Shown here: piece after piece, positions 1 through 64,000 of the stretch
Layout: every line of letters starts with the position of its first letter
Position numbering within the stretch: position 1 is the first letter of the stretch
DNA from: Rivularia sp. T60_A2020_040
GTDB taxonomy: Bacteria > Cyanobacteriota > Cyanobacteriia > Cyanobacteriales > Nostocaceae
DNA: 64,000 nt
NCBI GenBank assembly: GCA_015272215.1
Contig: JACYMD010000074.1
Coordinates: forward strand, 1-64,000
Reading direction: 5' to 3'
Program-made: the position numbers and the translations under genes
Notes under the pieces: model-generated
The model's input: the letters and a program-made list of their open reading frames with translations, nothing else
What the model was told of the DNA's origin: nothing
The model's database searches: none

Positions 1-78
1 CTATTCCCTTACATTCTAGCTGATATAATATCTAAATTTTCTTGCGTTTACCCTGCTTTTATATCTAATATCTAAATA

Positions 79-237
79 TTACTTTTTCGCAATTACCCAT
101 ACTGCGTGAATAATTCCAGGAATATATCCTAATAAAGTTAAAACGATATTAATCCAAAAATCAGGACCGATACCAACCTGTAGAAATACTCCCAAAGGGG
201 GAAGAAAAATAGCACAAATTAAGCGAACTAAATCCAT
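79..237 (-). CDS. YqaE/Pmp3 family small membrane protein
   Basis: A 52-residue peptide read on the minus strand, too short for most ORF callers. It begins MDLVRLICAIFLPPLGVFLQ and has two hydrophobic helices (about residues 4-20 and 28-49) joined by a short loop containing GIGPDFWIN. This is the layout of the UPF0057/Pmp3/YqaE family, with its PPLGVFL and GYIPGIIHA motifs. Family members sit in the plasma membrane and are linked to salt or cold stress and membrane potential. A purine-rich GGAGGCAAT stretch lies just before the ATG and can act as ribosome binding site. The identification rests on the whole-length motif match; the role here is inferred from the family. Confidence 0.9.
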   Translation of the reverse strand: MDLVRLICAIFLPPLGVFLQVGIGPDFWINIVLTLLGYIPGIIHAVWVIAKK

Positions 238-333
238 TATTGCCTCCTATTAATATTAGAATGTGTAGGACTTTATCTATATTCCAACCATAGCACTTCT
301 ATATTAAAGGGGTAAGTTTATAGAGATACACAA

Positions 334-681
334 TCAGCCACCACTGATTTTAGCTTTATAACCAGATTTATGCAAAATTTCCAGTATTTTTTGTTTGTGT
401 TCGCCTTGAATTTCGATTTCATTATCTTTAACCGTACCACCACAACCGCATTGATTTTTTAACTGTTTTAATAAAGCTTGTAAAGTTTCTGGTTTACTTT
501 GAAATCCGGTAATTATAGTTACAGTTTTACCTTTACGCCCAGCGCGAGTTGCTTGTACGCGCAAATCTTGTTTTTCGGGGGGTAAATCTGGTATTCCTTT
601 TTGAGTAGCAGCAGAGTTCTCTGAACCAAATTCCCGCCAACCAGAGGATTTATTCTCAGCTTTGCGTTTGTCACCAGCCAT
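334..681 (-). CDS. SUI1/eIF1-like translation factor (YciH family)
   Basis: 115 residues. The N-terminal 45 residues are charged and probably disordered; residues about 50-112 form the SUI1 fold, with GRKGKTVTIITGFQSKPE, LKNQCGCGGTVKDNEIEIQG and a C-terminal HKQKILEILHKSGY. Bacterial YciH proteins resemble eukaryotic eIF1 and are thought to influence start-codon or initiator-tRNA fidelity on the small ribosomal subunit. Length and motif order fit the family. It stands alone, with the YqaE gene downstream on the same strand about 100 bp away. Start chosen at the ATG of MAGDKRK, the usual start in cyanobacterial homologues. Confidence 0.92.
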   Translation of the reverse strand: MAGDKRKAENKSSGWREFGSENSAATQKGIPDLPPEKQDLRVQATRAGRKGKTVTIITGFQSKPETLQALLKQLKNQCGCGGTVKDNEIEIQGEHKQKILEILHKSGYKAKISGG

Positions 682-780
682 AAGATAGACAATCTAGGTA
701 ATTTTTCTCCTAATTATGATTTTAGCCAAAGCTAGACTAAAAAGCGTTTAAGAAAGTATATTCAAATTTTATTCAAGTCT

Positions 781-856
781 TCTAGTGCGGGCATCCCTTC
801 ACGGAGTTTACCCTTGAACAAAGTGAAGGGTTCGAGGGCAAGCCTGCCCGCTAGAA
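781..856. repeat. Long imperfect hairpin repeat
   Basis: The ends pair as TCTAGTGCGGGCA with TGCCCGCTAGA (2-nt bulge). A second arm inside pairs CCCTTCAC with GTGAAGGG. It resembles the AGTGCGGGCATCTTGCCCGC-type palindromes scattered in cyanobacterial spacers, but with extra sequence in the loop. The hairpin at 12464-12490 is a simpler relative. No coding content. Confidence 0.6.
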
Positions 857-1051
857 AAATATAAATTAAATGCGCGACAGCTTATTAGTGGCGATTATAG
901 ATGTTGTAGATTGGTTGATATATCGAAAAACCTCTGATTTGGGGGATTCTCCTCCAAACCCCCTATACTTATGTTGATTCGTTTAAATTTCAATTCTCAA
1001 ATATTTTCTTAACTGAACCGTATGCCATATAGATGACTCAACGTTGATTAA

Positions 1052-1255
1052 CTCACATCTTGCACAGAGCCGCATAATTAACTAGATAATCAAAAATATA
1101 AATAAAAATATTACTAAAATAAAAATATAATATTTTAGTCCATTTTAATGGACTTCTGCTATCAGACTGGGACTTGCAGTCCCAGGCGGGTAAGAATGAA
1201 GTCAAACAATCAGTAATTATTTTGAGTTAGGAGTTTTGATGGTGCAAGATATGAA
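1052..1255. mobile_element. MITE-like element, copy 1 (204 bp)
   Basis: Non-coding element bounded by an imperfect 14-bp inverted repeat, CTCACATCTTGCAC at the left and TTCATATCTTGCAC (read inward from the right). It is flanked by the 4-bp direct repeat TTAA (1048-1051 and 1256-1259). Inside are an AT-rich stretch and two hairpins: GTCCATT/AATGGAC and CTGGGACT/AGTCCCAG. I see only two base differences from the copy at 9622-9825. It has no transposase ORF, so it must depend on a protein encoded elsewhere. Confidence 0.88.
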
Positions 1256-1386
1256 TTAATATTGTGGAATACAACAATAGTTGAATGATTAACCCATAAA
1301 TATAACATTGTATCAAGAGATAATTTCAAAGATTGAAAAATTTTGCAATAATTAGGATAATAGACCCTCATTTGTAATTAACTTAT

Positions 1387-1998
1387 ATGACACCAGATGA
1401 GATAGAAGTAGCGCTGCAAACAGCTTTCAACCGTTGTGATGCAGCCCGCTGCCCTCTCACTGATGGGCAAAAAATGATTTTGCTGGAAGTATTGAGTAAG
1501 GAAATCAATGGAAAATCAAGCCAAAATGTATCAGAAGATATTAATCCTTTACTAGAACTAACTTCTGAAGAATTACAAATATTCTCTGAGTTTGTCAAAG
1601 AACAAGAGAAACAAAATCGTTCTTGGAAAGTTGAATTACTTAACGATTGGTTGCAAGAAAAAGATTCTGGAGTCGTACAATTTATCCGCGAACGTTACGG
1701 TATACAGTGGTTAAGTAAGGTTGAAAAATATCATTTTGATCAACTTGGTAACACAGAATTACTCAAATTAAAAATTGGCGATCGCATTGAGGTTTGTAAT
1801 GGATTATGGGAATGGGTACAAGAAGGTACATCATGTGAACCTGAATGGTTTCTCTGTACAGTAATTAATCTTGAAGAAGTTGTCGAAAATGATAGCGCCC
1901 ATACCAACTGCACTATCCGCTTCAACGACGGTGCAGAATATCAAATTCAAGGTATTTATGAATGGAATAGCTATCAATGGCGCTGGGTTAAAAAGTAA
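1387..1998 (+). CDS. Conserved-looking hypothetical protein
   Basis: 203 residues, no family I recognise with certainty. Residues 1-90 are predicted helical and acidic, with a cysteine pair (RCDAARCPLTDGQK) near residues 16-21. After a central RERYGIQWLSKV segment, residues about 125-200 look like a small beta-rich, SH3-like domain (GDRIEVCNGLWEWVQEG, EWFLCTVINLEEV, RFNDGAEYQIQGIYEW) ending WRWVKK. It has no signal peptide or membrane segment, so probably cytoplasmic. It is an isolated gene between MITE copy 1 and the MscS gene. The start codon follows an AT-rich leader without a strong ribosome binding site. Confidence 0.75.
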   Translation: MTPDEIEVALQTAFNRCDAARCPLTDGQKMILLEVLSKEINGKSSQNVSEDINPLLELTSEELQIFSEFVKEQEKQNRSWKVELLNDWLQEKDSGVVQFIRERYGIQWLSKVEKYHFDQLGNTELLKLKIGDRIEVCNGLWEWVQEGTSCEPEWFLCTVINLEEVVENDSAHTNCTIRFNDGAEYQIQGIYEWNSYQWRWVKK

Positions 1999-2354
1999 CA
2001 CGAAAATAAAACATCTAAATAGCAAAATAGTTAGCAATTATTTGTAATAGTCTAACCTTAAAAAGTAAAAAGATAATCTCCATAAAACATGAATCATTCT
2101 TAAGTTGAGTTGATTATTAGTCCTTAAGATAGATACAGTTTTATCACTCGATAGATTGCCAAATGGTACGAACTTCAATTAAAATTTTAACATTCAATAA
2201 TATTAAATAATATTTTCCTAAATTATTTGCAAATATTGTTGATTACAACTAATGGAAAAATAAATATATATATATATATATATAATACAAATTTTAATCT
2301 GATTAAGAGATGCAAAATACTCTCTATTATGTGTAAATTGTTAGTGGATGATTT
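1999..2354. other. AT-rich spacer with (TA)n tract
   Basis: Very AT-rich spacer before the MscS gene. An alternating TA tract at about 2264-2284 could act as a DNA-unwinding or length-variable element near the promoter. No ORF or RNA gene is visible. Confidence 0.6.
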
Positions 2355-3275
2355 ATGGTTTTATTAGATACAATCAAGGACAGTATCAAAGAATTAATTG
2401 GTAATGCGATTATACTTTTTCCTGCATTATTAACAGCAATAATTATTATATTTTTGACTAAATTTGCTGCTAATTTTGCTCAGAGAGTAGCTGAAACAAT
2501 TGCTCATAAAACTGTTAGTAGCAAGTCATTACAGTTTTTAATGGCGAAAACTGCTTCTACAGCAACCTGGATTTTGGGAATACTTCTTGCTTGTGTAATT
2601 GCTTTTCCCGGTTTAAGTTTAGGAGACATAATCGCGACTCTCGGACTTAGTTCTGTTGCAATTGGTTTTGCATTTCAAGACATTTTCAAAAACTTTCTTG
2701 CTGGTATTTTAATACTTTTACAACAACCATTCCGTATTGGAGACCAAATAGTTGTCAACGAATATGAGGGTACTGTTGACAAAATTGATATTCGCACTAC
2801 GGAAATTATTACTTATACTGGAGAACTAGTTGTAATTCCCAATTCAACAGTATTTACAAGTATAGTTCGGGTAAGAACAGCATTTGACCACAGACGTACT
2901 GATTTAGCTCTAGGTGTAGATTACAATACTTCTTTATCCCAAGCTTCTGATATTTTAGAACGAACAATTTCACTAGTAGAAGGAGTTTTGCAAAACCCAG
3001 CACCAGAAATTGATTTAGTTGCTTTTGGTGATAGTTCTATTGATTTTATTATTCGTTATTGGACTTCACCCCAACAAAAACAAGTTCGTAACGTTCAAAC
3101 TAAAGCAATTTTAAGTATTAAGAAAGCTTTTGACAAAGCCAATATCAATATTCCTTATCCAATACGTACTCTTTACTTTTACAATCAGGAAAAATACAAC
3201 GATTATATGTCCGCTTCAGATAATACAAAGGCATCTGAGTACAATAAAGAATTTCACGAAAATTATCAACAATAA
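2355..3275 (+). CDS. Small-conductance mechanosensitive channel (MscS family)
   Basis: 306 residues. Hydrophobic helices lie at about residues 15-40, 62-85 and 92-125. The third carries the Gly/Ala-rich pore helix (GDIIATLGLSSVAIGFAFQD) followed by the conserved FLAGILILLQQPFRIGDQI signature. The cytoplasmic part has the beta domain (YEGTVDKIDIRTTEI, VVIPNSTVF) and the alpha/beta domain up to about residue 280. Such channels open under membrane tension on osmotic downshift and release solutes. Length is typical of MscS-type channels. It is monocistronic and is followed within 50 bp by a strong hairpin (3323-3351). Confidence 0.95.
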   Translation: MVLLDTIKDSIKELIGNAIILFPALLTAIIIIFLTKFAANFAQRVAETIAHKTVSSKSLQFLMAKTASTATWILGILLACVIAFPGLSLGDIIATLGLSSVAIGFAFQDIFKNFLAGILILLQQPFRIGDQIVVNEYEGTVDKIDIRTTEIITYTGELVVIPNSTVFTSIVRVRTAFDHRRTDLALGVDYNTSLSQASDILERTISLVEGVLQNPAPEIDLVAFGDSSIDFIIRYWTSPQQKQVRNVQTKAILSIKKAFDKANINIPYPIRTLYFYNQEKYNDYMSASDNTKASEYNKEFHENYQQ

Positions 3276-3322
3276 AGCAATGTTGCAGCTAATTGATCAT
3301 TAACAAATAAATTTAAAAATCT

Positions 3323-3351
3323 AAAGCCTGGTAAAGGGTTTACCAGGCTTT
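3323..3351 (+). terminator. Hairpin terminator after the MscS gene
   Basis: Perfect 13-bp stem (AAAGCCTGGTAAA / TTTACCAGGCTTT) with a 3-nt GGG loop, 48 bp after the stop codon. It has only a short T run (TTTA) downstream on the plus strand, but A-runs and T-runs at the stem ends could serve either strand. Confidence 0.8.
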
Positions 3352-4104
3352 ATGATTAAGATTGATTAAGATCAAATCTCTACTTTTGGTCAATGATTTG
3401 GAGAATTAAAAAGTTCAACAACTAAGGTTTACTTAACTCATAGCAAACAACGCATTTATATATTTTCCTATCTAGGAGCTTGGCTTACCTGAATTTGGTA
3501 GATGCCACTTTTTTAATGCTGAAATTTACTTGGGTTTTGACCGGAGACACATTGTCATTAACCCGACTGAGTTCACGAAGTTTTGTTTGTGTCTTATTTA
3601 TTAAGTTATCACGTACAAATAAAAATGAAACCCCTGATTAACTCAACTTTACTACTCTTAAAATTTCGCAATATTTATAGGGAATTGGTAATGGGTAATT
3701 GGTAATTGGTAATGGGTAGTAATTAATAACTCTTAACTGTCAACTGTCAACTGTCAACTAACTCCTAACTCAGATTCCTACCCACCACTTTTTACCAGCT
3801 TGCCAAGTTCCCATCAAAATAGGGGTAATTTTTACATCCGACTTTCCCAAATTGCGTTTTTCCATGATTTTCTAATCTGATTTTTACTTAAAACTCTTAA
3901 ATAAATAGTGCCACACTCGATGGTAATGGGTAATGGGTAATTGGTAATTGGTAATGGGTAATTGGACACAGATATGAATTATTAATTATTAACTCCTAAC
4001 TCCCGTACAGACGTAGCAATACGCCCCGTCTCTACAACTAACTCCTAACTCCTACTCATAACTCTTTTAATCCAAAATCTAAAATCTAAAATCCAAAATC
4101 CTAA
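3352..4104. other. Non-coding spacer with tandem repeats
   Basis: Holds two blocks of short tandem repeats, at about 3680-3760 (ATGGGTA/ATTGGTA then CAACTGT units) and 3921-3963 (ATGGGTA/ATTGGTA units), and the small hairpin repeat at 4005-4035. The 70 bp before the next gene consists of TCTAAAA-type repeats. A start-less minus-strand reading of about 45 codons (3485-3619) is not convincing as a gene. Confidence 0.65.
4005..4035. repeat. Dispersed hairpin repeat GTACAGACGTAGC, copy 1
   Basis: One of four related short palindromic repeats in the window (others at 21901-21929, 47411-47441 and 61020-61048). All begin or end with GTACAGACGTAGC and GTCTCTAC. The simplest form has a 9-bp stem, AGACGTAGC/GCTACGTCT. 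All four are embedded in CTCCTAA-type repeats. Confidence 0.75.
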
Positions 4105-4701
4105 ATGATGCAACTAACCACAAATCACGCACTCAAAGAATGGGCCATCGCCATTAACGCTTTAGAATCCGGAGAAACCATAATGCTATTGCGTAAAGGG
4201 GGTATTCACGAAAAAGGAGGAAGTTTTCGGGTAGCTCATAATCAAGTTTTGCTTTACCCTACCTACGAGCATCAACAAACTTTTATGCTCAAAGCCGATT
4301 ATTCTAATCTTGTGATTCCAGTCACATCCGGTTGGCGACCCCAAACTGTTAACATTACAAGTTACGCTCAAATTACCCATATTTTACCCGTTACTGACGA
4401 CTCAATCATTAATGCTCTACTGCCATTCCATATTTGGAACCAACACTTCATTAGCGATCGCCAAGACTGGAAACCATTAGAACCCTTGTTTGTACTGCTG
4501 CTGCGGACTTATAAACTAGCAACTTCCCAAGCTATTGCATATCATCCCCACTACGGTGGATGCAAATCCTGGATTGATTTGCATGAATCGATTTCACTAG
4601 AAGCAGCAAAACCGGCAATGTCTGAGAATACCTACTCTGAATTGGTAGCTCAAATCTGCCAAATTACCGGCGATTCTTCTTGTATTTCCTTTAATAAATA
4701 A
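4105..4701 (+). CDS. DUF1802 family protein
   Basis: 198 residues. The N-terminal part (ALKEWAIAINALESGETIMLLRKGGIHEKGGSF) carries the motif that defines DUF1802, a family common in cyanobacteria and archaea with no proven activity. The conserved RKGGI and LYPTYEHQ motifs (about residues 31-55) might bind a ligand or nucleic acid, which is inference. It has no signal or membrane segment. Two adjacent ATG codons open the frame; the second may be the true start. It stands alone between repeat-rich spacers. Confidence 0.85.
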   Translation: MMQLTTNHALKEWAIAINALESGETIMLLRKGGIHEKGGSFRVAHNQVLLYPTYEHQQTFMLKADYSNLVIPVTSGWRPQTVNITSYAQITHILPVTDDSIINALLPFHIWNQHFISDRQDWKPLEPLFVLLLRTYKLATSQAIAYHPHYGGCKSWIDLHESISLEAAKPAMSENTYSELVAQICQITGDSSCISFNK

Positions 4702-5071
4702 GAGATGCTTATTTTAGATGCTGAAAACTTTATTTTAGAGCTAGATAAGTCAAACAGTAGCTAAAGATACACACAGCTAGTAAATTTACATATAGTATTG
4801 AACAAACATAGATGTTTGCTATCAGTGTTTGATTTGATTATTCCACGGACTATTCTGTCTTTGGTTAGTTTTTATTTAGACAAATAACATTAAATGTTGT
4901 TTCTAAATAAAAGTATAAACAAGCACTAATAGATATTGCCTGAAAAATCAAGAATGAGAATAAAGCTTTTATATTTTATAACTCATCCTTCAAAAGTAAC
5001 CCAAAAGGGTGAGGCAATGCTTGACAAACGTCTGTAATCATGCATTAAATGCGGAATACAAAGGAGTTTGT
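4702..5071. other. Spacer without recognisable features
   Basis: AT-rich, no convincing ORF, RNA gene or strong terminator seen. The last 15 bp contain a good AAGGAG ribosome binding site for the next gene. Confidence 0.5.
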
Positions 5072-5320
5072 ATGAAAAGAATGTGCTGGTTATCCAAGTC
5101 TGGCGAAAACGGCGAGAAAATTTTGCACTTGCAGACAGCACCGAATGAACCTTGGCGACCATACACCGCTTTTCGACAATTCGCAGTACCAGATTATAAT
5201 ATACCTGGGGGTTCTAAAGGATGGGCGACTTACCAAAAGTTATTAAAAGCAGGTTGGACATTAGTACCCAGCGCCCGCGCCAACGAATTTTCCACATTAG
5301 ACGCATCGATTGAAATATAA
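5072..5320 (+). CDS. Small hypothetical protein
   Basis: 82 residues beginning MKRMCWLSKSGENGEKILHL. The start is placed at 5072 because AAGGAG lies 7 bases upstream; an upstream in-frame ATG at 5009 has no such site and adds a poorly ordered 21-residue extension. The protein is soluble, with a W-rich middle (NEPWRPYTAFRQFAVPDYNIPG) and a C-terminal helix KGWATYQKLLKAGWTLV. I do not recognise a family. It is convergent with the broken gamma-glutamyltransferase gene. Confidence 0.65.
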   Translation: MKRMCWLSKSGENGEKILHLQTAPNEPWRPYTAFRQFAVPDYNIPGGSKGWATYQKLLKAGWTLVPSARANEFSTLDASIEI

Positions 5321-5390
5321 TAATAGGGAATAGGGAATGGGTAATTGGTAATGGGTAATTGGCAATTGTTTTATTTCTCCCCATCCCTTC

Positions 5391-7178
5391 CTAAATCCCT
5401 CTAGCTGCCCCTTCACCCCTGGGATCGGCTGCACCTTCTAAGGTTCCATCTGGCTTGACGATGATTAAGTTGGAGTTACCCCAAGGGTTGGTTTGGTTGA
5501 TTTTGTGTCCCCGACGCTGTAATTCTTGCAAAGTCAGTGCATCCAACCCCCAAGGTTCGACACGCAAAGTATCAGGAAACCATTGGTGATGGATGCGCGA
5601 TGCGGAAACTGCTGCTCCTGCATCCATATCGTATTCCAAGACGTTGAGAATTATTTGTAATACTTGGGTGATGATGGTACTGCCTCCGGGAGTACCTACA
5701 GCCATCCGCAACCGTCCGTTTTCGGTGACGATTGTGGGAGTCATGCTGGATAGGGGAGTTTTGCGGGGTGCGATGGCATTTGCCTCGTCACCAAGTAAGC
5801 CGAAAGCGTTGGGAACTCCCGCTGCTGCAGCAAAATCATCCATTTCATTATTAAGAACTATTCCTGTTCCTGGTGTGACTATACCAGCACCAAAACCCAA
5901 GTTAACAGTAAAGGTTAAACTGACAGCGTTGCGTTGTTCGTCGATAACTGTAAGATGACTGGTTTGTGGCGATTCGTAGTATTTTGAATGTTTAATTTTT
6001 GGATTGGTATTTGCAGGAATTAATTTTGATGGTAAGGTTTGACCAAATTTTTGTAACGTATCGCGCGCGACAGGTTTCACTTGTGTTGAAGGTTTTGCCC
6101 GCTGCATATCAATTTGCTGACGGCGAAATTTTGCATATTCTGGATTAATAAGTTGTTGTTGAGGAACTTTGACAAAATCAGGGTCGCCTAAATATTCCGA
6201 ACGGTCAGCGTAAGCAATTCTCATCGCTTCCACCATTAAGTGTATCGCATCCGGGTGGTGCCATCCTAGAGATTTTAAATCAGTATCGCCGATGATATTT
6301 AACATCTGCAATAAATGTATACCTCCCGACGAAGGTGGTGGCATTGAACAAACCTGAGCTTGACGTTCACGAAGTGCGGGGCGAAAATTACCACAAACTG
6401 GGATGCGCCAAATCGGTTTATAGGATTACAAATCCTGTAAAGTAATTAAACCGCCATTTTTTGCCATATCCGAGGCAATATTACCAGCGATTCTTCCTGT
6501 GTAGAAACTGCGGGGATTTGCCGCGATATCTTGTAAACTTCGCCCTAAATCTTGCTGTACAAGGATTTCTCCCGGTTGATAAAAATTACCGTTGCGAGTA
6601 AAAATAGCTCGTGCTGCTTGGTTAGTTGCGATCACGTTTTTGCGACTTTGAACAGCTTGGACAAACTTGTTTTCAACAGCAAAACCATCTTTCGCTAACC
6701 GAATCGCAGGAGCAACAACCCTACTCCAAGGTAATTTACCATAGCGACGGTGAACTTCATACATACCGGCTACAGTTCCTGGAGTACCCACAGCCAAATA
6801 ACCATTAATACTTGCATCTTGACGCACCTTACCGCTACTATCCAAATACATATTTTTTGTAGCTTTTAACGGAGCGCGCTCGCGAAAATCCAAAGCCTGA
6901 ATTGTGCGCCTTTTCGAGTCGTGGATTAACAAAAAACCGCCACCACCAATTCCTGCGGAAAAAGGTTCTACCACAGAAATTGCAAAAGTCGTTGCAACAG
7001 CAGCATCAACAGCATTACCGCCCTTACGTAACATTTCTAACCCAGCGTCGCTAGCTAAAGGATGGGCTGAAACCACCATTGCTCTTTTGCTACGTAGCGG
7101 TTGAATAAAAGCGGCTGTGGCGATTTGAGAGTAAAAAGTAATAGTAAATAAAATAAATATCCCAGATAAAACACGCAT
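5391..7178 (-). pseudogene. ggt: Gamma-glutamyltransferase gene with in-frame stop
   Basis: A 595-codon reading frame interrupted once, by TAA at codon 251 (6426-6428). Both sides stay in the same frame and match gamma-glutamyltransferase throughout. Upstream are a signal peptide and the large-subunit start (AMVVSAHPLASDAGLEMLRKGGNAVDAAVA). Just after the stop come YKPIWRIPVCGNFRPALRER and CSMPPPSSGG. Then the small subunit follows, with the nucleophile threonine in QTSHLTVID and the GTPGGSTIITQVLQ loop. Homologues would have a residue such as Gln at the stop position, so one C-to-T change explains it. The intact enzyme cleaves glutathione in the periplasm. The gene is either freshly inactivated, read through, or affected by a base-call error; no other damage is seen. 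Confidence 0.88.
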
Positions 7179-7357
7179 ATAAATTTCTAAGCAAAGAATT
7201 AAAAAGATTTATACCATGATGTTAGGTGTTTATTTTTTAAGATTTATTGTTATTAATTGAAAATTAAAAAGACGATTTGACAGTATTATCCGAAAAAAAA
7301 TCAACAATGGCATGAGTTAATCTAAAATAGAGATTAGCTATCTGTTCCTATAATTTT

Positions 7358-7771
7358 ATGGTTAGAGACAAGTATCATCAAATAGTCAAAGCAGCACTGA
7401 TTAAAGAAGGATGGCTGATAACAGATGACCCATTATTTGTAGAAGCAGGAAAACGAAAGATTCAAGTAGATTTAGGAGCAGAAAGATTAATTGCAGCAGA
7501 AAAAGCAGATGAAAAGATTGCTGTAGAAATTAAAAGCTTTATTGGTGTTTCAACATTACAAGATTTTTATCTAGCTTTAGGACAGTTTAATTTCTATCAA
7601 TATGCTCTGGAGAAAAAAATGCCTGAAAGAATCTTATTTTTAGCTATTCCAGATGATATCTATGAAGATTTTTTTCAGGATAACTTTATTCAAGAGTTGT
7701 TAAGACGCTATCAAGTAAAAATGCTGATTTATCATATAGAAAAAGAAATTATAGAAAGATGGATAAAATAA
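7358..7771 (+). CDS. xisH: XisH family protein
   Basis: 137 residues matching XisH, first described as one of the proteins controlling excision of the fdxN element in heterocysts. Motifs: MVRDKYHQIVKAALIKEGW, then QVDLGAERL and IAVEIKSF (about residues 46-70). The D...ExK arrangement is that of PD-(D/E)XK nuclease folds, so a nuclease activity is possible but unproven. The 3' end overlaps xisI by 13 bp, implying co-translation. Stand-alone xisHI pairs are frequent in cyanobacteria far from any fdxN element, and no xisF recombinase is present here. Confidence 0.93.
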   Translation: MVRDKYHQIVKAALIKEGWLITDDPLFVEAGKRKIQVDLGAERLIAAEKADEKIAVEIKSFIGVSTLQDFYLALGQFNFYQYALEKKMPERILFLAIPDDIYEDFFQDNFIQELLRRYQVKMLIYHIEKEIIERWIK

Positions 7772-8100
7772 CTAATTATAAATCAATTGTTCGTCAAATT
7801 GCAATTGATATAGGCAAACTTGGGGAACGTCCCAACGATGAAATTAAAAATCAAATTATTCTTGACGATGAACGCGGTCATTATTTACTTTATTTTAACG
7901 GATGGCGAGGTTCTAAACGTACTTATGGTTGCTATTTACATATTGATGTTAATGATAATGGTAAAGTCTGGGTGCAGCATGACGGTACGGATTTGAGGGT
8001 TGCGGAGCAATTAATAGACAAAGGAATTCCTAAATCCGATATTGTATTAGGATTTCATTCACCGATTAAAAGACCAGATACGGGTTATGCTATCTCTTAA
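7759..8100 (+). CDS. xisI: XisI family protein
   Basis: 113 residues, the usual partner of XisH. It begins MDKITNYKSIVRQIAIDIGKLG and contains the typical ILDDERGHYLLYFNGWRGSKRTYGCYLHIDV, VWVQHDGTDLRVAEQLIDKGIPKSDIVLGFHSP core, nearly the entire family consensus. Its function is unknown beyond the historical link to fdxN excision. The overlapping gene order xisH-xisI suggests a two-protein complex, possibly of the toxin-antitoxin type, which is inference. Confidence 0.93.
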   Translation: MDKITNYKSIVRQIAIDIGKLGERPNDEIKNQIILDDERGHYLLYFNGWRGSKRTYGCYLHIDVNDNGKVWVQHDGTDLRVAEQLIDKGIPKSDIVLGFHSPIKRPDTGYAIS

Positions 8101-8129
8101 TTAGTATGGTAAATCAGTATGCTCAATAA

Positions 8130-8318
8130 TTAATAATTACGAACTATATTATTATTTCTACGACCACTACCGCGATGGTCTTTACGTGGTTTTTCAGGAC
8201 TATCCTCTGCTTGTTTATGAATATTAAATTGATTGTTTGCTTGATCTGTAAAATTTTGGACAAAGCCAGGTAACGCGATTAAAATCCATAGCGGCAAAAA
8301 TAAGTATATTTTTTTCAT
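8130..8318 (-). CDS. Small secreted hypothetical protein
   Basis: 62 residues starting MKKIYLFLPLWILIALPGFVQ: a clear signal peptide with likely cleavage near residue 20. A short, charged, low-complexity tail follows (SPEKPRKDHRGSGRRNNN). No known domain. It is convergent with xisI. Small size and simple tail make this tentative, but the signal peptide and ATG context favour a real gene. Confidence 0.5.
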   Translation of the reverse strand: MKKIYLFLPLWILIALPGFVQNFTDQANNQFNIHKQAEDSPEKPRKDHRGSGRRNNNIVRNY

Positions 8319-8686
8319 TGTGCTGACTTACTTTAAGTAAATTTGCTAGTAATAAACCAAACTACATTCATTTTTGACATGAATGCAAGTTAAATAAAAT
8401 ACATATGTATATTCATTACTGAGAATAAATTACTTTTTGATGATTTTTTTGAATTTGAGAATAATTAGTGATGGTAACTAACGATTATATTGAAGATAAA
8501 ATACTCACAAATACGACAGAGATTGCTATATAAAGTTGAAGAAGATTTACGTTTATATCTAACAAAATAGTTGTATCGATAATTAATAGTAGATACTGAA
8601 GAATTTCTGGAAGGTCAAAGGTTAAAATTGAAAAACTTTTAATTATTAATTTCTAGCTTTCAAGTTTTTTTATTTTGGAGAAAAAT
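8319..8686. other. Spacer with no clear gene
   Basis: AT-rich spacer. A broken reading (about 8471-8620: MVTNDYIEDK, then after a shift YSQIRQRLLYKVEEDLRLYLTK) hints at an eroded small gene but is too short to name. GGAG at 8677-8680 is the ribosome binding site of the next gene. Confidence 0.4.
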
Positions 8687-9541
8687 ATGCAAAGTGTTGT
8701 TGTTACAGGTGTTTCCACAGGTATCGGTTGGGGTACACTCAAAGTATTAAATAGTAAGGGAATTCATGTATTTGGTAGTGTTCGCAAACCTGAAGATGCA
8801 AAACGTTTAAGTGATGAATTTGGCGATGGATTTACACCCTTAATATTTGATGTTACTGATGAAAAATTGGTACGTGAAGCTGCTGAGCAAGTTAGTCATC
8901 GAATTAATAATAATAACTTACTTGGTTTAGTAAATAATGCTGGTATTGCTATTGGTGGACCTTTAATGCATCAACCGATTGCCGAATTTAGTAAACAAAT
9001 AGAAGTGAATCTAATTGGACAATTAATTGTTACTCAAGCTTTTTTACCTTTGCTCGGAATCAATTCTGCTTTTAAAGGTAAACCCGGAAGAATTATTAAT
9101 ATCAGTTCCGTTGGTGGTAAAATAGCATCACCATTTCTCGGTGCTTATAGCGCATCAAAATTTGCCTTAGAAGGATTTTCCGAATCATTACGACGGGAAC
9201 TGATGCTTTACGGAATTGATGTAATTATAATTGGACCAGGTTCTGTAGTAACACCAATTTGGGATAAAGCCGAAAAAATGGACTTTTCTCCCTATGAGAA
9301 TACCAAATTTGCAATTCCAAGTAAAAAATTTCTCGATTATGCGCTGAAAAAAGGACGCTCTGGTTATCCAGTAGAGGATGTGGGAAACTTGATTTACAAA
9401 GCTTTAACAACTACAAAACCGAAAGTACGTTATCCCATTGTGCCAAATCATTTCTTTGATTGGATAGTTGCCAGATTACTTCCTAAACGAGTCCTTGATC
9501 ATATTCTTGCAAACGAATTAGGTTTGGGGAATAGGGGATAA
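8687..9541 (+). CDS. Short-chain dehydrogenase/reductase (SDR)
   Basis: 284 residues. It has the classical SDR motifs: nucleotide-binding TGVSTGIG (about residues 8-15), NNAGIAIGG (about 85-93), catalytic Ser in INISSVGG and the YSASK active site (about 149-153). The C-terminal part diverges, as in the retinol/17-beta-hydroxysteroid dehydrogenase-like subgroup, so the substrate is unknown. The start is placed at the ATG at 8687, which has TTTTGGAG 7 bases upstream; an in-frame TTG at 8675 overlaps that site. Cytosolic NAD(P)-dependent oxidoreductase. Followed by GGGGATAA-type repeats, then MITE copy 2. Confidence 0.92.
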   Translation: MQSVVVTGVSTGIGWGTLKVLNSKGIHVFGSVRKPEDAKRLSDEFGDGFTPLIFDVTDEKLVREAAEQVSHRINNNNLLGLVNNAGIAIGGPLMHQPIAEFSKQIEVNLIGQLIVTQAFLPLLGINSAFKGKPGRIINISSVGGKIASPFLGAYSASKFALEGFSESLRRELMLYGIDVIIIGPGSVVTPIWDKAEKMDFSPYENTKFAIPSKKFLDYALKKGRSGYPVEDVGNLIYKALTTTKPKVRYPIVPNHFFDWIVARLLPKRVLDHILANELGLGNRG

Positions 9542-9620
9542 GGGGATGGGGGGACAAGGGGATAAGGGGACAAGGGGATAAGGGGACAAGGAGATGAAAA
9601 GATGGGGTGATGGGGTGATG
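9542..9620. repeat. G-rich short tandem repeats
   Basis: GGGGATAA/GGGGACAA/GATGGGGT units directly after the SDR stop codon. The last bases (ATGA at 9618-9621) form the left target duplication of MITE copy 2. Confidence 0.7.
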
Positions 9621-9621
9621 A

Positions 9622-9825
9622 CTCACATCTTGCACAGAGCCGCATAATTAACTAGATAATCAAAAATATAAATAAAAATATTACTAAAATAAAAATATAA
9701 TATTTTAGTCCATTTTAATGGACTTCTGCTATTAGACTGGGACTTGCAGTCCCAGGCGGGTAAGAATGAAGTCAAACAATCAGTAATTATTTTGAGTTAG
9801 GAGTTTTGATAGTGCAAGATATGAA
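9622..9825. mobile_element. MITE-like element, copy 2 (204 bp)
   Basis: Same length and orientation as copy 1, with two base differences that I can see (C/T in TATYAGACT, G/A in GATRGTGC). Flanked by the perfect direct repeat ATGA (9618-9621 and 9826-9829), different from copy 1, which indicates an independent insertion. Both internal hairpins are intact. No ORF. Confidence 0.88.
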
Positions 9826-9908
9826 ATGAGGAAAAATTAACTGTCAACTGTCAGCCGTGATTATGAGGTTACATTCAGGTAGAATAAGTCGAAAGAGTTA
9901 GATTATCC

Positions 9909-10658
9909 ATGGTACAGAAAAACGAACACGCTGTAGAGTTCCGTAATGTGACTCTGAGTCGCAACCAAAGTCCTCTGGTATCAAATCTTAATTTTCACAT
10001 TTGTAGAGGAGAAGCATTGATATTATTAGGACGTAGTGGTAGTGGTAAAACTACAACTATGAAGTTAATAAATCGACTATTTCGACCTACGGAAGGTCAG
10101 GTAATATTTGATGGTATTCCCACAACTGAATGGGATGAAATTAAATTAAGACGCAAGATTGGTTATGTAATTCAAGAGACAGGTTTGTTTCCTCATTTTA
10201 CAATTGAACGTAATGTTGGTTTAATTCCTTCTTTGGAAGGTTGGAACTCCAAACAAATCAAAATGCGAGTTTTTGAATTGTTAAATTTAGTAGGTTTACA
10301 ACCAGAACAATTTGCTTCAAGATATCCTCACGAGCTTTCCGGTGGACAAAGACAAAGAGTAGGTGTAGCTAGAGCATTAGCCGCCGATCCTCCGGTATTA
10401 TTAATGGATGAACCCTTTGGTGCATTAGATCCCATAACCAGATTAGAACTTCAACAAGAGTTTAAACGGTTACAACAGGAATTAGGTAAAACCGTTGTGT
10501 TTGTAACTCACGATATTCAAGAAGCCTTTGTTTTAGGTACACGAATTGGTTTGCTTTATGGGGGAGAACTCGTATTTTTGGGAACAACCGACGAGTTTAA
10601 AAATACTTCACATCCGGAAGCGGTTGCTTTTATGAAATGCTTGGAAACAACAATTTAA
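9909..10658 (+). CDS. ABC transporter ATPase, betaine/choline type
   Basis: 249 residues. Walker A GRSGSGKTT (about residues 42-50), Q-loop VIQETGLFPH, signature LSGGQRQR, Walker B VLLMDEPFG and switch histidine VTHD are all present. The ETGLFPHFTIERNVG and DPITRLELQQEF context matches the ProV/OpuCA/OsmV group that energises uptake of glycine betaine, choline or carnitine. It lacks the C-terminal CBS domains of OpuA/OpuC ATPases, so osmotic gating through CBS is absent. First gene of a three-gene set with the permease (131 bp later) and the binding lipoprotein. The exact substrate is not certain. Confidence 0.92.
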   Translation: MVQKNEHAVEFRNVTLSRNQSPLVSNLNFHICRGEALILLGRSGSGKTTTMKLINRLFRPTEGQVIFDGIPTTEWDEIKLRRKIGYVIQETGLFPHFTIERNVGLIPSLEGWNSKQIKMRVFELLNLVGLQPEQFASRYPHELSGGQRQRVGVARALAADPPVLLMDEPFGALDPITRLELQQEFKRLQQELGKTVVFVTHDIQEAFVLGTRIGLLYGGELVFLGTTDEFKNTSHPEAVAFMKCLETTI

Positions 10659-10788
10659 TTTTAGATTTTAGATTTTAGATTTTAGATTTTGGATTTTGGA
10701 TTGAAAGTGAGAAATAAATAATTACGAGTGATGAAAACGAGAGTTATTAAACCTTTAACCTTTAACCTTTAGCCTTGTTTGACTTTTT

Positions 10789-11424
10789 ATGAACGATTTC
10801 TTTCTATTTAAATACGGTTCGGAAATTATCGAACGTAGTATTGAACATTTGATATTAGTGATTATTGCGATTAGTATTGCGACAATAATAGGTATTCCTT
10901 TAGGAATTTTAATCACTCGTAATAAATCACTGCGCCAACCAATTTTAGGCATAGCAAATATTTTACAAACTATTCCTAGTTTAGCTTTATTTGGTTTATT
11001 AATCCCTGTTCCTATTATCGGTGGAATTGGTTCAGTTCCGGCAATTTTCGCACTTACTTTATATTCTTTTTTACCCATAATTAGAAATACTTACACTGGT
11101 ATTATGAATGTAAATCCGGCGATTCGGGAAGCTGGAAGAGGAATGGGAATGACAGATAGACAATTATTGTTTCAGGTGGAAATTCCTTTGGCTCTGGGAG
11201 TGATTTTGGCGGGTGTGCGGGTTGCAATGGTAATTGGTATCGGGATTGCAACTATTGCCGCAGCAATTGGGGCTGGTGGTTTAGGAGTATTTATTTTTCG
11301 GGGAATTTCCTTAGTTAATAATGATTTAATTTTAGCTGGTGCGGTTCCGGCGGCGTTGATTGCATTGATTGCAGATTTGGGAATTGGAGCTTTAGAACGT
11401 CGTTTAACCAAAGGAAAAATGTAA
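10789..11424 (+). CDS. ABC transporter permease, betaine/choline type
   Basis: 211 residues with about five or six membrane helices. The binding-protein-dependent transport motif is EAGRGMGMTDRQLLFQVEIPLALGVILAGVR (about residues 125-155), the EAA loop that docks on the ATPase. Sequence and size fit the OpuCB/OsmW/YehW permeases of quaternary-amine importers. A spacer of TTTAGAT repeats separates it from the ATPase gene. Only one permease gene is present, so the channel would be a homodimer. Confidence 0.92.
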   Translation: MNDFFLFKYGSEIIERSIEHLILVIIAISIATIIGIPLGILITRNKSLRQPILGIANILQTIPSLALFGLLIPVPIIGGIGSVPAIFALTLYSFLPIIRNTYTGIMNVNPAIREAGRGMGMTDRQLLFQVEIPLALGVILAGVRVAMVIGIGIATIAAAIGAGGLGVFIFRGISLVNNDLILAGAVPAALIALIADLGIGALERRLTKGKM

Positions 11425-11527
11425 TTAATATTAGTAATTTTCCATTACCAATTACCAATTACCGATTACCTATCCTCAGAGATATGATAAATGTTTAAGC
11501 CTACATAATATAATTATTAATTTAAAA

Positions 11528-12427
11528 ATGAAAAGATTTTTTACACTGTTGATTATTAGTTTGAGTTTGAGTTTATGGATTGCTAGTTGCAATACCAATT
11601 CTATTGGTAGCGGTGGTGGTGATATTGTTGTTGCATCAAAAAACTTTACCGAACAAGATATTTTAGGAGAATTATTAGCGCAGCAAATTGAAGCAAGTAC
11701 TGACTTAAAAGTTGACCGTCGTCCACAATTGGGTGGTTCTTTTATCTGTCATAGTGCGCTTGTTGCTGGAGAAATTGATGCTTATATCGAGTATACAGGA
11801 ACAGCTTTTACAGCAATTTTAAAGCAAAAGGTAATCAGCGACCCGACAAAAGTTTACGATTTGGTAAAACAATCTTACGATAAGCAATTTAATTTGGAAG
11901 TCACCGAACCTTTGGGTTTTGAAAATACTTTTGCAATGATAATTCGTGGTGAAGATGCGAAAAAATATAATATTAAAACTCTTTCTGAAGCTGCTAAATA
12001 TACACAAAATTGGAGAGCAGGTTTTGGTTATGAATTTGGTGAACGAGAAGATGGTTTTCCAGGATTATCAAAAACTTATAATTTACAATTTGGGGAATCA
12101 CCTAAGATTATGGATTTGGGTTTGATATATCGAGCATTAACTCAAGAATTGGTAGATATAGTAGCGGGAAATTCTACCGATGGACAGATTGCGCGTTTGG
12201 GTTTAGTAATTTTACAAGATGACAAGAAATATTTTCCTCCTTATGAAGCTGCACCAATTATACGTAAGGATACGTTGAAAAAATATCCGCAATTGCAAAA
12301 ACCTTTATCTCAACTGGCTGGAATTTTAACTGCTGACGAAATGCAGCAACTTAATTATCAAGTTGAAGGTGAATTAAGGGATATTAAAGAAGTTGTGAGT
12401 GAGTTTCGTCAGAGTAAGGGGCTTTAG
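11528..12427 (+). CDS. Substrate-binding lipoprotein, OsmX/OpuCC type
   Basis: 299 residues. Lipoprotein signal with lipobox IASC (Cys21), then the mature domain starting IVVASKNFTEQDILGELLAQQIEA, the hallmark of OpuAC/OsmX-type binding proteins. Further motifs are GEIDAYIEYTGTA and LVDIVAGNSTDGQIARLGLVILQDDKKYFPPYEAAP. It should capture glycine betaine, choline or a similar compound outside the membrane and deliver it to the permease encoded just upstream. Gene order ATPase-permease-binding protein with gaps of about 100 bp suggests one operon. It converges on the desaturase remnant, with a hairpin between. Confidence 0.92.
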   Translation: MKRFFTLLIISLSLSLWIASCNTNSIGSGGGDIVVASKNFTEQDILGELLAQQIEASTDLKVDRRPQLGGSFICHSALVAGEIDAYIEYTGTAFTAILKQKVISDPTKVYDLVKQSYDKQFNLEVTEPLGFENTFAMIIRGEDAKKYNIKTLSEAAKYTQNWRAGFGYEFGEREDGFPGLSKTYNLQFGESPKIMDLGLIYRALTQELVDIVAGNSTDGQIARLGLVILQDDKKYFPPYEAAPIIRKDTLKKYPQLQKPLSQLAGILTADEMQQLNYQVEGELRDIKEVVSEFRQSKGL

Positions 12428-12463
12428 AGACTTCCAAATCAGAAAACATCCATTTTCTATTGG

Positions 12464-12490
12464 GTAGTGCGAGCATCTTGCTCGCACTAC
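12464..12490. terminator. 12-bp hairpin between convergent genes
   Basis: Perfect 12-bp stem GTAGTGCGAGCA/TGCTCGCACTAC with a TCT loop, placed 37 bp after the binding-protein gene and touching the end of the desaturase remnant. It could stop transcription from both sides, but lacks a T-run and belongs to a palindrome type dispersed in cyanobacteria. Call as terminator is tentative. Confidence 0.5.
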
Positions 12491-12492
12491 AG

Positions 12493-12911
12493 TTAAGGTT
12501 CATAACCCGCATTATATTTCTGCGTTTCCTCAGCATACCAACGGTCAAAAGCTTGAGGTAAGTCACTACGAAAGGCGGCTAATTGCTGTTTTAATTTTTC
12601 TTGGTCAGTGCTAAGTTCTAATGTAGAATCATCCCAAAAGCGTAATTTTGTATATGGTTCCAGACGAGTAAAGGGTATATATTCCTCTCGCTTGAGTCCT
12701 GCACTGGCAAATAAATCGTCGTAAAGGTGGGGCAGTTGCAAAATAGTTGGTCCAGTATCAAAAGCATAGTCACCGTCCTCAAAACCCCGCATCCTACCAC
12801 CAACGCGACTTGTAGACTCAAATATTTCTACGTGATAACCCTGACCTTGCAGCCGTAAAGCTGTAGCTAATCCTCCCGGCCCGCACCTACAACAATAATC
12901 CGTTTGCTCAT
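12493..12911 (-). pseudogene. Truncated, frameshifted phytoene-desaturase-like gene
   Basis: From an ATG at 12911 the frame reads MSKRIIVVGAG, then a single missing base in the GGGCCGGG stretch (about 12876-12883) moves the rest into another frame: PGGLATALRLQGQGYHVEIFE, VGGRMRGFEDGDYAFDTGPTI, LEPYTKLRFWDDS. Together these rebuild the N-terminal FAD-binding part of a CrtI-type carotenoid desaturase/oxidase. The break falls inside the GxGxxG motif. The sequence stops after about 140 codons, where about 500 are expected, and ends against a 12-bp hairpin. Thus both ends are damaged and no active enzyme is made. Confidence 0.88.
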
Positions 12912-12959
12912 TATTCAATGCTGTATTTAAAATAAATGCATGAGTCAATCATATAATAA

Positions 12960-13481
12960 ATGAGTATGAATTTACAATTGATCAATTTAATCGGAGCAAG
13001 CGCGATCGCAATTTCTGACAGTATCCAAAATGCTGCGGAGGAAAGCACGGGAAATACTGCTTCATTTCCAGCTGCACTGGTGATTATTGAACGCTATCCG
13101 TCAATTACAGTCGATTTATTGGGACAGTATTTACAGCTTTCTCAATCGGGTGCAGCTCGGTTGGTAGAGCGTCTAGTAAATCAAAATTTGGTGGAGCGTC
13201 ATCAAGGAAATGACCGTCGTTTTGTTCATCTACAGTTAACGGTAGCAGGAAAAGCGATGGTTGAACAAATTCAGCAAGCTAAGGTAGAAGCGGTATCAAA
13301 TTTGCTGAAGCCATTGACAATACAAGAACAGCAATTATTATTAAACTTGCTTTCTAAGATAGCAGAGCAATATAGTAATACTGAAGCTGTGGAAGAATAT
13401 ATTTGTCGTTTTTGTGATATTAATAGGTGTCCGCTGCAAGTTTGTAGAGAAAGGCTAGAAGCTTGGCAAGAGAAAGGTTAA
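12960..13481 (+). CDS. MarR family transcriptional regulator
   Basis: 173 residues with a winged helix-turn-helix at about residues 35-110 (ITVDLLGQYLQLSQSGAARLVERLVNQNLVERHQGNDRRFVHLQLTVAGKAMV). A helical dimerisation region follows, then a C-terminal cysteine cluster CRFCDINRCPLQVC. Four cysteines in 14 residues could bind metal or act as a redox switch; that is inference. It is divergent from the desaturase remnant, with only 48 bp between the starts, so it probably once controlled that gene and itself. The partner gene is dead, leaving the regulator without an obvious local target. Confidence 0.9.
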   Translation: MSMNLQLINLIGASAIAISDSIQNAAEESTGNTASFPAALVIIERYPSITVDLLGQYLQLSQSGAARLVERLVNQNLVERHQGNDRRFVHLQLTVAGKAMVEQIQQAKVEAVSNLLKPLTIQEQQLLLNLLSKIAEQYSNTEAVEEYICRFCDINRCPLQVCRERLEAWQEKG

Positions 13482-13690
13482 TGCTTTGAATTTGTTCTTG
13501 TTTCTTTAACCTATAAAAAGGCAGAGTTTTTATATAAAAAATGAAAATTAATTTAGTTTAATTTATACAGCAGATTTTACTAACTCATAGATTTTTAATA
13601 TTGCACTCATAGTTTTTTAATCTTTATAATTCATAATGAATTTGCAGGTTGATTACTATATCTTAATTACAAAAAAGGAAAAGTAATATA

Positions 13691-14186
13691 ATGTCATCTC
13701 CTGAACAAAAAAAAGATATCACTAAAATTTTTGCCAGAAATTTAAGTCTTAGCTTTGCTTCTGAGTGTTTTGGAGGGCTTTTTAACAGTTTGGGTGTTCG
13801 GCTTTGCTGGAATAACATCATTATTTAATGTCCAAATCGCGCCAACTTTAACTGCATCTTGGCTATATCCTCGAATTGTTTGGGGTGGAATTTGGGGGTT
13901 CTTATTTCTAATACCTTTTTACCAAAGAAAACATTTTTTTAAAAGGTGTTTTATTAAGTTTACTACCAACTTTAGTTCAATTATTTATTGAATTTCCTTT
14001 ACAAGCTAAAAAATGAATTTTTGGTGCTGAATTAGGAAGTCTGACACCAGTATTTATTCTATTATTTAATTTTGTTTAGGGAATAACCGCAGCATTTTGA
14101 CTGAAAATAAGTAGACAAAATTCTAGAATTTGTGACAATTTATTTTTGACGTTAGTGATCTATCGCATTATATTGGCAGTTTATTA
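13691..14186 (+). pseudogene. Degraded membrane-protein gene
   Basis: An ATG at 13691 with a GGAAAAG site upstream opens MSSPEQKKDITKIFARNLSL. A shift near 13750 leads into FLTVWVFGFAGITSLFNVQIAPTL and ASWLYPRIVWGGIWGFLFLIP. A second shift near 13920 leads into KKTFFLKGVLLSLLPTLVQL and FIEFPLQAKK, then IFGAELGSLTPVFILLFNFV and GITAAF, each ended by an in-frame stop. Stitching the frames yields a membrane protein of about 160 residues with four hydrophobic helices. Several independent lesions argue for old decay rather than a read error. Parent family not identified. Confidence 0.8.
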
Positions 14187-14197
14187 AGGTTTCCCAG

Positions 14198-14998
14198 ATG
14201 ATTTACAAACAAAGTAGTAGTACTCTGAAAGAAGAAAAATATCCGCTTTCAAAAAATGCCAATAGAAGTAATATTATCTCAGTCGAGACACCCTTCGATA
14301 ATGCTACAGCGAAAATTTCAATTATTATTCCTACTCTCAACGAATCTAAAAACATTAAAGCTACTTTAGCTAGTACTCAAAAAAGTACGAATATAGAAAT
14401 TATTGTAGTGGATGGTGGTTCCGAAGATAATACAGTTGATATCGCCCAATCTCCGGGTGTGAAAGTTATTAAAAGCTGTAAAAATCGCGCTTATCAAATG
14501 AATACGGGTGCGATGAATGCAACTGGTGATATTTTATTATTTCTCCATGCTGATACTCTTTTACCTGCTAATTTTGATGAAATGATTCGTATCGGATTAC
14601 AACAACCAAAAACTGTCGCAGGTGCTTTTTCTTTACGAATAAATGCACCACAAACAGGTTTACGATTGGTGGAATGGGGGGTAAAATTTCGTTCCAAATG
14701 GTTACAAATGCCTTATGGAGACCAAGGTATTTTTATAACTAAGAAAATATTTAATGATATTGGTGGTTTTCCAGAATTACCGATAATGGAAGATTTTGAA
14801 CTGATACGTAATTTGAAACGCTTAGGGAAAATTACTTTAATTCCAGTACCAGTAATTACTTCACCGCGTCGTTGGTTGAAAAAAGGAGTTTGGCAAACAA
14901 CATTAATCAATCAAATTGTAATTATTGCTTATTTTCTAGGAGTTTCACCTAAAATAATTCGTAGTTGGTATCGTGGGGAAAAATTAATTAAGCATTAA
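14198..14998 (+). CDS. Glycosyltransferase family 2, arsenosugar type (TIGR04283-like)
   Basis: 266 residues. After a variable N-terminal extension of about 40 residues comes the GT-A core: ISIIIPTLNESKNIKATL, IIVVDGGSEDNTVDIAQ, the metal-binding FLHADTLLP (DxD position) and GAFSLRINAP, MEDFELIRNLKRLGKI. The C-terminal WLKKGVWQTTLINQIVIIAYFLGVSP fits the TIGR04283 group. That group often neighbours arsenosugar genes, TVP38/TMEM64 proteins and a mercuric-reductase-like enzyme, as here. Substrate is unproven and no arsM, arsS or other arsenic gene lies in the window. The true start may be an inner codon, since the extension is not typical. Confidence 0.85.
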   Translation: MIYKQSSSTLKEEKYPLSKNANRSNIISVETPFDNATAKISIIIPTLNESKNIKATLASTQKSTNIEIIVVDGGSEDNTVDIAQSPGVKVIKSCKNRAYQMNTGAMNATGDILLFLHADTLLPANFDEMIRIGLQQPKTVAGAFSLRINAPQTGLRLVEWGVKFRSKWLQMPYGDQGIFITKKIFNDIGGFPELPIMEDFELIRNLKRLGKITLIPVPVITSPRRWLKKGVWQTTLINQIVIIAYFLGVSPKIIRSWYRGEKLIKH

Positions 14999-15129
14999 GC
15001 TGGTTCTCATCTTAGTGATTTAAGTTAGTTAATAGGAGTTATGAGTTAGGAGTTATGAGTGAAGAGTAAAGAATTATTAATTTAAAACCTCTAACATGCA
15101 GACCTCTAACCTTTAACCTTTAATAAACT

Positions 15130-15837
15130 ATGAAACACCAGCACAAACGCTTTCTTAAACTGATATTGACAGCTTGCTTAATTGCCATTCTCATTATTGC
15201 AGCTAAATATTTTAATCTGCAAGAACTTTTAAGCAAATCTTTATTATGGGTAAATAGCCTTGGTTGGTGGGGACCGATCGCCTTCATAATTATTTACAAT
15301 ATTGCCACATTATTATTTATTCCAGGTTCTTTATTAACGTTAAAAGGAGGTTGTTTGTTTGGGTTATGTTGGGGTTCTTTATATGTATTGATTGCTGCAA
15401 TTATCGGTGCAACATTTGCCTTTTTAGTTGGACGTTATATATCTCGTGATTGGGTATGTCAACAAATAGGTAAAAAACCAAAATTTCAAGCAATAGATCA
15501 AGCTGTTGCCAAAAATGGATTTAAAATTGTTTTTTTAACTCGTTTATCACCAATTTTTCCTTTCAATTTATTAAACTATGCTTTTGGAGTTACTCAGGTA
15601 TCTTTAAAAGATTATATTCTAGGTTCCATTGGTATGATTCCCGGAACTGTAATGTATGTTTACATGGGTTCGTTAATCGGTAATATTGCAATGAAAAATC
15701 CATCTATTCCAATAAGTCCAGAAGCACAATTTGCTCAGATGTTATTACAAGGAATTGGGTTAATAGCAACAATCTTTGTAACTATTTATATTGCTAAAGT
15801 CGCTAAAAAAGCTTTAAAAGAAAGTACGAGTATTTAA
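15130..15837 (+). CDS. TVP38/TMEM64 family membrane protein (first paralogue)
   Basis: 235 residues, about five or six membrane helices. It carries the SNARE-associated/VTT-domain core: PGSLLTLKGGCLFGLCWGSLYVLIAAIIGATFAFLVGRY (about residues 64-105), FLTRLSPIFPFNLLNYAFGVT and SIGMIPGTVMYVYMGSL. Family members are inner- or thylakoid-membrane proteins related to DedA, some of which act as lipid scramblases or in ion homeostasis. It lies in a same-strand cluster with a second copy 60 bp downstream; the two share long stretches, so they arose by tandem duplication. Confidence 0.93.
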   Translation: MKHQHKRFLKLILTACLIAILIIAAKYFNLQELLSKSLLWVNSLGWWGPIAFIIIYNIATLLFIPGSLLTLKGGCLFGLCWGSLYVLIAAIIGATFAFLVGRYISRDWVCQQIGKKPKFQAIDQAVAKNGFKIVFLTRLSPIFPFNLLNYAFGVTQVSLKDYILGSIGMIPGTVMYVYMGSLIGNIAMKNPSIPISPEAQFAQMLLQGIGLIATIFVTIYIAKVAKKALKESTSI

Positions 15838-15897
15838 GGTCAAAGGTTAATTATCAACTATCAACTAACAACTATCAACTATCAACTAATTAAAACC

Positions 15898-16635
15898 ATG
15901 AATAAACTTTACAGATTTAGTCTATTTACCGTAATTGCATTTAGCATCATAATTCTATTAAATGCAAATCCAGCTTTAGCTCAAGAAAGTGTCAGTTCGC
16001 AAGGTTTTAATCCCCAAGAATGGCTCAAAAATGCTTTAGAATGGATTAATAACCAAGGTGCTGTAGGTGGAATTGCCTTCATTATCCTTTACATTGTCGC
16101 TACTGTTGCTTTTCTACCAGGTTCTATTTTAACTTTAGGTGCGGGGGTAGTTTTTGATGTCTTTTTAGGTTCCGTATATGTTTTTATTGGTGCCACAATC
16201 GGGGCTATAGCAGCTTTTTTAGTAGGACGTTATTTAGCTCGAAATTGGGTTGCAAAGAAGATTTCTGGAAACAAAAAGTTTGCCGCAGTTGATAATGCTG
16301 TAGGTAGAGAAGGTTTAAAAATTGTCTTATTAACTAGACTTTCTCCGGTGTTTCCGTTTAATTTATTAAACTATGCCTATGGTGTTACCGGAGTTTCTTT
16401 AAAAGATTATATATTAGGAACTATCGGCATTCTTCCCGGAACAATTATGTATGTATATTTGGGTTCTTTAGCTGGTAATATTGCCACCATTGGAACGGGA
16501 GAACAACCAAGTAATCCTACTGTTGTTTGGACAATTCGGATTATTGGTTTCATCGCTACAGTTGCTGTAACTCTTTATGTAACCAAAGTTGCGAGAAAAG
16601 CTTTAAATGAATCAACAAATATCGATGAACAGTAA
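15898..16635 (+). CDS. TVP38/TMEM64 family membrane protein (second paralogue)
   Basis: 245 residues. It differs from its neighbour by an N-terminal secretion-type signal ending NANPALAQES. The same VTT core follows: PGSILTLGAGVVFDVFLGSVYVFIGATIGAIAAFLVGRYLARNW, LTRLSPVFPFNLLNYAYGVTGVSLKDYILGTIGILPGTIMYVYLGSL. The conserved F/RLSPxFPFNLLNYA and PGTxMYVYxGSL motifs are intact in both copies. The spacers on either side are made of CTATCAA/CTAACAA tandem repeats. It probably acts in the same membrane process as the first copy and the flavoprotein downstream. Confidence 0.93.
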   Translation: MNKLYRFSLFTVIAFSIIILLNANPALAQESVSSQGFNPQEWLKNALEWINNQGAVGGIAFIILYIVATVAFLPGSILTLGAGVVFDVFLGSVYVFIGATIGAIAAFLVGRYLARNWVAKKISGNKKFAAVDNAVGREGLKIVLLTRLSPVFPFNLLNYAYGVTGVSLKDYILGTIGILPGTIMYVYLGSLAGNIATIGTGEQPSNPTVVWTIRIIGFIATVAVTLYVTKVARKALNESTNIDEQ

Positions 16636-16637
16636 AC

Positions 16638-16732
16638 ATTTAGGAGTTAGGAGTTAGGAGTTACCAAAAACTAACTACTATCAACTATCAACTAACTACT
16701 ATCAACTATCAACTATTAACTAACTAATAATC
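16638..16732. repeat. Tandem CTATCAA/GGAGTTA repeats
   Basis: Short repeats (GGAGTTA three times, then CTATCAA/CTAACTA units) fill the junction between the second TVP38 gene and the flavoprotein gene and end 5 bp from its ATG, leaving no classical ribosome binding site. Confidence 0.7.
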
Positions 16733-18280
16733 ATGTCAAATTCAACCTTTGAAAGAGTAATTGTTCCCCCCATGGATGAGTACAATCAAAAATTGATTGC
16801 GAACTTACATCCTAATGATTGGAAAAATCCTGAACCAGCCGACTGTTATGATTTGATTGCGATTGGTGCTGGTGCTGCTGGTTTAGTGACTTCTGCTGGT
16901 GCTGCTGGCTTGGGCGTGGGTTTAAAAGTTGCATTGATTGAAAAGCATCTCATGGGTGGAGATTGTACTAATGTCGGTTGTGTACCTTCTAAATGCTTGA
17001 TTCGTTCTGCTCGTGTGGTGAGGGAAATTTGGAACGCTAAAGAGTACGGAATTAATGTTCCCCAACAAGTAGAAGTCGATTTTCCCGCAGTTATGGAACG
17101 GATGCGACGATTAAGAGCCCAAATCAGTCGTGTTGATGCGGTTGATCGTTTTACAAATGAATTTGGAATGGATATATTTTTAGGTGCGGCAAGTTTTACT
17201 AGTAGTAATACCATTGAAGTTGCGGGCAAAACTCTTAAGTTTAAAAAAGCTGTAATTGCTACGGGAGCGAGAGCCACACATCCCGATATTCCTGGTATGA
17301 AAGAAGCCGGATATTTAACTAATGAAACTGTATTTTCCCTAACTCAATTACCGCGACGTTTAGCAATAATTGGTGGTGGTCCCATCGGTTGTGAATTAGC
17401 TCAAGCTTTCAATCGTTTTGGTAGCAAAGTCACAATTTTGCATCGCGGTTCTCACATTTTAAATAAAGAAGATAGTGACGCTGCGGACATTGTTCAAAAG
17501 GTATTTCAACGTGAACAAATCAATTTAATTTTAAGTTCCCAAATAAAGCGTGTAGAAAGTACATCTGAGGGCAAAAAAATTCACTATACCAGCAACGGTA
17601 AACAAGATTTTATTATCGTAGATGAAATTTTGGTAGGTGCGGGAAGAACCCCGAATGTTGAAGGTTTGAATTTAGAAACTGTTGGTGTAGAATACGATAG
17701 TAAAGGTGTGAAAGTCAACGATAATTTACAAACTACAAATCCGAAAATTTTTGCCGCAGGTGATATCTGTTTAAGTCAGAAATTCACCCATATGGCAGAT
17801 GCAACAGCAAGAATTGTCATTCAAAATTCTTTATTTACTCCCTTTGGTTTGGGACGTAAAAAACTTAGTGATTTAATAGTACCTTGGGTAACATTTACCG
17901 ACCCAGAAATTGCTCATGTAGGAATGTACGAAAACGAAGCACGGGAAAAAGGTTTGTCCGTAAATACTATTAAAATAGACTACGAAGATGTTGATAGAGC
18001 CATTACCGACGGAGAAACCGCAGGCTTTGTTAAAGTTCACCTCAAACAAGGAACCGATCAAATTCTTGGTGCAACTATAGTATCTCCCCACGCAGGTGAA
18101 ACGATTTCCGAAGTCACAACCGCAATTGTGAATGGAATTGGCATGAATAAATTAAGCGGCGTAATTCATCCTTATCCCACCCAAGCAGAAGGTATTAAAA
18201 AAGCTGCGGATGCATATAAACGGACTAAGTTAACAGATGGTACCAGGAAGCTTTTGGGATTTTTGCATAAGTTTTCTTGA
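16733..18280 (+). CDS. Mercuric-reductase-like flavoprotein disulfide reductase
   Basis: 515 residues of the class I pyridine nucleotide-disulfide oxidoreductase family. FAD motif IAIGAGAAGLVTSAGAAG (about residues 42-60), redox pair CTNVGC (Cys78, Cys83) with an extra Cys88, NAD(P) motif IIGGGPIGCELAQAF, second FAD motif AAGDICLSQKFTHMADA and the catalytic HPYPTQAE near the C terminus. It resembles MerA but ends GFLHKFS without the vicinal cysteine pair that MerA needs to receive Hg(II), and lacks the N-terminal HMA domain. Mercury reduction is thus unlikely; the link with TVP38 genes is common in cyanobacteria and the substrate is unknown. Confidence 0.9.
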   Translation: MSNSTFERVIVPPMDEYNQKLIANLHPNDWKNPEPADCYDLIAIGAGAAGLVTSAGAAGLGVGLKVALIEKHLMGGDCTNVGCVPSKCLIRSARVVREIWNAKEYGINVPQQVEVDFPAVMERMRRLRAQISRVDAVDRFTNEFGMDIFLGAASFTSSNTIEVAGKTLKFKKAVIATGARATHPDIPGMKEAGYLTNETVFSLTQLPRRLAIIGGGPIGCELAQAFNRFGSKVTILHRGSHILNKEDSDAADIVQKVFQREQINLILSSQIKRVESTSEGKKIHYTSNGKQDFIIVDEILVGAGRTPNVEGLNLETVGVEYDSKGVKVNDNLQTTNPKIFAAGDICLSQKFTHMADATARIVIQNSLFTPFGLGRKKLSDLIVPWVTFTDPEIAHVGMYENEAREKGLSVNTIKIDYEDVDRAITDGETAGFVKVHLKQGTDQILGATIVSPHAGETISEVTTAIVNGIGMNKLSGVIHPYPTQAEGIKKAADAYKRTKLTDGTRKLLGFLHKFS

Positions 18281-18353
18281 TAATTGGTTGCGAAGTCTGT
18301 TGTTGAAAAATTAATAAAAATCTCTTTAATAAAATGGCAGCAACATCAGAATT

Positions 18354-18638
18354 TTAATAAACCTCATCATGAGTCCCAATATCTAGTAACACAATAACTT
18401 CAGTATTTGTGTCCTCATCCTGCTCCATTGAGAAAACAATACGACAGTCGTATCCACAGGAGCAGGATTGAAGACCATCAAGTTTACCACTCAATTTATG
18501 TGTACCCAGGTTTGCAGCAAATATGTCTGCTTCCATCAATAACAAAGTGTTTTCAATACGTTCTTGAAGGTTGGCGTTACGCTTGACAAATTTACGGAAT
18601 GCTCTTTTAAACTTAGGAGTTAGAACCAGCCTTATCAT
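18354..18638 (-). CDS. RelE/ParE superfamily toxin (YafQ-like)
   Basis: 94 residues with the compact RelE fold: MIRLVLTPKFKRAFRKFVKR, the central GTHKLSGKLDGLQSCSCGYDCRIVFSM and a C-terminal VIVLLDIGTHDEVY. The HKLSGKLDG...DCRIVF arrangement fits the YafQ-type mRNA interferases, which cut mRNA on the ribosome. Its ATG overlaps the stop of the antitoxin gene by 4 bp (ATGA), so the two are translationally coupled. As a type II toxin it should be neutralised by the upstream-encoded partner. Confidence 0.88.
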   Translation of the reverse strand: MIRLVLTPKFKRAFRKFVKRNANLQERIENTLLLMEADIFAANLGTHKLSGKLDGLQSCSCGYDCRIVFSMEQDEDTNTEVIVLLDIGTHDEVY

Positions 18639-18862
18639 GCTTCCGTATCATCCAAAGATTCTCGCAATTGTGCGATTACATTCTCAGCTAGTTGAGGTTG
18701 AAAATTACCTGCATGGAAATCAGCCAAACTTTTTTGAGCATCCGCAGCAATTTCTTCTCGACGGTTTTGATGGTAACGATTTTGCAAAATCTTAATCAGC
18801 ATTTCTTGTTGCTCGTAGGGTAGCTGTAAAGCTGTTTTCAATACTTCGTCAAGGGTGATCAT
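18635..18862 (-). CDS. Antitoxin partner of the RelE/ParE-type toxin
   Basis: 75 residues, acidic and helical: MITLDEVLKTALQLPYEQQEMLIKILQNRYHQNRREEIAADAQKSLADFHAG. No strong DNA-binding family is recognisable by eye, but this type of sequence, with a LPYEQQEMLIKIL helix, commonly precedes RelE/ParE toxins in cyanobacteria. Identification depends on gene position (upstream, 4-bp overlap) and size. It would bind the toxin through its C-terminal part and may repress the operon. Confidence 0.8.
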   Translation of the reverse strand: MITLDEVLKTALQLPYEQQEMLIKILQNRYHQNRREEIAADAQKSLADFHAGNFQPQLAENVIAQLRESLDDTEA

Positions 18863-18910
18863 AATTTTAATTACTTGTGGAACTCGGTTAATTTTAACGG
18901 TGTTACAAAA

Positions 18911-19276
18911 CTAATCTTGATCAATCAAAACTGTAACCGCAGCCACAGCAATCAACATTTCGTCATTCTTATCCTGTAAAACCTCAATTGCTCTTCCTTC
19001 AACCATCATTCCCCCAGATTGAACGGTAAGACTTTTACGACCAAAAGGCAATACAGCTAAAACCTCTTCTTCCTTCACCTGTTCCGGATAAGGTACAGCA
19101 ACCTGAACTTCTACAATCATCTCATCTGGGTCATTCAAACCAGCAACTTCAAACACTCCAATTAAAGCATTATTCGCGATCGCATTTCTGACAGCTCTCG
19201 CAGCAGCAACAGTTGGTTCTTGTCCATGCTGATCTATACCCATTCCCATTTCAACGATAAATCGCTTGCGTACCAT
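18911..19276 (-). CDS. Lin0512 family protein
   Basis: 121 residues starting MVRKRFIVEMGMGIDQHGQEPTVAAARAVRNAIANNALIG, the signature of the Lin0512 family (conserved, function unknown, oligomeric small alpha/beta protein). The rest (EVQVAVPYPEQVKEEEVLAVLPFGRKSL, GGMMVEGRAIEVLQDKNDEMLIAVAAVTVLID) matches over the full length. A longer reading from 19360 would add 28 residues translated from the upstream CAACTGT repeats, so the start at 19276 is preferred. It is next to the toxin-antitoxin pair but probably independent. Confidence 0.88.
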   Translation of the reverse strand: MVRKRFIVEMGMGIDQHGQEPTVAAARAVRNAIANNALIGVFEVAGLNDPDEMIVEVQVAVPYPEQVKEEEVLAVLPFGRKSLTVQSGGMMVEGRAIEVLQDKNDEMLIAVAAVTVLIDQD

Positions 19277-19300
19277 AATTATCCCTGATAATTTGAAACA

Positions 19301-19385
19301 AAGTTGACAGTTGACAGTTGACAGTTGACAGTTATTAATTAACCAATTACCAATTACCAATTACCAATTACCAATTACCTATTCC
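19301..19385. repeat. Tandem repeats CAACTGT and TTACCAA
   Basis: Tracts of the 7-base unit TTGACAG and of TTACCAA/TTACCTA back to back, upstream of the Lin0512 gene. They create a false N-terminal extension of that gene. Confidence 0.8.
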
Positions 19386-19789
19386 CTATTCTTGTAAAAA
19401 AAATAAAAGGCAAAAGGTAAAAGTAATGGGAAGAATTTCTACTTTCACCTTGTGCCTTCAACGTTTTTGCATTGGATATGGGTAACTAATCTTACCATGG
19501 GTTTTTAAAAATCATCAACTGGGACAAATTGCCTATAATCCGATTTTTTGTGCTTTTTTGATTGCGATCGCGTAGTGTAAGCGAAGCTATCACCATTCTT
19601 TAAATTATTTCTCTAAATATCTCCCGATATCATCATCATCGAATTTTAGGTTTTAGATACTTCGGCAAGCTCAGCACAAGTTTTAGATTTTAGATTTTAA
19701 AATTTAAAAGGGTAGTAGAGTCCCCGAATTCATTCTGTATTTTTAACTAAAAGCTAAAATCTGGGAGTTAATGATAGTATATTCCCATC
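19386..19789. other. Spacer with cyanobacterial repeat fragments
   Basis: Contains a HIP1-bearing repeat at about 19563-19591 (GCGATCGCGTAG then GCGAAGCTATC, a phrase common in Nostocales spacers) and TTTTAGAT repeats near 19670-19705. No ORF or RNA gene seen. Confidence 0.55.
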
Positions 19790-20806
19790 ATGAATATCAA
19801 TCGGCGAAAATTCATTACAACATTGGGAATAGCCGCTATTTCCACCCAAATACCATCATTTACCGTTCAAGCTCAGACTCCCAATACAATTATCAAGCCA
19901 CCGCGTCTCCGATTAGGCGATACAGTAGGATTAATTAGTCCTGCTGGTATAATTGATTCCGAAAACGTTGAACAAGCAAAACAAACATTTACCGCACTAG
20001 GTTTAAAAATTAAGCTCGGTAGTCATATTTTAGACAATTATGGTTACTTAGCAGGAAAAGATGGCGATCGCGCTAGTGATGTTAATGCTATGTTTGCGGA
20101 TAAATCCGTGAAAGCCATAATTGCCATGCGTGGTGGATGGGGTGGCAATCGGATTTTACCATTACTTAACTATAATTTGATTCGCGCCAATCCTAAAATT
20201 ATTATGGGATACAGCGATATTACATCTTTATTGTTAGCAATCACTGCTCAGACTGGACTTGTGACTTTTCATGGAGCAGTAGCTACATCTACTTGGAATG
20301 ATTTTACTTTAAACTATGTCAAAAGTATTTTATTCGATGGCGAACTAGTCACAATGAATAATACTTTAGTGACTCAACTTCGTCGCCAAATAATTACACC
20401 AGGTAAAGCCAAAGGTAAATTTTTTGGCGGTAATTTATCAGTAATAAATTCGATGTTAGGTTCACCTTATCTACCTACATGGAAAGGTAGCATTTTATTT
20501 GTAGAAGATATCGGCGAAGATATTTATCGTATAGATAGAATGTTAGTTCAGTTAAAAAATGCCGGAATCCTCAATCAATTAACTGGCTTTATCTTTGGAC
20601 AATGTACTAGATGTAGCACTGGGGATGAACCTTCATTAACTTTAATGCAAGTATTACAAGAACATATTCGCCCCTTAAACATTCCCGCGTGGTATGGTTC
20701 AATGATTGGTCATATCAAAGATAAATTTACACTTCCCATCGGTATACAAGTACAAATAGATGCAAATACTGGGATAATAAAAATGTTAGAAGCGGCTGTT
20801 AAGTAA
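19790..20806 (+). CDS. S66 family LD-carboxypeptidase, exported
   Basis: 338 residues. The N terminus NINRRKFITTLGIAAISTQIPSF carries a twin-arginine motif (RRKFI) and hydrophobic stretch, so export by Tat is likely. The mature part matches peptidase family S66 (LdcA/MccF): PPRLRLGDTVGLISPAG, AIIAMRGGWGGNRILPLLNY, and the nucleophile serine in IIMGYSDITSLL, followed by GKFFGGNLSVINSMLGSPYLP and WKGSILFVEDIGEDIYRIDRML. LdcA enzymes remove the terminal D-Ala from tetrapeptides in murein recycling; MccF relatives cleave other amide bonds. An exported S66 enzyme would act on periplasmic peptidoglycan fragments. Confidence 0.92.
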   Translation: MNINRRKFITTLGIAAISTQIPSFTVQAQTPNTIIKPPRLRLGDTVGLISPAGIIDSENVEQAKQTFTALGLKIKLGSHILDNYGYLAGKDGDRASDVNAMFADKSVKAIIAMRGGWGGNRILPLLNYNLIRANPKIIMGYSDITSLLLAITAQTGLVTFHGAVATSTWNDFTLNYVKSILFDGELVTMNNTLVTQLRRQIITPGKAKGKFFGGNLSVINSMLGSPYLPTWKGSILFVEDIGEDIYRIDRMLVQLKNAGILNQLTGFIFGQCTRCSTGDEPSLTLMQVLQEHIRPLNIPAWYGSMIGHIKDKFTLPIGIQVQIDANTGIIKMLEAAVK

Positions 20807-20856
20807 TCCCAAGGAAATACATACCAACTCTATATTACTTCTTTCCTCTGCGTCCT

Positions 20857-20876
20857 CCGCGTCTCAGCGGTTTTTT
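20857..20876 (+). terminator. Weak hairpin plus T6 after the S66 peptidase gene
   Basis: CCGC/GCGG stem with a 6-nt loop followed at once by six T residues, 50 bp after the stop codon and just before the convergent nucleotidyltransferase gene. The stem is short, but the stem-T-run layout is that of an intrinsic terminator. Confidence 0.45.
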
Positions 20877-20891
20877 AATTCCTATTCCTAA

Positions 20892-21773
20892 TTATTTTCC
20901 AAAATCCATCATACTCTGCCGATAAACATTAGGCATTCCAACGTCAAAAGTATTCCCATCAACAACTAAACCCGTCATTCCCTCAGTAGAGCGCAACTTT
21001 TCCAAACAAGAAGTTAACTGAAACTCCCCTCTTTCCCGAAAATTAGTATTAATATGCTCCGCCAAAAACTCAAAAATCTTCGGAGTTAAAGCATACAAAC
21101 CAAATATACATAAAAACTCATCTTCCGGCATTCCTTCCACACGCAAATTTTCTCGTGCATACTCAATAGTAGGTTTTTCATAAACTTGTGTCACTTGCAT
21201 GATTGAATCTTTTTCTTGCCAAACTCCCATCACACATCCAGCTTTATGAATCATCGACGCTGGTAAAACATTCAATCCAATAACACTTTGATTAACTTGT
21301 TCATAAACCTGCAAAACCTGAAGCGTACAAGATTTATCATTATCAGATGAGTAAATGTGATCTCCCAACATCAACAAAAAAGGTTGATTATCTACCCATT
21401 CCTTGGCACAAAAAACCGCGTGTCCGTAACCTTCTTGCTCATCCTGTGTCAAAATCGTAATTTTATTACCTAAATCCTGAATATATCGACAATATTCCTG
21501 ATTTTGCTGTGAAAGCTTGTTAAAAAGTTTAGATTCGGGTGGCTTTTTAAAGTAACTTTCAAAAACTTCCTTATCATCCGGTTGCGTCACAATTCCAATC
21601 TCTTCGATTCCACCACTCACAGCTTCTTCCACAATTAACTGAATTACGGGTTTCGCTCTACCGTCTCTATCAATTACCGGAAAAAGTTCTTTTTTGACAA
21701 CTTTGGTAGCTGGAAATAACCGAGTACCAAAACCAGCCGCTGGAATCACAGCTTTTTTAATTTGATTCTTCAT
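20892..21773 (-). CDS. UTP-glucose-1-phosphate uridylyltransferase-like enzyme
   Basis: 293 residues of the sugar nucleotidyltransferase fold. It has KKAVIPAAGFGTRLFPATKVVKKELFPVID (nucleotide loop, about residues 6-35), PVIQLIVEEAVSGGIEEIGIV and LGDHIYSSD (metal-binding Asp). YEKPTIEYARENLRV and a C-terminal FDVGMPNVYRQSM follow. The closest class is GalU-type UDP-glucose pyrophosphorylases, which supply UDP-glucose for polysaccharides and glycolipids. The insert DRDGRAKP in the ELFPVID loop is unlike classical GalU. The start is set at 21773; a longer frame from 21827 translates TTTTAGAT repeats. Confidence 0.85.
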   Translation of the reverse strand: MKNQIKKAVIPAAGFGTRLFPATKVVKKELFPVIDRDGRAKPVIQLIVEEAVSGGIEEIGIVTQPDDKEVFESYFKKPPESKLFNKLSQQNQEYCRYIQDLGNKITILTQDEQEGYGHAVFCAKEWVDNQPFLLMLGDHIYSSDNDKSCTLQVLQVYEQVNQSVIGLNVLPASMIHKAGCVMGVWQEKDSIMQVTQVYEKPTIEYARENLRVEGMPEDEFLCIFGLYALTPKIFEFLAEHINTNFRERGEFQLTSCLEKLRSTEGMTGLVVDGNTFDVGMPNVYRQSMMDFGK

Positions 21774-22344
21774 TTTAGATTTTAGATTTTCAATTTTAGA
21801 TTTTGGATTGGAATAGGCATTGAGCATTAGGCATTAGGAATCAGGCATTACTTAATTAGTAAACACTTATAAATTTCTTTCTTCACAACTCCAAACTCCC
21901 GTACAGACGTAGCATTGCTACGTCTCTACAAAACTAACTCCGGTGGTACTAACTCTCCAGACACAAGCAATACCATCTTCGTAGTGATTCTACCTTGAGA
22001 ACGCTTTGTAAATTCTTATCCCGCGTGATAAATTACTGTTGATAATGCTGAGCAGTTTTTTACTATGGCAGTTAACAAACTGTCACTCAGTCAATTCCCT
22101 GATAATGGTTTTAAAAGATATCCTATATTTGTGCAAGGAGTGATACCACTTCACAATGTGTTTGTCACAAGCTTATTCTCGTAAATCCCTAACTCTAAAG
22201 GGATAGTGCCGAGTTCAAATGTTGCATCAGAGAAGTGAATTGGTATAACTTTATACAATGAGGGCGCTTGGTAGAAAAAACTGTCAGGCGCTTTTCCATG
22301 TGACAGATTAATCATAGAACTTTCAAAAATCAAGCTAAATAAAA
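21774..22344. other. Spacer without firm genes
   Basis: Begins with TTTTAGAT repeats and carries the hairpin repeat copy at 21901-21929. Two small open frames overlap in opposite directions near 22065-22333 (39 codons plus, 60 codons minus); neither has a recognisable family or good start context, so none is called. Confidence 0.45.
21901..21929. repeat. Dispersed hairpin repeat GTACAGACGTAGC, copy 2
   Basis: Perfect 9-bp stem AGACGTAGC/GCTACGTCT with a 3-nt ATT loop; identical over 29 bp to the copy at 61020-61048, including flanking CCC and AAAACTAACTC. Confidence 0.8.
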
Positions 22345-22367
22345 AACCGGGGTAAAAGTCCCCGGTT
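22339..22367 (-). terminator. Intrinsic terminator of leuS
   Basis: On the minus strand an 8-bp GC-rich stem AACCGGGG/CCCCGGTT with a 7-nt loop is followed by a T-run (TTTTTT with the stem end), 37 bp after the leuS stop codon. Textbook intrinsic terminator layout. Confidence 0.88.
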
Positions 22368-22403
22368 GTGTCAATTAATCAACCTACACAAGTAGAATAG
22401 AAT

Positions 22404-24983
22404 TTAACCGATAACGAAGTTTACCAACTTGTTAGGTACGACAATTACCTTTTTAATGGTTTTGTTTTCGATATGACGTTGAGCAACATCTGATTCGCGA
22501 GCGTACTTTTCTAACTCAGCTTTATCCAATTGGGCTGGAACTTGTAAATCACCACGTTTTTTACCATTAACTTGAATTACCAAAGTTATTTCCGAGGCAA
22601 TCAAAGCTTCTGAATCGTGTTTTAACCAGCTAGCGGTATGTACGGAACTATCATTACCCAACAAATGCCATAATTCTTCGGCGATATGAGGTGCGAAGGG
22701 TGCTAACATCAAAATTAAAGTTTGAATCCCCTCGGCATAGATTGGTGAGTCTTTGCAGCTAGCATCAGCCAAAGCGTTACTCAACTTCATCAATTCAGAT
22801 ATAGCTGTATTAAATTGATATTCGCCGTCTACATCTTCGCTGACTTCTTTAATTGCAGTATGAATCGCTCTGCGTAAATCCTTTTCAATTTTGGATTTTG
22901 GCTCTTGATTTTTGAATTTCTTAGATGATTGTGGATTATTAACAAAATCAGTTACTAAGCGCCAAACTCGGTTAAGAAAGCGGAATTGTCCTTCTACATC
23001 AGCTTCATCCCATTCCAAGTCCTTTTCCGGGGGTGCTTTGAACAGAACAAACATTCGTGCTGTATCAACACCATATTTAGCAATCACATCTTCCGGAGCG
23101 ACACCATTACCCTTAGACTTAGACATGGTAGCGTAAAGTTTTTGCAACGGTTCTCCCGTTTCCGGGTCGCGGGGGTCAGCAGAATCTACTAAATTAGAAG
23201 CAATCCACTTATCTTTGCCACCCTTGTTGGGATTCATATAAGTCAAACCTTGCACCATACCTTGAGTTAACAGATGCTCGAAAGGTTCATCAAAATTGAG
23301 TAAACCTCTATCCCGCAATACCTTTGTAAAAAAGCGCGAGTACAACAAATGTAAAATTGCGTGTTCGATACCGCCCACATACTGATTTACCGGCATCCAG
23401 TCATTCACCTGAGCCGAATCAAATACTTGTTGATCATTCTTAGCATCCGTAAACCGCAAAAAGTACCACGACGAATCAATAAAAGTGTCCATCGTGTCAG
23501 TTTCCCGCTTCCCAGGTGTTCCGCAATTTGGACAAGGTACATTTACCCAGCTTTCCAATTGGGCTAACGGTGAGCCACCACGTCCAGAAAGTTCCACATT
23601 TTCGGGTAACTCAACGGGTAAATCTGTATCCGGTACTGGTACCGCACCACAATCGGGACAGTGAATAATCGGAATCGGTGCGCCCCAGTATCGCTGACGG
23701 GAAATCAACCAATCTCGCAAACGGTATTGTACTCGTGCTTTACCAAAACCTTGCTTTTCGGCATATTCCACAATCGCAAGTTTCCCATCATCAGAAGACA
23801 TCCCGTTAAAAATGTCAGAATTAACCACAATTCCCGGTTCTGTATAAGCTTCATTCGGAATTAGTACCGCATCAGCAGCATCCGCACGAGCAACAACTAC
23901 TTTGATTGGTAAATCCTGTTGCTTAGCAAACTTAAAATCTCGTGCATCATGAGCCGGAACACCCATCACAGCCCCGGTACCATATTCATACAACACGTAA
24001 TCGGCAATCCAAATGGGAACCTCTTCCCCCGTAAACGGATTGATTACCTTACCACCCGTAGGAATTCCCCGTTTAGGTTTATCTTCAGCAGTACGTTCCA
24101 ACTCGCTTTGATTGCTAACTTCTTTAACAAAAGCTTCCACTTCTGTTTGACGTGCTTCTGTAGTAACTCGCTCAGTTAAAGGATGTTCCGGTGCTAATAC
24201 TACATAGCTCACGCCATATACAGTATCAGGTCGCGTCGTATACACACCGATTTTTTCATCCATACCCACAATGGGGAATTCCAAATATGCCCCCGTGGAT
24301 TTACCAATCCAGTTAGCCTGCATTGTTTTAACCCGCTCAGGCCATCCCGGTAACTTATCCAAATCCTTTAACAATTCTTCAGCATAATCAGTAATTTTGA
24401 GGAACCACTGCCGTAAAAGTTTACGTTCTACTATGGCACCACTGCGCCACGAACGACCTTCATTATCAACCTGCTCGTTGGCTAATACAGTTTGGTCTAT
24501 GGGGTCCCAATTTACTGCTGCTTCTTTTTGGTAAGCTAAACCTGCTTGGAAAAACTGCAAAAATATCCACTGCGTCCACTTATAATAATCTGGGGAACAA
24601 GTAGCAACTTCACAATCCCAATCAATAGATAAACCGAGAGATTTTAACTGTTCCCGCATTTGGTCAATATTTTGATACGTCCATTTTGACGGAGGAACTC
24701 CCCGGTTTATAGCAGCATTTTCTGCTGGTAAACCAAAAGCATCCCACCCCATAGGATGAAGTACCACGAACCCTTGCATTCGCTTGATACGGGCGATTAC
24801 ATCAGTAATGGTGTAATTACGGACGTGACCCATGTGTAAACTACCCGACGGGTAAGGAAACATGGACAGCGTATAAAATTTTGGCTTGCTAGTGTCTGTG
24901 GAGGTTTTATCTAAACCCATTTCTATCCATTTCTTTTGCCAATGAAGCTCAATTTTTGCTGGGTTGTATCGGGTATCCACCAT
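22404..24983 (-). CDS. leuS: Leucyl-tRNA synthetase
   Basis: 859 residues, full length for bacterial LeuRS. The class I HIGH motif is present as [11 protein letters not shown] (His50-His53). A CP1 editing domain carries [15 protein letters not shown] and [10 protein letters not shown] zinc-type insert has [11 protein letters not shown] and CPNCG. The KMSKS motif is [16 protein letters not shown] near residue 620. Anticodon-binding and C-terminal domains end [16 protein letters not shown]. It charges tRNA-Leu in the cytosol. It is monocistronic, with its own terminator downstream. Confidence 0.98.
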
Positions 24984-25058
24984 CCATACTCCTATGCGAC
25001 TGTAATCATATCTGATGAACTATTGTAGATGCTGTTAGCGAAGGTAGGTGCAAAGGGA

Positions 25059-25132
25059 TGGGAGGATGGGGAGATGGGGAGATGGGGAGATGGGGAGATG
25101 GGGGAAATTAATTTTCAACTGTCAACTGTCAA
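25059..25132. repeat. Tandem GATGGGGA and CAACTGT repeats
   Basis: About six GATGGGGA units followed by three CAACTGT-type units between leuS and the GGCT-like gene. Translated in frame they would give a spurious N-terminal extension (EMGRWGDGEMG) to the next gene. Confidence 0.8.
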
Positions 25133-25145
25133 CTATTTACAAATT

Positions 25146-25580
25146 ATGTGTAAACAAAAAAATTCTGGCTTGCTAAGGGTATTCGTGTATGGAACCCTCA
25201 AACCAGGTGAAGCATATTATGAATTTTATTGTTCTCAGAAAATAATCGACGCAACAAAAGCTTACGTTCGTGGTGAACTATATGCGCTTCCTCAAGGATA
25301 TCCAGCTATGACGCAAGGAAATAATTTGGTTTACGGATATTTACTTTTATTTGCGAATTTAGAAGTTTTAAATAGTCTTGATCAACTTGAAGACTACCAT
25401 CCTCAAAAACCGATGTCAGAAAATTTATACAATCGTAAACAAGTGGAAGTATTTGATTTAGAAAATAATTCTCTTGGTTTAGCTTGGCTTTATTTCATGA
25501 GTTTTGAAAAAATTTGCCAATTAAAAGGCACTCCCCAAATTGATGGATGGTGGAGTGCTGAAGGGAAAAGTATCAGTTGA
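25146..25580 (+). CDS. Gamma-glutamylcyclotransferase-like (GGCT/AIG2) protein
   Basis: 144 residues beginning MCKQKNSGLLRVFVYGTLKPGEAYYEFY. The YGTL motif (about residues 14-17) that binds the gamma-glutamyl group and a downstream acidic LDQLEDY (proposed catalytic Glu) identify the GGCT/AIG2 fold. Family enzymes release 5-oxoproline from gamma-glutamyl compounds; many bacterial members are unassigned. The start at 25146 is preferred because a longer frame from 25029 reads only through tandem repeats. With ggt broken elsewhere in the window, a link to glutathione turnover is possible but speculative. Confidence 0.88.
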   Translation: MCKQKNSGLLRVFVYGTLKPGEAYYEFYCSQKIIDATKAYVRGELYALPQGYPAMTQGNNLVYGYLLLFANLEVLNSLDQLEDYHPQKPMSENLYNRKQVEVFDLENNSLGLAWLYFMSFEKICQLKGTPQIDGWWSAEGKSIS

Positions 25581-25599
25581 CGCTTAATACCTAATTTAA

Positions 25600-26178
25600 C
25601 TAATTATATTTTTCATATTCTTGGGATACATTTTGGGTTGCTTTAGGTATTTGTATAAGTGGTTCGTTTAAAGCAACCATCGGTAAGGACGCGATTTCTG
25701 CTGAAGAAGTTTGTTCTACTTGCTTTAAAGCTTTCCCAGCTATCTTGAACGTCCCCACTTCAGCATTAGGAATTAAACTAGATAACGAACCGATAAGGCA
25801 GGCAGCAACGGCAGCACCTCCGAACATCCAAACTCTTTTGGTTCGACGGCGTAAACGAGCCATTACTCCATCAACTGTTTCCTCTATTGATTTTTCTGAC
25901 TGCGGTATTGGAAGATTCCGCAAGCCTTGCCGCAGTGATAAAAGCCGTGCGTGCAAATTTTTAACTGAGGGGTCATTTTCCAACCACTCTTCAACTTGTC
26001 TACGTTCGGCAGCTGTTACCTCACCATCAAGGTAAGCACTCAACAACTCGAAGCGATCGCGCTTCAACATATTCTTAGCACCCGTTAATTTATTATTGGT
26101 ATTGGGTTCGTTCCCATGCTGCAATTCCTGTTGCTGATTTTGCAAGCTGGAATCGTCAAAGTGATATTCTGTATTCAT
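25600..26178 (-). CDS. Anti-sigma factor (RseA/zinc-finger-like)
   Basis: 192 residues. The central RDRFELLSAYLDGEVTAAERRQVEEWLENDPSVKNLHARLLSLRQGL (about residues 40-85) is the anti-sigma N-terminal domain, here without the zinc-binding HxxxCxxC set. A single membrane helix follows (VWMFGGAAVAACLIGSLSSLI, about residues 115-135), with a 55-residue part outside. Such proteins hold an ECF sigma factor at the membrane until a signal releases it. It lies downstream of the sigma gene on the same strand, with a 357-bp gap. Start at 26178 (MNTEYHF) rather than 26265, whose extra 29 residues look non-coding. Confidence 0.88.
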   Translation of the reverse strand: MNTEYHFDDSSLQNQQQELQHGNEPNTNNKLTGAKNMLKRDRFELLSAYLDGEVTAAERRQVEEWLENDPSVKNLHARLLSLRQGLRNLPIPQSEKSIEETVDGVMARLRRRTKRVWMFGGAAVAACLIGSLSSLIPNAEVGTFKIAGKALKQVEQTSSAEIASLPMVALNEPLIQIPKATQNVSQEYEKYN

Positions 26179-26534
26179 CTTAACATTATTACCAATTAAT
26201 ACACGGATATACACAGCGGGCAAGCTTGAGAATTTATGAGATTTTTCTTCCAACGGCAGACGCACTATATATTTTTTAACAATTAGTCAAATCTTAAGGA
26301 GTCAAGCAGTTCAGGAGGAATATTTAAAATTACGGGTTCAAATCATTGCCCAAAATATTGATTTAGGTCTCAATAATTTTTGTGTATGTAAATCTACACT
26401 TTAAATTCCGATTATGAATTATGAATTCCGAACTATGAATTCTGTTCCCGTAGAATTGCGCTTACTCTTAATTTAATATTGGTTGAAAATTAATCGAAGG
26501 ATTTTAGTTTAAATGTGAGAAGGAATATTACAAC
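26179..26534. other. Spacer between sigma and anti-sigma genes
   Basis: No ORF. Contains two GAATTATGAATTC-type repeats near 26412-26440 and a GGAGGAAT motif near 26310 with no gene behind it. Its length suggests that the anti-sigma gene may have an extra promoter of its own. Confidence 0.45.
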
Positions 26535-27191
26535 TTAGCTTTCTACATAAGTTTGTAATTGGCTTTGCAGTCTAGTTCTTGCCCTAGCAATCCTTGACTT
26601 CACCGTTCCTAAAGAAACACCAGTAATTTCGGCAATTTCTTCGTATGCTAAACCTTCAATTTCTCGCAACACAATAGTAGTCCGAAATACTTCTGGTAAA
26701 TCGGCGATCGCCAAGCGCAGTTGCTCGTAAAATTCTCTTGTTGTCAGTTCTTCCTCTGGTCCGGGAGTATCACCAGCGATTTCCCAATCCATTTCCCCAT
26801 CGTCCAAAGTCCGAGGAGCATCGAGCGATAAAGGACTAACAACTCGCTTGCGTTTGCGTAACTCGTCATAAAACAAGTTAGTCGCAATACGGCTCAACCA
26901 GCCCCGGAATTTACTTGGATCTTGTAACCGAGCTACATTTCGGAAAACTCGAATCCAAACTTCCTGAGCTAAATCGGCTCGATCTGACCAGTCAGGAGCT
27001 AAATGATATAGAACTCGATCAACTTGCGATTGGTAGCGACGCATTAGTTCTGCAAAAGCAGTACGTTCAGGGCGTACACCAGTCTGACATCGCAAAATCA
27101 GATCGTGGTTTGAAAGTTTATCTACTTCTACTGGTGTTTCCGGAAACCTGGCATCGAGCGTAGACCAGGATGCAGCAATCGATTGACTCAT
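26535..27191 (-). CDS. ECF-type RNA polymerase sigma factor (SigG-like)
   Basis: 218 residues with the two-domain layout of ECF sigma factors. Region 2 reads AFAELMRRYQSQVDRVLYHLAPDWSDRADLAQEVWIRVFRNVARLQDPSKFRGWLSRIATNLFYDELRKRKR. An acidic linker follows. Region 4 reads LPEVFRTTIVLREIEGLAYEEIAEITGVSLGTVKSRIARARTRLQ, a complete helix-turn-helix. The sequence style and the adjacent membrane anti-sigma gene resemble the SigG pairs of cyanobacteria, linked there to envelope or redox stress. It probably activates its own transcription, but no -35/-10 box was mapped. Confidence 0.93.
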   Translation of the reverse strand: MSQSIAASWSTLDARFPETPVEVDKLSNHDLILRCQTGVRPERTAFAELMRRYQSQVDRVLYHLAPDWSDRADLAQEVWIRVFRNVARLQDPSKFRGWLSRIATNLFYDELRKRKRVVSPLSLDAPRTLDDGEMDWEIAGDTPGPEEELTTREFYEQLRLAIADLPEVFRTTIVLREIEGLAYEEIAEITGVSLGTVKSRIARARTRLQSQLQTYVES

Positions 27192-27862
27192 ATATCTATA
27201 CTGGCTTTAAATCATCCCTATCTATTAGACCCTCAATGATGCAGTTAGTTCCTCTCCAAAGTGACGGATTTTCAACTGGAACAATTCTTAAAGCTAATTT
27301 TAGGTAAAATTACGGTTAATAATCTGTCAAGAAAAGGGCTGTTATTCCAGATATCAATAACTTTCTCACAAATATTGCTTCATATAAGCAAAAATGCTTT
27401 GGGAGTGCCAATACAATAATTGCCTTGTTTTGGGATGATAATATCTATATCATCTTGTTGGAAACTCACACTTACTTAGTAGGACTGATCATAATTTGTT
27501 AGGAATAGCCGCAATTGTCTGGTGGATACGAATGGTGCGTGACACTACAAACCTGATTTTTACGTTCAAGATTGTTCAAAGTGTCACACACCCTACAATG
27601 TTAATGCGACCGTTGATAATTTATGAATTTATGTAAATGATTTTCTTTCATATAATATTATCCCGGTAGTAAAAGAAATAAGTACAAAATTAAATTGATT
27701 GTAATTAAACTAGACTTAATTTAATTGCGAACAATAGTACTATTTAGTTTGTTTTATTCTTCAAGTATTTTTATGAATGTTGAGAAGCAAGTCTGATTTT
27801 TATTTTTGTTTAATAAACTACAAAACTAGATATATTCTTATTTCTCAAGAAATCAGCAATAT
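27192..27862. other. Long AT-rich spacer
   Basis: About 670 bp with no convincing gene, upstream of the sigma factor gene on the minus strand. It holds an inverted-repeat element at 27534-27599 and probably the sigma gene promoter. Confidence 0.5.
27534..27599. repeat. Inverted-repeat element GGTGCGTGAC, copy 1
   Basis: Begins GGTGCGTGACAC and ends GTGTCACACACC plus CTACAAT. The arms pair over 12 bp with one mismatch around a loop of about 35 nt. A second, more worn copy lies at 33989-34052 with the same start and the same ACACCCTACAAT end. Confidence 0.7.
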
Positions 27863-28015
27863 TTATTTCTGTAGCATTCTTGCCAGAATTTGAGGGGTTG
27901 TATCTATTTGAGGAGCATAAATATCCTCAGAATCATTTCGTAGCGGTACTTGAATTTGCATGAACACATTCAATGAAAATGTAATGCTGATTGCGAGTAA
28001 TAATTTTTCTAACAT
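27863..28015 (-). CDS. Small hypothetical peptide (50 aa) with signal-like N terminus
   Basis: Reads MLEKLLLAISITFSLNVFMQ followed by a polar tail IQVPLRNDSEDIYAPQIDTT and ending ARMLQK. The ATG is preceded at the right distance by GGGAGA, a good ribosome binding site. The hydrophobic N terminus suggests export or membrane anchoring. No family recognised. Supported by context only: good start, signal-like segment and placement in an otherwise empty 1-kb spacer. Confidence 0.5.
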   Translation of the reverse strand: MLEKLLLAISITFSLNVFMQIQVPLRNDSEDIYAPQIDTTPQILARMLQK

Positions 28016-28268
28016 AATTGATCTCCCACTCTCTAAGTTAATGATTGGTAACTACACCCCAATAGTTCCGGATATTTATCTATTGCCTGAAGTTTTTTTG
28101 CTCTACAAGTAATGACATAAATCGGTATAGTTTTAGTTTGCCCGCACATACACGTTAAATTAGTAAATAAACTTATAAGAGTTTGTAAATGTTTGATGAG
28201 ACTTACACCGACTATGATTAATTAAAAGGAATATAAGCTGTGTATAGGAAGCTTTAGGGAAGCAAAAC

Positions 28269-28952
28269 ATGGTAAGAAATGATTCTTTAGCCCGTATAGT
28301 GATGTTGCTCTGCTTCGGTACGGCAATTTTATCTCTAACTCTACATTGGCGGATTAGTACTTCGATGCCCAAAACTGTTGAAGATTCGACTAGAGTTAGT
28401 ACTAACGAACCATTTGTTTTTTTGGCACGACAAATTAGCGATTTTGTATCCCTGGGCAAAGATGTATCAGAAAAATCTTTACCTAAATCTAAATTGCCAT
28501 CAAAGATACAAGCCGCATCTCCACAGCAATCAGAAGCAAAATCTCTGAATAATAATGTATCTTTTGACAAAAAAGTAGTTGTAGATTTAGGCTCACGCCG
28601 AGCTTATGTATATCGTCAAAATACGGTTATCGCTAGTTATCCTATTGGTGTGGGGAAAAAAGGTTGGGAAACTCCTACAGGGACTTTTGAAGTGTTGCAT
28701 ATGCAGCATTACCCCGCATGGAAGCACCCAATTACTGGTAAAGTTTTTGCAGCAGGTCCAAACAGTCCTCTGGGAGAACGTTGGATTGGGTTTTGGTCGG
28801 ATGGACACAACGAAATTGGTTTTCACGGAACACCGGAATCGGATCTCGTAGGAAGCCCGGTATCTCACGGGTGTTTAAGAATGCGTAATTCCGATGTTCG
28901 CTTACTTTATGAACAAATCGACTTGGGAGTAGCAGTGGAGGTGCGTAAATGA
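28269..28952 (+). CDS. L,D-transpeptidase (YkuD domain)
   Basis: 227 residues. N-terminal membrane anchor or signal (LARIVMLLCFGTAILSLTL), a linker of about 75 residues, then the YkuD catalytic domain: VVVDLGSRRAYVYRQNTVIASYPIGVGKKGWETPTGTFEV, and the active-site motif HGTPESDLVGSPVSHGCLRM with nucleophile Cys202. Such enzymes make 3-3 cross-links in peptidoglycan or attach proteins to it, outside the cytoplasmic membrane. The catalytic residues are complete. Two small or structural envelope genes and a sigma/anti-sigma pair lie nearby, so envelope maintenance may be a shared theme. Confidence 0.95.
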   Translation: MVRNDSLARIVMLLCFGTAILSLTLHWRISTSMPKTVEDSTRVSTNEPFVFLARQISDFVSLGKDVSEKSLPKSKLPSKIQAASPQQSEAKSLNNNVSFDKKVVVDLGSRRAYVYRQNTVIASYPIGVGKKGWETPTGTFEVLHMQHYPAWKHPITGKVFAAGPNSPLGERWIGFWSDGHNEIGFHGTPESDLVGSPVSHGCLRMRNSDVRLLYEQIDLGVAVEVRK

Positions 28953-28985
28953 CAGTTGACAGTTGACAGTTGACAGTTGTTTATT
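28949..28985. repeat. Tandem TTGACAG repeats
   Basis: Four TTGACAG units starting at the stop codon of the L,D-transpeptidase gene. Confidence 0.75.
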
Positions 28986-29013
28986 AGCAATAATCAGCTT
29001 AAACCTTTAACCT

Positions 29014-29562
29014 TTAACTTTTTTGTTCAAAATTTGGTGCGTAAGCTTGAAGTAAAGTGCTAACTTGACGCAAAACTTCGTTACCAGAGTTTTTACCAAT
29101 AGCTTGACGTTCGGGGAAGAAATTAGGTCTATCAAGATAACGGGAAATGGCTTCTCCTACTTGTTGGGAAATAAATTCTTGAAGTTCGGCTTTGGCTCTT
29201 TGACGTTGGTAGGTAGCACCTTCTTCAGTAGTCGCGTACAAAGGTGGAAGACGGTTAAGAGCATAAGCGGCTATATCTCCTACATCAAGGGAGCTTTCGC
29301 TAGTGGCTTCAATTTCAGCTACTCGCGCAATTGCCTCTGTCAACACCAACTCTTCCATAACATTAATGAATTGTTTTCGAGGTACCGCCACTACCTCACC
29401 AGTTAACAACGCCCCCATTAATCTATCAAGTGCCATATACTCTTCGATAGACAGTTCAGAGGCATTGTCGCAAATGCGCCCAACTTCAGCTTCCATTGCT
29501 GGTGTTAGATAACCATCCTGGAGAGCCTGTTCTACAATTTTTTCGATACTCATAACGCTCAT
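29014..29562 (-). CDS. ComFB-like late competence protein
   Basis: 182 residues from the ATG at 29562 (MSVMSIEKIVEQALQDGYLT); a TTG 18 bp upstream is a less likely start. The N-terminal helical segment is followed by the ComFB-type region NVMEELVLTEAIARVAEIEATSESSLDVGDIAAYALNRLPPLYATTEEGA (about residues 65-115). A helix KAELQEFISQQVGEAISRYLDRP follows. In Bacillus ComFB lies in the comF operon with no clear role; cyanobacterial ComFB-domain proteins have been linked to c-di-AMP or c-di-GMP binding and natural competence or motility. Cytoplasmic. Confidence 0.85.
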   Translation of the reverse strand: MSVMSIEKIVEQALQDGYLTPAMEAEVGRICDNASELSIEEYMALDRLMGALLTGEVVAVPRKQFINVMEELVLTEAIARVAEIEATSESSLDVGDIAAYALNRLPPLYATTEEGATYQRQRAKAELQEFISQQVGEAISRYLDRPNFFPERQAIGKNSGNEVLRQVSTLLQAYAPNFEQKS

Positions 29563-29667
29563 TTTATTATCAGCCACCAAGCAAGGTAGGACGGTACCAA
29601 CTCAATTTGTTATTTTACTCACAAACAATACACATTTTACTGACAAAAGTAACAAATAACATCTTGA

Positions 29668-30600
29668 TTATTTAATTTCACCAGATAACCATGTTGATGG
29701 GTCAATAGATTGTCCGTTCACGTATAAACCCCAGTGTAAATGGGGACCTGTTGAAGCTCCAGTAGAACCGATGCCGCCAATCAGTTGACCTTGTTTAACC
29801 ATGTCACCTTCTTTGACATTAATGCTATTTAAGTGCAGATAAATGCTGGTAACACCTTGTCCGTGATCAATACCAACTGTATTGCCGTGAACTCGGAAAC
29901 CTTGGGATACTGTACCGACTAAAGCAACTCGACCAGCAGCTGGTGCAACTACAGGTGAACCTGTACCACCTGCGTAATCAACACCACGATGGTAGTAATC
30001 ATTTGCAAATTTACCATTATAGTAGCGACGTACACCATATATTGTACTAACACGTGAATTATTGGGTCTGGTGAAGGCACCGTTCCAATATTTTTCTGGC
30101 GTGAGAATTGCTTTAAAAGCTTTTGCTCGATCGAGTTCGTATTGTGTCGCTTTTACACCACCTTTACCACCGCTCAAAGTAATTCTTTGTGTTGGAAATC
30201 TCCGATTATTTACCCATACAGCTAAGTTTCGGGTTGTTCCATCACCTGAAACCTGAATTACTCTTCTTCCAGATTTTTGTAATGGAGTAGTGGGAATAAA
30301 AGCACGATACTGATTTGGTGCAACTTCAAATACTGGATAAGTTTCTCCGTCACTAGTAACTTGTAAATTCTGACCATTTTCGGGGTTGTCAGGAGTTACT
30401 AAGACTGATATTGTTTCGCCTAATTTGGGTGACGATGGAACTATTTGCACTTGTGCGGCTTCTGCTATGGAAGTAAAAGTTAGAGGAACAGCACTAGCAA
30501 TACCTAGAACCATCTTTAATGCAAAATTAGCGTTAATACCTCCAAAAATTGAAGATAACAATCTTTTTCCAGAATTAGCGACGCTGACTTGATTATTCAT
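29668..30600 (-). CDS. M23 family metallopeptidase, secreted
   Basis: 310 residues. Signal peptide with a long n-region (ALKMVLGIASAVPLTFTSIAEAA, cleavage near residue 48). An Ig-like domain follows (VQIVPSSPKLGETISVLV to IQVSGDGTTRNLAVWV). The C-terminal LytM/M23 domain has the zinc ligands HRGVDYAGG and HLHWG, with GVTSIYLHLNSINVKEGDMVKQGQLIGGIGSTGASTGPHLH between. All metal ligands are in place, so an active endopeptidase on peptidoglycan cross-bridges is expected in the periplasm. It is divergent from a long spacer that contains MITE copy 3. Confidence 0.94.
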   Translation of the reverse strand: MNNQVSVANSGKRLLSSIFGGINANFALKMVLGIASAVPLTFTSIAEAAQVQIVPSSPKLGETISVLVTPDNPENGQNLQVTSDGETYPVFEVAPNQYRAFIPTTPLQKSGRRVIQVSGDGTTRNLAVWVNNRRFPTQRITLSGGKGGVKATQYELDRAKAFKAILTPEKYWNGAFTRPNNSRVSTIYGVRRYYNGKFANDYYHRGVDYAGGTGSPVVAPAAGRVALVGTVSQGFRVHGNTVGIDHGQGVTSIYLHLNSINVKEGDMVKQGQLIGGIGSTGASTGPHLHWGLYVNGQSIDPSTWLSGEIK

Positions 30601-31126
30601 ATATCGATAAACATTGTTTATTACCTAGCAAGAAAAATAGACTCGTGGATTATATATAGTGTTTCCTATTTACAACATTTTTTGTTTTAATTTGTTTTAA
30701 TGTTATGTTTGCTGACTTGAATACATTTATATTTTATTTCTCAAGTTGTCAAGTATCTTATATTCTTCATTATTAACCCTGTCAAAATGATCAACAAATC
30801 AGCGCGAATACTCAAAAACATGATTTTTTTTACTTGTTTTTACTTGTCTTTACTTATTTGTTGATAAAAGAGCATGAAAATCAGTTGTTTTTTTTTAATT
30901 TTACAAATGAAGAATATTTATAATCTTTTTGGATAATTATCTAATATAAATAAATCTTAGTCTTTAATTCTTAAAAAGAGAATATTCGGCTATTAATTGT
31001 TACTTTTTGTGGATAAAATTATTAAATATACGGAAATATACGAGCAAGGATATTTATTTAAAATTAATGAGTGAATAACATATAATCGTCTTTTTGCAAT
31101 CGTTACAGTTGGGTAATCTTTGTTAA
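30601..31126. other. AT-rich spacer
   Basis: About 520 bp without an ORF of note, RNA gene or strong hairpin; probably the promoter region of the M23 peptidase gene lies at its left end. Confidence 0.45.
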
Positions 31127-31335
31127 CTTATATCTGGCACAGAGCCGCATAATTAGCTAAATATAAAAAATAAAAATAAAAATAAAAATATAACTAACGT
31201 AAAGCTGTAATATTTTTAGTCCATTTTAACGGACTTCTGCTATCAGACTGGGACTTACATTCCCAGGCGGGTAAAAAGGAAGTCAAACAATTAGTAATTA
31301 TTTTAACGATAGATTTCTATGGTGCAAGATATAAA
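31127..31335. mobile_element. MITE-like element, copy 3 (209 bp)
   Basis: Older copy of the family. Left end CTTATATCTGGCAC (one change in the repeat), right end reading inward TTTATATCTTGCAC, flanked by direct repeat TTAA (31123-31126 and 31336-31339). GTCCATT/AACGGAC and CTGGGA/TCCCAG hairpins remain, the second shortened. Several substitutions relative to copies 1 and 2. Confidence 0.86.
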
Positions 31336-31375
31336 TTAAAAGTATTAAAAGTGTTAAAAGTATAAATATAAATAA

Positions 31376-31404
31376 ATGCTTGGCTTATAAAATAAACCAA
31401 GCAT
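31376..31404. terminator. Hairpin ATGCTTGG/CCAAGCAT
   Basis: Perfect 8-bp stem around a 13-nt AT loop. Orphan hairpin, no gene ends nearby; it could be a relic of a removed gene or a small-RNA terminator. Function uncertain. Confidence 0.4.
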
Positions 31405-31603
31405 CGGAAATTAGGAATTTTCAGCTGGGAGAAGAAATTAATAACTATAATATACCTTCGTCAAATAAAAATCTGTTCGTTGAGAACAAAAATATAAAAT
31501 AGTAAAATATTCTTGAATTGTCTTGTATCTATTCTAATCATATACAGTTAAAAACTGATTCTTTGAATATATAAAAATACATCTATGTCTTTTGCTTGGG
31601 GTA

Positions 31604-31702
31604 AGAAGTCGGGTTTTTATTGCTGTTATAAGTGTGTGATTGATATTTATCTTAAAAACCCGACTTTTGTGATTATTGTGGGGTAAGAAGTCGGGTTTTT
31701 AT
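31604..31702. repeat. AGTCGGGTTTTTA repeats forming a hairpin
   Basis: AGTCGGGTTTTTA at 31607-31619, its complement TAAAAACCCGACT at 31653-31665, and a second direct copy at about 31689-31701. Similar inverted arms lie at 47466-47533. These phrases are dispersed in the window and can fold into terminator-like stems. Confidence 0.65.
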
Positions 31703-31958
31703 GACTCGCAATTTTTTTCTCATCAAACATAAACTGTGTTGTATTTTTTAGAAGACAAGAAATACAAGAAAAAATGTTTTCTTCAAAACATCCCTAATTC
31801 AGAAGACACGTTATGGTGCATTATATATTATTACGAAAATAAACGTAGCTTGATTGTATTTCAAGATACTTTATTTTCTTCTTTAAACGCTTGCGGTAAA
31901 CATTTTCGCAATGGTAGCGTCTAAGACTGTTGATGAAATTGAATGGAATTTGCTAATA

Positions 31959-33974
31959 ATGAAACGCCAGCTGTCTCTATTTACTCTTTGCTCGATTTTT
32001 CTTTCATTTTTTACCCCGTTATCTGTGATTGCGGCACCACCAAGAAACCCAGATAAAACTGTAAAATGTGACATCTTAGTAGTGGGTGGTGGATTATCCG
32101 GGATTGCCACCGCTTATGAAGGTTTACTTGCAGGAAAAGAGGTTTGTTTAACAGAAATAACTGACTGGATGGGAGGACAAATTTCTTCTCAAGGAACATC
32201 TGCACTTGATGAACGTCCAACCCAACGACAAAAGTTATTCTATTCTCGCGGCTATTTAGAATTACGAGAACGCATCAACAAAACTTACGGTGAACTTAAC
32301 CCCGGTGACTGTTGGGTAAGCGATTCTTGTTTCCTTCCTGGTGACGGACATAAAGTGTTGGTTTCGATGCTCAAAGATGCTCAAAGAAAAGGTAGAGGTA
32401 AGCTGCAATGGTTTCCGAATACTGTTATTAAGGAACTCGAAACTACTAGCAGTGGAAAAATAATTGATGGTGCTTATGGTATTCAACATCAAAGTGCTAA
32501 TGGGCAGCCTCCATTAAATACTTTTACTTTGTCTCAAACCATTGAAGATGCCTATACTTATGAAAATTCTTCGCGTTTAAATAAATCTATTATTCGCTTT
32601 GTTCCCAAACAAGCAAAAAAAGGCGATGCTCCTAATTGGTATGTGATAGATGCTAGCGAAACTGGAGAAATTATCGGACTTGCTGATGTTCCTCATCGTC
32701 TTGGCATTGATGAACGTTCTTATCTAGAGCCTTCTTCTTCTAGTACAACAAATGACGCTTATTGCACTCAAGGTTTTACTTACACCTTTGCAATGGAGGC
32801 TACAAAAGAGCCTCAACAGCATGAAATACCGACGTTTTATCCTCAATATTCTCCTTACTATAGTTATGAATTAAAACGTTTAGCTAGCTTTCCCTTAGTC
32901 TTTACCTATCGTCGGATTTGGAGTCCTCAAAAAGGTGAAGACATGAAATTCGGCGGTATCAATTTTAGCGCTCCTACACCTGGTGACATTTCCATGCAAA
33001 ACTGGACTTGGGGTAATGATTACCGTCCAGGAACTTCGCAAGATAATTTAATTTATACTCGTGGGCAACTTGAAGCTAGCGGGCAATTACAACCTGGTGG
33101 TTGGATGGGAGGACTGCGAACAGATGCTTTACGTAAAGGAGAGGAAATTTCTCTAGGTTATTTTTACTGGTTGGTTGCGGGAACTACGGATTCTCAACTT
33201 GGTGAAGGTGTAAAGCAACTTTATCCCAATCACCGCTATCTTAAAGGTTTAGATTCCCCGATGGGAACCGCGCACGGGTTATCGAAATATCCGTATATGC
33301 GTGAAGGAAGACGGATTATCGGTCGTCCTGGCTACGCACATCCTAGAGGCTTTTCTATCGAAGAAATTGATATTTCTCGCCGCGATTATAATGACGAGTT
33401 TTATCGCAAGACTTTACCTGCGAGAATGTATCGTAAACTGAAAGCTTCTTTAGCTGGTTTAGAAGCAATATCAGTTCTTAGTGGTCAAAAACCCCCAGAA
33501 GATGTAGCACGACGGACTCGTTCTACTATTTTCCCCGATGCAGTGGGTATTGGACATTACGCCATCGATTTCCATCCCTGCATGACAAAAAGCCCTCCGG
33601 AAGCACCAGGAAATACTGAACGTGAAGGTGAAAGACGCGGTGCGGGACAAGCTTATCCGTTTCAAATTGCACTTCGAGCGATGATTCCCCAGAAAATAGA
33701 TAACTTATTAGTAGCTGGTAAGAGTATCGCGACAAGTCACATTGCAGCTGCTGCTTATCGCGTACATTCCTTTGAATGGTCTGCTGGTGCATCTGCGGGA
33801 ACTACAGCGGCTTTTGCGTTGAAAAATAATATCGCACCTTACGAATTGGTCGATGAATTACCTCGAATTGAACCGCAATTAATTCAATTACAACGCTTGT
33901 TAAAACAAAATAACAACCCAACTGCTTTTCCCGATACTTCAATTTTTAACGAAAACTGGAATGATTGGAAATAA
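31959..33974 (+). CDS. Secreted FAD-dependent oxidoreductase
   Basis: 671 residues from the ATG at 31959 (MKRQLSLFTLCSIFLSFFTP), chosen because it opens directly with a signal peptide ending VIAAPPRN; an upstream frame from 31911 adds 16 residues before it. The FAD-binding motif CDILVVGGGLSGIATAYEGLLAGKEVCLTE follows at once (about residues 37-65), and the C-terminal GQAYPFQIALRAMIPQKIDNLLVAGKSIATSHIAAAAYRVHSFEWSAGASAGTTAAFAL closes the FAD site. This matches the FAD_oxidored group of large exported flavoproteins, of unknown substrate. Loading FAD before export would need Tat, but no RR motif is seen. Confidence 0.88.
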   Translation: MKRQLSLFTLCSIFLSFFTPLSVIAAPPRNPDKTVKCDILVVGGGLSGIATAYEGLLAGKEVCLTEITDWMGGQISSQGTSALDERPTQRQKLFYSRGYLELRERINKTYGELNPGDCWVSDSCFLPGDGHKVLVSMLKDAQRKGRGKLQWFPNTVIKELETTSSGKIIDGAYGIQHQSANGQPPLNTFTLSQTIEDAYTYENSSRLNKSIIRFVPKQAKKGDAPNWYVIDASETGEIIGLADVPHRLGIDERSYLEPSSSSTTNDAYCTQGFTYTFAMEATKEPQQHEIPTFYPQYSPYYSYELKRLASFPLVFTYRRIWSPQKGEDMKFGGINFSAPTPGDISMQNWTWGNDYRPGTSQDNLIYTRGQLEASGQLQPGGWMGGLRTDALRKGEEISLGYFYWLVAGTTDSQLGEGVKQLYPNHRYLKGLDSPMGTAHGLSKYPYMREGRRIIGRPGYAHPRGFSIEEIDISRRDYNDEFYRKTLPARMYRKLKASLAGLEAISVLSGQKPPEDVARRTRSTIFPDAVGIGHYAIDFHPCMTKSPPEAPGNTEREGERRGAGQAYPFQIALRAMIPQKIDNLLVAGKSIATSHIAAAAYRVHSFEWSAGASAGTTAAFALKNNIAPYELVDELPRIEPQLIQLQRLLKQNNNPTAFPDTSIFNENWNDWK

Positions 33975-33988
33975 TTAAGCAGGTTTAT

Positions 33989-34052
33989 GGTGCGTGACGC
34001 TACAAGTCTTATACAACCGTTCAAATTATCTCTAAACTACACACCCTACAAT
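33989..34052. repeat. Inverted-repeat element GGTGCGTGAC, copy 2
   Basis: Starts GGTGCGTGACGC, ends ACACCCTACAAT; related to 27534-27599 but the arms no longer pair well. Lies 15 bp after the oxidoreductase stop codon. Confidence 0.6.
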
Positions 34053-34183
34053 TTCTCTATTTCTTTGCTGATGATTCGGGCGCATCTATAATAGTTTTTT
34101 GAACGGTAATTTTTTGTCGGCAAGGGAGTAATAACCATAGACTGCTAAGAATGCACTAAACTAGTTACTTGTGATGTATTTTT

Positions 34184-34534
34184 ATGAAAATTTGTAGTAA
34201 AGTTTTTATGGCTACCAAAATATCTGCCAATCTTTATGGGATGGCGAATGCACCAACTATAGCTCCCGATCGCGTTAGTGAGGTTAAGCGCAAACCTTAT
34301 CCCAACTACAAAGTTATTGTCCTCAATGATGACTTTAATACTTTTGTACACGTTGCCGATTGTTTGACAAAATATATTCCAGGAATGAGTGGCGATCGCG
34401 CTTGGGAATTGACCAATCAAATCCATTATGAAGGACAAGCCGTTGTCTGGGTAGGACCTCAAGAACCCGCAGAATTATATCACCAGCAATTACGTCGGGC
34501 TGGTTTGACAATGGCACCTCTTGAGGCTGCATAA
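34184..34534 (+). CDS. clpS: ClpS family adaptor, divergent
   Basis: 116 residues; an inner ATG at 34208 (MATKISANLYG) may be the real start. The core YKVIVLNDDFNTFVHVADCLTKYIPGM keeps the Asp pair (NDD) that holds the N-terminal amino group of a substrate. NQIHYEGQAVVWVG keeps the equivalent of the conserved His. The methionine gate of canonical ClpS (NDDxxPMEFV) is replaced by NDDFNTFVHV, so side-chain preference may differ. ClpS delivers N-degron substrates to ClpC/ClpP in the cytosol. It is followed after 5 bp by the DUF2103 gene, a pairing frequent in cyanobacteria. Confidence 0.88.
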   Translation: MKICSKVFMATKISANLYGMANAPTIAPDRVSEVKRKPYPNYKVIVLNDDFNTFVHVADCLTKYIPGMSGDRAWELTNQIHYEGQAVVWVGPQEPAELYHQQLRRAGLTMAPLEAA

Positions 34535-34539
34535 AAAAA

Positions 34540-34869
34540 ATGGCTAAGCCCACCTCGAAATCTGTTAAAGCAATTTCTAACCGTGACAAAAACGGTAGAC
34601 TCGTTTGGAATCATTCCACTCATATTGACGGTTTAATACCGATTCTCGAACGTCTCTGCAACCAAGATAGTATTCAAACCATAACACCCGGAGAAATCAG
34701 CCGTGTCAGAGGTCATTCCCCTCATATGCAATTACGGGTGTCTGTTCCAATTCGAGGTGGGTTTAAAGTCATCGCTCGTCAAGGAAAAACCGTGCAAGAA
34801 GTGTTTATTCTGACTACCTTGGAACAAGATGAATTACAAGTTGCGATCGCAGTTGCAATGAATAAATAG
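34540..34869 (+). CDS. DUF2103 family protein
   Basis: 109 residues: GRLVWNHSTHIDGLIPILERLCNQDSIQTITPGEISRVRGHSPHMQLRVSVPIRGGFKVIARQGKTVQEVFILT. The His-rich NHSTHIDG and RGHSPHMQL segments suggested a predicted metal-binding role for this family, without biochemical proof. The start lies 5 bp after the ClpS stop, so both are probably made from one mRNA and may act together in proteolysis or translation; that is inference from position. Confidence 0.88.
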   Translation: MAKPTSKSVKAISNRDKNGRLVWNHSTHIDGLIPILERLCNQDSIQTITPGEISRVRGHSPHMQLRVSVPIRGGFKVIARQGKTVQEVFILTTLEQDELQVAIAVAMNK

Positions 34870-34961
34870 TTGTTAGCTGATGGTTGTTAGTTGATAGTTG
34901 TTAGTTGATGGTTGTTTATCCACTGTCAACTGTCCACTGTCAACTGTCAACTTTCAACTGT
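34867..34961. repeat. Tandem GTTAGTT and CAACTGT repeats
   Basis: GTTAGTTGAT units followed by CCACTGT/CAACTGT units between the convergent DUF2103 gene and the membrane-protein gene. Confidence 0.75.
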
Positions 34962-35297
34962 CTAATCCTGTACTTGTCGAACTGCAAATTTATGTAATGG
35001 CAAGCAGAGAATGCAGGAAAAAGTCAGAAAGTATGACAAAGCTGTAGTCATTTTCAAACTCATTAACACAACTTCCCATTCAGGTAAAACTATTTTTTCG
35101 ATACCAAAAGCAACACAGTAAACTAACCAGTAAGAAAAGCTCATTCTAAACAAAATTGTTTCGCTTAACTGGATTTCGCTATCAAGTTGACTGTTATTCC
35201 ACAACAAGACTAAACCTATAATGCAAGCAACAAACGAAAGCATTACAAAAAATTCATGACAGATAAAATTTACTGAATGCATGGCACGTTTAGACAA
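34962..35297 (-). CDS. Hypothetical membrane protein
   Basis: 111 residues with three hydrophobic segments: EFFVMLSFVACIIGLVLLW (about residues 15-33), MSFSYWLVYCVAFGIEKIV (about 52-70) and MTTALSYFLTFSCILCLPL (about 83-101). A start at the inner Met of MHSVNFICHEFF is also possible. No family recognised. The three-helix layout and lack of overlap with other genes favour a real protein. Confidence 0.5.
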   Translation of the reverse strand: MSKRAMHSVNFICHEFFVMLSFVACIIGLVLLWNNSQLDSEIQLSETILFRMSFSYWLVYCVAFGIEKIVLPEWEVVLMSLKMTTALSYFLTFSCILCLPLHKFAVRQVQD

Positions 35298-35467
35298 AAA
35301 CTTTTCGATTAAAAATAAGTCTAAAGGAATAAATCTTTAGAAGTAAAACTCCTGTTACAAACCTAAATAAAAATAATGATTATGATTAAGAAATGCTATG
35401 AAATAGTAATTTATATTTAGTTGACAGTGGACAGTTGACAGTGGTTAGGAATTGTTATACCTTTAAC

Positions 35468-35695
35468 CTTATATCTTGCACAGAGCCGCATAATTAGCTA
35501 AATAATAAAAAATACAATTAAAAATATAAATAAAAATATAAATATAAATATAACTAACCTAAAGCTGTAATATTTTTAGTCCATTTTAATGGACTTATGC
35601 TATCAGACTCTTACTTGCAGTCCCAGGCAGGTAAGAACGAATTCAAATAATTAGTAATTATTTTAACGATAGGTTTCTATGGTGCAAGATATGAG
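35468..35695. mobile_element. MITE-like element, copy 4 (228 bp)
   Basis: Longest copy. Left end CTTATATCTTGCAC, right end reading inward CTCATATCTTGCAC, direct repeat TAAC at 35464-35467 and 35696-35699. It sits inside a TTAACCT repeat tract, which the insertion splits. The extra length is in the AT-rich left half. GTCCATT/AATGGAC is intact, but the second hairpin arm has changed (CTCTTACT instead of CTGGGACT), so that stem is lost. Confidence 0.86.
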
Positions 35696-35708
35696 TAACC
35701 TTTAACCT

Positions 35709-36197
35709 TTATTTTTCTAGTTCACAAGCACCAATACTCACCCAATTACTAGAACCATCGCGATTGTGTTCTTTTTTCCAGATGGGAGCATTATGTTTGA
35801 GAGTATCAATGGCGTAACCACAAGCAGCGAAAGCTTCTGAACGATGGGGACAACCAACTGCTACTAAAACACTGATTTCACCGATTTGTAAATGTCCGGT
35901 GCGATGATGAATGACTACACGATTTGTATCCGACCATTTTTGGCGAATATCTGCCGCAATTTGATAAAATATCCGCAAAGCCATTGGTTCGTAAGCTTGA
36001 TACTCTAAAGAAATAACTGGTATTCCATCGGTTTGATTGCGTACTGTTCCACTCATTACGACAATTGCACCGTTGGCTGGATGGTCTGCTAGGTTGTAAA
36101 CTTCTGAGAGTGAGAGAGGTGCAAAGGTAATCGCAAAGTTATCTTCCGGGCTGGGTTTAACTTTACCAGTAAAGGTAGTTGAAACAAGGGAGTTCAT
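35709..36197 (-). CDS. moaE: Molybdopterin synthase catalytic subunit MoaE
   Basis: 162 residues. Core motifs ADHPANGAIVVMSGTVRNQTDG, ISLEYQAYEPMALRIFYQIAADI, VIHHRTGHLQIGEISVLVAVGCPHRSEAFAACGYAIDTLKHNAPIWKKE and SNWVSIG are those of MoaE. The catalytic lysine region (LKHNAPIWKKE, normally LKxxVPIWKKE) and the HHRTG motif are intact. MoaE with MoaD adds dithiolene sulphur to precursor Z in molybdenum cofactor synthesis, needed for nitrate reductase. No moaD is next to it here. Confidence 0.96.
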   Translation of the reverse strand: MNSLVSTTFTGKVKPSPEDNFAITFAPLSLSEVYNLADHPANGAIVVMSGTVRNQTDGIPVISLEYQAYEPMALRIFYQIAADIRQKWSDTNRVVIHHRTGHLQIGEISVLVAVGCPHRSEAFAACGYAIDTLKHNAPIWKKEHNRDGSSNWVSIGACELEK

Positions 36198-36773
36198 TAG
36201 GTTTTTTAAATAACATTTAAGTATATTGTCCTTGATTTCGGTAAATCAAGAGCCAGAAAGTAAAAACATAAATAATCTAGCGATAACTAAATAATTTATT
36301 TTTATTTAATTTTTATTTTAATTTATTCTTAATTTATTTTTATTTTATCGAATAAAATACCAAAATACACGCATTTTACAGATTCTTTGTGTAAATATAC
36401 TGAAGTATGAACAGAATTATCATATCTACCTTAAGTCATATTACTATGGTTTGTGTAACTAATTTGTCGATATTACTGTCGTAGATAATTTTAGATAATT
36501 TACATAAATTTACATAAATGGCTTTTACAGAAGTTGTTTCCCGGAAAATTAATTACCCTGGTTGAAGCTTCAGATGATTAATTGTTTTTATTAGGAATAA
36601 GCTCACATAGCTTTAATCAAACTGAGGATGTAATTGTGTATGGTGTTAGCAAATCAGTTTTTCGCAAGTAGCCTTCTGAAACCACCTCTGATAATTTTTC
36701 TCTATTAATGAACTTGTATCGCAGTTTGCTTTTCTCAAACTAAAGAAAATTCACTAATAGTAGGAAAGATTTA
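36198..36773. other. AT-rich spacer upstream of the hybrid kinase gene
   Basis: About 575 bp of AT-rich sequence without ORF, RNA gene or strong hairpin. It presumably carries promoters for moaE and the kinase. Confidence 0.45.
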
Positions 36774-39581
36774 ATGGATAAGAAGGTTTTTCAAAATGAA
36801 GCATTACGGTTAAAAGCTTTATATGAGTATAAAATTCTTGATACTTCACCGGAACAAGCTTTTGATGATTTGGTTTTGTTAACCAAGCAAGTAGCAGAAA
36901 CACCGATTGCTTTGATTAATTTCGTTGATGCTAATCGTCAATGGTTCAAAGCAAAGGTGGGCTTGAGCGCATCAGAAATGCCTAGAAATATCGGGTTTGG
37001 TTCTTTGTGTGTGACTTTGGGTGAGACTTTAATTATTCCGGATACTTTAGCTGACGAGCGGTTTGCCACTAATCCTGTGGTTATTTCGGAACCATATGTC
37101 AGGTTTTATGCTGGTATACCCTTAGTAACACCTCAAGGGCAGGTAATAGGAACTTTATGCGCGATCGATACAGTACCACGTTCGATTAATTCCGAACAAA
37201 TAAAATCTTTAGAAGCGATTAGTCGTTTGGTAATCAAGCAGTTAGAAATACAAACAACTTTAAATAAATTAATAGATATCAAACAAGAATATGAGCAAGC
37301 AAAAGTAGCATTAGATGAGAGCGAAAGTATTATCAAAAGTTTTTTTGATAGCGCACCGATGATGATGGGAATTGTTGAAGTGCAAGACAATAATATTTTA
37401 CATATTTCTGGGAATAATGCGGCTGCAAAATTTTTAGGTTTGACTCCAGAAGAAATGCAAAATCGTTTTGTCAGCGATATGGGAATTTCACGGCAGTTAA
37501 TCGAGCAATGGATTGATTTTTATCGTCAAACAGAACGCACTCAATCTTCTATAACTTTTGAGTATCCTTACGATACAAATGATGGTAATAAATGGCTAAA
37601 AGCGAAAGTATCTGCTATTGCAAATTGTGCGGGAAATCAGAAATTTGCTTATTTAGTTGATGATATTACCCAACGTAAGGAAGCAGAAGAAAAATTACGT
37701 TGGAAGGAAACACTTTTACGTTCGATAACCAGCGTTTCACCTCTGGGGTTTTATGTAGTAGAAAAACGAACTGGGAATATTTTGTATGCAAATCACAGTT
37801 TTTATCAAATCTGGGGTATTGAGCATTTACAAGAAGGAGTAGAAGGTGGTGAACTAAAACACAAAGATATTGTGGCAGAATGCTGCGAATTAACATCTCA
37901 ATTTCCAGGATTTGTGAAAGTTTGTCAACCAGATTTGATGGAAAAATGTGTTTGTGAAGATGAAATTTTATTACCTGATGGTTTAACTATCCGCCGTTTT
38001 TCCAGAGCAATTCACAATCAGGATAACCAAGATTTTGCGCGGCTATATATGTTTGAAAATGTTACTAGCCGTAAGCATACAGAGCATCAAATACGCGAGC
38101 AAGCAGCATTATTAGATATTGCATCTGATGCTATTATTATGCGAGATTTATCTCACAAAATTTTACTGTGGAATAAAAGTGCAGAAAAAGTTTATGGTTG
38201 GACAGAAGAGGAAGCTATAAATCAAAATGCTCATCAACTTTTAAAGCCGGAAGTTTTATCATCGAAGTCTCAAGATATTTATGGTGAAGTATTAATACAT
38301 GATTCGTGGCAAGGTGAATTAAAAAAAATCGGTAAATCAGGTAAGGAAATTATTGTAGAAAGTCGTTGGACTTTAGTTAGAGATGAGCGTCAACGACCTA
38401 AATCTATCTTAACTGTTGATACAGATATTACCCAGAAAAAAGAATTAGAAAAACAGTTTTTACGCGCTCAACGCATGGAGAGTATTGGTACTTTAGCCAG
38501 TGGTATTGCTCACGATTTGAACAACGTACTTTCGCCGATTTTAATGTCAGTACAGTTGCTCAGAAATAAAAGTCGTAATGACAAAGAAATTTCCATGCTG
38601 GAAATCGTCGAAAACAACGCCAAACGCGGTGCTAATCTAGTAAAACAAGTGTTGTCATTTGCCAGAGGAATCGAGGGCGAGCGCACTGTTATTCAGGTGA
38701 CAGAATTAATTCGGGAAATGAAGCAGATTGTCGAACAAACTTTTCCCAAATCGATTGTATTTAATGAATCTATTCAAGAAAATTTATGGTACATATCCGG
38801 CGATAATACCCAATTACATCAAGTATTAATGAATTTGTGTCTAAATGCTCGTGATGCGATGCCAAACGGCGGCAAGTTAACTATTTGTGCCGAGAATATT
38901 ATAATTGACGATAATTATGCCAAAATGCACCTTGATGCTAAAGTTGGTTCTTATGTAGTTATTAGCGTTGCCGATACGGGGATTGGTATTACTCCAGAAT
39001 TCTTGGATAGAATTTTTGAGCCTTTTTTCACAACCAAAGAATTTGGTAAAGGTACAGGATTAGGTTTATCCACAGTCATCGGGATTATTAAAGGTCATAA
39101 TGGATTTATTAATGTATCTAGTGCTGTAGGTAAAGGAACAAAATTTGAAGCCTATTTACCAGTAGCCCAAAGCAATGTAATCCAAACAACTGAATGTTTG
39201 ACAACACCTGTAGGAAATGGAGAATTAATTTTAGTTGTTGATGACGAACCATCAATTAGAGATATTACTTCAACTTCCTTACAACAGCACAATTATCAAG
39301 CAATGACTGCTAATGATGGAATTGAAGCAGTGGCGCTTTATGCTCAGCATAAAAATCAAATTCGTGCAGCAATAGTTGATATGATGATGCCTAATATGGA
39401 TGGTACAACTACCATAAAGACATTACATCGAATGAATCCTAGTTTACGCATGATTGCTGTCAGCGGGCTACCAACCAGCGAACAAAATATGAATGAAAAA
39501 GCTTCTAAATATACAGCTTTTTTACCCAAACCATATACTGCACGGGAGTTATTAACGACTTTGCATTCGGTTTTAAAATAA
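36774..39581 (+). CDS. Hybrid histidine kinase GAF-PAS-PAS-PAS-HisKA-HATPase-REC
   Basis: 935 residues. N-terminal GAF domain (about residues 20-165, ILDTSPEQAFDDLVLLTKQ), three PAS domains (about 185-305, 310-430, 445-560), then a kinase core with phospho-acceptor His580 in IAHDLNNVLSPI. The ATPase has GIGITPEFLDRIFEPFFTTK and GTGLGLSTVIGI, and a C-terminal receiver (LILVVDDEPSIRD, Asp869 in IVDMMMPNMDG, Lys in LPKPYTA). No membrane segment, so a soluble sensor. The phosphate probably moves His to Asp within the protein and then to a separate carrier. The next gene, 130 bp on, is another kinase with an N-terminal receiver: the pair may form a relay. Confidence 0.95.
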   Translation: MDKKVFQNEALRLKALYEYKILDTSPEQAFDDLVLLTKQVAETPIALINFVDANRQWFKAKVGLSASEMPRNIGFGSLCVTLGETLIIPDTLADERFATNPVVISEPYVRFYAGIPLVTPQGQVIGTLCAIDTVPRSINSEQIKSLEAISRLVIKQLEIQTTLNKLIDIKQEYEQAKVALDESESIIKSFFDSAPMMMGIVEVQDNNILHISGNNAAAKFLGLTPEEMQNRFVSDMGISRQLIEQWIDFYRQTERTQSSITFEYPYDTNDGNKWLKAKVSAIANCAGNQKFAYLVDDITQRKEAEEKLRWKETLLRSITSVSPLGFYVVEKRTGNILYANHSFYQIWGIEHLQEGVEGGELKHKDIVAECCELTSQFPGFVKVCQPDLMEKCVCEDEILLPDGLTIRRFSRAIHNQDNQDFARLYMFENVTSRKHTEHQIREQAALLDIASDAIIMRDLSHKILLWNKSAEKVYGWTEEEAINQNAHQLLKPEVLSSKSQDIYGEVLIHDSWQGELKKIGKSGKEIIVESRWTLVRDERQRPKSILTVDTDITQKKELEKQFLRAQRMESIGTLASGIAHDLNNVLSPILMSVQLLRNKSRNDKEISMLEIVENNAKRGANLVKQVLSFARGIEGERTVIQVTELIREMKQIVEQTFPKSIVFNESIQENLWYISGDNTQLHQVLMNLCLNARDAMPNGGKLTICAENIIIDDNYAKMHLDAKVGSYVVISVADTGIGITPEFLDRIFEPFFTTKEFGKGTGLGLSTVIGIIKGHNGFINVSSAVGKGTKFEAYLPVAQSNVIQTTECLTTPVGNGELILVVDDEPSIRDITSTSLQQHNYQAMTANDGIEAVALYAQHKNQIRAAIVDMMMPNMDGTTTIKTLHRMNPSLRMIAVSGLPTSEQNMNEKASKYTAFLPKPYTARELLTTLHSVLK

Positions 39582-39712
39582 AGGGAATGGGGAATTGGGA
39601 ATTGGGAATTGGGAATTGGGAATAGGCAATAGGCAATAGGGAATAGGGAATAGGTTAAAAGTCAACTGTCCACTGTCAACTGTCAACTGTCAACTGTCAA
39701 CTGTCAACTGTG
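39582..39712. repeat. Tandem GGGAATA/GGGAATT and CAACTGT repeats
   Basis: About 60 bp of GGGAATT/GGCAATA units followed by CCACTGT/CAACTGT units, ending right at the start codon of the next kinase gene and so replacing its ribosome binding site. Confidence 0.82.
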
Positions 39713-42700
39713 ATGACAAATCTAATTTTAGTTGTAGATGATGATGATTTAACGCGGATGCAGTTGCGGGAATTGCTGAAATCGGCGGGATATTGGGTAG
39801 CTGAAGCGACTAATGGGGAAGAGGCTTTGGTTGGGTATACTCAATTACAACCAAATATGGTTTTGCTCGATGCTTTAATGCCACGGATGGATGGTTTTAA
39901 ATGTTGTGAGCGTTTGCGTCAACTTCCTGGGGGGGAAGATATCCCGATATTAATTATTACTGCTCTTTATGAGCAAAGTTTCGTAGAAAAAGCTTTTAAT
40001 GCTGGTGCTACCGATTATATAACCAAGCCGATTCAGTGGTTGGTATTGCGTCAACGGGTGCATCGTTTATTAGAAGCTGATCACACAATGAAAAAATTAC
40101 GGCAGCAAACGGAACAAGCACAGTGGCAAGAAGCACAATTAAGAATTGCATTGTCGGCTGCTCATATGGGCGTTTGGGATTGGGATATTGTTACTAATAA
40201 GATAATTTGGTCGGATACTATTAGAGCATTATTTGAGCAAGCAAGTTTAAATGTAAATGAAACCTATGAAAATTTTCTGAGTTTTGTTCATCCTCAAGAC
40301 AGAGATTTACTCGATAGAGCGCTGCACAGTGCGATTGAAGAAGGAGGAGAATACAAAATTGAATATCGCATGGTTTTACCCGACGGTACTATTCGCTGGT
40401 TGGCTTCTCAAGGTTTAATTTTTCGTAATTCCTCGGGAAAATCTGTGCGGATGTCGGGAATTGATATGGATATTACTGCTCGTAAAAAAGCACAGCAAGC
40501 TTTGGAAGTTCACGCTAGTCAACAAGCATTGGTTGCGGAACTTTCTCAAGCAGCACTAGCCCGAATGGATTTAGATAGTTTGATGCAGCAAGCTGTTACC
40601 ACCATTGCACAATGTCTTGATGTAGAATATTCCAAAATCTTGGAATTATTACCGGGGGGTAATCAGTTACTGTTGCGCTTTGGTGTGGGTTGGCATTCTG
40701 GAGTTGTGGGAACAGCGATCATAAATGCTGCCGAAAATTCCCAAGCTGGTTATACCATTAATTCCCCAGAAGCTGTAATTGTGGAAGATTTAACCAATGA
40801 AACCCGCTTTCAAAGACCACAATTATTATTAGAACACAATGTAGTTAGCGGATTGTCGGTAATTATTCACGGAAAAGAAAGCCCTTTTGGAATTTTGGGA
40901 GCGCATACCACAAAACAGCGTACATTTAGCAGAGACGATATCTTTTTTTTACAAGCAATCGCTAATGTTTTAGCTACAGCCATCGAACGTCAACGGATGG
41001 AAGATGCCCTCAGAGAAAGTGAAGAGCGTTGGCAATTAGCAGTCAAAGGTACTAATGATGGTATTTGGGATTGGAATGTCAAAACTAATCAAGTTTTCTA
41101 CTCGACTCGCTGGAAAGAAATGCTCGGTTATGCCGATGAAGATATAAAAAATCATTTAGATGAATGGTCAAGTCGCGTGCATCCCGACGATATTGATCGA
41201 GTCATGCAAACAATTGAAAACCATTTTGACAATAAGACTCCTTTTTACATTACTGAGCATCGCGTTCGCTGTAAAGATGGAACTTATAAATGGATTTTAA
41301 CACGGGGTCAAGCATTATGGAACGCAGATGGCAATGTAGTAAGGATGGCGGGTTCCCATACGGATATTACCGAACGTAAGTTAGCAGAAGAGCAACTACG
41401 ACAAAGCGAACAGCGTTTTCAAATACTTGCTCGCGCTACTAACGATGCTGTGTGGGATTGGAACTTACTTACAGATAAAGTTTGGTGGAATGATTCGATA
41501 CAAACATTGTTTGGTTACTCAGCAGAAACTGTCGAAGATAATCCTGATTGGTGGTACGAACATATACATTCAGAAGATAGACGCAGAATCTTTGCTGATA
41601 TGCATGCTGTTATACAAAGCACTCAACCATTTTGGGCTAATGAATATCGTTTTCTCAAAGCAGATGGTTCTTACGCTGATATTTTTGACCGTGGTTATGT
41701 TGTACGCGATGACACAGGGCAACCTGTGCGGATGATTGGGGCAATGATGGATATTACCGAACGTAAGCGCGTACAAGAAAAACTGATGCGACAAAACTTG
41801 CGATCGCAATTATTCGCTGATGTGACTCTCAAGATTCGCACTTCCCTAAAAATCGATCAAATTCTCCAAACCAGTGTTACGGAAGTACAAAAATTACTTC
41901 ATGCCGATCGTGTATTAATTCTGCGAATATTTAACGATGGTTCCATAGTAGTCGTTAAAGAAGCAGTAGTTCCTGGTTTACCCATAGTTTATGGACAGAA
42001 CATTAATGATCCTTGCTTTGGCGAAGAATATATCGAAAAATACCGCCAAGGCAGGATTAGCGCCATTACTGATATCGAGCAAGCCAATATCCAACCTTGC
42101 CACGTAGAATTACTCAAAAGATTTAGCGTAAAAGCTAACTTAGTAGTTCCGATTATCACGCAAAACCAACTTTGGGGATTGCTAATTGCTCATCAATGTG
42201 CTAGTCCTCGTGAATGGAATGAATGGGAAACCGAACTATTGAAACAACTAGCCGACCAAATGGGTATAGCTGCTTCCCAAGCTAAAATGTTAGAACAAGA
42301 AACCCGTCAGCGAGAAGAATTAACTCGTTCCAACGAAGAATTACAACAATTCGCGTTTGTGGCTTCCCACGACTTACAAGAACCATTGCGTAAAATTATC
42401 GCATTTAGCGATCGCCTCAAAGCCACTTGTGAAAATGCCTTAACAGATAAAGGATACGACTATCTGCAACGAATGGAGAATGCAGCCCAAAGAATGCAGG
42501 CTTTGATTGAAGATTTACTCACTCTTTCGCGAGTAACCACTAAAGGACAACCTTTTGTACAGGTAAATCTGGCACAAGTAACTCATGAAGTATTATCCGA
42601 TTTAGAAATAGTTATCGCGCAAACCAAAGCGCGGATCGAAATCGGTGAATTACCTACCATTGAAGCCGATCCGCTCCAGATGCGTCAATTGCTACAAAAC

Positions 42701-43024
42701 TTAATCGGTAATGCTCTGAAATTCCACCGAGAAACAGAGCCACCATTAGTAAAAATTCATAGTAGAATCTTTACAAATCAACAGTTAAGTTCTGATTACT
42801 GTGAAATCGTCGTAGAAGATAATGGTATTGGTTTTGACGAAAAATACTTAGACAGGATATTTAACGTATTTCAGCGGCTCCACGGACGCACAGAATACCA
42901 AGGTACGGGTATCGGTTTAGCTATCTGTCGTAAAATCGTTGAGCGACATCAAGGAACTATTACAGCCAACAGTGAACCCGGAAAGGGTGCAAGTTTTATT
43001 GTCAAGCTGAAAGTTAAAAGTTAA
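39713..43024 (+). CDS. REC-PAS-GAF-PAS-PAS-GAF histidine kinase
   Basis: 1103 residues. N-terminal receiver (LILVVDDDDLTR, Asp53 in LLDALMPRMDG, Lys in YITKPI), PAS (about 145-265), GAF (about 272-430), two PAS with PAC (about 445-690), a second GAF (about 700-860), HisKA with His886 in FVASHDLQEPLRKII, and HATPase (VVEDNGIGFDEKYLDRIFNVFQRLHGRTEYQGTGIGLAICRKI). The kinase core is of the phytochrome-like type; neither GAF shows an obvious bilin-binding Cys context. A GTG precedes the ATG at 39713; ATG preferred. The receiver may take phosphate from the hybrid kinase upstream. Confidence 0.95.
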   Translation: MTNLILVVDDDDLTRMQLRELLKSAGYWVAEATNGEEALVGYTQLQPNMVLLDALMPRMDGFKCCERLRQLPGGEDIPILIITALYEQSFVEKAFNAGATDYITKPIQWLVLRQRVHRLLEADHTMKKLRQQTEQAQWQEAQLRIALSAAHMGVWDWDIVTNKIIWSDTIRALFEQASLNVNETYENFLSFVHPQDRDLLDRALHSAIEEGGEYKIEYRMVLPDGTIRWLASQGLIFRNSSGKSVRMSGIDMDITARKKAQQALEVHASQQALVAELSQAALARMDLDSLMQQAVTTIAQCLDVEYSKILELLPGGNQLLLRFGVGWHSGVVGTAIINAAENSQAGYTINSPEAVIVEDLTNETRFQRPQLLLEHNVVSGLSVIIHGKESPFGILGAHTTKQRTFSRDDIFFLQAIANVLATAIERQRMEDALRESEERWQLAVKGTNDGIWDWNVKTNQVFYSTRWKEMLGYADEDIKNHLDEWSSRVHPDDIDRVMQTIENHFDNKTPFYITEHRVRCKDGTYKWILTRGQALWNADGNVVRMAGSHTDITERKLAEEQLRQSEQRFQILARATNDAVWDWNLLTDKVWWNDSIQTLFGYSAETVEDNPDWWYEHIHSEDRRRIFADMHAVIQSTQPFWANEYRFLKADGSYADIFDRGYVVRDDTGQPVRMIGAMMDITERKRVQEKLMRQNLRSQLFADVTLKIRTSLKIDQILQTSVTEVQKLLHADRVLILRIFNDGSIVVVKEAVVPGLPIVYGQNINDPCFGEEYIEKYRQGRISAITDIEQANIQPCHVELLKRFSVKANLVVPIITQNQLWGLLIAHQCASPREWNEWETELLKQLADQMGIAASQAKMLEQETRQREELTRSNEELQQFAFVASHDLQEPLRKIIAFSDRLKATCENALTDKGYDYLQRMENAAQRMQALIEDLLTLSRVTTKGQPFVQVNLAQVTHEVLSDLEIVIAQTKARIEIGELPTIEADPLQMRQLLQNLIGNALKFHRETEPPLVKIHSRIFTNQQLSSDYCEIVVEDNGIGFDEKYLDRIFNVFQRLHGRTEYQGTGIGLAICRKIVERHQGTITANSEPGKGASFIVKLKVKS

Positions 43025-43025
43025 T

Positions 43026-43628
43026 AAGAGGGAATAGGGAAGAGGGAATAGGGAAGAGGGAAGAGGTAGTAGGAACAAAATAAAATTTAAACCCATTACC
43101 CATTACCCATTACCCATTACCCAATTAATCGTCACTGTAGTTCAGACACTAGTATTATTTGTTTGTTTGAGGTAACTTAACTTTAAGTAAATGGTTTTCA
43201 TCATTGGAGTATAAAACTTGATTATGGTAACAATTGCCAAAATTCAAAATATATAATCTTAATTGAGGTTTTATTATTCAGGAATCATCTCTAAATTGAG
43301 TACTTAAATACTTCTGTATGCAAAATTCAAAGATATTTGAAATATTTGAAATATTTCAAATATTTTAAAATAACTAAAATAATATTTATGCAATAGAGGT
43401 AATTGTAGATACTTTAAGAAAAGATAAACACGAGTTCATTATTATCTCTTAGCACGGTAGAGTTGATTCAATCAATCTCTATTAAAATAAATATCTCTAA
43501 ATTAAGTGCTTAAGAACAACATAACACAGGATGTGTAGCGGGGGCGTTTTCTGCACAGAAATCGGAAAAATCTGATGATTTTGGCTGCTGGGTGGTAAGC
43601 TATTTTCTCTAATATACAAATTGGGCAT
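43026..43628. other. Spacer with repeats and a 26-bp palindrome
   Basis: Starts with GGGAATA/GGGAAGA units and TACCCAT units (43026-43122). The rest is AT-rich and non-coding and carries a perfect 26-bp palindrome at 43340-43365. No ORF above background. Confidence 0.55.
43340..43365. promoter_or_regulatory. Perfect 26-bp AT-rich palindrome
   Basis: Two identical half-sites AAATATTTGAAAT / ATTTCAAATATTT with no loop, about 265 bp before the PBP-DUF4912 gene. Could be an operator for a dimeric regulator or a cruciform; AT-rich chance palindromes are possible. Confidence 0.4.
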
Positions 43629-46600
43629 ATGTGGCATAAACAAAAAAACAAAAATCCAATAGTTCGTTTGGCTTTATTACTAGCGTTGACATCAACACCA
43701 GTAATGATTAATTTTCTCAAATCGGACTATGTAGTGGCACAATCAACAACCGAAACTCCATCTTTTGGGCTACCAACTGCGGTACCTCAAGGAACCACAA
43801 TTCGGGTAGATGGTTCTACTAGCATGACAAGAGCGAATCAAGCATTAAAACAACGTTTTGAAAAAGAGTATGCCGGTACCAACGTTGAACTTGCTAGTAA
43901 TGGAACTGATGATGCACTCAAAGCTTTACAAGAAGGTAAGATAGATATTGCCGCGATTGGACGCGGTTTAACCCCCGAAGAAGAACAACAGGGTTTAGAA
44001 CAGCAACGTTTACGACGAGAAAAAATTGCGATCGTTGTTGGTAAGGATAATCCTTTCAAAGGCGATTTAACTAATCAACAGTTTACCAGAATTTATCGCG
44101 GGGAAATCACTGACTGGTCGGAACTTGGCGCACCTTCAGGTAAAATTCGAGTTGTTGACCGTCCCGATATGAGCGATACTCGCCAAGCTTTTCGCAATTA
44201 TCCACTTTTCCAGGGCAATTTATTTAAAACTGGTTCTAATGCGATTCAATTAGTTAGTGATGAACCAGCCGAAGTTGTCAAGGAATTGGGTAATGATGGT
44301 ATCGGTTTTGTGTTAGCCAATCAAGTATCGAAACTAGATAACGTGCGTATTTTGAGTATGCACAAAACTTTACCAAATGATGCCAGATATCCTTACTCGC
44401 AGCCGTTGGTTTACGTTTTCCGGAGAAATCCCTCAGAAGCAGTGAAAAACTTTGTTGGTTTTGCAACAGCAGCACCAGGGCAAGAAGCTTTACAAGCAGC
44501 TAGAGAAGAAGAAGCCTTCTCGGTTGCTCAAACTGTTGCTCAAGCCATTTCCGGTGATGCAAATACCACAGCTACAACTACCTCCGGTACAGTCACAACT
44601 CCGGGAAACACTCAAGCTACCACTGATAACAACAGTACAGTAAATGAAGGTGTGGGAAACGCAACCAATACATCCGCTGCTAGTAGCGTTAATAATAACA
44701 ATCAAGCATTTGTACCTGGAGAGAGTGCTGGTGTTTCTACTGAAGTTGCTGAAGCAAAAACAATACCTTGGTGGTGGATTTTATTACCTGTGACAGTTCT
44801 CGGTGCATTGGTGCTGTGGTGGTTGTTGGGAAGACGCAGGTCTCAGGAAGATGATACTGTTGCTAGGGGTGTATTACCAGATAATTCTCCTCCTCCCTTC
44901 ACTCCCCAGACTACAACTGCGAGCAGTGCTGTAGCAGAACCTGTTGCAACTACACCTGTTGAACCCGGTGCGTCAGGGATGAATACAGCAGGATTGGGGT
45001 TAGGAGCATTGGGAATCGCTGGATTAGGAGCCGCAGCAGCTTCAAGAAATCAGCAAGATACATCGTCCGTTGAATCTGCTTCCGAATTGTCTTTGGATAC
45101 ACCGGATTTACAGCAACCGGATATTCCCGATACTGGATTGGATTTAGAAGCACCAGCTGCTGTTGTTAATAGTTCTTATCATTCATTACCGCGAATTTCT
45201 ACCCCAATTGACGAGGAAATACCGCCAACACAGCCAGATAATACGGCTGAAGTTGATCATAATAATGTTGAGAATAATGCTGCTCCCCAAGAAGAATTAC
45301 CGAGTAGTTCCACAAGTAACTGGTTGGGTAATTTTGCTCTTGGTGGTGCGGCTGCGGCTGGTGCGGCTAGAATCAAATCGAAACTAACTGGTAAGGATGT
45401 TTCAGAATCAGCTGTCGATCAAACATTACCTGCTGATAATTCGGCTGTTGTGGGAGATGAAGCAGCAGAAGATCAGCCAAAAACCGGCTATTCTCAATTA
45501 CCAGATGTTTGGCAGACACCGGAAACTGAACAACCGTCAGGTGTAACAGAAGTATCAGTAAATAATGATGCTGTTGAAGAGAGTAATATTACCGAACAAA
45601 ATCAAGAAACCTTAGCTGCGGATTTGTGGGAAGAACCCCAAACCGAACAATCTGCATCTTTGACTACAGATGTTGTAGCTGGAGCAGCAGCATTGGGAGG
45701 AATTGCCGCAGTCAGTTCGGGGTTGTGGAATAATCAAGAAACATCCGACGGCGATGATAATAATGCCCAAATAGATCAAGAAACTTCACCAACCGATTTG
45801 TGGGAAGAACCCCAAACCGAACAATCTACATCTTTGACTACAGGTGTTGTAGAAGAATCGGTAGATAATAATACTATCGAAGAAAGTAATATTATTGAAG
45901 AAAATCAAGAAACTTCACCTGCTGATTTGTGGGCAGAACCCCAAACCGAACAATCTACATCTTTGACTACAGGTGTTGTAGAAGAATCGGTAGATAATAA
46001 TACTATCGAAGAAAGTAATATTATTGAAGAAAATCAAGAAACTTCACCTGGGGATTTGTGGGGAAATCCGGAAACCGAACAATCTACATCTTTGACTACA
46101 GGTGTTGTAGCTGGAGCAGCAGCATTAGGAGGAATTGCCGCAGTCAGTTCGGGGTTGTGGAATAATCAAGAAACATCCGACGGCGATGATAATAATGCCC
46201 AAATAGATCAAGAAACTTCACCAACCGATTTGTGGGAAGACTCAGAAACCGAGCAGCAAGAAAATCTAAACATAACCGATATTAGCGATCGCAATCAAGA
46301 ACAGCCGCAAATAACCGAAGAAGCGCAATTATCGACTCCCGATTTACCCGAAGTTCGGATTATAGGTTTCAACGAACAGTCAGCAGATGCTCAAATAACA
46401 CCACCCCAAGAGCAAAAGCGAACCGATACCGATGGTTTACCAAATGTTTGGATAACTCAACCGACAACCCCAACAGAAACAGTCTCAGAAGAACAATCAC
46501 AAGAACTTGCACAATTTGGTATTTCGTCTAACTCCGAGGATAACCCTGCATCTGCGGTTGCTGCTACGGTATTAGGAGCGGGTGCATTTGCCCTTGGTTC

Positions 46601-47405
46601 TCAAATGCTTGATGACAGTGAAAAATCTCAACAGCAAGATGAGAATACGGCAATTACTGAGCCTTCAGCATCTCAATTATCCTTTAGTGAAGATGTTGCT
46701 TTAGATCGAATCGCAGACGAAGCCGAAGTAGATGTAGATGTAGATACTAAAATCTCTTCATCCGAGCCAGATTTAGATGAAGCAGATACAGCATGGGACA
46801 GAATTTACGGTATCCACCATCAAGGGGGTACGGGAGTACCGGGTGAAAGCAATATATTGTTAGCAAGTCGTACTCCTAAATGGGCTTATGCTTCTTGGAA
46901 CATTTCTGGTGATTCTAGAGAAGCAATGCAAAATCGCGGTGCAACTCAATTAATATTGCGACTGTATGACGTAACCAATATTGACTTGAGTTATCAAGAT
47001 GCTAAATTAGTTCAACAGTACGAATGTGAAACTACAGTTAGTCATCGTTACGTTGCTATACCCAATACCGATCGCGATTATATTGCTGAAATCGGTTATT
47101 TAACCAAAGATAAAGAATGGTCATTAATATCGCGTTCGCCAATTGTCCGAGTATTTAGTCGTCCTCATAAAGACTTCTGGTTTGAAGCGGATGCAGAACT
47201 AATCATTCATGGTGCCACTGAACCCGGTTCAACTGTAACTATTGAAGGACAAAATATCAAAGTCAAGCAAGATGGTACTTTCCATCTACGGGTTCCCTTT
47301 ACCGAAAGCACTATTAACTATTTGATTACCGCTGTTGCACCAAATAGTGAAGAAGCGAGAACTATTCATATGCAATTTTCCCAGAAAGAGCCGAAGAATA
47401 GTTAG
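43629..47405 (+). CDS. PstS-like binding domain - membrane helix - repeats - DUF4912 protein
   Basis: 1258 residues. Residues about 15-40 form a signal or anchor. Residues about 55-300 are a phosphate-binding-protein-like domain (TIRVDGSTSMTRANQALKQRFEKEYAGTNVELASNGTDDALKALQEGKIDIAAIGRGLTPEE, YRGEITDWSELGAPSGKIRVV). A membrane helix follows near residues 378-400 (IPWWWILLPVTVLGALVLWWLLGRRR). About 650 acidic, low-complexity residues with internal repeats come next, then DUF4912 from about residue 1055 (ILLASRTPKWAYASWNISGD, EPGSTVTIEGQNIKVKQDGTFHLRVPF). The layout suggests an outside ligand-binding part tethered to an inside DUF4912 domain. Function unknown; solitary gene without pst transporter genes. 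Confidence 0.9.
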   Translation: MWHKQKNKNPIVRLALLLALTSTPVMINFLKSDYVVAQSTTETPSFGLPTAVPQGTTIRVDGSTSMTRANQALKQRFEKEYAGTNVELASNGTDDALKALQEGKIDIAAIGRGLTPEEEQQGLEQQRLRREKIAIVVGKDNPFKGDLTNQQFTRIYRGEITDWSELGAPSGKIRVVDRPDMSDTRQAFRNYPLFQGNLFKTGSNAIQLVSDEPAEVVKELGNDGIGFVLANQVSKLDNVRILSMHKTLPNDARYPYSQPLVYVFRRNPSEAVKNFVGFATAAPGQEALQAAREEEAFSVAQTVAQAISGDANTTATTTSGTVTTPGNTQATTDNNSTVNEGVGNATNTSAASSVNNNNQAFVPGESAGVSTEVAEAKTIPWWWILLPVTVLGALVLWWLLGRRRSQEDDTVARGVLPDNSPPPFTPQTTTASSAVAEPVATTPVEPGASGMNTAGLGLGALGIAGLGAAAASRNQQDTSSVESASELSLDTPDLQQPDIPDTGLDLEAPAAVVNSSYHSLPRISTPIDEEIPPTQPDNTAEVDHNNVENNAAPQEELPSSSTSNWLGNFALGGAAAAGAARIKSKLTGKDVSESAVDQTLPADNSAVVGDEAAEDQPKTGYSQLPDVWQTPETEQPSGVTEVSVNNDAVEESNITEQNQETLAADLWEEPQTEQSASLTTDVVAGAAALGGIAAVSSGLWNNQETSDGDDNNAQIDQETSPTDLWEEPQTEQSTSLTTGVVEESVDNNTIEESNIIEENQETSPADLWAEPQTEQSTSLTTGVVEESVDNNTIEESNIIEENQETSPGDLWGNPETEQSTSLTTGVVAGAAALGGIAAVSSGLWNNQETSDGDDNNAQIDQETSPTDLWEDSETEQQENLNITDISDRNQEQPQITEEAQLSTPDLPEVRIIGFNEQSADAQITPPQEQKRTDTDGLPNVWITQPTTPTETVSEEQSQELAQFGISSNSEDNPASAVAATVLGAGAFALGSQMLDDSEKSQQQDENTAITEPSASQLSFSEDVALDRIADEAEVDVDVDTKISSSEPDLDEADTAWDRIYGIHHQGGTGVPGESNILLASRTPKWAYASWNISGDSREAMQNRGATQLILRLYDVTNIDLSYQDAKLVQQYECETTVSHRYVAIPNTDRDYIAEIGYLTKDKEWSLISRSPIVRVFSRPHKDFWFEADAELIIHGATEPGSTVTIEGQNIKVKQDGTFHLRVPFTESTINYLITAVAPNSEEARTIHMQFSQKEPKNS
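45667..46272 (+). repeat. Intragenic A-B-B-A repeats in the DUF4912 protein gene
   Basis: Inside the acidic region two 129-bp units (43 residues, from about 45841 and 45970, each with EESVDNNTIEESNIIEENQE) stand in tandem. They are flanked by two near-identical 174-bp units (58 residues, from about 45667 and 46099, with AGAAALGGIAAVSSGLWNNQ). All units end in DLW(E/A/G)xPQTEQSTSLTT-like text, so the reading frame is kept. High DNA identity points to recent duplication. Confidence 0.88.
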
Positions 47406-47410
47406 GAGTT

Positions 47411-47441
47411 GTAGAGACGGGGCGTATTGCTACGTCTGTAC
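47411..47441. repeat. Dispersed hairpin repeat GTACAGACGTAGC, copy 3 (inverted)
   Basis: Reverse orientation (GTAGAGACGGGGCGTATTGC...), matching the variant at 4005-4035. Followed by GGAGTTAGGAGTT repeats, 6 bp after the DUF4912-protein stop codon. Confidence 0.75.
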
Positions 47442-47465
47442 CGGAGTTAGGAGTTAGGAGTTTTT

Positions 47466-47533
47466 AAAGAAGTCGGGTTTTGACTATAAATATCCGTAAC
47501 ATCAGAAAATAGTCATAAAAACCCGACTTCTTA
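47466..47533. terminator. AGTCGGGTTTT hairpin downstream of the DUF4912-protein gene
   Basis: AAGAAGTCGGGTTTT pairs with AAAACCCGACTTCTT around a loop of about 38 nt. It belongs to the same phrase family as 31604-31702 and could end transcription, though the loop is long and no T-run follows. Confidence 0.5.
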
Positions 47534-47743
47534 CAAAGAGGAAAATTAACCTTTTACAGTTGATTTTTAGAAAAATTCAGTAATCGAAGATTTTTCATCT
47601 AATTCACGTTGCGACAAGAGAATGTATCTTAAATTATCACCTATGAAAGATCATAATTATTCCTTCAGATGTAATAAACTTTAGGTATCAACTTGTTAAA
47701 TAAAGTTAAATAAAACAAGTTGATATTACAAAGAGTAAAAAAT

Positions 47744-47923
47744 ATGAATAAACAATTAATAGCAATTATAGTATTCGGGATGCTGTTATTATTCATCATA
47801 TCTCCCTTCAGCGCTCTTGCTGGTTTAATGGTGATATTATTAAGTGCAGCAATTTACAATTTAGCGATTAATTTATTTAAAGCATTGATCGGTGAGAGTA
47901 AAACCGACAGGAAAGAATTATAA
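47744..47923 (+). CDS. Small two-helix membrane protein
   Basis: 59 residues: MNKQLIAIIVFGMLLLFIIS, then PFSALAGLMVILLSAAIYNLAI and a polar tail KALIGESKTDRKEL. Two hydrophobic helices joined by a short turn. The start at 47744 is an ATG; a longer frame would use TTG at 47720. No family recognised. It converges on the 2H phosphoesterase gene, with 13 bp between the stops. Confidence 0.6.
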   Translation: MNKQLIAIIVFGMLLLFIISPFSALAGLMVILLSAAIYNLAINLFKALIGESKTDRKEL

Positions 47924-47936
47924 ATAAAAATTTATC

Positions 47937-48458
47937 TTATAAAATCCAGGATTGATGGCAACTCCAACTACCATCAGAATGTAGCTGATAAAAACGTAAT
48001 TCCCATCTTACTAATGCTCGATGATTAATTATTTGTTCGGTGATTTTTTTCAACTTTTCTTGTTGTTTTGCTGGGAATTCGTAAGCAAGACTTAAATGCA
48101 GCCAATCTTTTAAGCGTAAATCTTGATTGCGAGTCGGAGATTTAGCTGTTTTAGCAAAATCAATAATTAATTGCTTTAACATCGGTGAATATAATTCTAA
48201 GCCATGCCATTCAGGTTTAAATATTATATTCAAAACGTTAATTTCTGGATTAGGAAATTTCAATAAAGCCTGATTTAATGCTTTTATATAAATAGGAATA
48301 GCTGTTAATTCATCTTCAAAAAAGCCGGTTAAAGTACAGTGAGGCATATATTTATGAGCTGCATTTTTACCGCATTCACTTTTACTGATTTCAAAATACA
48401 ATTCCAACTGCGAATTTAATTCACCAACTGGACAAGCATAAATAATAAATTTTTCCAT
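47937..48458 (-). CDS. 2H phosphoesterase superfamily protein
   Basis: 173 residues. Two HxT/S motifs, HCTLTGFF (about residues 40-47) and LHLSLAYEF (about residues 120-128), are the paired catalytic motifs of the 2H phosphodiesterase/LigT superfamily, which act on 2',3'-cyclic phosphates or 2'-5' RNA links. Spacing between the motifs (about 80 residues) fits. The closest group seems to be cyclic phosphodiesterase-like. Substrate unknown. Next to the cyclase gene on the same strand (32 bp upstream, separated by CAACTGT repeats), which raises the possibility of shared nucleotide metabolism but may be chance. Confidence 0.8.
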   Translation of the reverse strand: MEKFIIYACPVGELNSQLELYFEISKSECGKNAAHKYMPHCTLTGFFEDELTAIPIYIKALNQALLKFPNPEINVLNIIFKPEWHGLELYSPMLKQLIIDFAKTAKSPTRNQDLRLKDWLHLSLAYEFPAKQQEKLKKITEQIINHRALVRWELRFYQLHSDGSWSCHQSWIL

Positions 48459-48490
48459 TTATTGATAACTGTACTGTCCACTGTCAACTG

Positions 48491-50098
48491 TCAACTGTTA
48501 CGATTTTGATAAACTTTAATTAATCGATCAATACCTTTAAAGCGATATTTCCCCATTGGTTGAAACATCTGAGGTTTAGAAAGCAGTTGGTAAGTTTGTT
48601 CGCTAACGACACATTCACCGGGATTACAAACTCCTTCCATCCGTGATGCTAAATTAATTGTTGCACCCAACGCTGTATATTCTACTCTTTGAGAACTACC
48701 AACATCACCGACTACAGCTTTACCACTATTAATAGCAATTCTTAATTGTAAAGGTTCTTGCCAAAAATGATTGAAATTTAAGTTTTCTAAACGCCTTAAC
48801 ATTCCCATTGCAGTTGTGACAGCTCTATCTGCATGGTCTGCTTGCGGTTCCGGTGCGCCAAAAAATGCCATAATACAATCACCTATATATTTATCCAAAG
48901 TGCCGCCGCAAGCAAATACTTCTTGCAACATTTCTTCAAATAATTTATTGAGTAATTCAGCGATTTCTGAAGGGGTAAAACGTTCCGACATCGGTGTAAA
49001 ACCGACAACATCGGCAAATAAAATGCTAATTTCGCATTCTTTTGGAGGTAAACGCCCGTCGGGTAAAGTCCCCAAAGCGATTAGCTGTTGTACAACCGCT
49101 GGTGAGTGATAACGTTCCAATCTTTGGCGGATTATTTCTTCACTTTTCAGCTTTTCTAATAATAGCCAACGTTGGACGCTAGAAGAAACTAAATTCCCTA
49201 AAGTTGAAAAGAAACTTAAATCTTCAGAACCTTCCTTTACCCAATGATAAGAAGAAAAACTTGCATCAGCATAAAGTACACCTACAACCTTGTTTTCATC
49301 CCATAAAGGTACTGCGATGGCGCTACGAATTCCCTTGAGAAAAACACTGTGTTCTTCAGCAAATCGTTCATCTTGATGAGTATCTGCGGATTGAATGGCA
49401 ACTTTTTCTGCAAATACTTGCTGACATATACTCTGACTGATCCAACTATCATCAGCCATTAATTGCTGTTTATGATTAACATTTCTAGTTGCAGCATTCA
49501 TTAATACCAATTTACCGCAGCTTTGGACATCTATTAATAGTGCCAAACGGTCAATACTATTAAGATAACGAAATACAACTTGCTGTACTTGAGAAAATAT
49601 TTCTTCGATAGAAGTAGCACCTGATAGATTTTTAGCTATATCTACCAAATCCTTAAGACGAGCGATTGTTTTATCCTTATTGCTGATATTACCATCTTTA
49701 CTATCAGCATCTATCCACTGCTCTTGTAATTGCTTGACATTGCCAAGTATTGTTTTACCTTGAGAAAAATCTGTATATTTACTGGCAATTACTTGAGGAG
49801 GAATACTCAAAAGCACCACCAGAGAAATATCTCCTACCCAAATTACATCACCATGAGAAATTACAGTAGGGGAAGTTACGGGTTGTTCATTTAAAATTGT
49901 ACCGTTTTTGCTACCCAAATCTTCGATGATCCACACACCATTCTTCCTTTTAGTAAAACGGGTATGACTGCGAGAAACACCCCTAAAAGGTAGACATAGA
50001 TTACATTCTTGTAATCTACCAATGATAAAAATATCTTGATCTACCGTCACCTTTTTTTGGGTAGTTCCCCTTTGGAGAAGCAGTTTCAACTCTGTCAT
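48491..50098 (-). CDS. Adenylate/guanylate cyclase with FHA and GAF domains
   Basis: 535 residues. FHA domain (about residues 24-90: IIGRLQECNLCLPFRGVSRSHTRFTKRKNGVWIIEDLGSKNGTILNE), GAF domain (about 155-310), class III cyclase domain from about 355. Both metal-binding aspartates are there (ILFADVVGFT and GDCIMAFFGAP), as are the base-selecting Lys (TLDKYIGD) and Thr (EYTALG) and the transition-state Asn/Arg (INLASRM). The Lys/Thr pair favours ATP, so cAMP is the likely product. FHA implies recognition of a phosphothreonine partner. No membrane segment. Confidence 0.95.
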   Translation of the reverse strand: MTELKLLLQRGTTQKKVTVDQDIFIIGRLQECNLCLPFRGVSRSHTRFTKRKNGVWIIEDLGSKNGTILNEQPVTSPTVISHGDVIWVGDISLVVLLSIPPQVIASKYTDFSQGKTILGNVKQLQEQWIDADSKDGNISNKDKTIARLKDLVDIAKNLSGATSIEEIFSQVQQVVFRYLNSIDRLALLIDVQSCGKLVLMNAATRNVNHKQQLMADDSWISQSICQQVFAEKVAIQSADTHQDERFAEEHSVFLKGIRSAIAVPLWDENKVVGVLYADASFSSYHWVKEGSEDLSFFSTLGNLVSSSVQRWLLLEKLKSEEIIRQRLERYHSPAVVQQLIALGTLPDGRLPPKECEISILFADVVGFTPMSERFTPSEIAELLNKLFEEMLQEVFACGGTLDKYIGDCIMAFFGAPEPQADHADRAVTTAMGMLRRLENLNFNHFWQEPLQLRIAINSGKAVVGDVGSSQRVEYTALGATINLASRMEGVCNPGECVVSEQTYQLLSKPQMFQPMGKYRFKGIDRLIKVYQNRNS

Positions 50099-50326
50099 GG
50101 CTGGGCTTAATTAATTCTCGAAGCAAGGATTAAACGGGTACAGAAAACCGCATACTACCGTCAAATTTTTCAAAATGAGGTTTAGACAGCAATGTTAAAA
50201 CCAACACATTTCATTTATGACACTGCATACGGTACTCCGACAACTATAACTCTTGTACGAGCAACCATTAGCTGTAAAGGCTGATAACTGTTAATCTTGA
50301 AAGTAAGAACAATCAACATTGAATAG

Positions 50327-51220
50327 TTAACAGTTAACAATTGATTCTGGAAGTTCTAAAGGAAATTGTCCTAAAAGTCCTTTACGAAAATCGTTTAAAA
50401 TATGTCTGGCACTACGTTCTACATCACCTTGATATTTATGTTCGGCTAAAGCGTACAGGTATTCTTCCCCGGTGTATGGTGTTGATTCGAGGTTGTAGCG
50501 CGACAAAAAGGGATTTTCTGGTAATATTTCGGCAGCGGTTTCTTGTAATTCTCCGACTAAATCGACGAATGCTGCTGCTACTTTTTGATTGTCGTAGGAT
50601 GCTTCCCCAATATCGTCGCAAATCGCTAATTTTAAAGCTACTTCCTGATTGTCTAACCTCAGAGGTATAATACCAGGAGCATCTAATAATTCTAATTCTT
50701 TGGAAATTCTTACCCACCGTAGAGAACGAGTTACACCGGCACGAGCGGCACTTTGTACTATACGTCTTCCTAACAAACGATTGATCAATGCTGATTTTCC
50801 CACATTCGGAAAACCGATGACTACAGCACGAATTGGACGAGGTAACATTCCCCGTTCTTTACGTCGTTGATTAACGGCACGAACAGCAGATTGTGCTGCT
50901 TTAGAAACTGCAATTATGCCTTTCCCATCTTGAGCATTTGTATAAAAGGGAATTTCGTGGTGGGTTCTGAAGTAATCACTCCACAATTCCCTTGCTTCTG
51001 GTGAAATCATATCTAATCGATTGAGTATCAACAACCGAGCTTTATTTCCGATCCATTCAGAAACTTGGGGATGATTAGTTGATATGGGAATCCGAGCATC
51101 TCTTACTTCTAAGACTACATCAACTAACTTGAGTTGTTCTTTGAGTTGTCTTTCAGCTTTAGCAATATGACCAGGATACCATTGAATTAGATTTAATTTA
51201 TAGTTTTGAGTTATAGCCAT
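50327..51220 (-). CDS. ylqF: Ribosome biogenesis GTPase YlqF/RbgA
   Basis: 297 residues with circularly permuted GTPase motifs: G4 as LNRLD (about residue 86), then G1 GFPNVGKSALINRLLGRR (about 135-152) and G3 DAPGIIP. It starts IQWYPGHIAKAERQLKEQLKLVDVVLEVRDARIPIST, the classic YlqF opening, and the C-terminal domain has the RHILNDFRKGLLGQF helix. YlqF/RbgA acts in late assembly of the 50S subunit. Full length, all motifs intact. A tandem CAACTGT repeat lies just upstream. Confidence 0.96.
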   Translation of the reverse strand: MAITQNYKLNLIQWYPGHIAKAERQLKEQLKLVDVVLEVRDARIPISTNHPQVSEWIGNKARLLILNRLDMISPEARELWSDYFRTHHEIPFYTNAQDGKGIIAVSKAAQSAVRAVNQRRKERGMLPRPIRAVVIGFPNVGKSALINRLLGRRIVQSAARAGVTRSLRWVRISKELELLDAPGIIPLRLDNQEVALKLAICDDIGEASYDNQKVAAAFVDLVGELQETAAEILPENPFLSRYNLESTPYTGEEYLYALAEHKYQGDVERSARHILNDFRKGLLGQFPLELPESIVNC

Positions 51221-51284
51221 TATTTTTGTTAGTTGACAGTTGACAGTTGTTAATTACCAACCTTTAAGCTTTGACCTTGAACCT

Positions 51285-51665
51285 TTAAGCTGTTTTATGG
51301 GACTGATGTAAAATTATTCGATTTCCATCAATATCATAAGCGTAAATTTCTCTACCGTGAGAAGTATTGATAATTTCACCAAAAGGTGGATGACCTAATG
51401 TTTCGAGGTGATACATTACACTTTCTAAATCATTTACTTCCAAACATAAACTCATATAACTTCGGAAAGAATCATTGAATTCGGAAGTGTGGGATAATTT
51501 TGGTTGAAAAATCCCTAATTTTAAGCTAGAAAGCTCAAATTCAGCGTAAACGTTAGGAATATAGTTAGAAGGGTTTTGATTGAGAAATTTTAGATAAAAA
51601 TCAACTAATTTTTCCAAATTCACAGTTGCGATCGCAACAAATGCATTAGTATACTGAAAAGACAT
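51285..51665 (-). CDS. VOC family (glyoxalase/bleomycin-resistance-like) protein
   Basis: 126 residues, start at 51665 (MSFQYTNAFVAIATVNLEKLVDFYLKFLNQNP) rather than 51689. Two beta-alpha-beta-beta-beta modules: residues 8-55 and 70-122, ending REIYAYDIDGNRIILHQ, with the family's DPDGNxI-like element as DIDGNRIIL. VOC proteins bind metals or small hydrophobic ligands; the specific reaction cannot be told. Same strand as ylqF, with a repeat-filled gap. Confidence 0.85.
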   Translation of the reverse strand: MSFQYTNAFVAIATVNLEKLVDFYLKFLNQNPSNYIPNVYAEFELSSLKLGIFQPKLSHTSEFNDSFRSYMSLCLEVNDLESVMYHLETLGHPPFGEIINTSHGREIYAYDIDGNRIILHQSHKTA

Positions 51666-51901
51666 ATCACTGTATAGGTTAAAAGTCAAAGGTCAACGGT
51701 TAAAAGTTAAAGTTAAAAGGGAAATTAATGTTTTTTCCCAAATTTAACTATTTGGTTTCGACTTTTCTACTTGACAATTTTTAAGACCATAAATACAGAT
51801 TAAAATTGTGTAAATTAATCACCAATAATACTATAATTTAAAATTGCTGAACAGCACATAAAATCTGCTTTATTTGTTTTAGTTTTGGCTTATTGTACTA
51901 A

Positions 51902-53014
51902 TCATTTAGGTAACAAAACAGTAAATAAACTACCTTTACCAAGTTGAGAAAAAACTTGAATTTTTCCCCGATGTGTTTCTATAATCCGATTAGATAAATG
52001 AAGTCCTAAACCACTACCCGAACGTTTATTTCTCCCTTGACGGAAACGTTCAAAGATACTTTTTTGGTCTTCTTGAGCTATTCCATAGCCAGTATCTTCA
52101 ACTTCTAATTTTACCCAGCTTTGTCCTGTATCGGATATTGATTCTGATAAACGAATTTTCACTCCACCTTCATCAGTGAATTTTATCGCGTTACCAATTA
52201 AGTTACTAACAACACGTCGTAATTCTAAACAATCTCCATTTATTACACTAGCATCTTCAGCTTGTTGTAAATTATTCTGAAATTCAATGGTTAAATCTCT
52301 TTCTTGTGCTAGTGGACTTAATTCTTGAACTACTTCCTCAACTATGGAAAGTAGATTACAGCTTGCAAAATTCAAAGTTTTTTTACCAGCTTCAAGACGT
52401 GATACCTCTAGCAAAGTATTCACCATTTCTAATAAGTTATAATTACTGCGAATCATTGCGGCGATCGCTTTTTTCATTTCTGGGGAAATCTTGCAGAATG
52501 TTTCTTGTAAAAATAGATTCAACATTCTATCGGCAGCTACTAAAGGTGTTCGCAAATCATGAGTTAAACGCGATACGAAGTCTTCTCGCTGACGTGCCAT
52601 TTCTTTCTGTGCATCAATACTGTGCTTCAGACGCAAAAGACTGCGTACTCTGGCAAGTAATTCGTCTGTGTCAAAAGGTTTGCGAATAAAATCATCGGCA
52701 CCTGCATCTAAACCTTCAACAACACTAGCATCGTCAAAGGCTGTAACTAATAATATTGGAATGTAATCATTTTCAGGATTATTACGGATGCGACGAGTTA
52801 CTTCATAACCATCTATTCCCGGCATCATGACATCTAAGAGTATCAAACTTGGAGGCAATCGCTGAATTTCTGCTAATGCTGTTTCACCATTTACGACTAA
52901 TTTAACTTCGTATCCTTCACTTTCTAAAATAGCTTGGACTAAGTGTAGATTATCAGGAATATCATCAACCGCTAAGATTCGATCTACTATTTGCAAATCT
53001 TCAAGTAACATCAT
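51902..53014 (-). CDS. Receiver-histidine kinase (REC-HisKA-HATPase)
   Basis: 370 residues. Receiver (RILAVDDIPDNLHLVQAILE, phospho-acceptor Asp61 in LILLDVMMPGIDG, Lys112 in FIRKPFDTDELLARV). The kinase follows directly, with His152 in FVSRLTHDLRTPLVAADRML. The ATPase has NLIGNAIKFT, VEDTGYGIAQEDQKSIFERF and SGSGLGLHLSNRI. No sensor domain: input comes through the receiver. This architecture is common in cyanobacteria as a link in phosphorelays. It follows the related kinase gene 53062-54360 after 47 bp, so probably an operon. Confidence 0.94.
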   Translation of the reverse strand: MMLLEDLQIVDRILAVDDIPDNLHLVQAILESEGYEVKLVVNGETALAEIQRLPPSLILLDVMMPGIDGYEVTRRIRNNPENDYIPILLVTAFDDASVVEGLDAGADDFIRKPFDTDELLARVRSLLRLKHSIDAQKEMARQREDFVSRLTHDLRTPLVAADRMLNLFLQETFCKISPEMKKAIAAMIRSNYNLLEMVNTLLEVSRLEAGKKTLNFASCNLLSIVEEVVQELSPLAQERDLTIEFQNNLQQAEDASVINGDCLELRRVVSNLIGNAIKFTDEGGVKIRLSESISDTGQSWVKLEVEDTGYGIAQEDQKSIFERFRQGRNKRSGSGLGLHLSNRIIETHRGKIQVFSQLGKGSLFTVLLPK

Positions 53015-53061
53015 AAAACTTTTTATAGAATAGATATTTTTTATTCCGAATTAACTATTAA

Positions 53062-54360
53062 TTATCTCTGCTGGTGTTGAGAATTTCTTTTTTGTTTATC
53101 ATCTCCTTTTTGATGATTGTTTACAAGCTTTTTTAAAGAAGAATCATAGTTAATTTCTGTAATTTCCCGCTCTGAAACAGATGACACTTGCCGTAGTAAT
53201 TCTACACGAAATATCGAACCTTTTCCTAATTCACTTTCAATGGTAATTTTTCCCCCCATCATATTTACCAATGCACTAACTATGGGTAAACCCAAACCTG
53301 TACCCCCGAATTTACGATTTGTACCTTGATCGAGTTGTCTAAAAGGTTCAAAAATATGTTGTATATTATCGAGGGCAATTCCAATTCCTGTGTCTTCAAC
53401 TGCTAATTCAACACGATTATGAGCAAGTTCTGTGATTTTTACCTTAATGCTACCCGTTTCTGTAAATTTAATCGCATTTGAAAGCAGTTTATCTAAAATC
53501 TGTCGCACACGCAACGAGTCATTATATAAGATAGAATTTTCTAAATTGATGTCAATGTTTATGGAAATTTTTTTCGCTGCTGCTAAAGAACGCATTTCCT
53601 CAACGGTTACTTTTACCAACTTTGTGATATCGAATATTTCTGGTTTTAAATCTAAGTTTCCTGCTTGTAATTTAGAAAATTCTAAAATTTCGTTAATCAG
53701 TATCAATAAATTTTTCCCATTATTCAGGATACGTTCTATCATCTGCTTTTGCTGGTGCGAAAGTATACCTGACTTAGGACGCAGCAACAATTGAGAAAAC
53801 CCAATAATCGCATTCATGGGAGTCCGTAATTCATGAGATATTGTTGCTAAAAATTGCGATTTTAACTCCAATGCTGCAATTAATTTGAGATTTTGTAAAT
53901 TTATTTGTTGTTTTTGCTGCTCAATTTTTTGGCTTTTTTGCTGTATCTCTTGATTGGCTAAAGTTAATTGTGCTTTAGTTTGATATATTGCGATCGCGTT
54001 ACGTGTGACTAAATCTAAAATTTCTGCGGATAATGTCGATTTATGAATGTAATCTGTAGCTCCTGCTGCGATTAATTTTTCGATGATTGCTCTATCGCTG
54101 TTTTCAATTACAACAACTACAGGAACTGGAATTCCTAAACTACGTACTTTTCTCAACAATATTAAGGCTTGAGTTCCAGATAAACAATTATCCAAGAAAA
54201 TACAGTCATAGGAAGTATGTTGTAAAACATCAATCGCGTCTTTACTTTCCACTACTTTTAACATTTCTCTGCTTATTCCAGCATTAGTGAAAGCACGACA
54301 TATTGACGTTTTATCTATTTGATTATCTTCGATAATTAAGATTTTCAGCTTCTCATCCAT
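53062..54360 (-). CDS. Receiver-coiled coil-histidine kinase
   Basis: 432 residues. Receiver at 1-125 (ILIIEDNQIDKTSICRAF, Asp57 in CIFLDNCLSG, Lys107 in YIHKSTL); a glutamine-rich coiled coil (about 130-165, NQEIQQKSQKIEQQKQQINLQ); HisKA with His176 in FLATISHELRTPMNAIIGF. The ATPase has LLSNAIKFTETG, VEDTGIGIALDNIQHIFEPF and GTGLGLPIVSALVNMMGG. Catalytic sites are complete. It heads the two-kinase operon; a response regulator gene lies divergently 1 kb away and may be the output. Confidence 0.94.
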   Translation of the reverse strand: MDEKLKILIIEDNQIDKTSICRAFTNAGISREMLKVVESKDAIDVLQHTSYDCIFLDNCLSGTQALILLRKVRSLGIPVPVVVVIENSDRAIIEKLIAAGATDYIHKSTLSAEILDLVTRNAIAIYQTKAQLTLANQEIQQKSQKIEQQKQQINLQNLKLIAALELKSQFLATISHELRTPMNAIIGFSQLLLRPKSGILSHQQKQMIERILNNGKNLLILINEILEFSKLQAGNLDLKPEIFDITKLVKVTVEEMRSLAAAKKISINIDINLENSILYNDSLRVRQILDKLLSNAIKFTETGSIKVKITELAHNRVELAVEDTGIGIALDNIQHIFEPFRQLDQGTNRKFGGTGLGLPIVSALVNMMGGKITIESELGKGSIFRVELLRQVSSVSEREITEINYDSSLKKLVNNHQKGDDKQKRNSQHQQR

Positions 54361-55337
54361 CGTTTTTTCAACTTAGGCTATTAGATGTTAATTTATTTTC
54401 GTGAGATTTTTCCCAGTCATTTGGTCAATGGTGATATTTTTTGAGGTTATTCTAATTTTTATGTATATCAGATTTATCATTAGTTAATTTGCTTATTTTT
54501 AACACAAGCAAAATTTTCTGCTGATAATCTATATATACTTTATATACTTTAGCTCTTTAATTATATTAACTACCGTGAATCTTTATACCATAAAATCATC
54601 TCAAAAATTTGATTTTTAACCTGATTTTATTTCTTAAATATTGATTTATTAATTACTACTTCTTCTTTGACAACTTTTTGAATTATTTTATTTCACGAAA
54701 GTAAAAACCCTTCCTTAGTCGTCGGCGGAATTGCAACTAATTACTAGACGCAAAAATCTAAATCATGGTGCCACTAATCTAAGCATTGACCTCAAAGTAC
54801 TTATTAAGCATAATTAATCATAGAAGATTATAATCAACAAACAAATTAACTAATTTTACAAGATTTTTTGTCAAAAATTATACTATATTATCATTGTGAT
54901 TCTATTTTATGCAAATACATTTTTATTCGTCGTCAGTCCTGAGTATGAGTTTTCCTAGCATCATTATCCCTAAAGAGAAATAGAAGTTTTTCTTAAGTCC
55001 GGCAGATCAAAACTTCAAAAAATCAGGATTATTAATTTTTGACAAACTTCAAGGGTTTCAATGAGTAATTGAAATTGTCAATGAGCAATGAATAATTAAA
55101 TTAGTAAAAACCGATAATTCGCAATAATTAGCAATATATTGAATGCATTATATATTTATATATCTGAGTGTATATCTCAAGATATATTGTTAACTATATC
55201 AAAAGACTAAACAAAACTTTTGCAATTACTTCTATCGGTGGATGTATGCTTGAGAAAAAACATCTATCTTAAGTTGTGAATGTTAATTAAAAAACTTCAA
55301 TCAATAAGATTTCCTAAATATATTAAATAAAAATCAT
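54361..55337. other. Long divergent spacer
   Basis: Nearly 1 kb of AT-rich DNA between the kinase operon (minus) and the LuxR-type regulator (plus). No ORF, tRNA or clear riboswitch fold was seen. It must carry at least two promoters and is long enough for an undetected small RNA. Confidence 0.45.
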
Positions 55338-56069
55338 ATGAGTGTAGCAATGAGCGAAATCAGTATTGTGTTAATTGAAGACCATGATTTAACCAGAATG
55401 GGAATAAAGGCTGCATTACAGACAAACAGTGAACTGCGAGTAATAGGAGAAGCAGCTAACGCTACAAAAGGGCTGAAAATGCTAGAAACGATGAAACCAG
55501 ATGTAGCACTTGTAGATATTGGTTTACCCGATATCGATGGCATTGAACTTACCCGTAAATTTAGAGAATCTCAAAATAATCGCGGAGATAATTCTACAAG
55601 AATTTTGGTTTTGACAATGAACCACACCAACGATACCGTACTTGCAGCTTTTGCAGCAGGAGCAGATTCCTATTACATGAAAGATACAAGTATTGATAAA
55701 CTCACAGAAGCAATTTACGCAACTCATTACGGTAACTCTTGGATAGATCCTGCGATCGCGAATATAGTATTACATCAGATCAGACAGGAAACCTTCGACA
55801 ATAAAACCTCGTTACAAGCCAAAACAGTAAAAATTGAAGCGCTTTCTTCGGAATACGAACAAGTTTTAGAAACTTATCCTTTAACTCAAAGAGAATTAGA
55901 AATTTTAGAATTAATTGTAGCCGGGCACAGCAACGGAGAAATTGCCGAGCAACTATATATCACAGTTGGTACCGTTAAAACTCATGTTCGCAATATTCTT
56001 AACAAACTTTGTGCTGATGATCGTACTCAAGCAGCTGTAAGAGCATTACGTTCTGGATTGGTAGCATGA
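55338..56069 (+). CDS. NarL/LuxR-family response regulator
   Basis: 243 residues. Receiver domain with EDHD acidic pocket and phospho-acceptor Asp60 (ALVDIGLPDIDG), Lys in YYMKDTS. A linker of about 45 residues follows, then the LuxR helix-turn-helix (about 175-240: YPLTQRELEILELIVAGHSNGEIAEQLYITVGTVKTHVRNILNKLCADDRTQAAVRAL). A DNA-binding regulator switched by phosphorylation. A second ATG at 55350 (MSEISIV) may be the start. It is probably a partner of the divergent receiver-kinase operon, which is inferred from position. Confidence 0.94.
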   Translation: MSVAMSEISIVLIEDHDLTRMGIKAALQTNSELRVIGEAANATKGLKMLETMKPDVALVDIGLPDIDGIELTRKFRESQNNRGDNSTRILVLTMNHTNDTVLAAFAAGADSYYMKDTSIDKLTEAIYATHYGNSWIDPAIANIVLHQIRQETFDNKTSLQAKTVKIEALSSEYEQVLETYPLTQRELEILELIVAGHSNGEIAEQLYITVGTVKTHVRNILNKLCADDRTQAAVRALRSGLVA

Positions 56070-56214
56070 AATTAGTATATTTAAAATCAGTTAGTCAGCG
56101 ATTGAAAGTCCCTGTCTTATAGCCAAAGTCCATTCCTAACTCCTAACTCCTATAGGTTTACTTTGCTATAGTGTTGGTTTATTGGCATTGAATATCTACC
56201 ATACGCGCTTAGTA

Positions 56215-56565
56215 ATGAACTACGAAACAGCTTATCAATTTCTTTTAAACCAAACTATAGCAAGTGAAAACAACTCAGATGCATTACTAACACGAATGCG
56301 ACAAGGAAAAGCGCCCATACCCGGTCAAATTACTTCAATTTTGCTGGCATTAAAAGTAGTCTTTGAAGCCTTAAAACATAATACTACCATTGAAAAAGAA
56401 CTTGCTTACGCCTTATATTTATTAGCTATCAAAGCTCAACAATTATTTGCAGCGGGGCTGAAAGCTGGTGTAAATTGGCCACCAATGCTCAAAGAAGACT
56501 TGTTAAGAATCGCAAACGCAACCGAAAGTATTCTTTGTGGTGAATGGCATAATGTGCATCAATAG
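56215..56565 (+). CDS. Hypothetical protein, cyanobacterial type
   Basis: 116 residues from MNYETAYQFLLNQTIASENNSDALLTRMRQGKAPIPGQITSILLALKVVFEALKHNTTIEKELAYALYLLAIKAQQLFAAGLKAGVNWPPMLKEDLLRIANA. All-helical, soluble. I recall similar cyanobacterial proteins of this length without experimental function; names given by transfer should not be trusted. Start at 56215 preferred over 56182 because the extra 11 residues precede the conserved opening. Followed directly by repeats. Confidence 0.75.
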   Translation: MNYETAYQFLLNQTIASENNSDALLTRMRQGKAPIPGQITSILLALKVVFEALKHNTTIEKELAYALYLLAIKAQQLFAAGLKAGVNWPPMLKEDLLRIANATESILCGEWHNVHQ

Positions 56566-56567
56566 AC

Positions 56568-56667
56568 AGTAGACAGTTGACAGTTGACAGTTGACAGTTG
56601 ATAAACAAGGAACAACGAACAAACATTAACTATCAACGAACAACCATCAATTAACAACTGTCAACTA
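56568..56667. repeat. Tandem TTGACAG and AACAACC/CAACTAT repeats
   Basis: Four TTGACAG units and then AACTATC/AACGAAC/AACAACT units between two convergent genes. Confidence 0.75.
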
Positions 56668-57261
56668 TTAACGATTTCGTAATTCTTCTTCCAACTTATC
56701 CAAATCAGATTTAAGAAAAACCGTCATCTGACCAGTATAAGCTTTACCGTTTTGAGCTTGTGCGACTTCTACCCAATAAGCATAGCGATCGCCAACACGT
56801 AATTCTCCTGTCAACCCTTCTCTGATGGGGGTTTTAGCAAAACGTGCTGCATTAATTGCGCTTTGGTTGGGATACTCGTAAATAACTTGAGCGCCTTTAT
56901 AATCTTGATAAATATCTAAACCGTAAATTATCCGCAAAGACTCTTTCAATCTATCCAAACTCATACCATTAATTGCATCATACATAGAGATGCGTTCGGT
57001 ACGAATTTGGCTACGGTTTTTGGAGAATGTGACTCTACCAGGTGCTGACACCATCGCTTGGAAACTGAATCTTTGAGCAGCGGTATCAGTTTTCGTCACC
57101 AAAAAGCGTTCCCCACTCCGAGGGCTTAATGTCGGATGTGCTTTAATCCAAGTTTCTACTTCCTCTGTAGCTTGCCCTGGTAAAGCCGTAGCCGCACTAT
57201 TATTAGATATCAAGAATGCTAAGGGTAAAATTAAAACTTGTAATAGAGATTTTTTGAGCAT
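56668..57261 (-). CDS. Exported hypothetical protein
   Basis: 197 residues. Signal peptide MLKKSLLQVLILPLAFLISN ending NSAATALPGQ, cleavage near residue 28. The mature part is a single soluble domain with SPRSGERFLVTKTDTAAQRFSFQAMVSAPGRV, RTERISMYDAINGMSLDRLKESLRIIYGLDIYQDYKGAQVIYEYP and TGQMTVFLKSDLDKLEEELRNR. It should be periplasmic or thylakoid-lumenal. No family recognised. Full ORF with good start; solitary. Confidence 0.75.
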   Translation of the reverse strand: MLKKSLLQVLILPLAFLISNNSAATALPGQATEEVETWIKAHPTLSPRSGERFLVTKTDTAAQRFSFQAMVSAPGRVTFSKNRSQIRTERISMYDAINGMSLDRLKESLRIIYGLDIYQDYKGAQVIYEYPNQSAINAARFAKTPIREGLTGELRVGDRYAYWVEVAQAQNGKAYTGQMTVFLKSDLDKLEEELRNR

Positions 57262-57506
57262 TTTTCAGTTTTGAAAGTTTCTATATATAGAATTCCCCTT
57301 TTTTTCAATTAATTAACGCACTCACTGAGAAATACAAGACAAGGGGATGGGGGGATGGGGAGAAATAAATAAGAACAAGCAACTACATTTACAAATTACA
57401 GCTACAGCATATCTTTATGAGGCAGATTCGGACGGGCAGGGATATCCCACGCATTGGTTTATAATATAATGCTTGTCCAAAAGCATGAGGAATCGGAAGG
57501 GAAATC

Positions 57507-58289
57507 ATGAAAATCGCGACTTGGAATGTCAACTCAATTAGAACTCGTTTGGAACAGGTTATTAATTGGTTGAAGGAAAGTGCTGTTGATGTGCTTTGTT
57601 TACAAGAAACTAAAGTTGTAGATGAACAATTTCCCCAAGAAGCTTTTCAAGAATTAGGGTATTATCTCTATACTTATGGACAAAAATCATACAACGGTGT
57701 GGCAATAATCAGTCGTCAACCTTTAAAAGATGTTTCCTTTGGTTTTACTTCAGTTTTAGAAAATATCGATTCAAAATGGGACGAACAAAAACGAGTAATT
57801 TCCGGTGTAATTGGTGATATTAGAATCATCAATCTTTACGTACCTAACGGTTCTGAAATAGGTAGCGAAAAATATGAATATAAATTGCAATGGTTGAAAA
57901 TATTAGGTGATTATTTGCAAAAACAGCAGAAATTAACAACCGATATATGTATGTGCGGAGACTTCAATATTGCTTTAGAAGATAAAGATATTCACGAAAA
58001 AGCCGACCCCAAAAATCATATCATGTCATCTGAGGCGGAACGGCAAGCTTTACGAGATATTTTAGCCTTGGGATTTAGCGATGCATTTCGTAAATTTACC
58101 TTAGAAAGCGGACATTACAGTTGGTGGGATTATCGTGCAGCAGGATTTCCTCGTAATCGAGGTTGGCGGATCGATCATCATTATCTCACACCCGATTTGT
58201 GCGATCGCGCAAAAAGCTGCATCATTGATATCGAACCGAGAAAATTAACTCAACCAAGTGACCATACTCCTGTTATTGTGGAATTTTAG
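57507..58289 (+). CDS. xth: Exodeoxyribonuclease III
   Basis: 260 residues, AP endonuclease/exonuclease family. Motifs MKIATWNVNSIRTRLEQVINWL, metal-binding Glu in CLQETKV, NLYVPNGSEIGSEKYEYKLQW, GDFNIALEDKDIH, WWDYRAAGFPRNRGWRIDHHYLTP and the catalytic SDHTPVIVEF. It repairs abasic sites and trims 3' blocked ends in base-excision repair. Start supported by GGAAGGGA 8 bases upstream and a TATAAT-like box near 57460. Full length. Confidence 0.96.
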   Translation: MKIATWNVNSIRTRLEQVINWLKESAVDVLCLQETKVVDEQFPQEAFQELGYYLYTYGQKSYNGVAIISRQPLKDVSFGFTSVLENIDSKWDEQKRVISGVIGDIRIINLYVPNGSEIGSEKYEYKLQWLKILGDYLQKQQKLTTDICMCGDFNIALEDKDIHEKADPKNHIMSSEAERQALRDILALGFSDAFRKFTLESGHYSWWDYRAAGFPRNRGWRIDHHYLTPDLCDRAKSCIIDIEPRKLTQPSDHTPVIVEF

Positions 58290-58324
58290 AAGAACTTCGG
58301 AATGACCAGAGTTAGTAACTTCCA

Positions 58325-58404
58325 ATCCCCAATTACCAATTACCAATTACCAATTACCCATTACCAATTACCAATTACCAATTACCAATTACCAATTACC
58401 AATT
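58325..58404. repeat. Tandem TTACCAA repeats
   Basis: About ten TTACCAA/TTACCCA units in a row ending at the ATG of the Ycf39-like gene, so no classical ribosome binding site is left. Confidence 0.85.
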
Positions 58405-59280
58405 ATGTTTTTAGTCACAGGTGCAACCGGAGATATTGGTACCAGAGTAGTACGACTGCTGCGGGAACGAGAGATGTTAGTCAAAGCTTTTGTTCGTCTC
58501 ACCTCGCGTTATAGTGAATTACAACATCAAGGTGCCGATATTTTTATCGGTGACTTAAGGGAAGAAAAAGACATTCGTAAAGCTTGTCAAGGAGTTGATT
58601 ATATTGTTAGCGCTCACGGTTCAGATGGTGATGCGCTATCCTTGGATTATCGCGCCAATATAGAGTTAATTGACCAAGCAAAAGCCAATGAAGTTCAACA
58701 CTTTGTCTTTATTTCCGTATTGGGTGTAGATCGAGGCTATGAAGATGCTCCGACTTTTAAAGCCAAACTTGCTGTCGAGCAATATCTACAAAATAGCGGC
58801 TTAAACTACACAATTTTACGACCTGCTGGATTAGCATCTAATTTATTGACTTTAGCTGAAAGATTTCGCGAAACGGGGTTTTATTTAGTTATCGGCGATC
58901 CTAAAAACCGCACCTCTATAGTCAGTACAGATGATTTGGCAAAAATGATAGTTGATTCTATCATTCTGTCAAGCGCTCGCAATAAAATTTTACCTGTGGG
59001 AGGTCCAGAGGTTTTATATAGAGAAGATATACCACATATTTTCGGTCGTATTTTTAATAAAGAACCATTAATAGTTAACGCACCATTATTTTTAATTGAT
59101 GGGTTACGCAGTGGATTAGGTTTAGTAAATTCTAAAACACAAACAGAATTAGGTACTTTTCGCACTTTACTAGCCAATGAATTTTTCTGTAAAACAGAAG
59201 AAGTTAAAAACTTAGAAGAAATTTTCGGTTTTGAATTAGAAACGCTAGAAAGTTTTTTAAGACGTTATTTAGGAATTTAG
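58405..59280 (+). CDS. Atypical SDR / NmrA-like NAD(P)-binding protein (Ycf39-like)
   Basis: 291 residues. N-terminal Rossmann motif MFLVTGATGDIGTRVVRLLRER (GxxGxxG), then AFVRLTSRYSELQHQGADIFIGDLREEKDIRKACQGVDYIVS, FVFISVLGVDRGYEDAPTFKAKLAVEQYLQNSGLNYTILRPAGLASN. The YxxxK active site is absent, as in NmrA/Ycf39-type atypical SDRs, which serve as NAD(P)-binding regulators or in photosystem assembly. Exact role unknown. Cytosolic or membrane-associated. Confidence 0.9.
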   Translation: MFLVTGATGDIGTRVVRLLREREMLVKAFVRLTSRYSELQHQGADIFIGDLREEKDIRKACQGVDYIVSAHGSDGDALSLDYRANIELIDQAKANEVQHFVFISVLGVDRGYEDAPTFKAKLAVEQYLQNSGLNYTILRPAGLASNLLTLAERFRETGFYLVIGDPKNRTSIVSTDDLAKMIVDSIILSSARNKILPVGGPEVLYREDIPHIFGRIFNKEPLIVNAPLFLIDGLRSGLGLVNSKTQTELGTFRTLLANEFFCKTEEVKNLEEIFGFELETLESFLRRYLGI

Positions 59281-59440
59281 TTGATGGTTGTTAGTTGATG
59301 GTTGATGGTTGATAGTTGATAGTTGCATTTTTACACTAACCACTAACAACTAACAACTAACCACTAACCACTAACAACTAACAACTAACCACTAACAACT
59401 AACAACTAACCACTAACAACTAACCTTTAACCTTTAACCT
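59281..59440. repeat. Tandem GATGGTT and CAACTAA/CCACTAA repeats
   Basis: About 160 bp of GATGGTT/GTTAGTT units, then repeated AACTAACAACTAACCACT-type units, ending with CCTTTAA units 4 bp from the next ATG. The longest repeat block in the window. Confidence 0.85.
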
Positions 59441-59443
59441 TTT

Positions 59444-60940
59444 ATGAAGTATTCTTTAGCTGCAAATCCATCTCAAGCACGTAGAACCAAACAAGAATTT
59501 GCTCAACCAGATGAACAATTATCTTATGAGTTGGGTAAAGCTGTACAGGAACTACCACCGCTTTATACTAGATTATTAGCAGGAACCATTAGCGCGATTA
59601 TTTTTGGTTCAATTACCTGGGCTTATTTCTCGAAAGTAGAAGAAGTCGCGAGTGCGTCGGGACAAATCATTGCTTCGACACAGGTTAGACCTGTAACATC
59701 TTTGGGTAATGGCTCAATTGTCGAAGTGAATGTTAAGGAAGGTGATAAAGTAGAAAGAGGTGAAGTTTTAATTCAACGTGACCCAGATTTGCAGCAAGCG
59801 GGTGTTGCTCGTTTAAGGGAAAATGCTAAGTTGATTCGGGAAGATTTACGCCGTTTGGATGCGGAGCGTACTGGTGTTAAAACCGCAGGTAATCAGTTGC
59901 AAGATGAATTGTTACTGTCTCGCTTGCAAGATTATCAAGCACGTCAAGCTAGTGCGGAAGCGGAAGCAAATCGTCAAGCAGCCCTTGTAGAACAAGCAAA
60001 GGTACGTTTTACTCGTTTGCAAGAAAATTTTGCTAACGCTAAAACCAATCTAATTAATGCTAAAACAAATCTGAAAAATGCTCAAGAACTTCGTAAGCAA
60101 GTTGGAAGTGGTGTAGCATTAGCAAATACAAGAGAGAAAAGTTTACGCGGATTAACTACTGAAGGTGCGATACCCCGACTAGATTATTTAGATGCACAAG
60201 ATAGAGTTAATCGTGCTAATGCTGAAATAACCAGAGCTGAAGACCAAATAGTCAATGCTGATAATAAAATAACTGAAGTCCAAGACAGAGTTACATCATT
60301 AGAGAAAGATATAGCTGCTCAACAGCAAGAAATTAGTCAAGCACAAGCAGCATTTGAAGCAGCTAGTAGTCAAGCACAACGTTTAGCTTCGGAGCGTCAA
60401 AGTGAAATTTTGACTCAAATTAACCAACGTAAAGAAGAATTGAGCAACATTGTCGGTCAATTAGAGCAAGCGAAAAAACAGCAACAATTAGAAACTATCA
60501 AGTCTCCAGTAAAGGGGATAGTTTACGATGTCAAAGCAAGTAAAGGCCCTGTACAAGCAGGGGAACAGTTACTTTCAATTTTACCTCAAGGAGAAGAATT
60601 ATTATTAGAAGTTAAAGTTCTCAACCGCGACATTGGTTTTATTCGTCAAGGAATGAAAGCAAAAGTCAAAATGGCAACTTTTCCTTTTCAAGAATTTGGT
60701 ACCATTCCTGGTGAGGTAGTACGTGTTAGTCCTAATGCAATAGTAGATGAAAAATTAGGATTGATATTTCCCACAACAATTAAGCTGAATCAAAAATCAG
60801 TTGTATTGCGTGACAAAGAAGTAATATTTACTCCTGGAATGGTTGCAAATGCTGATATTGTAACTCGTAAAAAATCGATTTTGACATTCTTGGTTGAGCC
60901 TGTGACGCGACGGTTTAGCGAAGCATTTTCTGTGAGATAG
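59444..60940 (+). CDS. HlyD-family secretion adaptor
   Basis: 498 residues. Short cytoplasmic N terminus, membrane helix near residues 45-63 (LLAGTISAIIFGSITWAYFS), lipoyl-like half (SASGQIIASTQVRPVTSLGNGSIVEVNVKEGDKVERGEVLIQ), a long coiled coil (about 115-345, rich in Gln, Ala, Arg), then the second half LETIKSPVKGIVYDVKASKGPVQAGEQLLSILPQGEELLLEVKVLNRDIGFIRQGMKAKVKMATFPFQEFGTIPGEVVRVSPNAIVDE. It matches membrane fusion proteins of type I secretion. Its ABC exporter and TolC-like partners are not adjacent. Confidence 0.93.
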   Translation: MKYSLAANPSQARRTKQEFAQPDEQLSYELGKAVQELPPLYTRLLAGTISAIIFGSITWAYFSKVEEVASASGQIIASTQVRPVTSLGNGSIVEVNVKEGDKVERGEVLIQRDPDLQQAGVARLRENAKLIREDLRRLDAERTGVKTAGNQLQDELLLSRLQDYQARQASAEAEANRQAALVEQAKVRFTRLQENFANAKTNLINAKTNLKNAQELRKQVGSGVALANTREKSLRGLTTEGAIPRLDYLDAQDRVNRANAEITRAEDQIVNADNKITEVQDRVTSLEKDIAAQQQEISQAQAAFEAASSQAQRLASERQSEILTQINQRKEELSNIVGQLEQAKKQQQLETIKSPVKGIVYDVKASKGPVQAGEQLLSILPQGEELLLEVKVLNRDIGFIRQGMKAKVKMATFPFQEFGTIPGEVVRVSPNAIVDEKLGLIFPTTIKLNQKSVVLRDKEVIFTPGMVANADIVTRKKSILTFLVEPVTRRFSEAFSVR

Positions 60941-61048
60941 TTGATAGTTGACAGTTGACAGTTGACAGTTGACAGTTGACAGTTACTTTTTGAATCTTAA
61001 CTACTAACTCCTAACTCCCGTACAGACGTAGCATTGCTACGTCTCTAC
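60938..61048. repeat. TTGACAG repeats and hairpin repeat copy 4
   Basis: Five TTGACAG/TTGATAG units from the HlyD stop codon, then CTCCTAA units and the palindromic GTACAGACGTAGC hairpin at 61020-61048 (9-bp stem), identical to 21901-21929. Confidence 0.8.
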
Positions 61049-61067
61049 AAAACTAACTCAAAAGTCC

Positions 61068-62063
61068 TTAACTACCTTTATATTTCAAAACAAAAATTAC
61101 CGCGATTAAACCAGCTAAAAGCATTATCCAAGCTCCAGTTGCTATTTTGATGAACTTTTTAGCCTTGATGTTTTGCCACCAACCCGTGGGGCGTAAATCT
61201 TGAAGTAATAAAGTGGCGATGGCGGCTAAGTTTAAACTGGCAATATTGGCAATTAATAATAACATTGCTCCGATTGCGGGTTGCCATTCTCCGGAGCCCA
61301 TCAACATTCCCCAAGTTACCAAAGGTGGTAATAAGGCAACTGACACCATGACTCCGACGATAGAACTGATTTCACCAGCGGTTAAGGAAATCGCAGCAGC
61401 AGCACCGGAAGCAAGAGCAACGACAATATCAGCTAAAGTTAATTTGGTTCGGATAGCTATTTCTGGTAAATCTGGACTAATAGGAGACAGTAAACCGATT
61501 AAAATTGAAAATACTATGGGGATGACAATTCCAATTACACCAACTCTGATAGTTCGTACAGCTAAAGTAAAATCTCCTAAAATAGTAGCTACTGCTAATG
61601 CCATATTAGGTTTAAGTAATGGTGCTAGTACCATTGCACCAATGATTACTGCTTCACTACCGCGTACCAAACCCACAGCAGCAATACTAGAAGATAATAA
61701 TAATAATGAAATCTGTGTCCATGAAAAATGAATACTTGAAGCTACATTAGTATAAATTTCTTCACGATTAATGCGAGTTGGTGCATCTGGTAAACCAACC
61801 GAATTTTCTGATGATTCGAGTCGAGGTAAGGAAGCTTCTACTGGTAGTAGGAGTAATCGAAAGTCTTTTATATCCTTGAACTGTCCAACCAAACAATCAA
61901 TTAGCGGTTCTACTTCCCCTGAAGAAAGCAATATTTTAAACTCCAATTGATTATTTTCTAGTTTTTTTTGCCAAACTCCTAAAGAAGAATATTCTGCGAT
62001 TAATTCTTCAAATAGTTTACCTTTTTCTTGTGGTAAATAAACCTCAACTAAGCGTAAATTCAT
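61068..62063 (-). CDS. DUF389 family membrane protein (TIGR00341-like)
   Basis: 331 residues. A cytoplasmic N-terminal domain of about 90 residues (MNLRLVEVYLPQEKGKLFEELIAEY) precedes about seven membrane helices from about residue 115. Signature: SIAAVGLVRGSEAVIIGAMVLAPLLKPNMALAVATILGD and ALASGAAAAISLTAGEISSIVGVMVSVALLPPLVTWGMLMGSGEW, with conserved small-residue stretches. Function unknown; a transporter role is often suggested. Full length for the family. Confidence 0.92.
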   Translation of the reverse strand: MNLRLVEVYLPQEKGKLFEELIAEYSSLGVWQKKLENNQLEFKILLSSGEVEPLIDCLVGQFKDIKDFRLLLLPVEASLPRLESSENSVGLPDAPTRINREEIYTNVASSIHFSWTQISLLLLSSSIAAVGLVRGSEAVIIGAMVLAPLLKPNMALAVATILGDFTLAVRTIRVGVIGIVIPIVFSILIGLLSPISPDLPEIAIRTKLTLADIVVALASGAAAAISLTAGEISSIVGVMVSVALLPPLVTWGMLMGSGEWQPAIGAMLLLIANIASLNLAAIATLLLQDLRPTGWWQNIKAKKFIKIATGAWIMLLAGLIAVIFVLKYKGS

Positions 62064-62444
62064 GTACGGTGTTTTTGGAGAAAGTTTTTTGATAATCTAA
62101 TAGTTATTATTTAGCGTAACTGATTACCAAAATAAAAGCTTGTTTTCTTTGTCACTCTGTTGGTATGAAGTTTAAATTATTCCTTAATGAGGATGCGCTT
62201 GATTTTTTTAATGATAGTAAAGGGTTGGGGGGAATAGGGAATAGGGAATAATAACCAATACCTTCCCGCCCTAAAATTAGCTTTATCTCTTTATCTCTTT
62301 ATCTCTGTGTTCTCTGCGCCTAGTAAGGTTTTTTTTTCAGTAATCTTTCAGCGGAAAAAGAGTAATCATCCAGACTTGATATTATTCACAGTACAGAAGT
62401 CGGGTAACTTTCACAACACCCAATTTCTAGCTCTACACTACTCC
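62064..62444. other. Spacer with repeat phrases
   Basis: Contains GGGAATA units near 62230, CTCTTTAT units near 62285 followed by TCTGCGCC..AAGG and a T-run, and an isolated AGAAGTCGGG phrase near 62395. No gene. Confidence 0.5.
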
Positions 62445-63899
62445 CTAAAATAAAATATCAGGTTCTTCGAGCATACTTTCAAAATCTTTGTTGAAGATTG
62501 GGTTATTTTTATTTCCTAAACTATTTTGTTGATAATTAATCAACTGTGATTCAAAGTAGAAATTTACAGACTTGTTAATATTTGGATTGGGAGATAAATT
62601 AAAAGTTTCAGTATTGCCAAAATCAAAGCTTGTACTAAAACTTTTGTTTGTATATCCAGCATCAAAATTAGATTCAAAACTACTACCTTGAATTAACTCA
62701 GTAGAATCGAATTTCAAACTGATAGTTTGAATATTATTACTAGCTGTTTCTTCGAGAGTTTGACGTATCAAATTACTATTCAAATTAGGATTAGCACTTA
62801 ACATTAAAGCTACTACTCCTGCAATGTGCGGAGTTGCCATAGAAGTACCACTATAGGAATCATACCTGTTATTTGGAAGTGTAGAGTAAATATCGACTCC
62901 TGGAGCGGTAAGATATGTTAAAGCATCGGTTCCTGCACGGTTAGAAAATCGAGCCATATTTTTATCTTGATCTATAGCTCCTACAGCAATTCCATATTTG
63001 TCTGCATAACGAGCCGGATAAAGTGGTGTTTCACCGCTACTGTTTCCCGCTGCCATGACTACGATTACTCCTTTACTGTGAGCATACTGTATGGCTCTTT
63101 CTATCCCAAAGCTAGGAAAAGAACCACCTAATGAAAGGTTAATGACATCGGCTCCATTATCGGCAGCATAATAAATACCATTAGCCACCGCAGTAGTAGA
63201 ACCAGAACCAAAATCATCTAAAACTTTTACTGGCATTATTTGAGCATCGTAAGCAATACCAGTTACACCAAAATCATTTTTTGTCCCCGCAATAGTACCA
63301 GAAACGTGGGTACCATGTCCATCTACATCTATGGTGTTATTATTATTTCCATCAAAGTTCCAACCATAAACATCATCGATATAACCGTTACCATCATCAT
63401 CTTTGCCGTTGTTGGGAATTTCACCCTGATTTATCCAAATATTCTGTTTTAAATCATCGTGATTGCTATCGACACCTGTATCTAACACCGCAACTACGAC
63501 ACCTTGCCCTGTATATCCTTTTTCCCATACAGAAGGTGCTTTTACAGCATCAGCTCCCCAATTTTTACCTCCTAGCTCAGGAACATTTGCAAATGTGTCT
63601 TCTCCAACTATTTTAGCTACTGCTGCTGCTGCATTTGCTAAACCATAACCATTTTCTGAGTTGTATCCTTGACTGCTGGAAGTATAAACATTTTCTGGGG
63701 AAGTATTTATATGTGGTATTACAGATTCTTCAGAGCTTTTAACAATTGAATCATTTCTAGAAGATTCAAAACTGCTACGACTCAGAAGGTTCAGATTATT
63801 TTGTTCAACCTGTAAATTTAATTCATCTGTTGTGAGAAATGCTGTGTTATTTTGTGTTTTTTCAGTAAATAAATTACTATCATTCAAATTAAGTTGCAT
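62445..63899 (-). CDS. Subtilisin-like serine protease (S8 family)
   Basis: 484 residues. The catalytic triad is complete: Asp140 (VAVLDTGVDSNH), His195 (DGHGTHVSGTIAG) and Ser353 (GTSMATPHIAGVVALM), with the oxyanion Asn in MAAGNSSGE. Calcium-site-like DDDGNGYIDD lies at about residues 167-176. The first 110 residues have no classical signal peptide, and a C-terminal tail of about 85 residues (NFDAGYTNKSFSTSFDFGNTET) is polar and unlike known domains. It may be secreted by a leaderless type I route or act inside the cell; the HlyD gene upstream in the window makes the former worth testing. Confidence 0.95.
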   Translation of the reverse strand: MQLNLNDSNLFTEKTQNNTAFLTTDELNLQVEQNNLNLLSRSSFESSRNDSIVKSSEESVIPHINTSPENVYTSSSQGYNSENGYGLANAAAAVAKIVGEDTFANVPELGGKNWGADAVKAPSVWEKGYTGQGVVVAVLDTGVDSNHDDLKQNIWINQGEIPNNGKDDDGNGYIDDVYGWNFDGNNNNTIDVDGHGTHVSGTIAGTKNDFGVTGIAYDAQIMPVKVLDDFGSGSTTAVANGIYYAADNGADVINLSLGGSFPSFGIERAIQYAHSKGVIVVMAAGNSSGETPLYPARYADKYGIAVGAIDQDKNMARFSNRAGTDALTYLTAPGVDIYSTLPNNRYDSYSGTSMATPHIAGVVALMLSANPNLNSNLIRQTLEETASNNIQTISLKFDSTELIQGSSFESNFDAGYTNKSFSTSFDFGNTETFNLSPNPNINKSVNFYFESQLINYQQNSLGNKNNPIFNKDFESMLEEPDILF

Positions 63900-64000
63900 A
63901 AAGTTATACCTTAAATAAATTAATCTTTATTTTGATGACTAATAGTGAAAATTCTGAAAATGATTCAAGTTTTAAGTTGCAATAATATTCGGATTAACCA
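63900..64000. other. Window edge, upstream of the protease gene
   Basis: AT-rich sequence before the protease ATG; only about 100 bp are visible and no further gene can be called. Confidence 0.4.

Follow-up and report, generated by a model that had tools for sequence, protein, structure and literature searches.

Four short, gene-free segments, each bordered by a perfect 4-bp direct repeat, lie within the first 64,000 nucleotides of contig JACYMD010000074.1 of Rivularia sp. T60_A2020_040 (this stretch, the whole of which was analysed, is the window; its contig is C138 of the 6.02-Mb, 139-contig genome G000), and they raise the question of what these segments are and which transposase moved them. 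We propose that they are MITEs and that they were very probably mobilized by the DDE transposase of an IS701-like clade of insertion sequences (ISs) acting on their ends of about 14 bp, with the parent having decayed to relics in this genome while the MITEs multiplied.

The four elements and their family in the genome

The coordinates and 4-bp repeats (TTAA, ATGA, TTAA, and TAAC) that an earlier note on this DNA had given for all four elements are correct to the base. The same note had described a four-copy family, which holds within the window, but genome-wide there are dozens of copies. The features are as follows.

1052 to 1255, plus strand: MITE copy 1, 204 bp, with an identical counterpart on contig C81 (C81:142135-142338) across all 204 bp
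1048 to 1051, no strand: TTAA target duplication on the left side of copy 1, a single TTAA in two relatives
1256 to 1259, no strand: TTAA target duplication on the right side of copy 1, a single TTAA in two relatives
1052 to 1065, plus strand: left terminal inverted repeat (TIR) of copy 1, CTCACATCTTGCAC, which also terminates several parent ISs
1242 to 1255, minus strand: right TIR of copy 1, reading TTCATATCTTGCAC inward
1137 to 1154, plus strand: inner hairpin 1 of copy 1, AGTCCATTTTAATGGACT, at element positions 85-102 and with TTAA within it
1167 to 1185, plus strand: inner hairpin 2 of copy 1, CTGGGACT/TGC/AGTCCCAG, the stem of which shows compensation across cyanobacteria
9622 to 9825, plus strand: MITE copy 2, 204 bp, with ATGA at 9618-9621 and 9826-9829
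31127 to 31335, plus strand: MITE copy 3, 209 bp, with TTAA at 31123-31126 and 31336-31339
35468 to 35695, plus strand: MITE copy 4, 228 bp, with TAAC at 35464-35467 and 35696-35699, within a short CCTTTAACC repeat

Both ends of the window copies are CTnAnATCTTGCAC-like, the left end of copy 3 being ATCTGGCAC, and the right end of copies 1 to 3 starts with TT instead of CT. Identity is 99.0% between copies 1 and 2 and 90.0% between copies 3 and 4, with values of 83.7-85.2% between the two pairs. All four elements (204-228 bp) are intergenic relative to ORFs of at least 100 aa, with zero overlap, and the earlier claim that they carry no ORF is correct for that size class. The accompanying claim that the window lacks a transposase gene stands for PF01609, PF13546, and the parent transposase described below, which are the three that the scan comprised and for which all own-genome matches lie off contig C138.

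The earlier note had also suggested counting all copies and listing their 4-bp flanks, and this revealed duplications throughout the genome. The DNA search of the own genome, in which the best 40 of 160 candidate places were scored, yielded 42 matches, while the TIR pattern with at most one mismatch occurs at 89 sites, compared to four for a reversed-pattern control. Many of the lone end sites are degraded MITEs, and two match the ends of the parent and are read as its relics. A 400-kb stretch of contig C53, the longest contig seen and one that is richer than average with 15 of the 89 end sites, contains nine core-bearing copies (a tenth match of 36 bp is excluded), eight of which have both ends at 9/11 or better and six of which have a perfect duplication. 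There is also a 212-bp subfamily, on contigs C4, C56, and C74, whose ends are those of the main family and whose core is related. Two MITEs lie beside PF01609 genes of other ISs, at C36:12342-12544 (gene at C36:10863-11759) and at C98:2176-2378 (gene at C98:1596-2101, with stops). Plasmid and phage collections, which may omit records near the genome of the window, gave zero DNA matches to the MITE.

The duplication was readable at 33 of 36 curated places, and 25 of the 33 have a perfect 4-bp duplication, TTAA in ten cases, while eight lack one. Mismatched left and right flanks agree in only 10.5% of cases, and among 20,000 shuffles the maximum was 11 of 33, with none reaching 25. Three copies that had not been scored in the genome search (C138:35468, C53:28115, and C135:33486) were added to this count, and C4:59596, C12:21492, C25:31090, C74:16336, C79:53885, C109:53848, and C133:9258 were excluded, as was the 212-bp subfamily; C44:13289, C55:8641, and C53:169567, the last with an imperfect repeat (ttaa/ttag), are likewise outside it.

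The flanks of the window copies were located in two genomes of the same genus, G140 and G104, where the earlier note's idea of looking for empty sites in related strains could be pursued. The site of copy 1 is empty to the exact base in both, with a single TTAA between the flanks. At the site of copy 3 both genomes read TTTG-TTAA-GAGTATAAATA, with one TTAA and an exact left junction, the right flank in the window having extra units of a 9-bp repeat relative to G140 and G104. The copy 4 site is unoccupied in both and lies inside a CCTTTAACC-type repeat, where resolution is coarser than one base, and the copy 2 site is unoccupied, with diverged flanks, in G140, the contig of G104 stopping there. 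The MITE is thus absent in all seven of the site-by-genome comparisons that these four sites and two genomes allow. The proposal of the earlier note that these are MITEs with a 4-bp target duplication is borne out by the duplications throughout the genome together with the unoccupied sites in relatives, and the classification of the four segments as MITEs is supported by their short, gene-free sequence, their dispersed copies and unoccupied sites, and the TIRs and duplication length that they have in common with the likely parent.

Other repeats in the window include short tandem arrays of 7-bp units (3683-3759, 34866-34962, 39582-39711, 58329-58405, 59278-59432, and others) and of 8-bp units (9533-9595), another dispersed repeat of approximately 150 bp at 737-888 that matches several G140 contigs at 79-96%, and a 129-bp tandem repeat (a multiple of 3) present in 2.6 copies at 45775-46110, inside a 1,258-aa ORF (43629-47405).

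The probable parent insertion sequence in relatives

A further suggestion of the earlier note, a search for full-length ISs with MITE-like ends, led to the likely parent in relatives and, in the own genome, to relics only. An end search of complete genomes found in G111, a member of the same family, six end pairs at a uniform spacing of 1,452 bp, four of which are flanked by perfect duplications. In each of the six copies that were read (the search lists eight such copies) the frame is open for the same 251 aa and interrupted before and after them, and so these 1,452-bp copies probably moved in trans, an IS with a dead gene seeming to have multiplied. With the 251-aa stretch as the query, relatives were found in 73 of 140 genomes of the family. 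A TIR pair of the MITE type is present at 28 of 30 transposase loci, one of the 28 being doubtful (L290, with ends 2,590 bp apart), and a perfect 4-bp duplication at 21 of the 30, with an IS length of 1,361-1,526 bp in 24 of the 28 loci with an end pair. The ends of the parent IS are CTnAnATCTTGCACC and match those of the MITE, the duplication is 4 bp and TTAA-like, and the final codons of the transposase (RCK-M/I, stop) fall inside the right terminal repeat. An open transposase gene is found in two genomes of the same genus, G045 (locus L289) and G118. The gene in G045 sits on a contig of 271,562 bp that is perhaps a plasmid, and in G118 the left flank of the IS is not repeated on the right. 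In four further genomes of the same genus, the G045 protein as query matched fragments with stops in G104 and G130 and gave a weak 30-residue match in G140 and no match in G083.

TTAA is the most common target of the parent ISs, and GTAA, TATA, TTTA, CTAC, and GTTC are also seen. The MITE and the parent IS resemble each other in target base frequencies, with 0.66 and 0.67 for outer T/A and 0.84 and 0.64 for inner T/A. The target of the IS701 family is YTAR.

The own genome contains no intact parent IS by searches with the 251-aa stretch, which had zero matches, and with the G045 protein, although two identical MITE copies are present. The G045 query detected only a 40-residue remnant that is 63% identical (C129:20291-20410), and the DNA of this relic, which ends in CTCATATCTTGCACCTG beside a TTAA, matches the right ends of the ISs (82-85% over 108-124 bp at best, others down to 69%). 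A 45-bp match on contig C70 to the left end of the IS (87% at best) is a probable left-end relic of the parent.

With regard to its family, the IS701 models of NCBIfam are the best matches of four full-length transposases, at 45-55 bits compared to cut-offs of 150-170, and the IS4 and IS1380 models match the same four more weakly, with no IS5 model among the NCBIfam matches of these proteins at an E value of 0.001. In Pfam, DDE_Tnp_1 is above cut-off in three of three full-length transposases and DDE_5 in one of the three. The parent transposase is ~22% identical to the nearest IS701-type protein of the relatives, and the transposase tree, in which long branches join, supports only the distance of the clade from IS701 proper, the clade itself needing two changes. 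We call the parent a putative IS701-like DDE element of a divergent clade, with membership of IS701 unconfirmed, because the IS701 models match best yet far below their cut-offs, the identity is ~22%, and the duplication is 4 bp. Hence, of the two kinds of parent that the earlier note had offered, the IS701-like one is retained, at a distance from IS701 proper, and the IS5-like one is not, as no IS5 model matched the four proteins at that E value.

Two other groups of transposases were considered as the parent and rejected. IS701 proper (PF13546) was represented by 30 loci of relatives, one per genome, none of which has the MITE end pair around the gene, and their ends, discernible in about half, differ from those of the MITE (e.g., CGGGACTTAA or TCAATACCTTAGCC). 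The PF01609 transposase genes of G000, G140, and G104 are not enclosed by a matching end pair, several of these loci being cut by contig ends. A generic inverted-repeat search at the transposase loci gave mostly chance-looking pairs.

The hairpin cassette of the MITE body

When the MITE was compared with 27 ISs, two alignments at the left end extended 52-63 bp inward at 73-75% identity (E values of 5e-4 and 0.002), and an IS end is a possible source of the left arm. Without the outer 16 bp, the best match to the 27 ISs has an E value of 0.064, and because there is no clear homology beyond the ends, the view of the MITE as an internal deletion of any of the ISs seen is unsupported. The body folds strongly (z -4.8), and hairpin 1 is the best conserved stretch measured, with a mean column identity of 0.99 compared to 0.88 in the left arm, which is AT-rich. 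Of all parts of the MITE, the hairpin cassette has so far been explained least.

Some match to the MITE is present in 89 of 145 genomes of the family, mostly around the hairpins, while among the matches listed only those in G000, G140, and G104 span positions 6-199 or more. At least 98 genome-contig stretches contain the hairpin-1 pattern without a mismatch, and all but three of them are titled as cyanobacteria, the three being from one Gracilibacteria MAG that may be mis-binned; these loci were selected by the exact sequence of hairpin 1 and are uninformative on its variation. Removal of repeats and of loci near stretch ends left 89 usable instances, 33 of which have a good right end nearby, compared to 1.4% of 420 control places, and 56 of which lack one. 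Both ends are found in 18 of the 89 and in none of the 420 controls, and five of 23 listed end pairs have a perfect duplication, four of the five being from one MAG. The family in the window seems to be a local variant within a far broader group of cyanobacterial elements.

The fullest forms (e.g., L203 and L129) are near-mirror arrangements of end, hairpin, GGCTAATAGC, hairpin, spacer, hairpin, GCTATnAGCC, hairpin, and end. The right-hand motif GCTATnAGnC is present in 48 of the 98 listed instances and its left-hand mirror in 16 of the 98. The outer hairpin has at least seven perfect pairs in 54 of the 98, compared to none of 98 shuffled sequences, and it has 37 different 5' arms, such that the stem varies but stays paired, often with GCC/GGC at its base and TTnA in the loop. 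These stem changes are compensatory, but palindrome arms that correct one another during replication could yield the same pattern with no selection involved. We suggest only tentatively, and as something that we consider rather unlikely, that the two-hairpin cassette is a selected structural module, of DNA or RNA, that was spread across the Cyanobacteria by one transposase clade and that either aids transposition or acts on neighboring transcripts. An Rfam scan of the window gave no match at the gathering threshold.

Two further loci of the own genome bear on the structure of the elements. At C63:124734-125032 (L013 1404-1702) the end of a young MITE lies exactly at the TTAA in hairpin 1 of an older one (AGTCCATTTTAA followed by CTCACATC), as if one MITE had inserted into the other; hairpin 1 itself holds the preferred target, and the outer pair has the duplication CAAA. 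At C56:16796-17137 (L037/L067) there is a 342-bp MITE with the duplication TTTA and a foreign hairpin-rich insert that is perhaps another small repeat.

Proposed origin of the family and comparison with known systems

In the proposed mechanism, the transposase of the IS701-like clade would recognize the CTnAnATCTTGCAC ends of about 14 bp on the MITE in trans, and the MITE would relocate by cut and paste, with insertion into TTAA-like sites accompanied by the 4-bp duplication that is evident from the repeats and the unoccupied sites. The parent would since have decayed to relics in this lineage, or it might reside on DNA missing from the assembly, and the identical copies would either predate the decay or reflect an intact parent on such DNA. 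Points that weigh against this reading are the eight curated copies with an imperfect duplication, the missing intact parent in a genome with two identical MITEs, the lack of clear MITE-IS homology past the ends, and the right end of the MITE, most often TT at its start where the IS has CT.

A different transposase with similar ends, such as another member of the IS701, IS4, or IS5 groups, could have moved the MITE instead, as the cognate parent is without an intact gene in the own genome, which does encode other DDE transposases (PF01609 has 10 matches, one of which coincides with the sole PF13546 match in a gene on C77). Yet this seems improbable, since none of the own-genome transposase loci fetched, several of them at contig ends and partly readable, has a MITE end pair around its gene, nor has any of the 30 PF13546 loci of relatives. 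Even less probable is that the family is a palindromic repeat of the REP/RAYT type spread by a tyrosine (Y1) transposase, with the matching ends as a secondary capture. Such a view would accommodate the body-type hairpins that many cyanobacteria have, often without recognizable ends as in the 56 instances above, and GTAG-tagged REPs have been reported from cyanobacteria (PMC3733652). However, the ends and 4-bp duplications indicate DDE transposition, both ends accompany the core in eight of the nine copies on C53, and in the 212-bp subfamily the core likewise occurs with the ends. An immobile regulatory or RNA element, to which the strong folding and the conservation of hairpin 1 might point, is scarcely credible in view of the unoccupied sites with a single TTAA in relatives and the lack of an Rfam match at the gathering threshold, and for copies 1 and 3 a fixed element is already refuted. 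A regulatory role of the MITE after its insertion is possible. We thus return to the IS701-like clade, by which a likely parent is now named for an orphan MITE family that is abundant in a genome where the searches recovered the parent as fragments only. With the covarying hairpins it also becomes directly testable whether the body of a MITE is inert filler or a structure under selection.

The literature was searched by sequence and topic, within a scope to which ISfinder and most subscription papers do not belong, and among the papers listed, judged by title or by the opening of the abstract, none evidently deals with the present family. The 187-nt MITE of Microcystis is also short, folded, many-copy, and cyanobacterial, with a parent named via common ends, but it differs in its ends (GGCTCTTCG), its 8-bp duplication, and its parent from the ISL3 family (PMC11448079). 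Nezha is an active cyanobacterial MITE by the title of its report (Zhou et al., 2008). The genome of Anabaena sp. 90 is reported to have 147 complete or partial MITE copies that are folded and 77-541 bp in length, and for these MITEs, called type II, no IS with matching ends is reported there (PMC3542288); compared by description, the present family differs in that its parent was found in relatives. The IS701 family has the duplication length in common with the parent IS, and the IS701-type loci of relatives differ from it in their ends. Plasmid homologs of the parent transposase were found in 94 records, mostly of Thermus (44) and Deinococcus (25), and among the matches listed the Thermus proteins align over 94% of the query at 44-45% identity. 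A single Thermus plasmid copy was read; it is 1,193 bp in length, has identical 14-bp ends (CTCAAAACTTGCAC) with TTTT on both flanks, and might correspond to ISTth8, which is listed under IS701 with a 4-bp direct repeat (PMC6352166). Both in Cyanobacteria and on this Thermus plasmid, the ends and the duplication length of the transposase clade are nearly unchanged.
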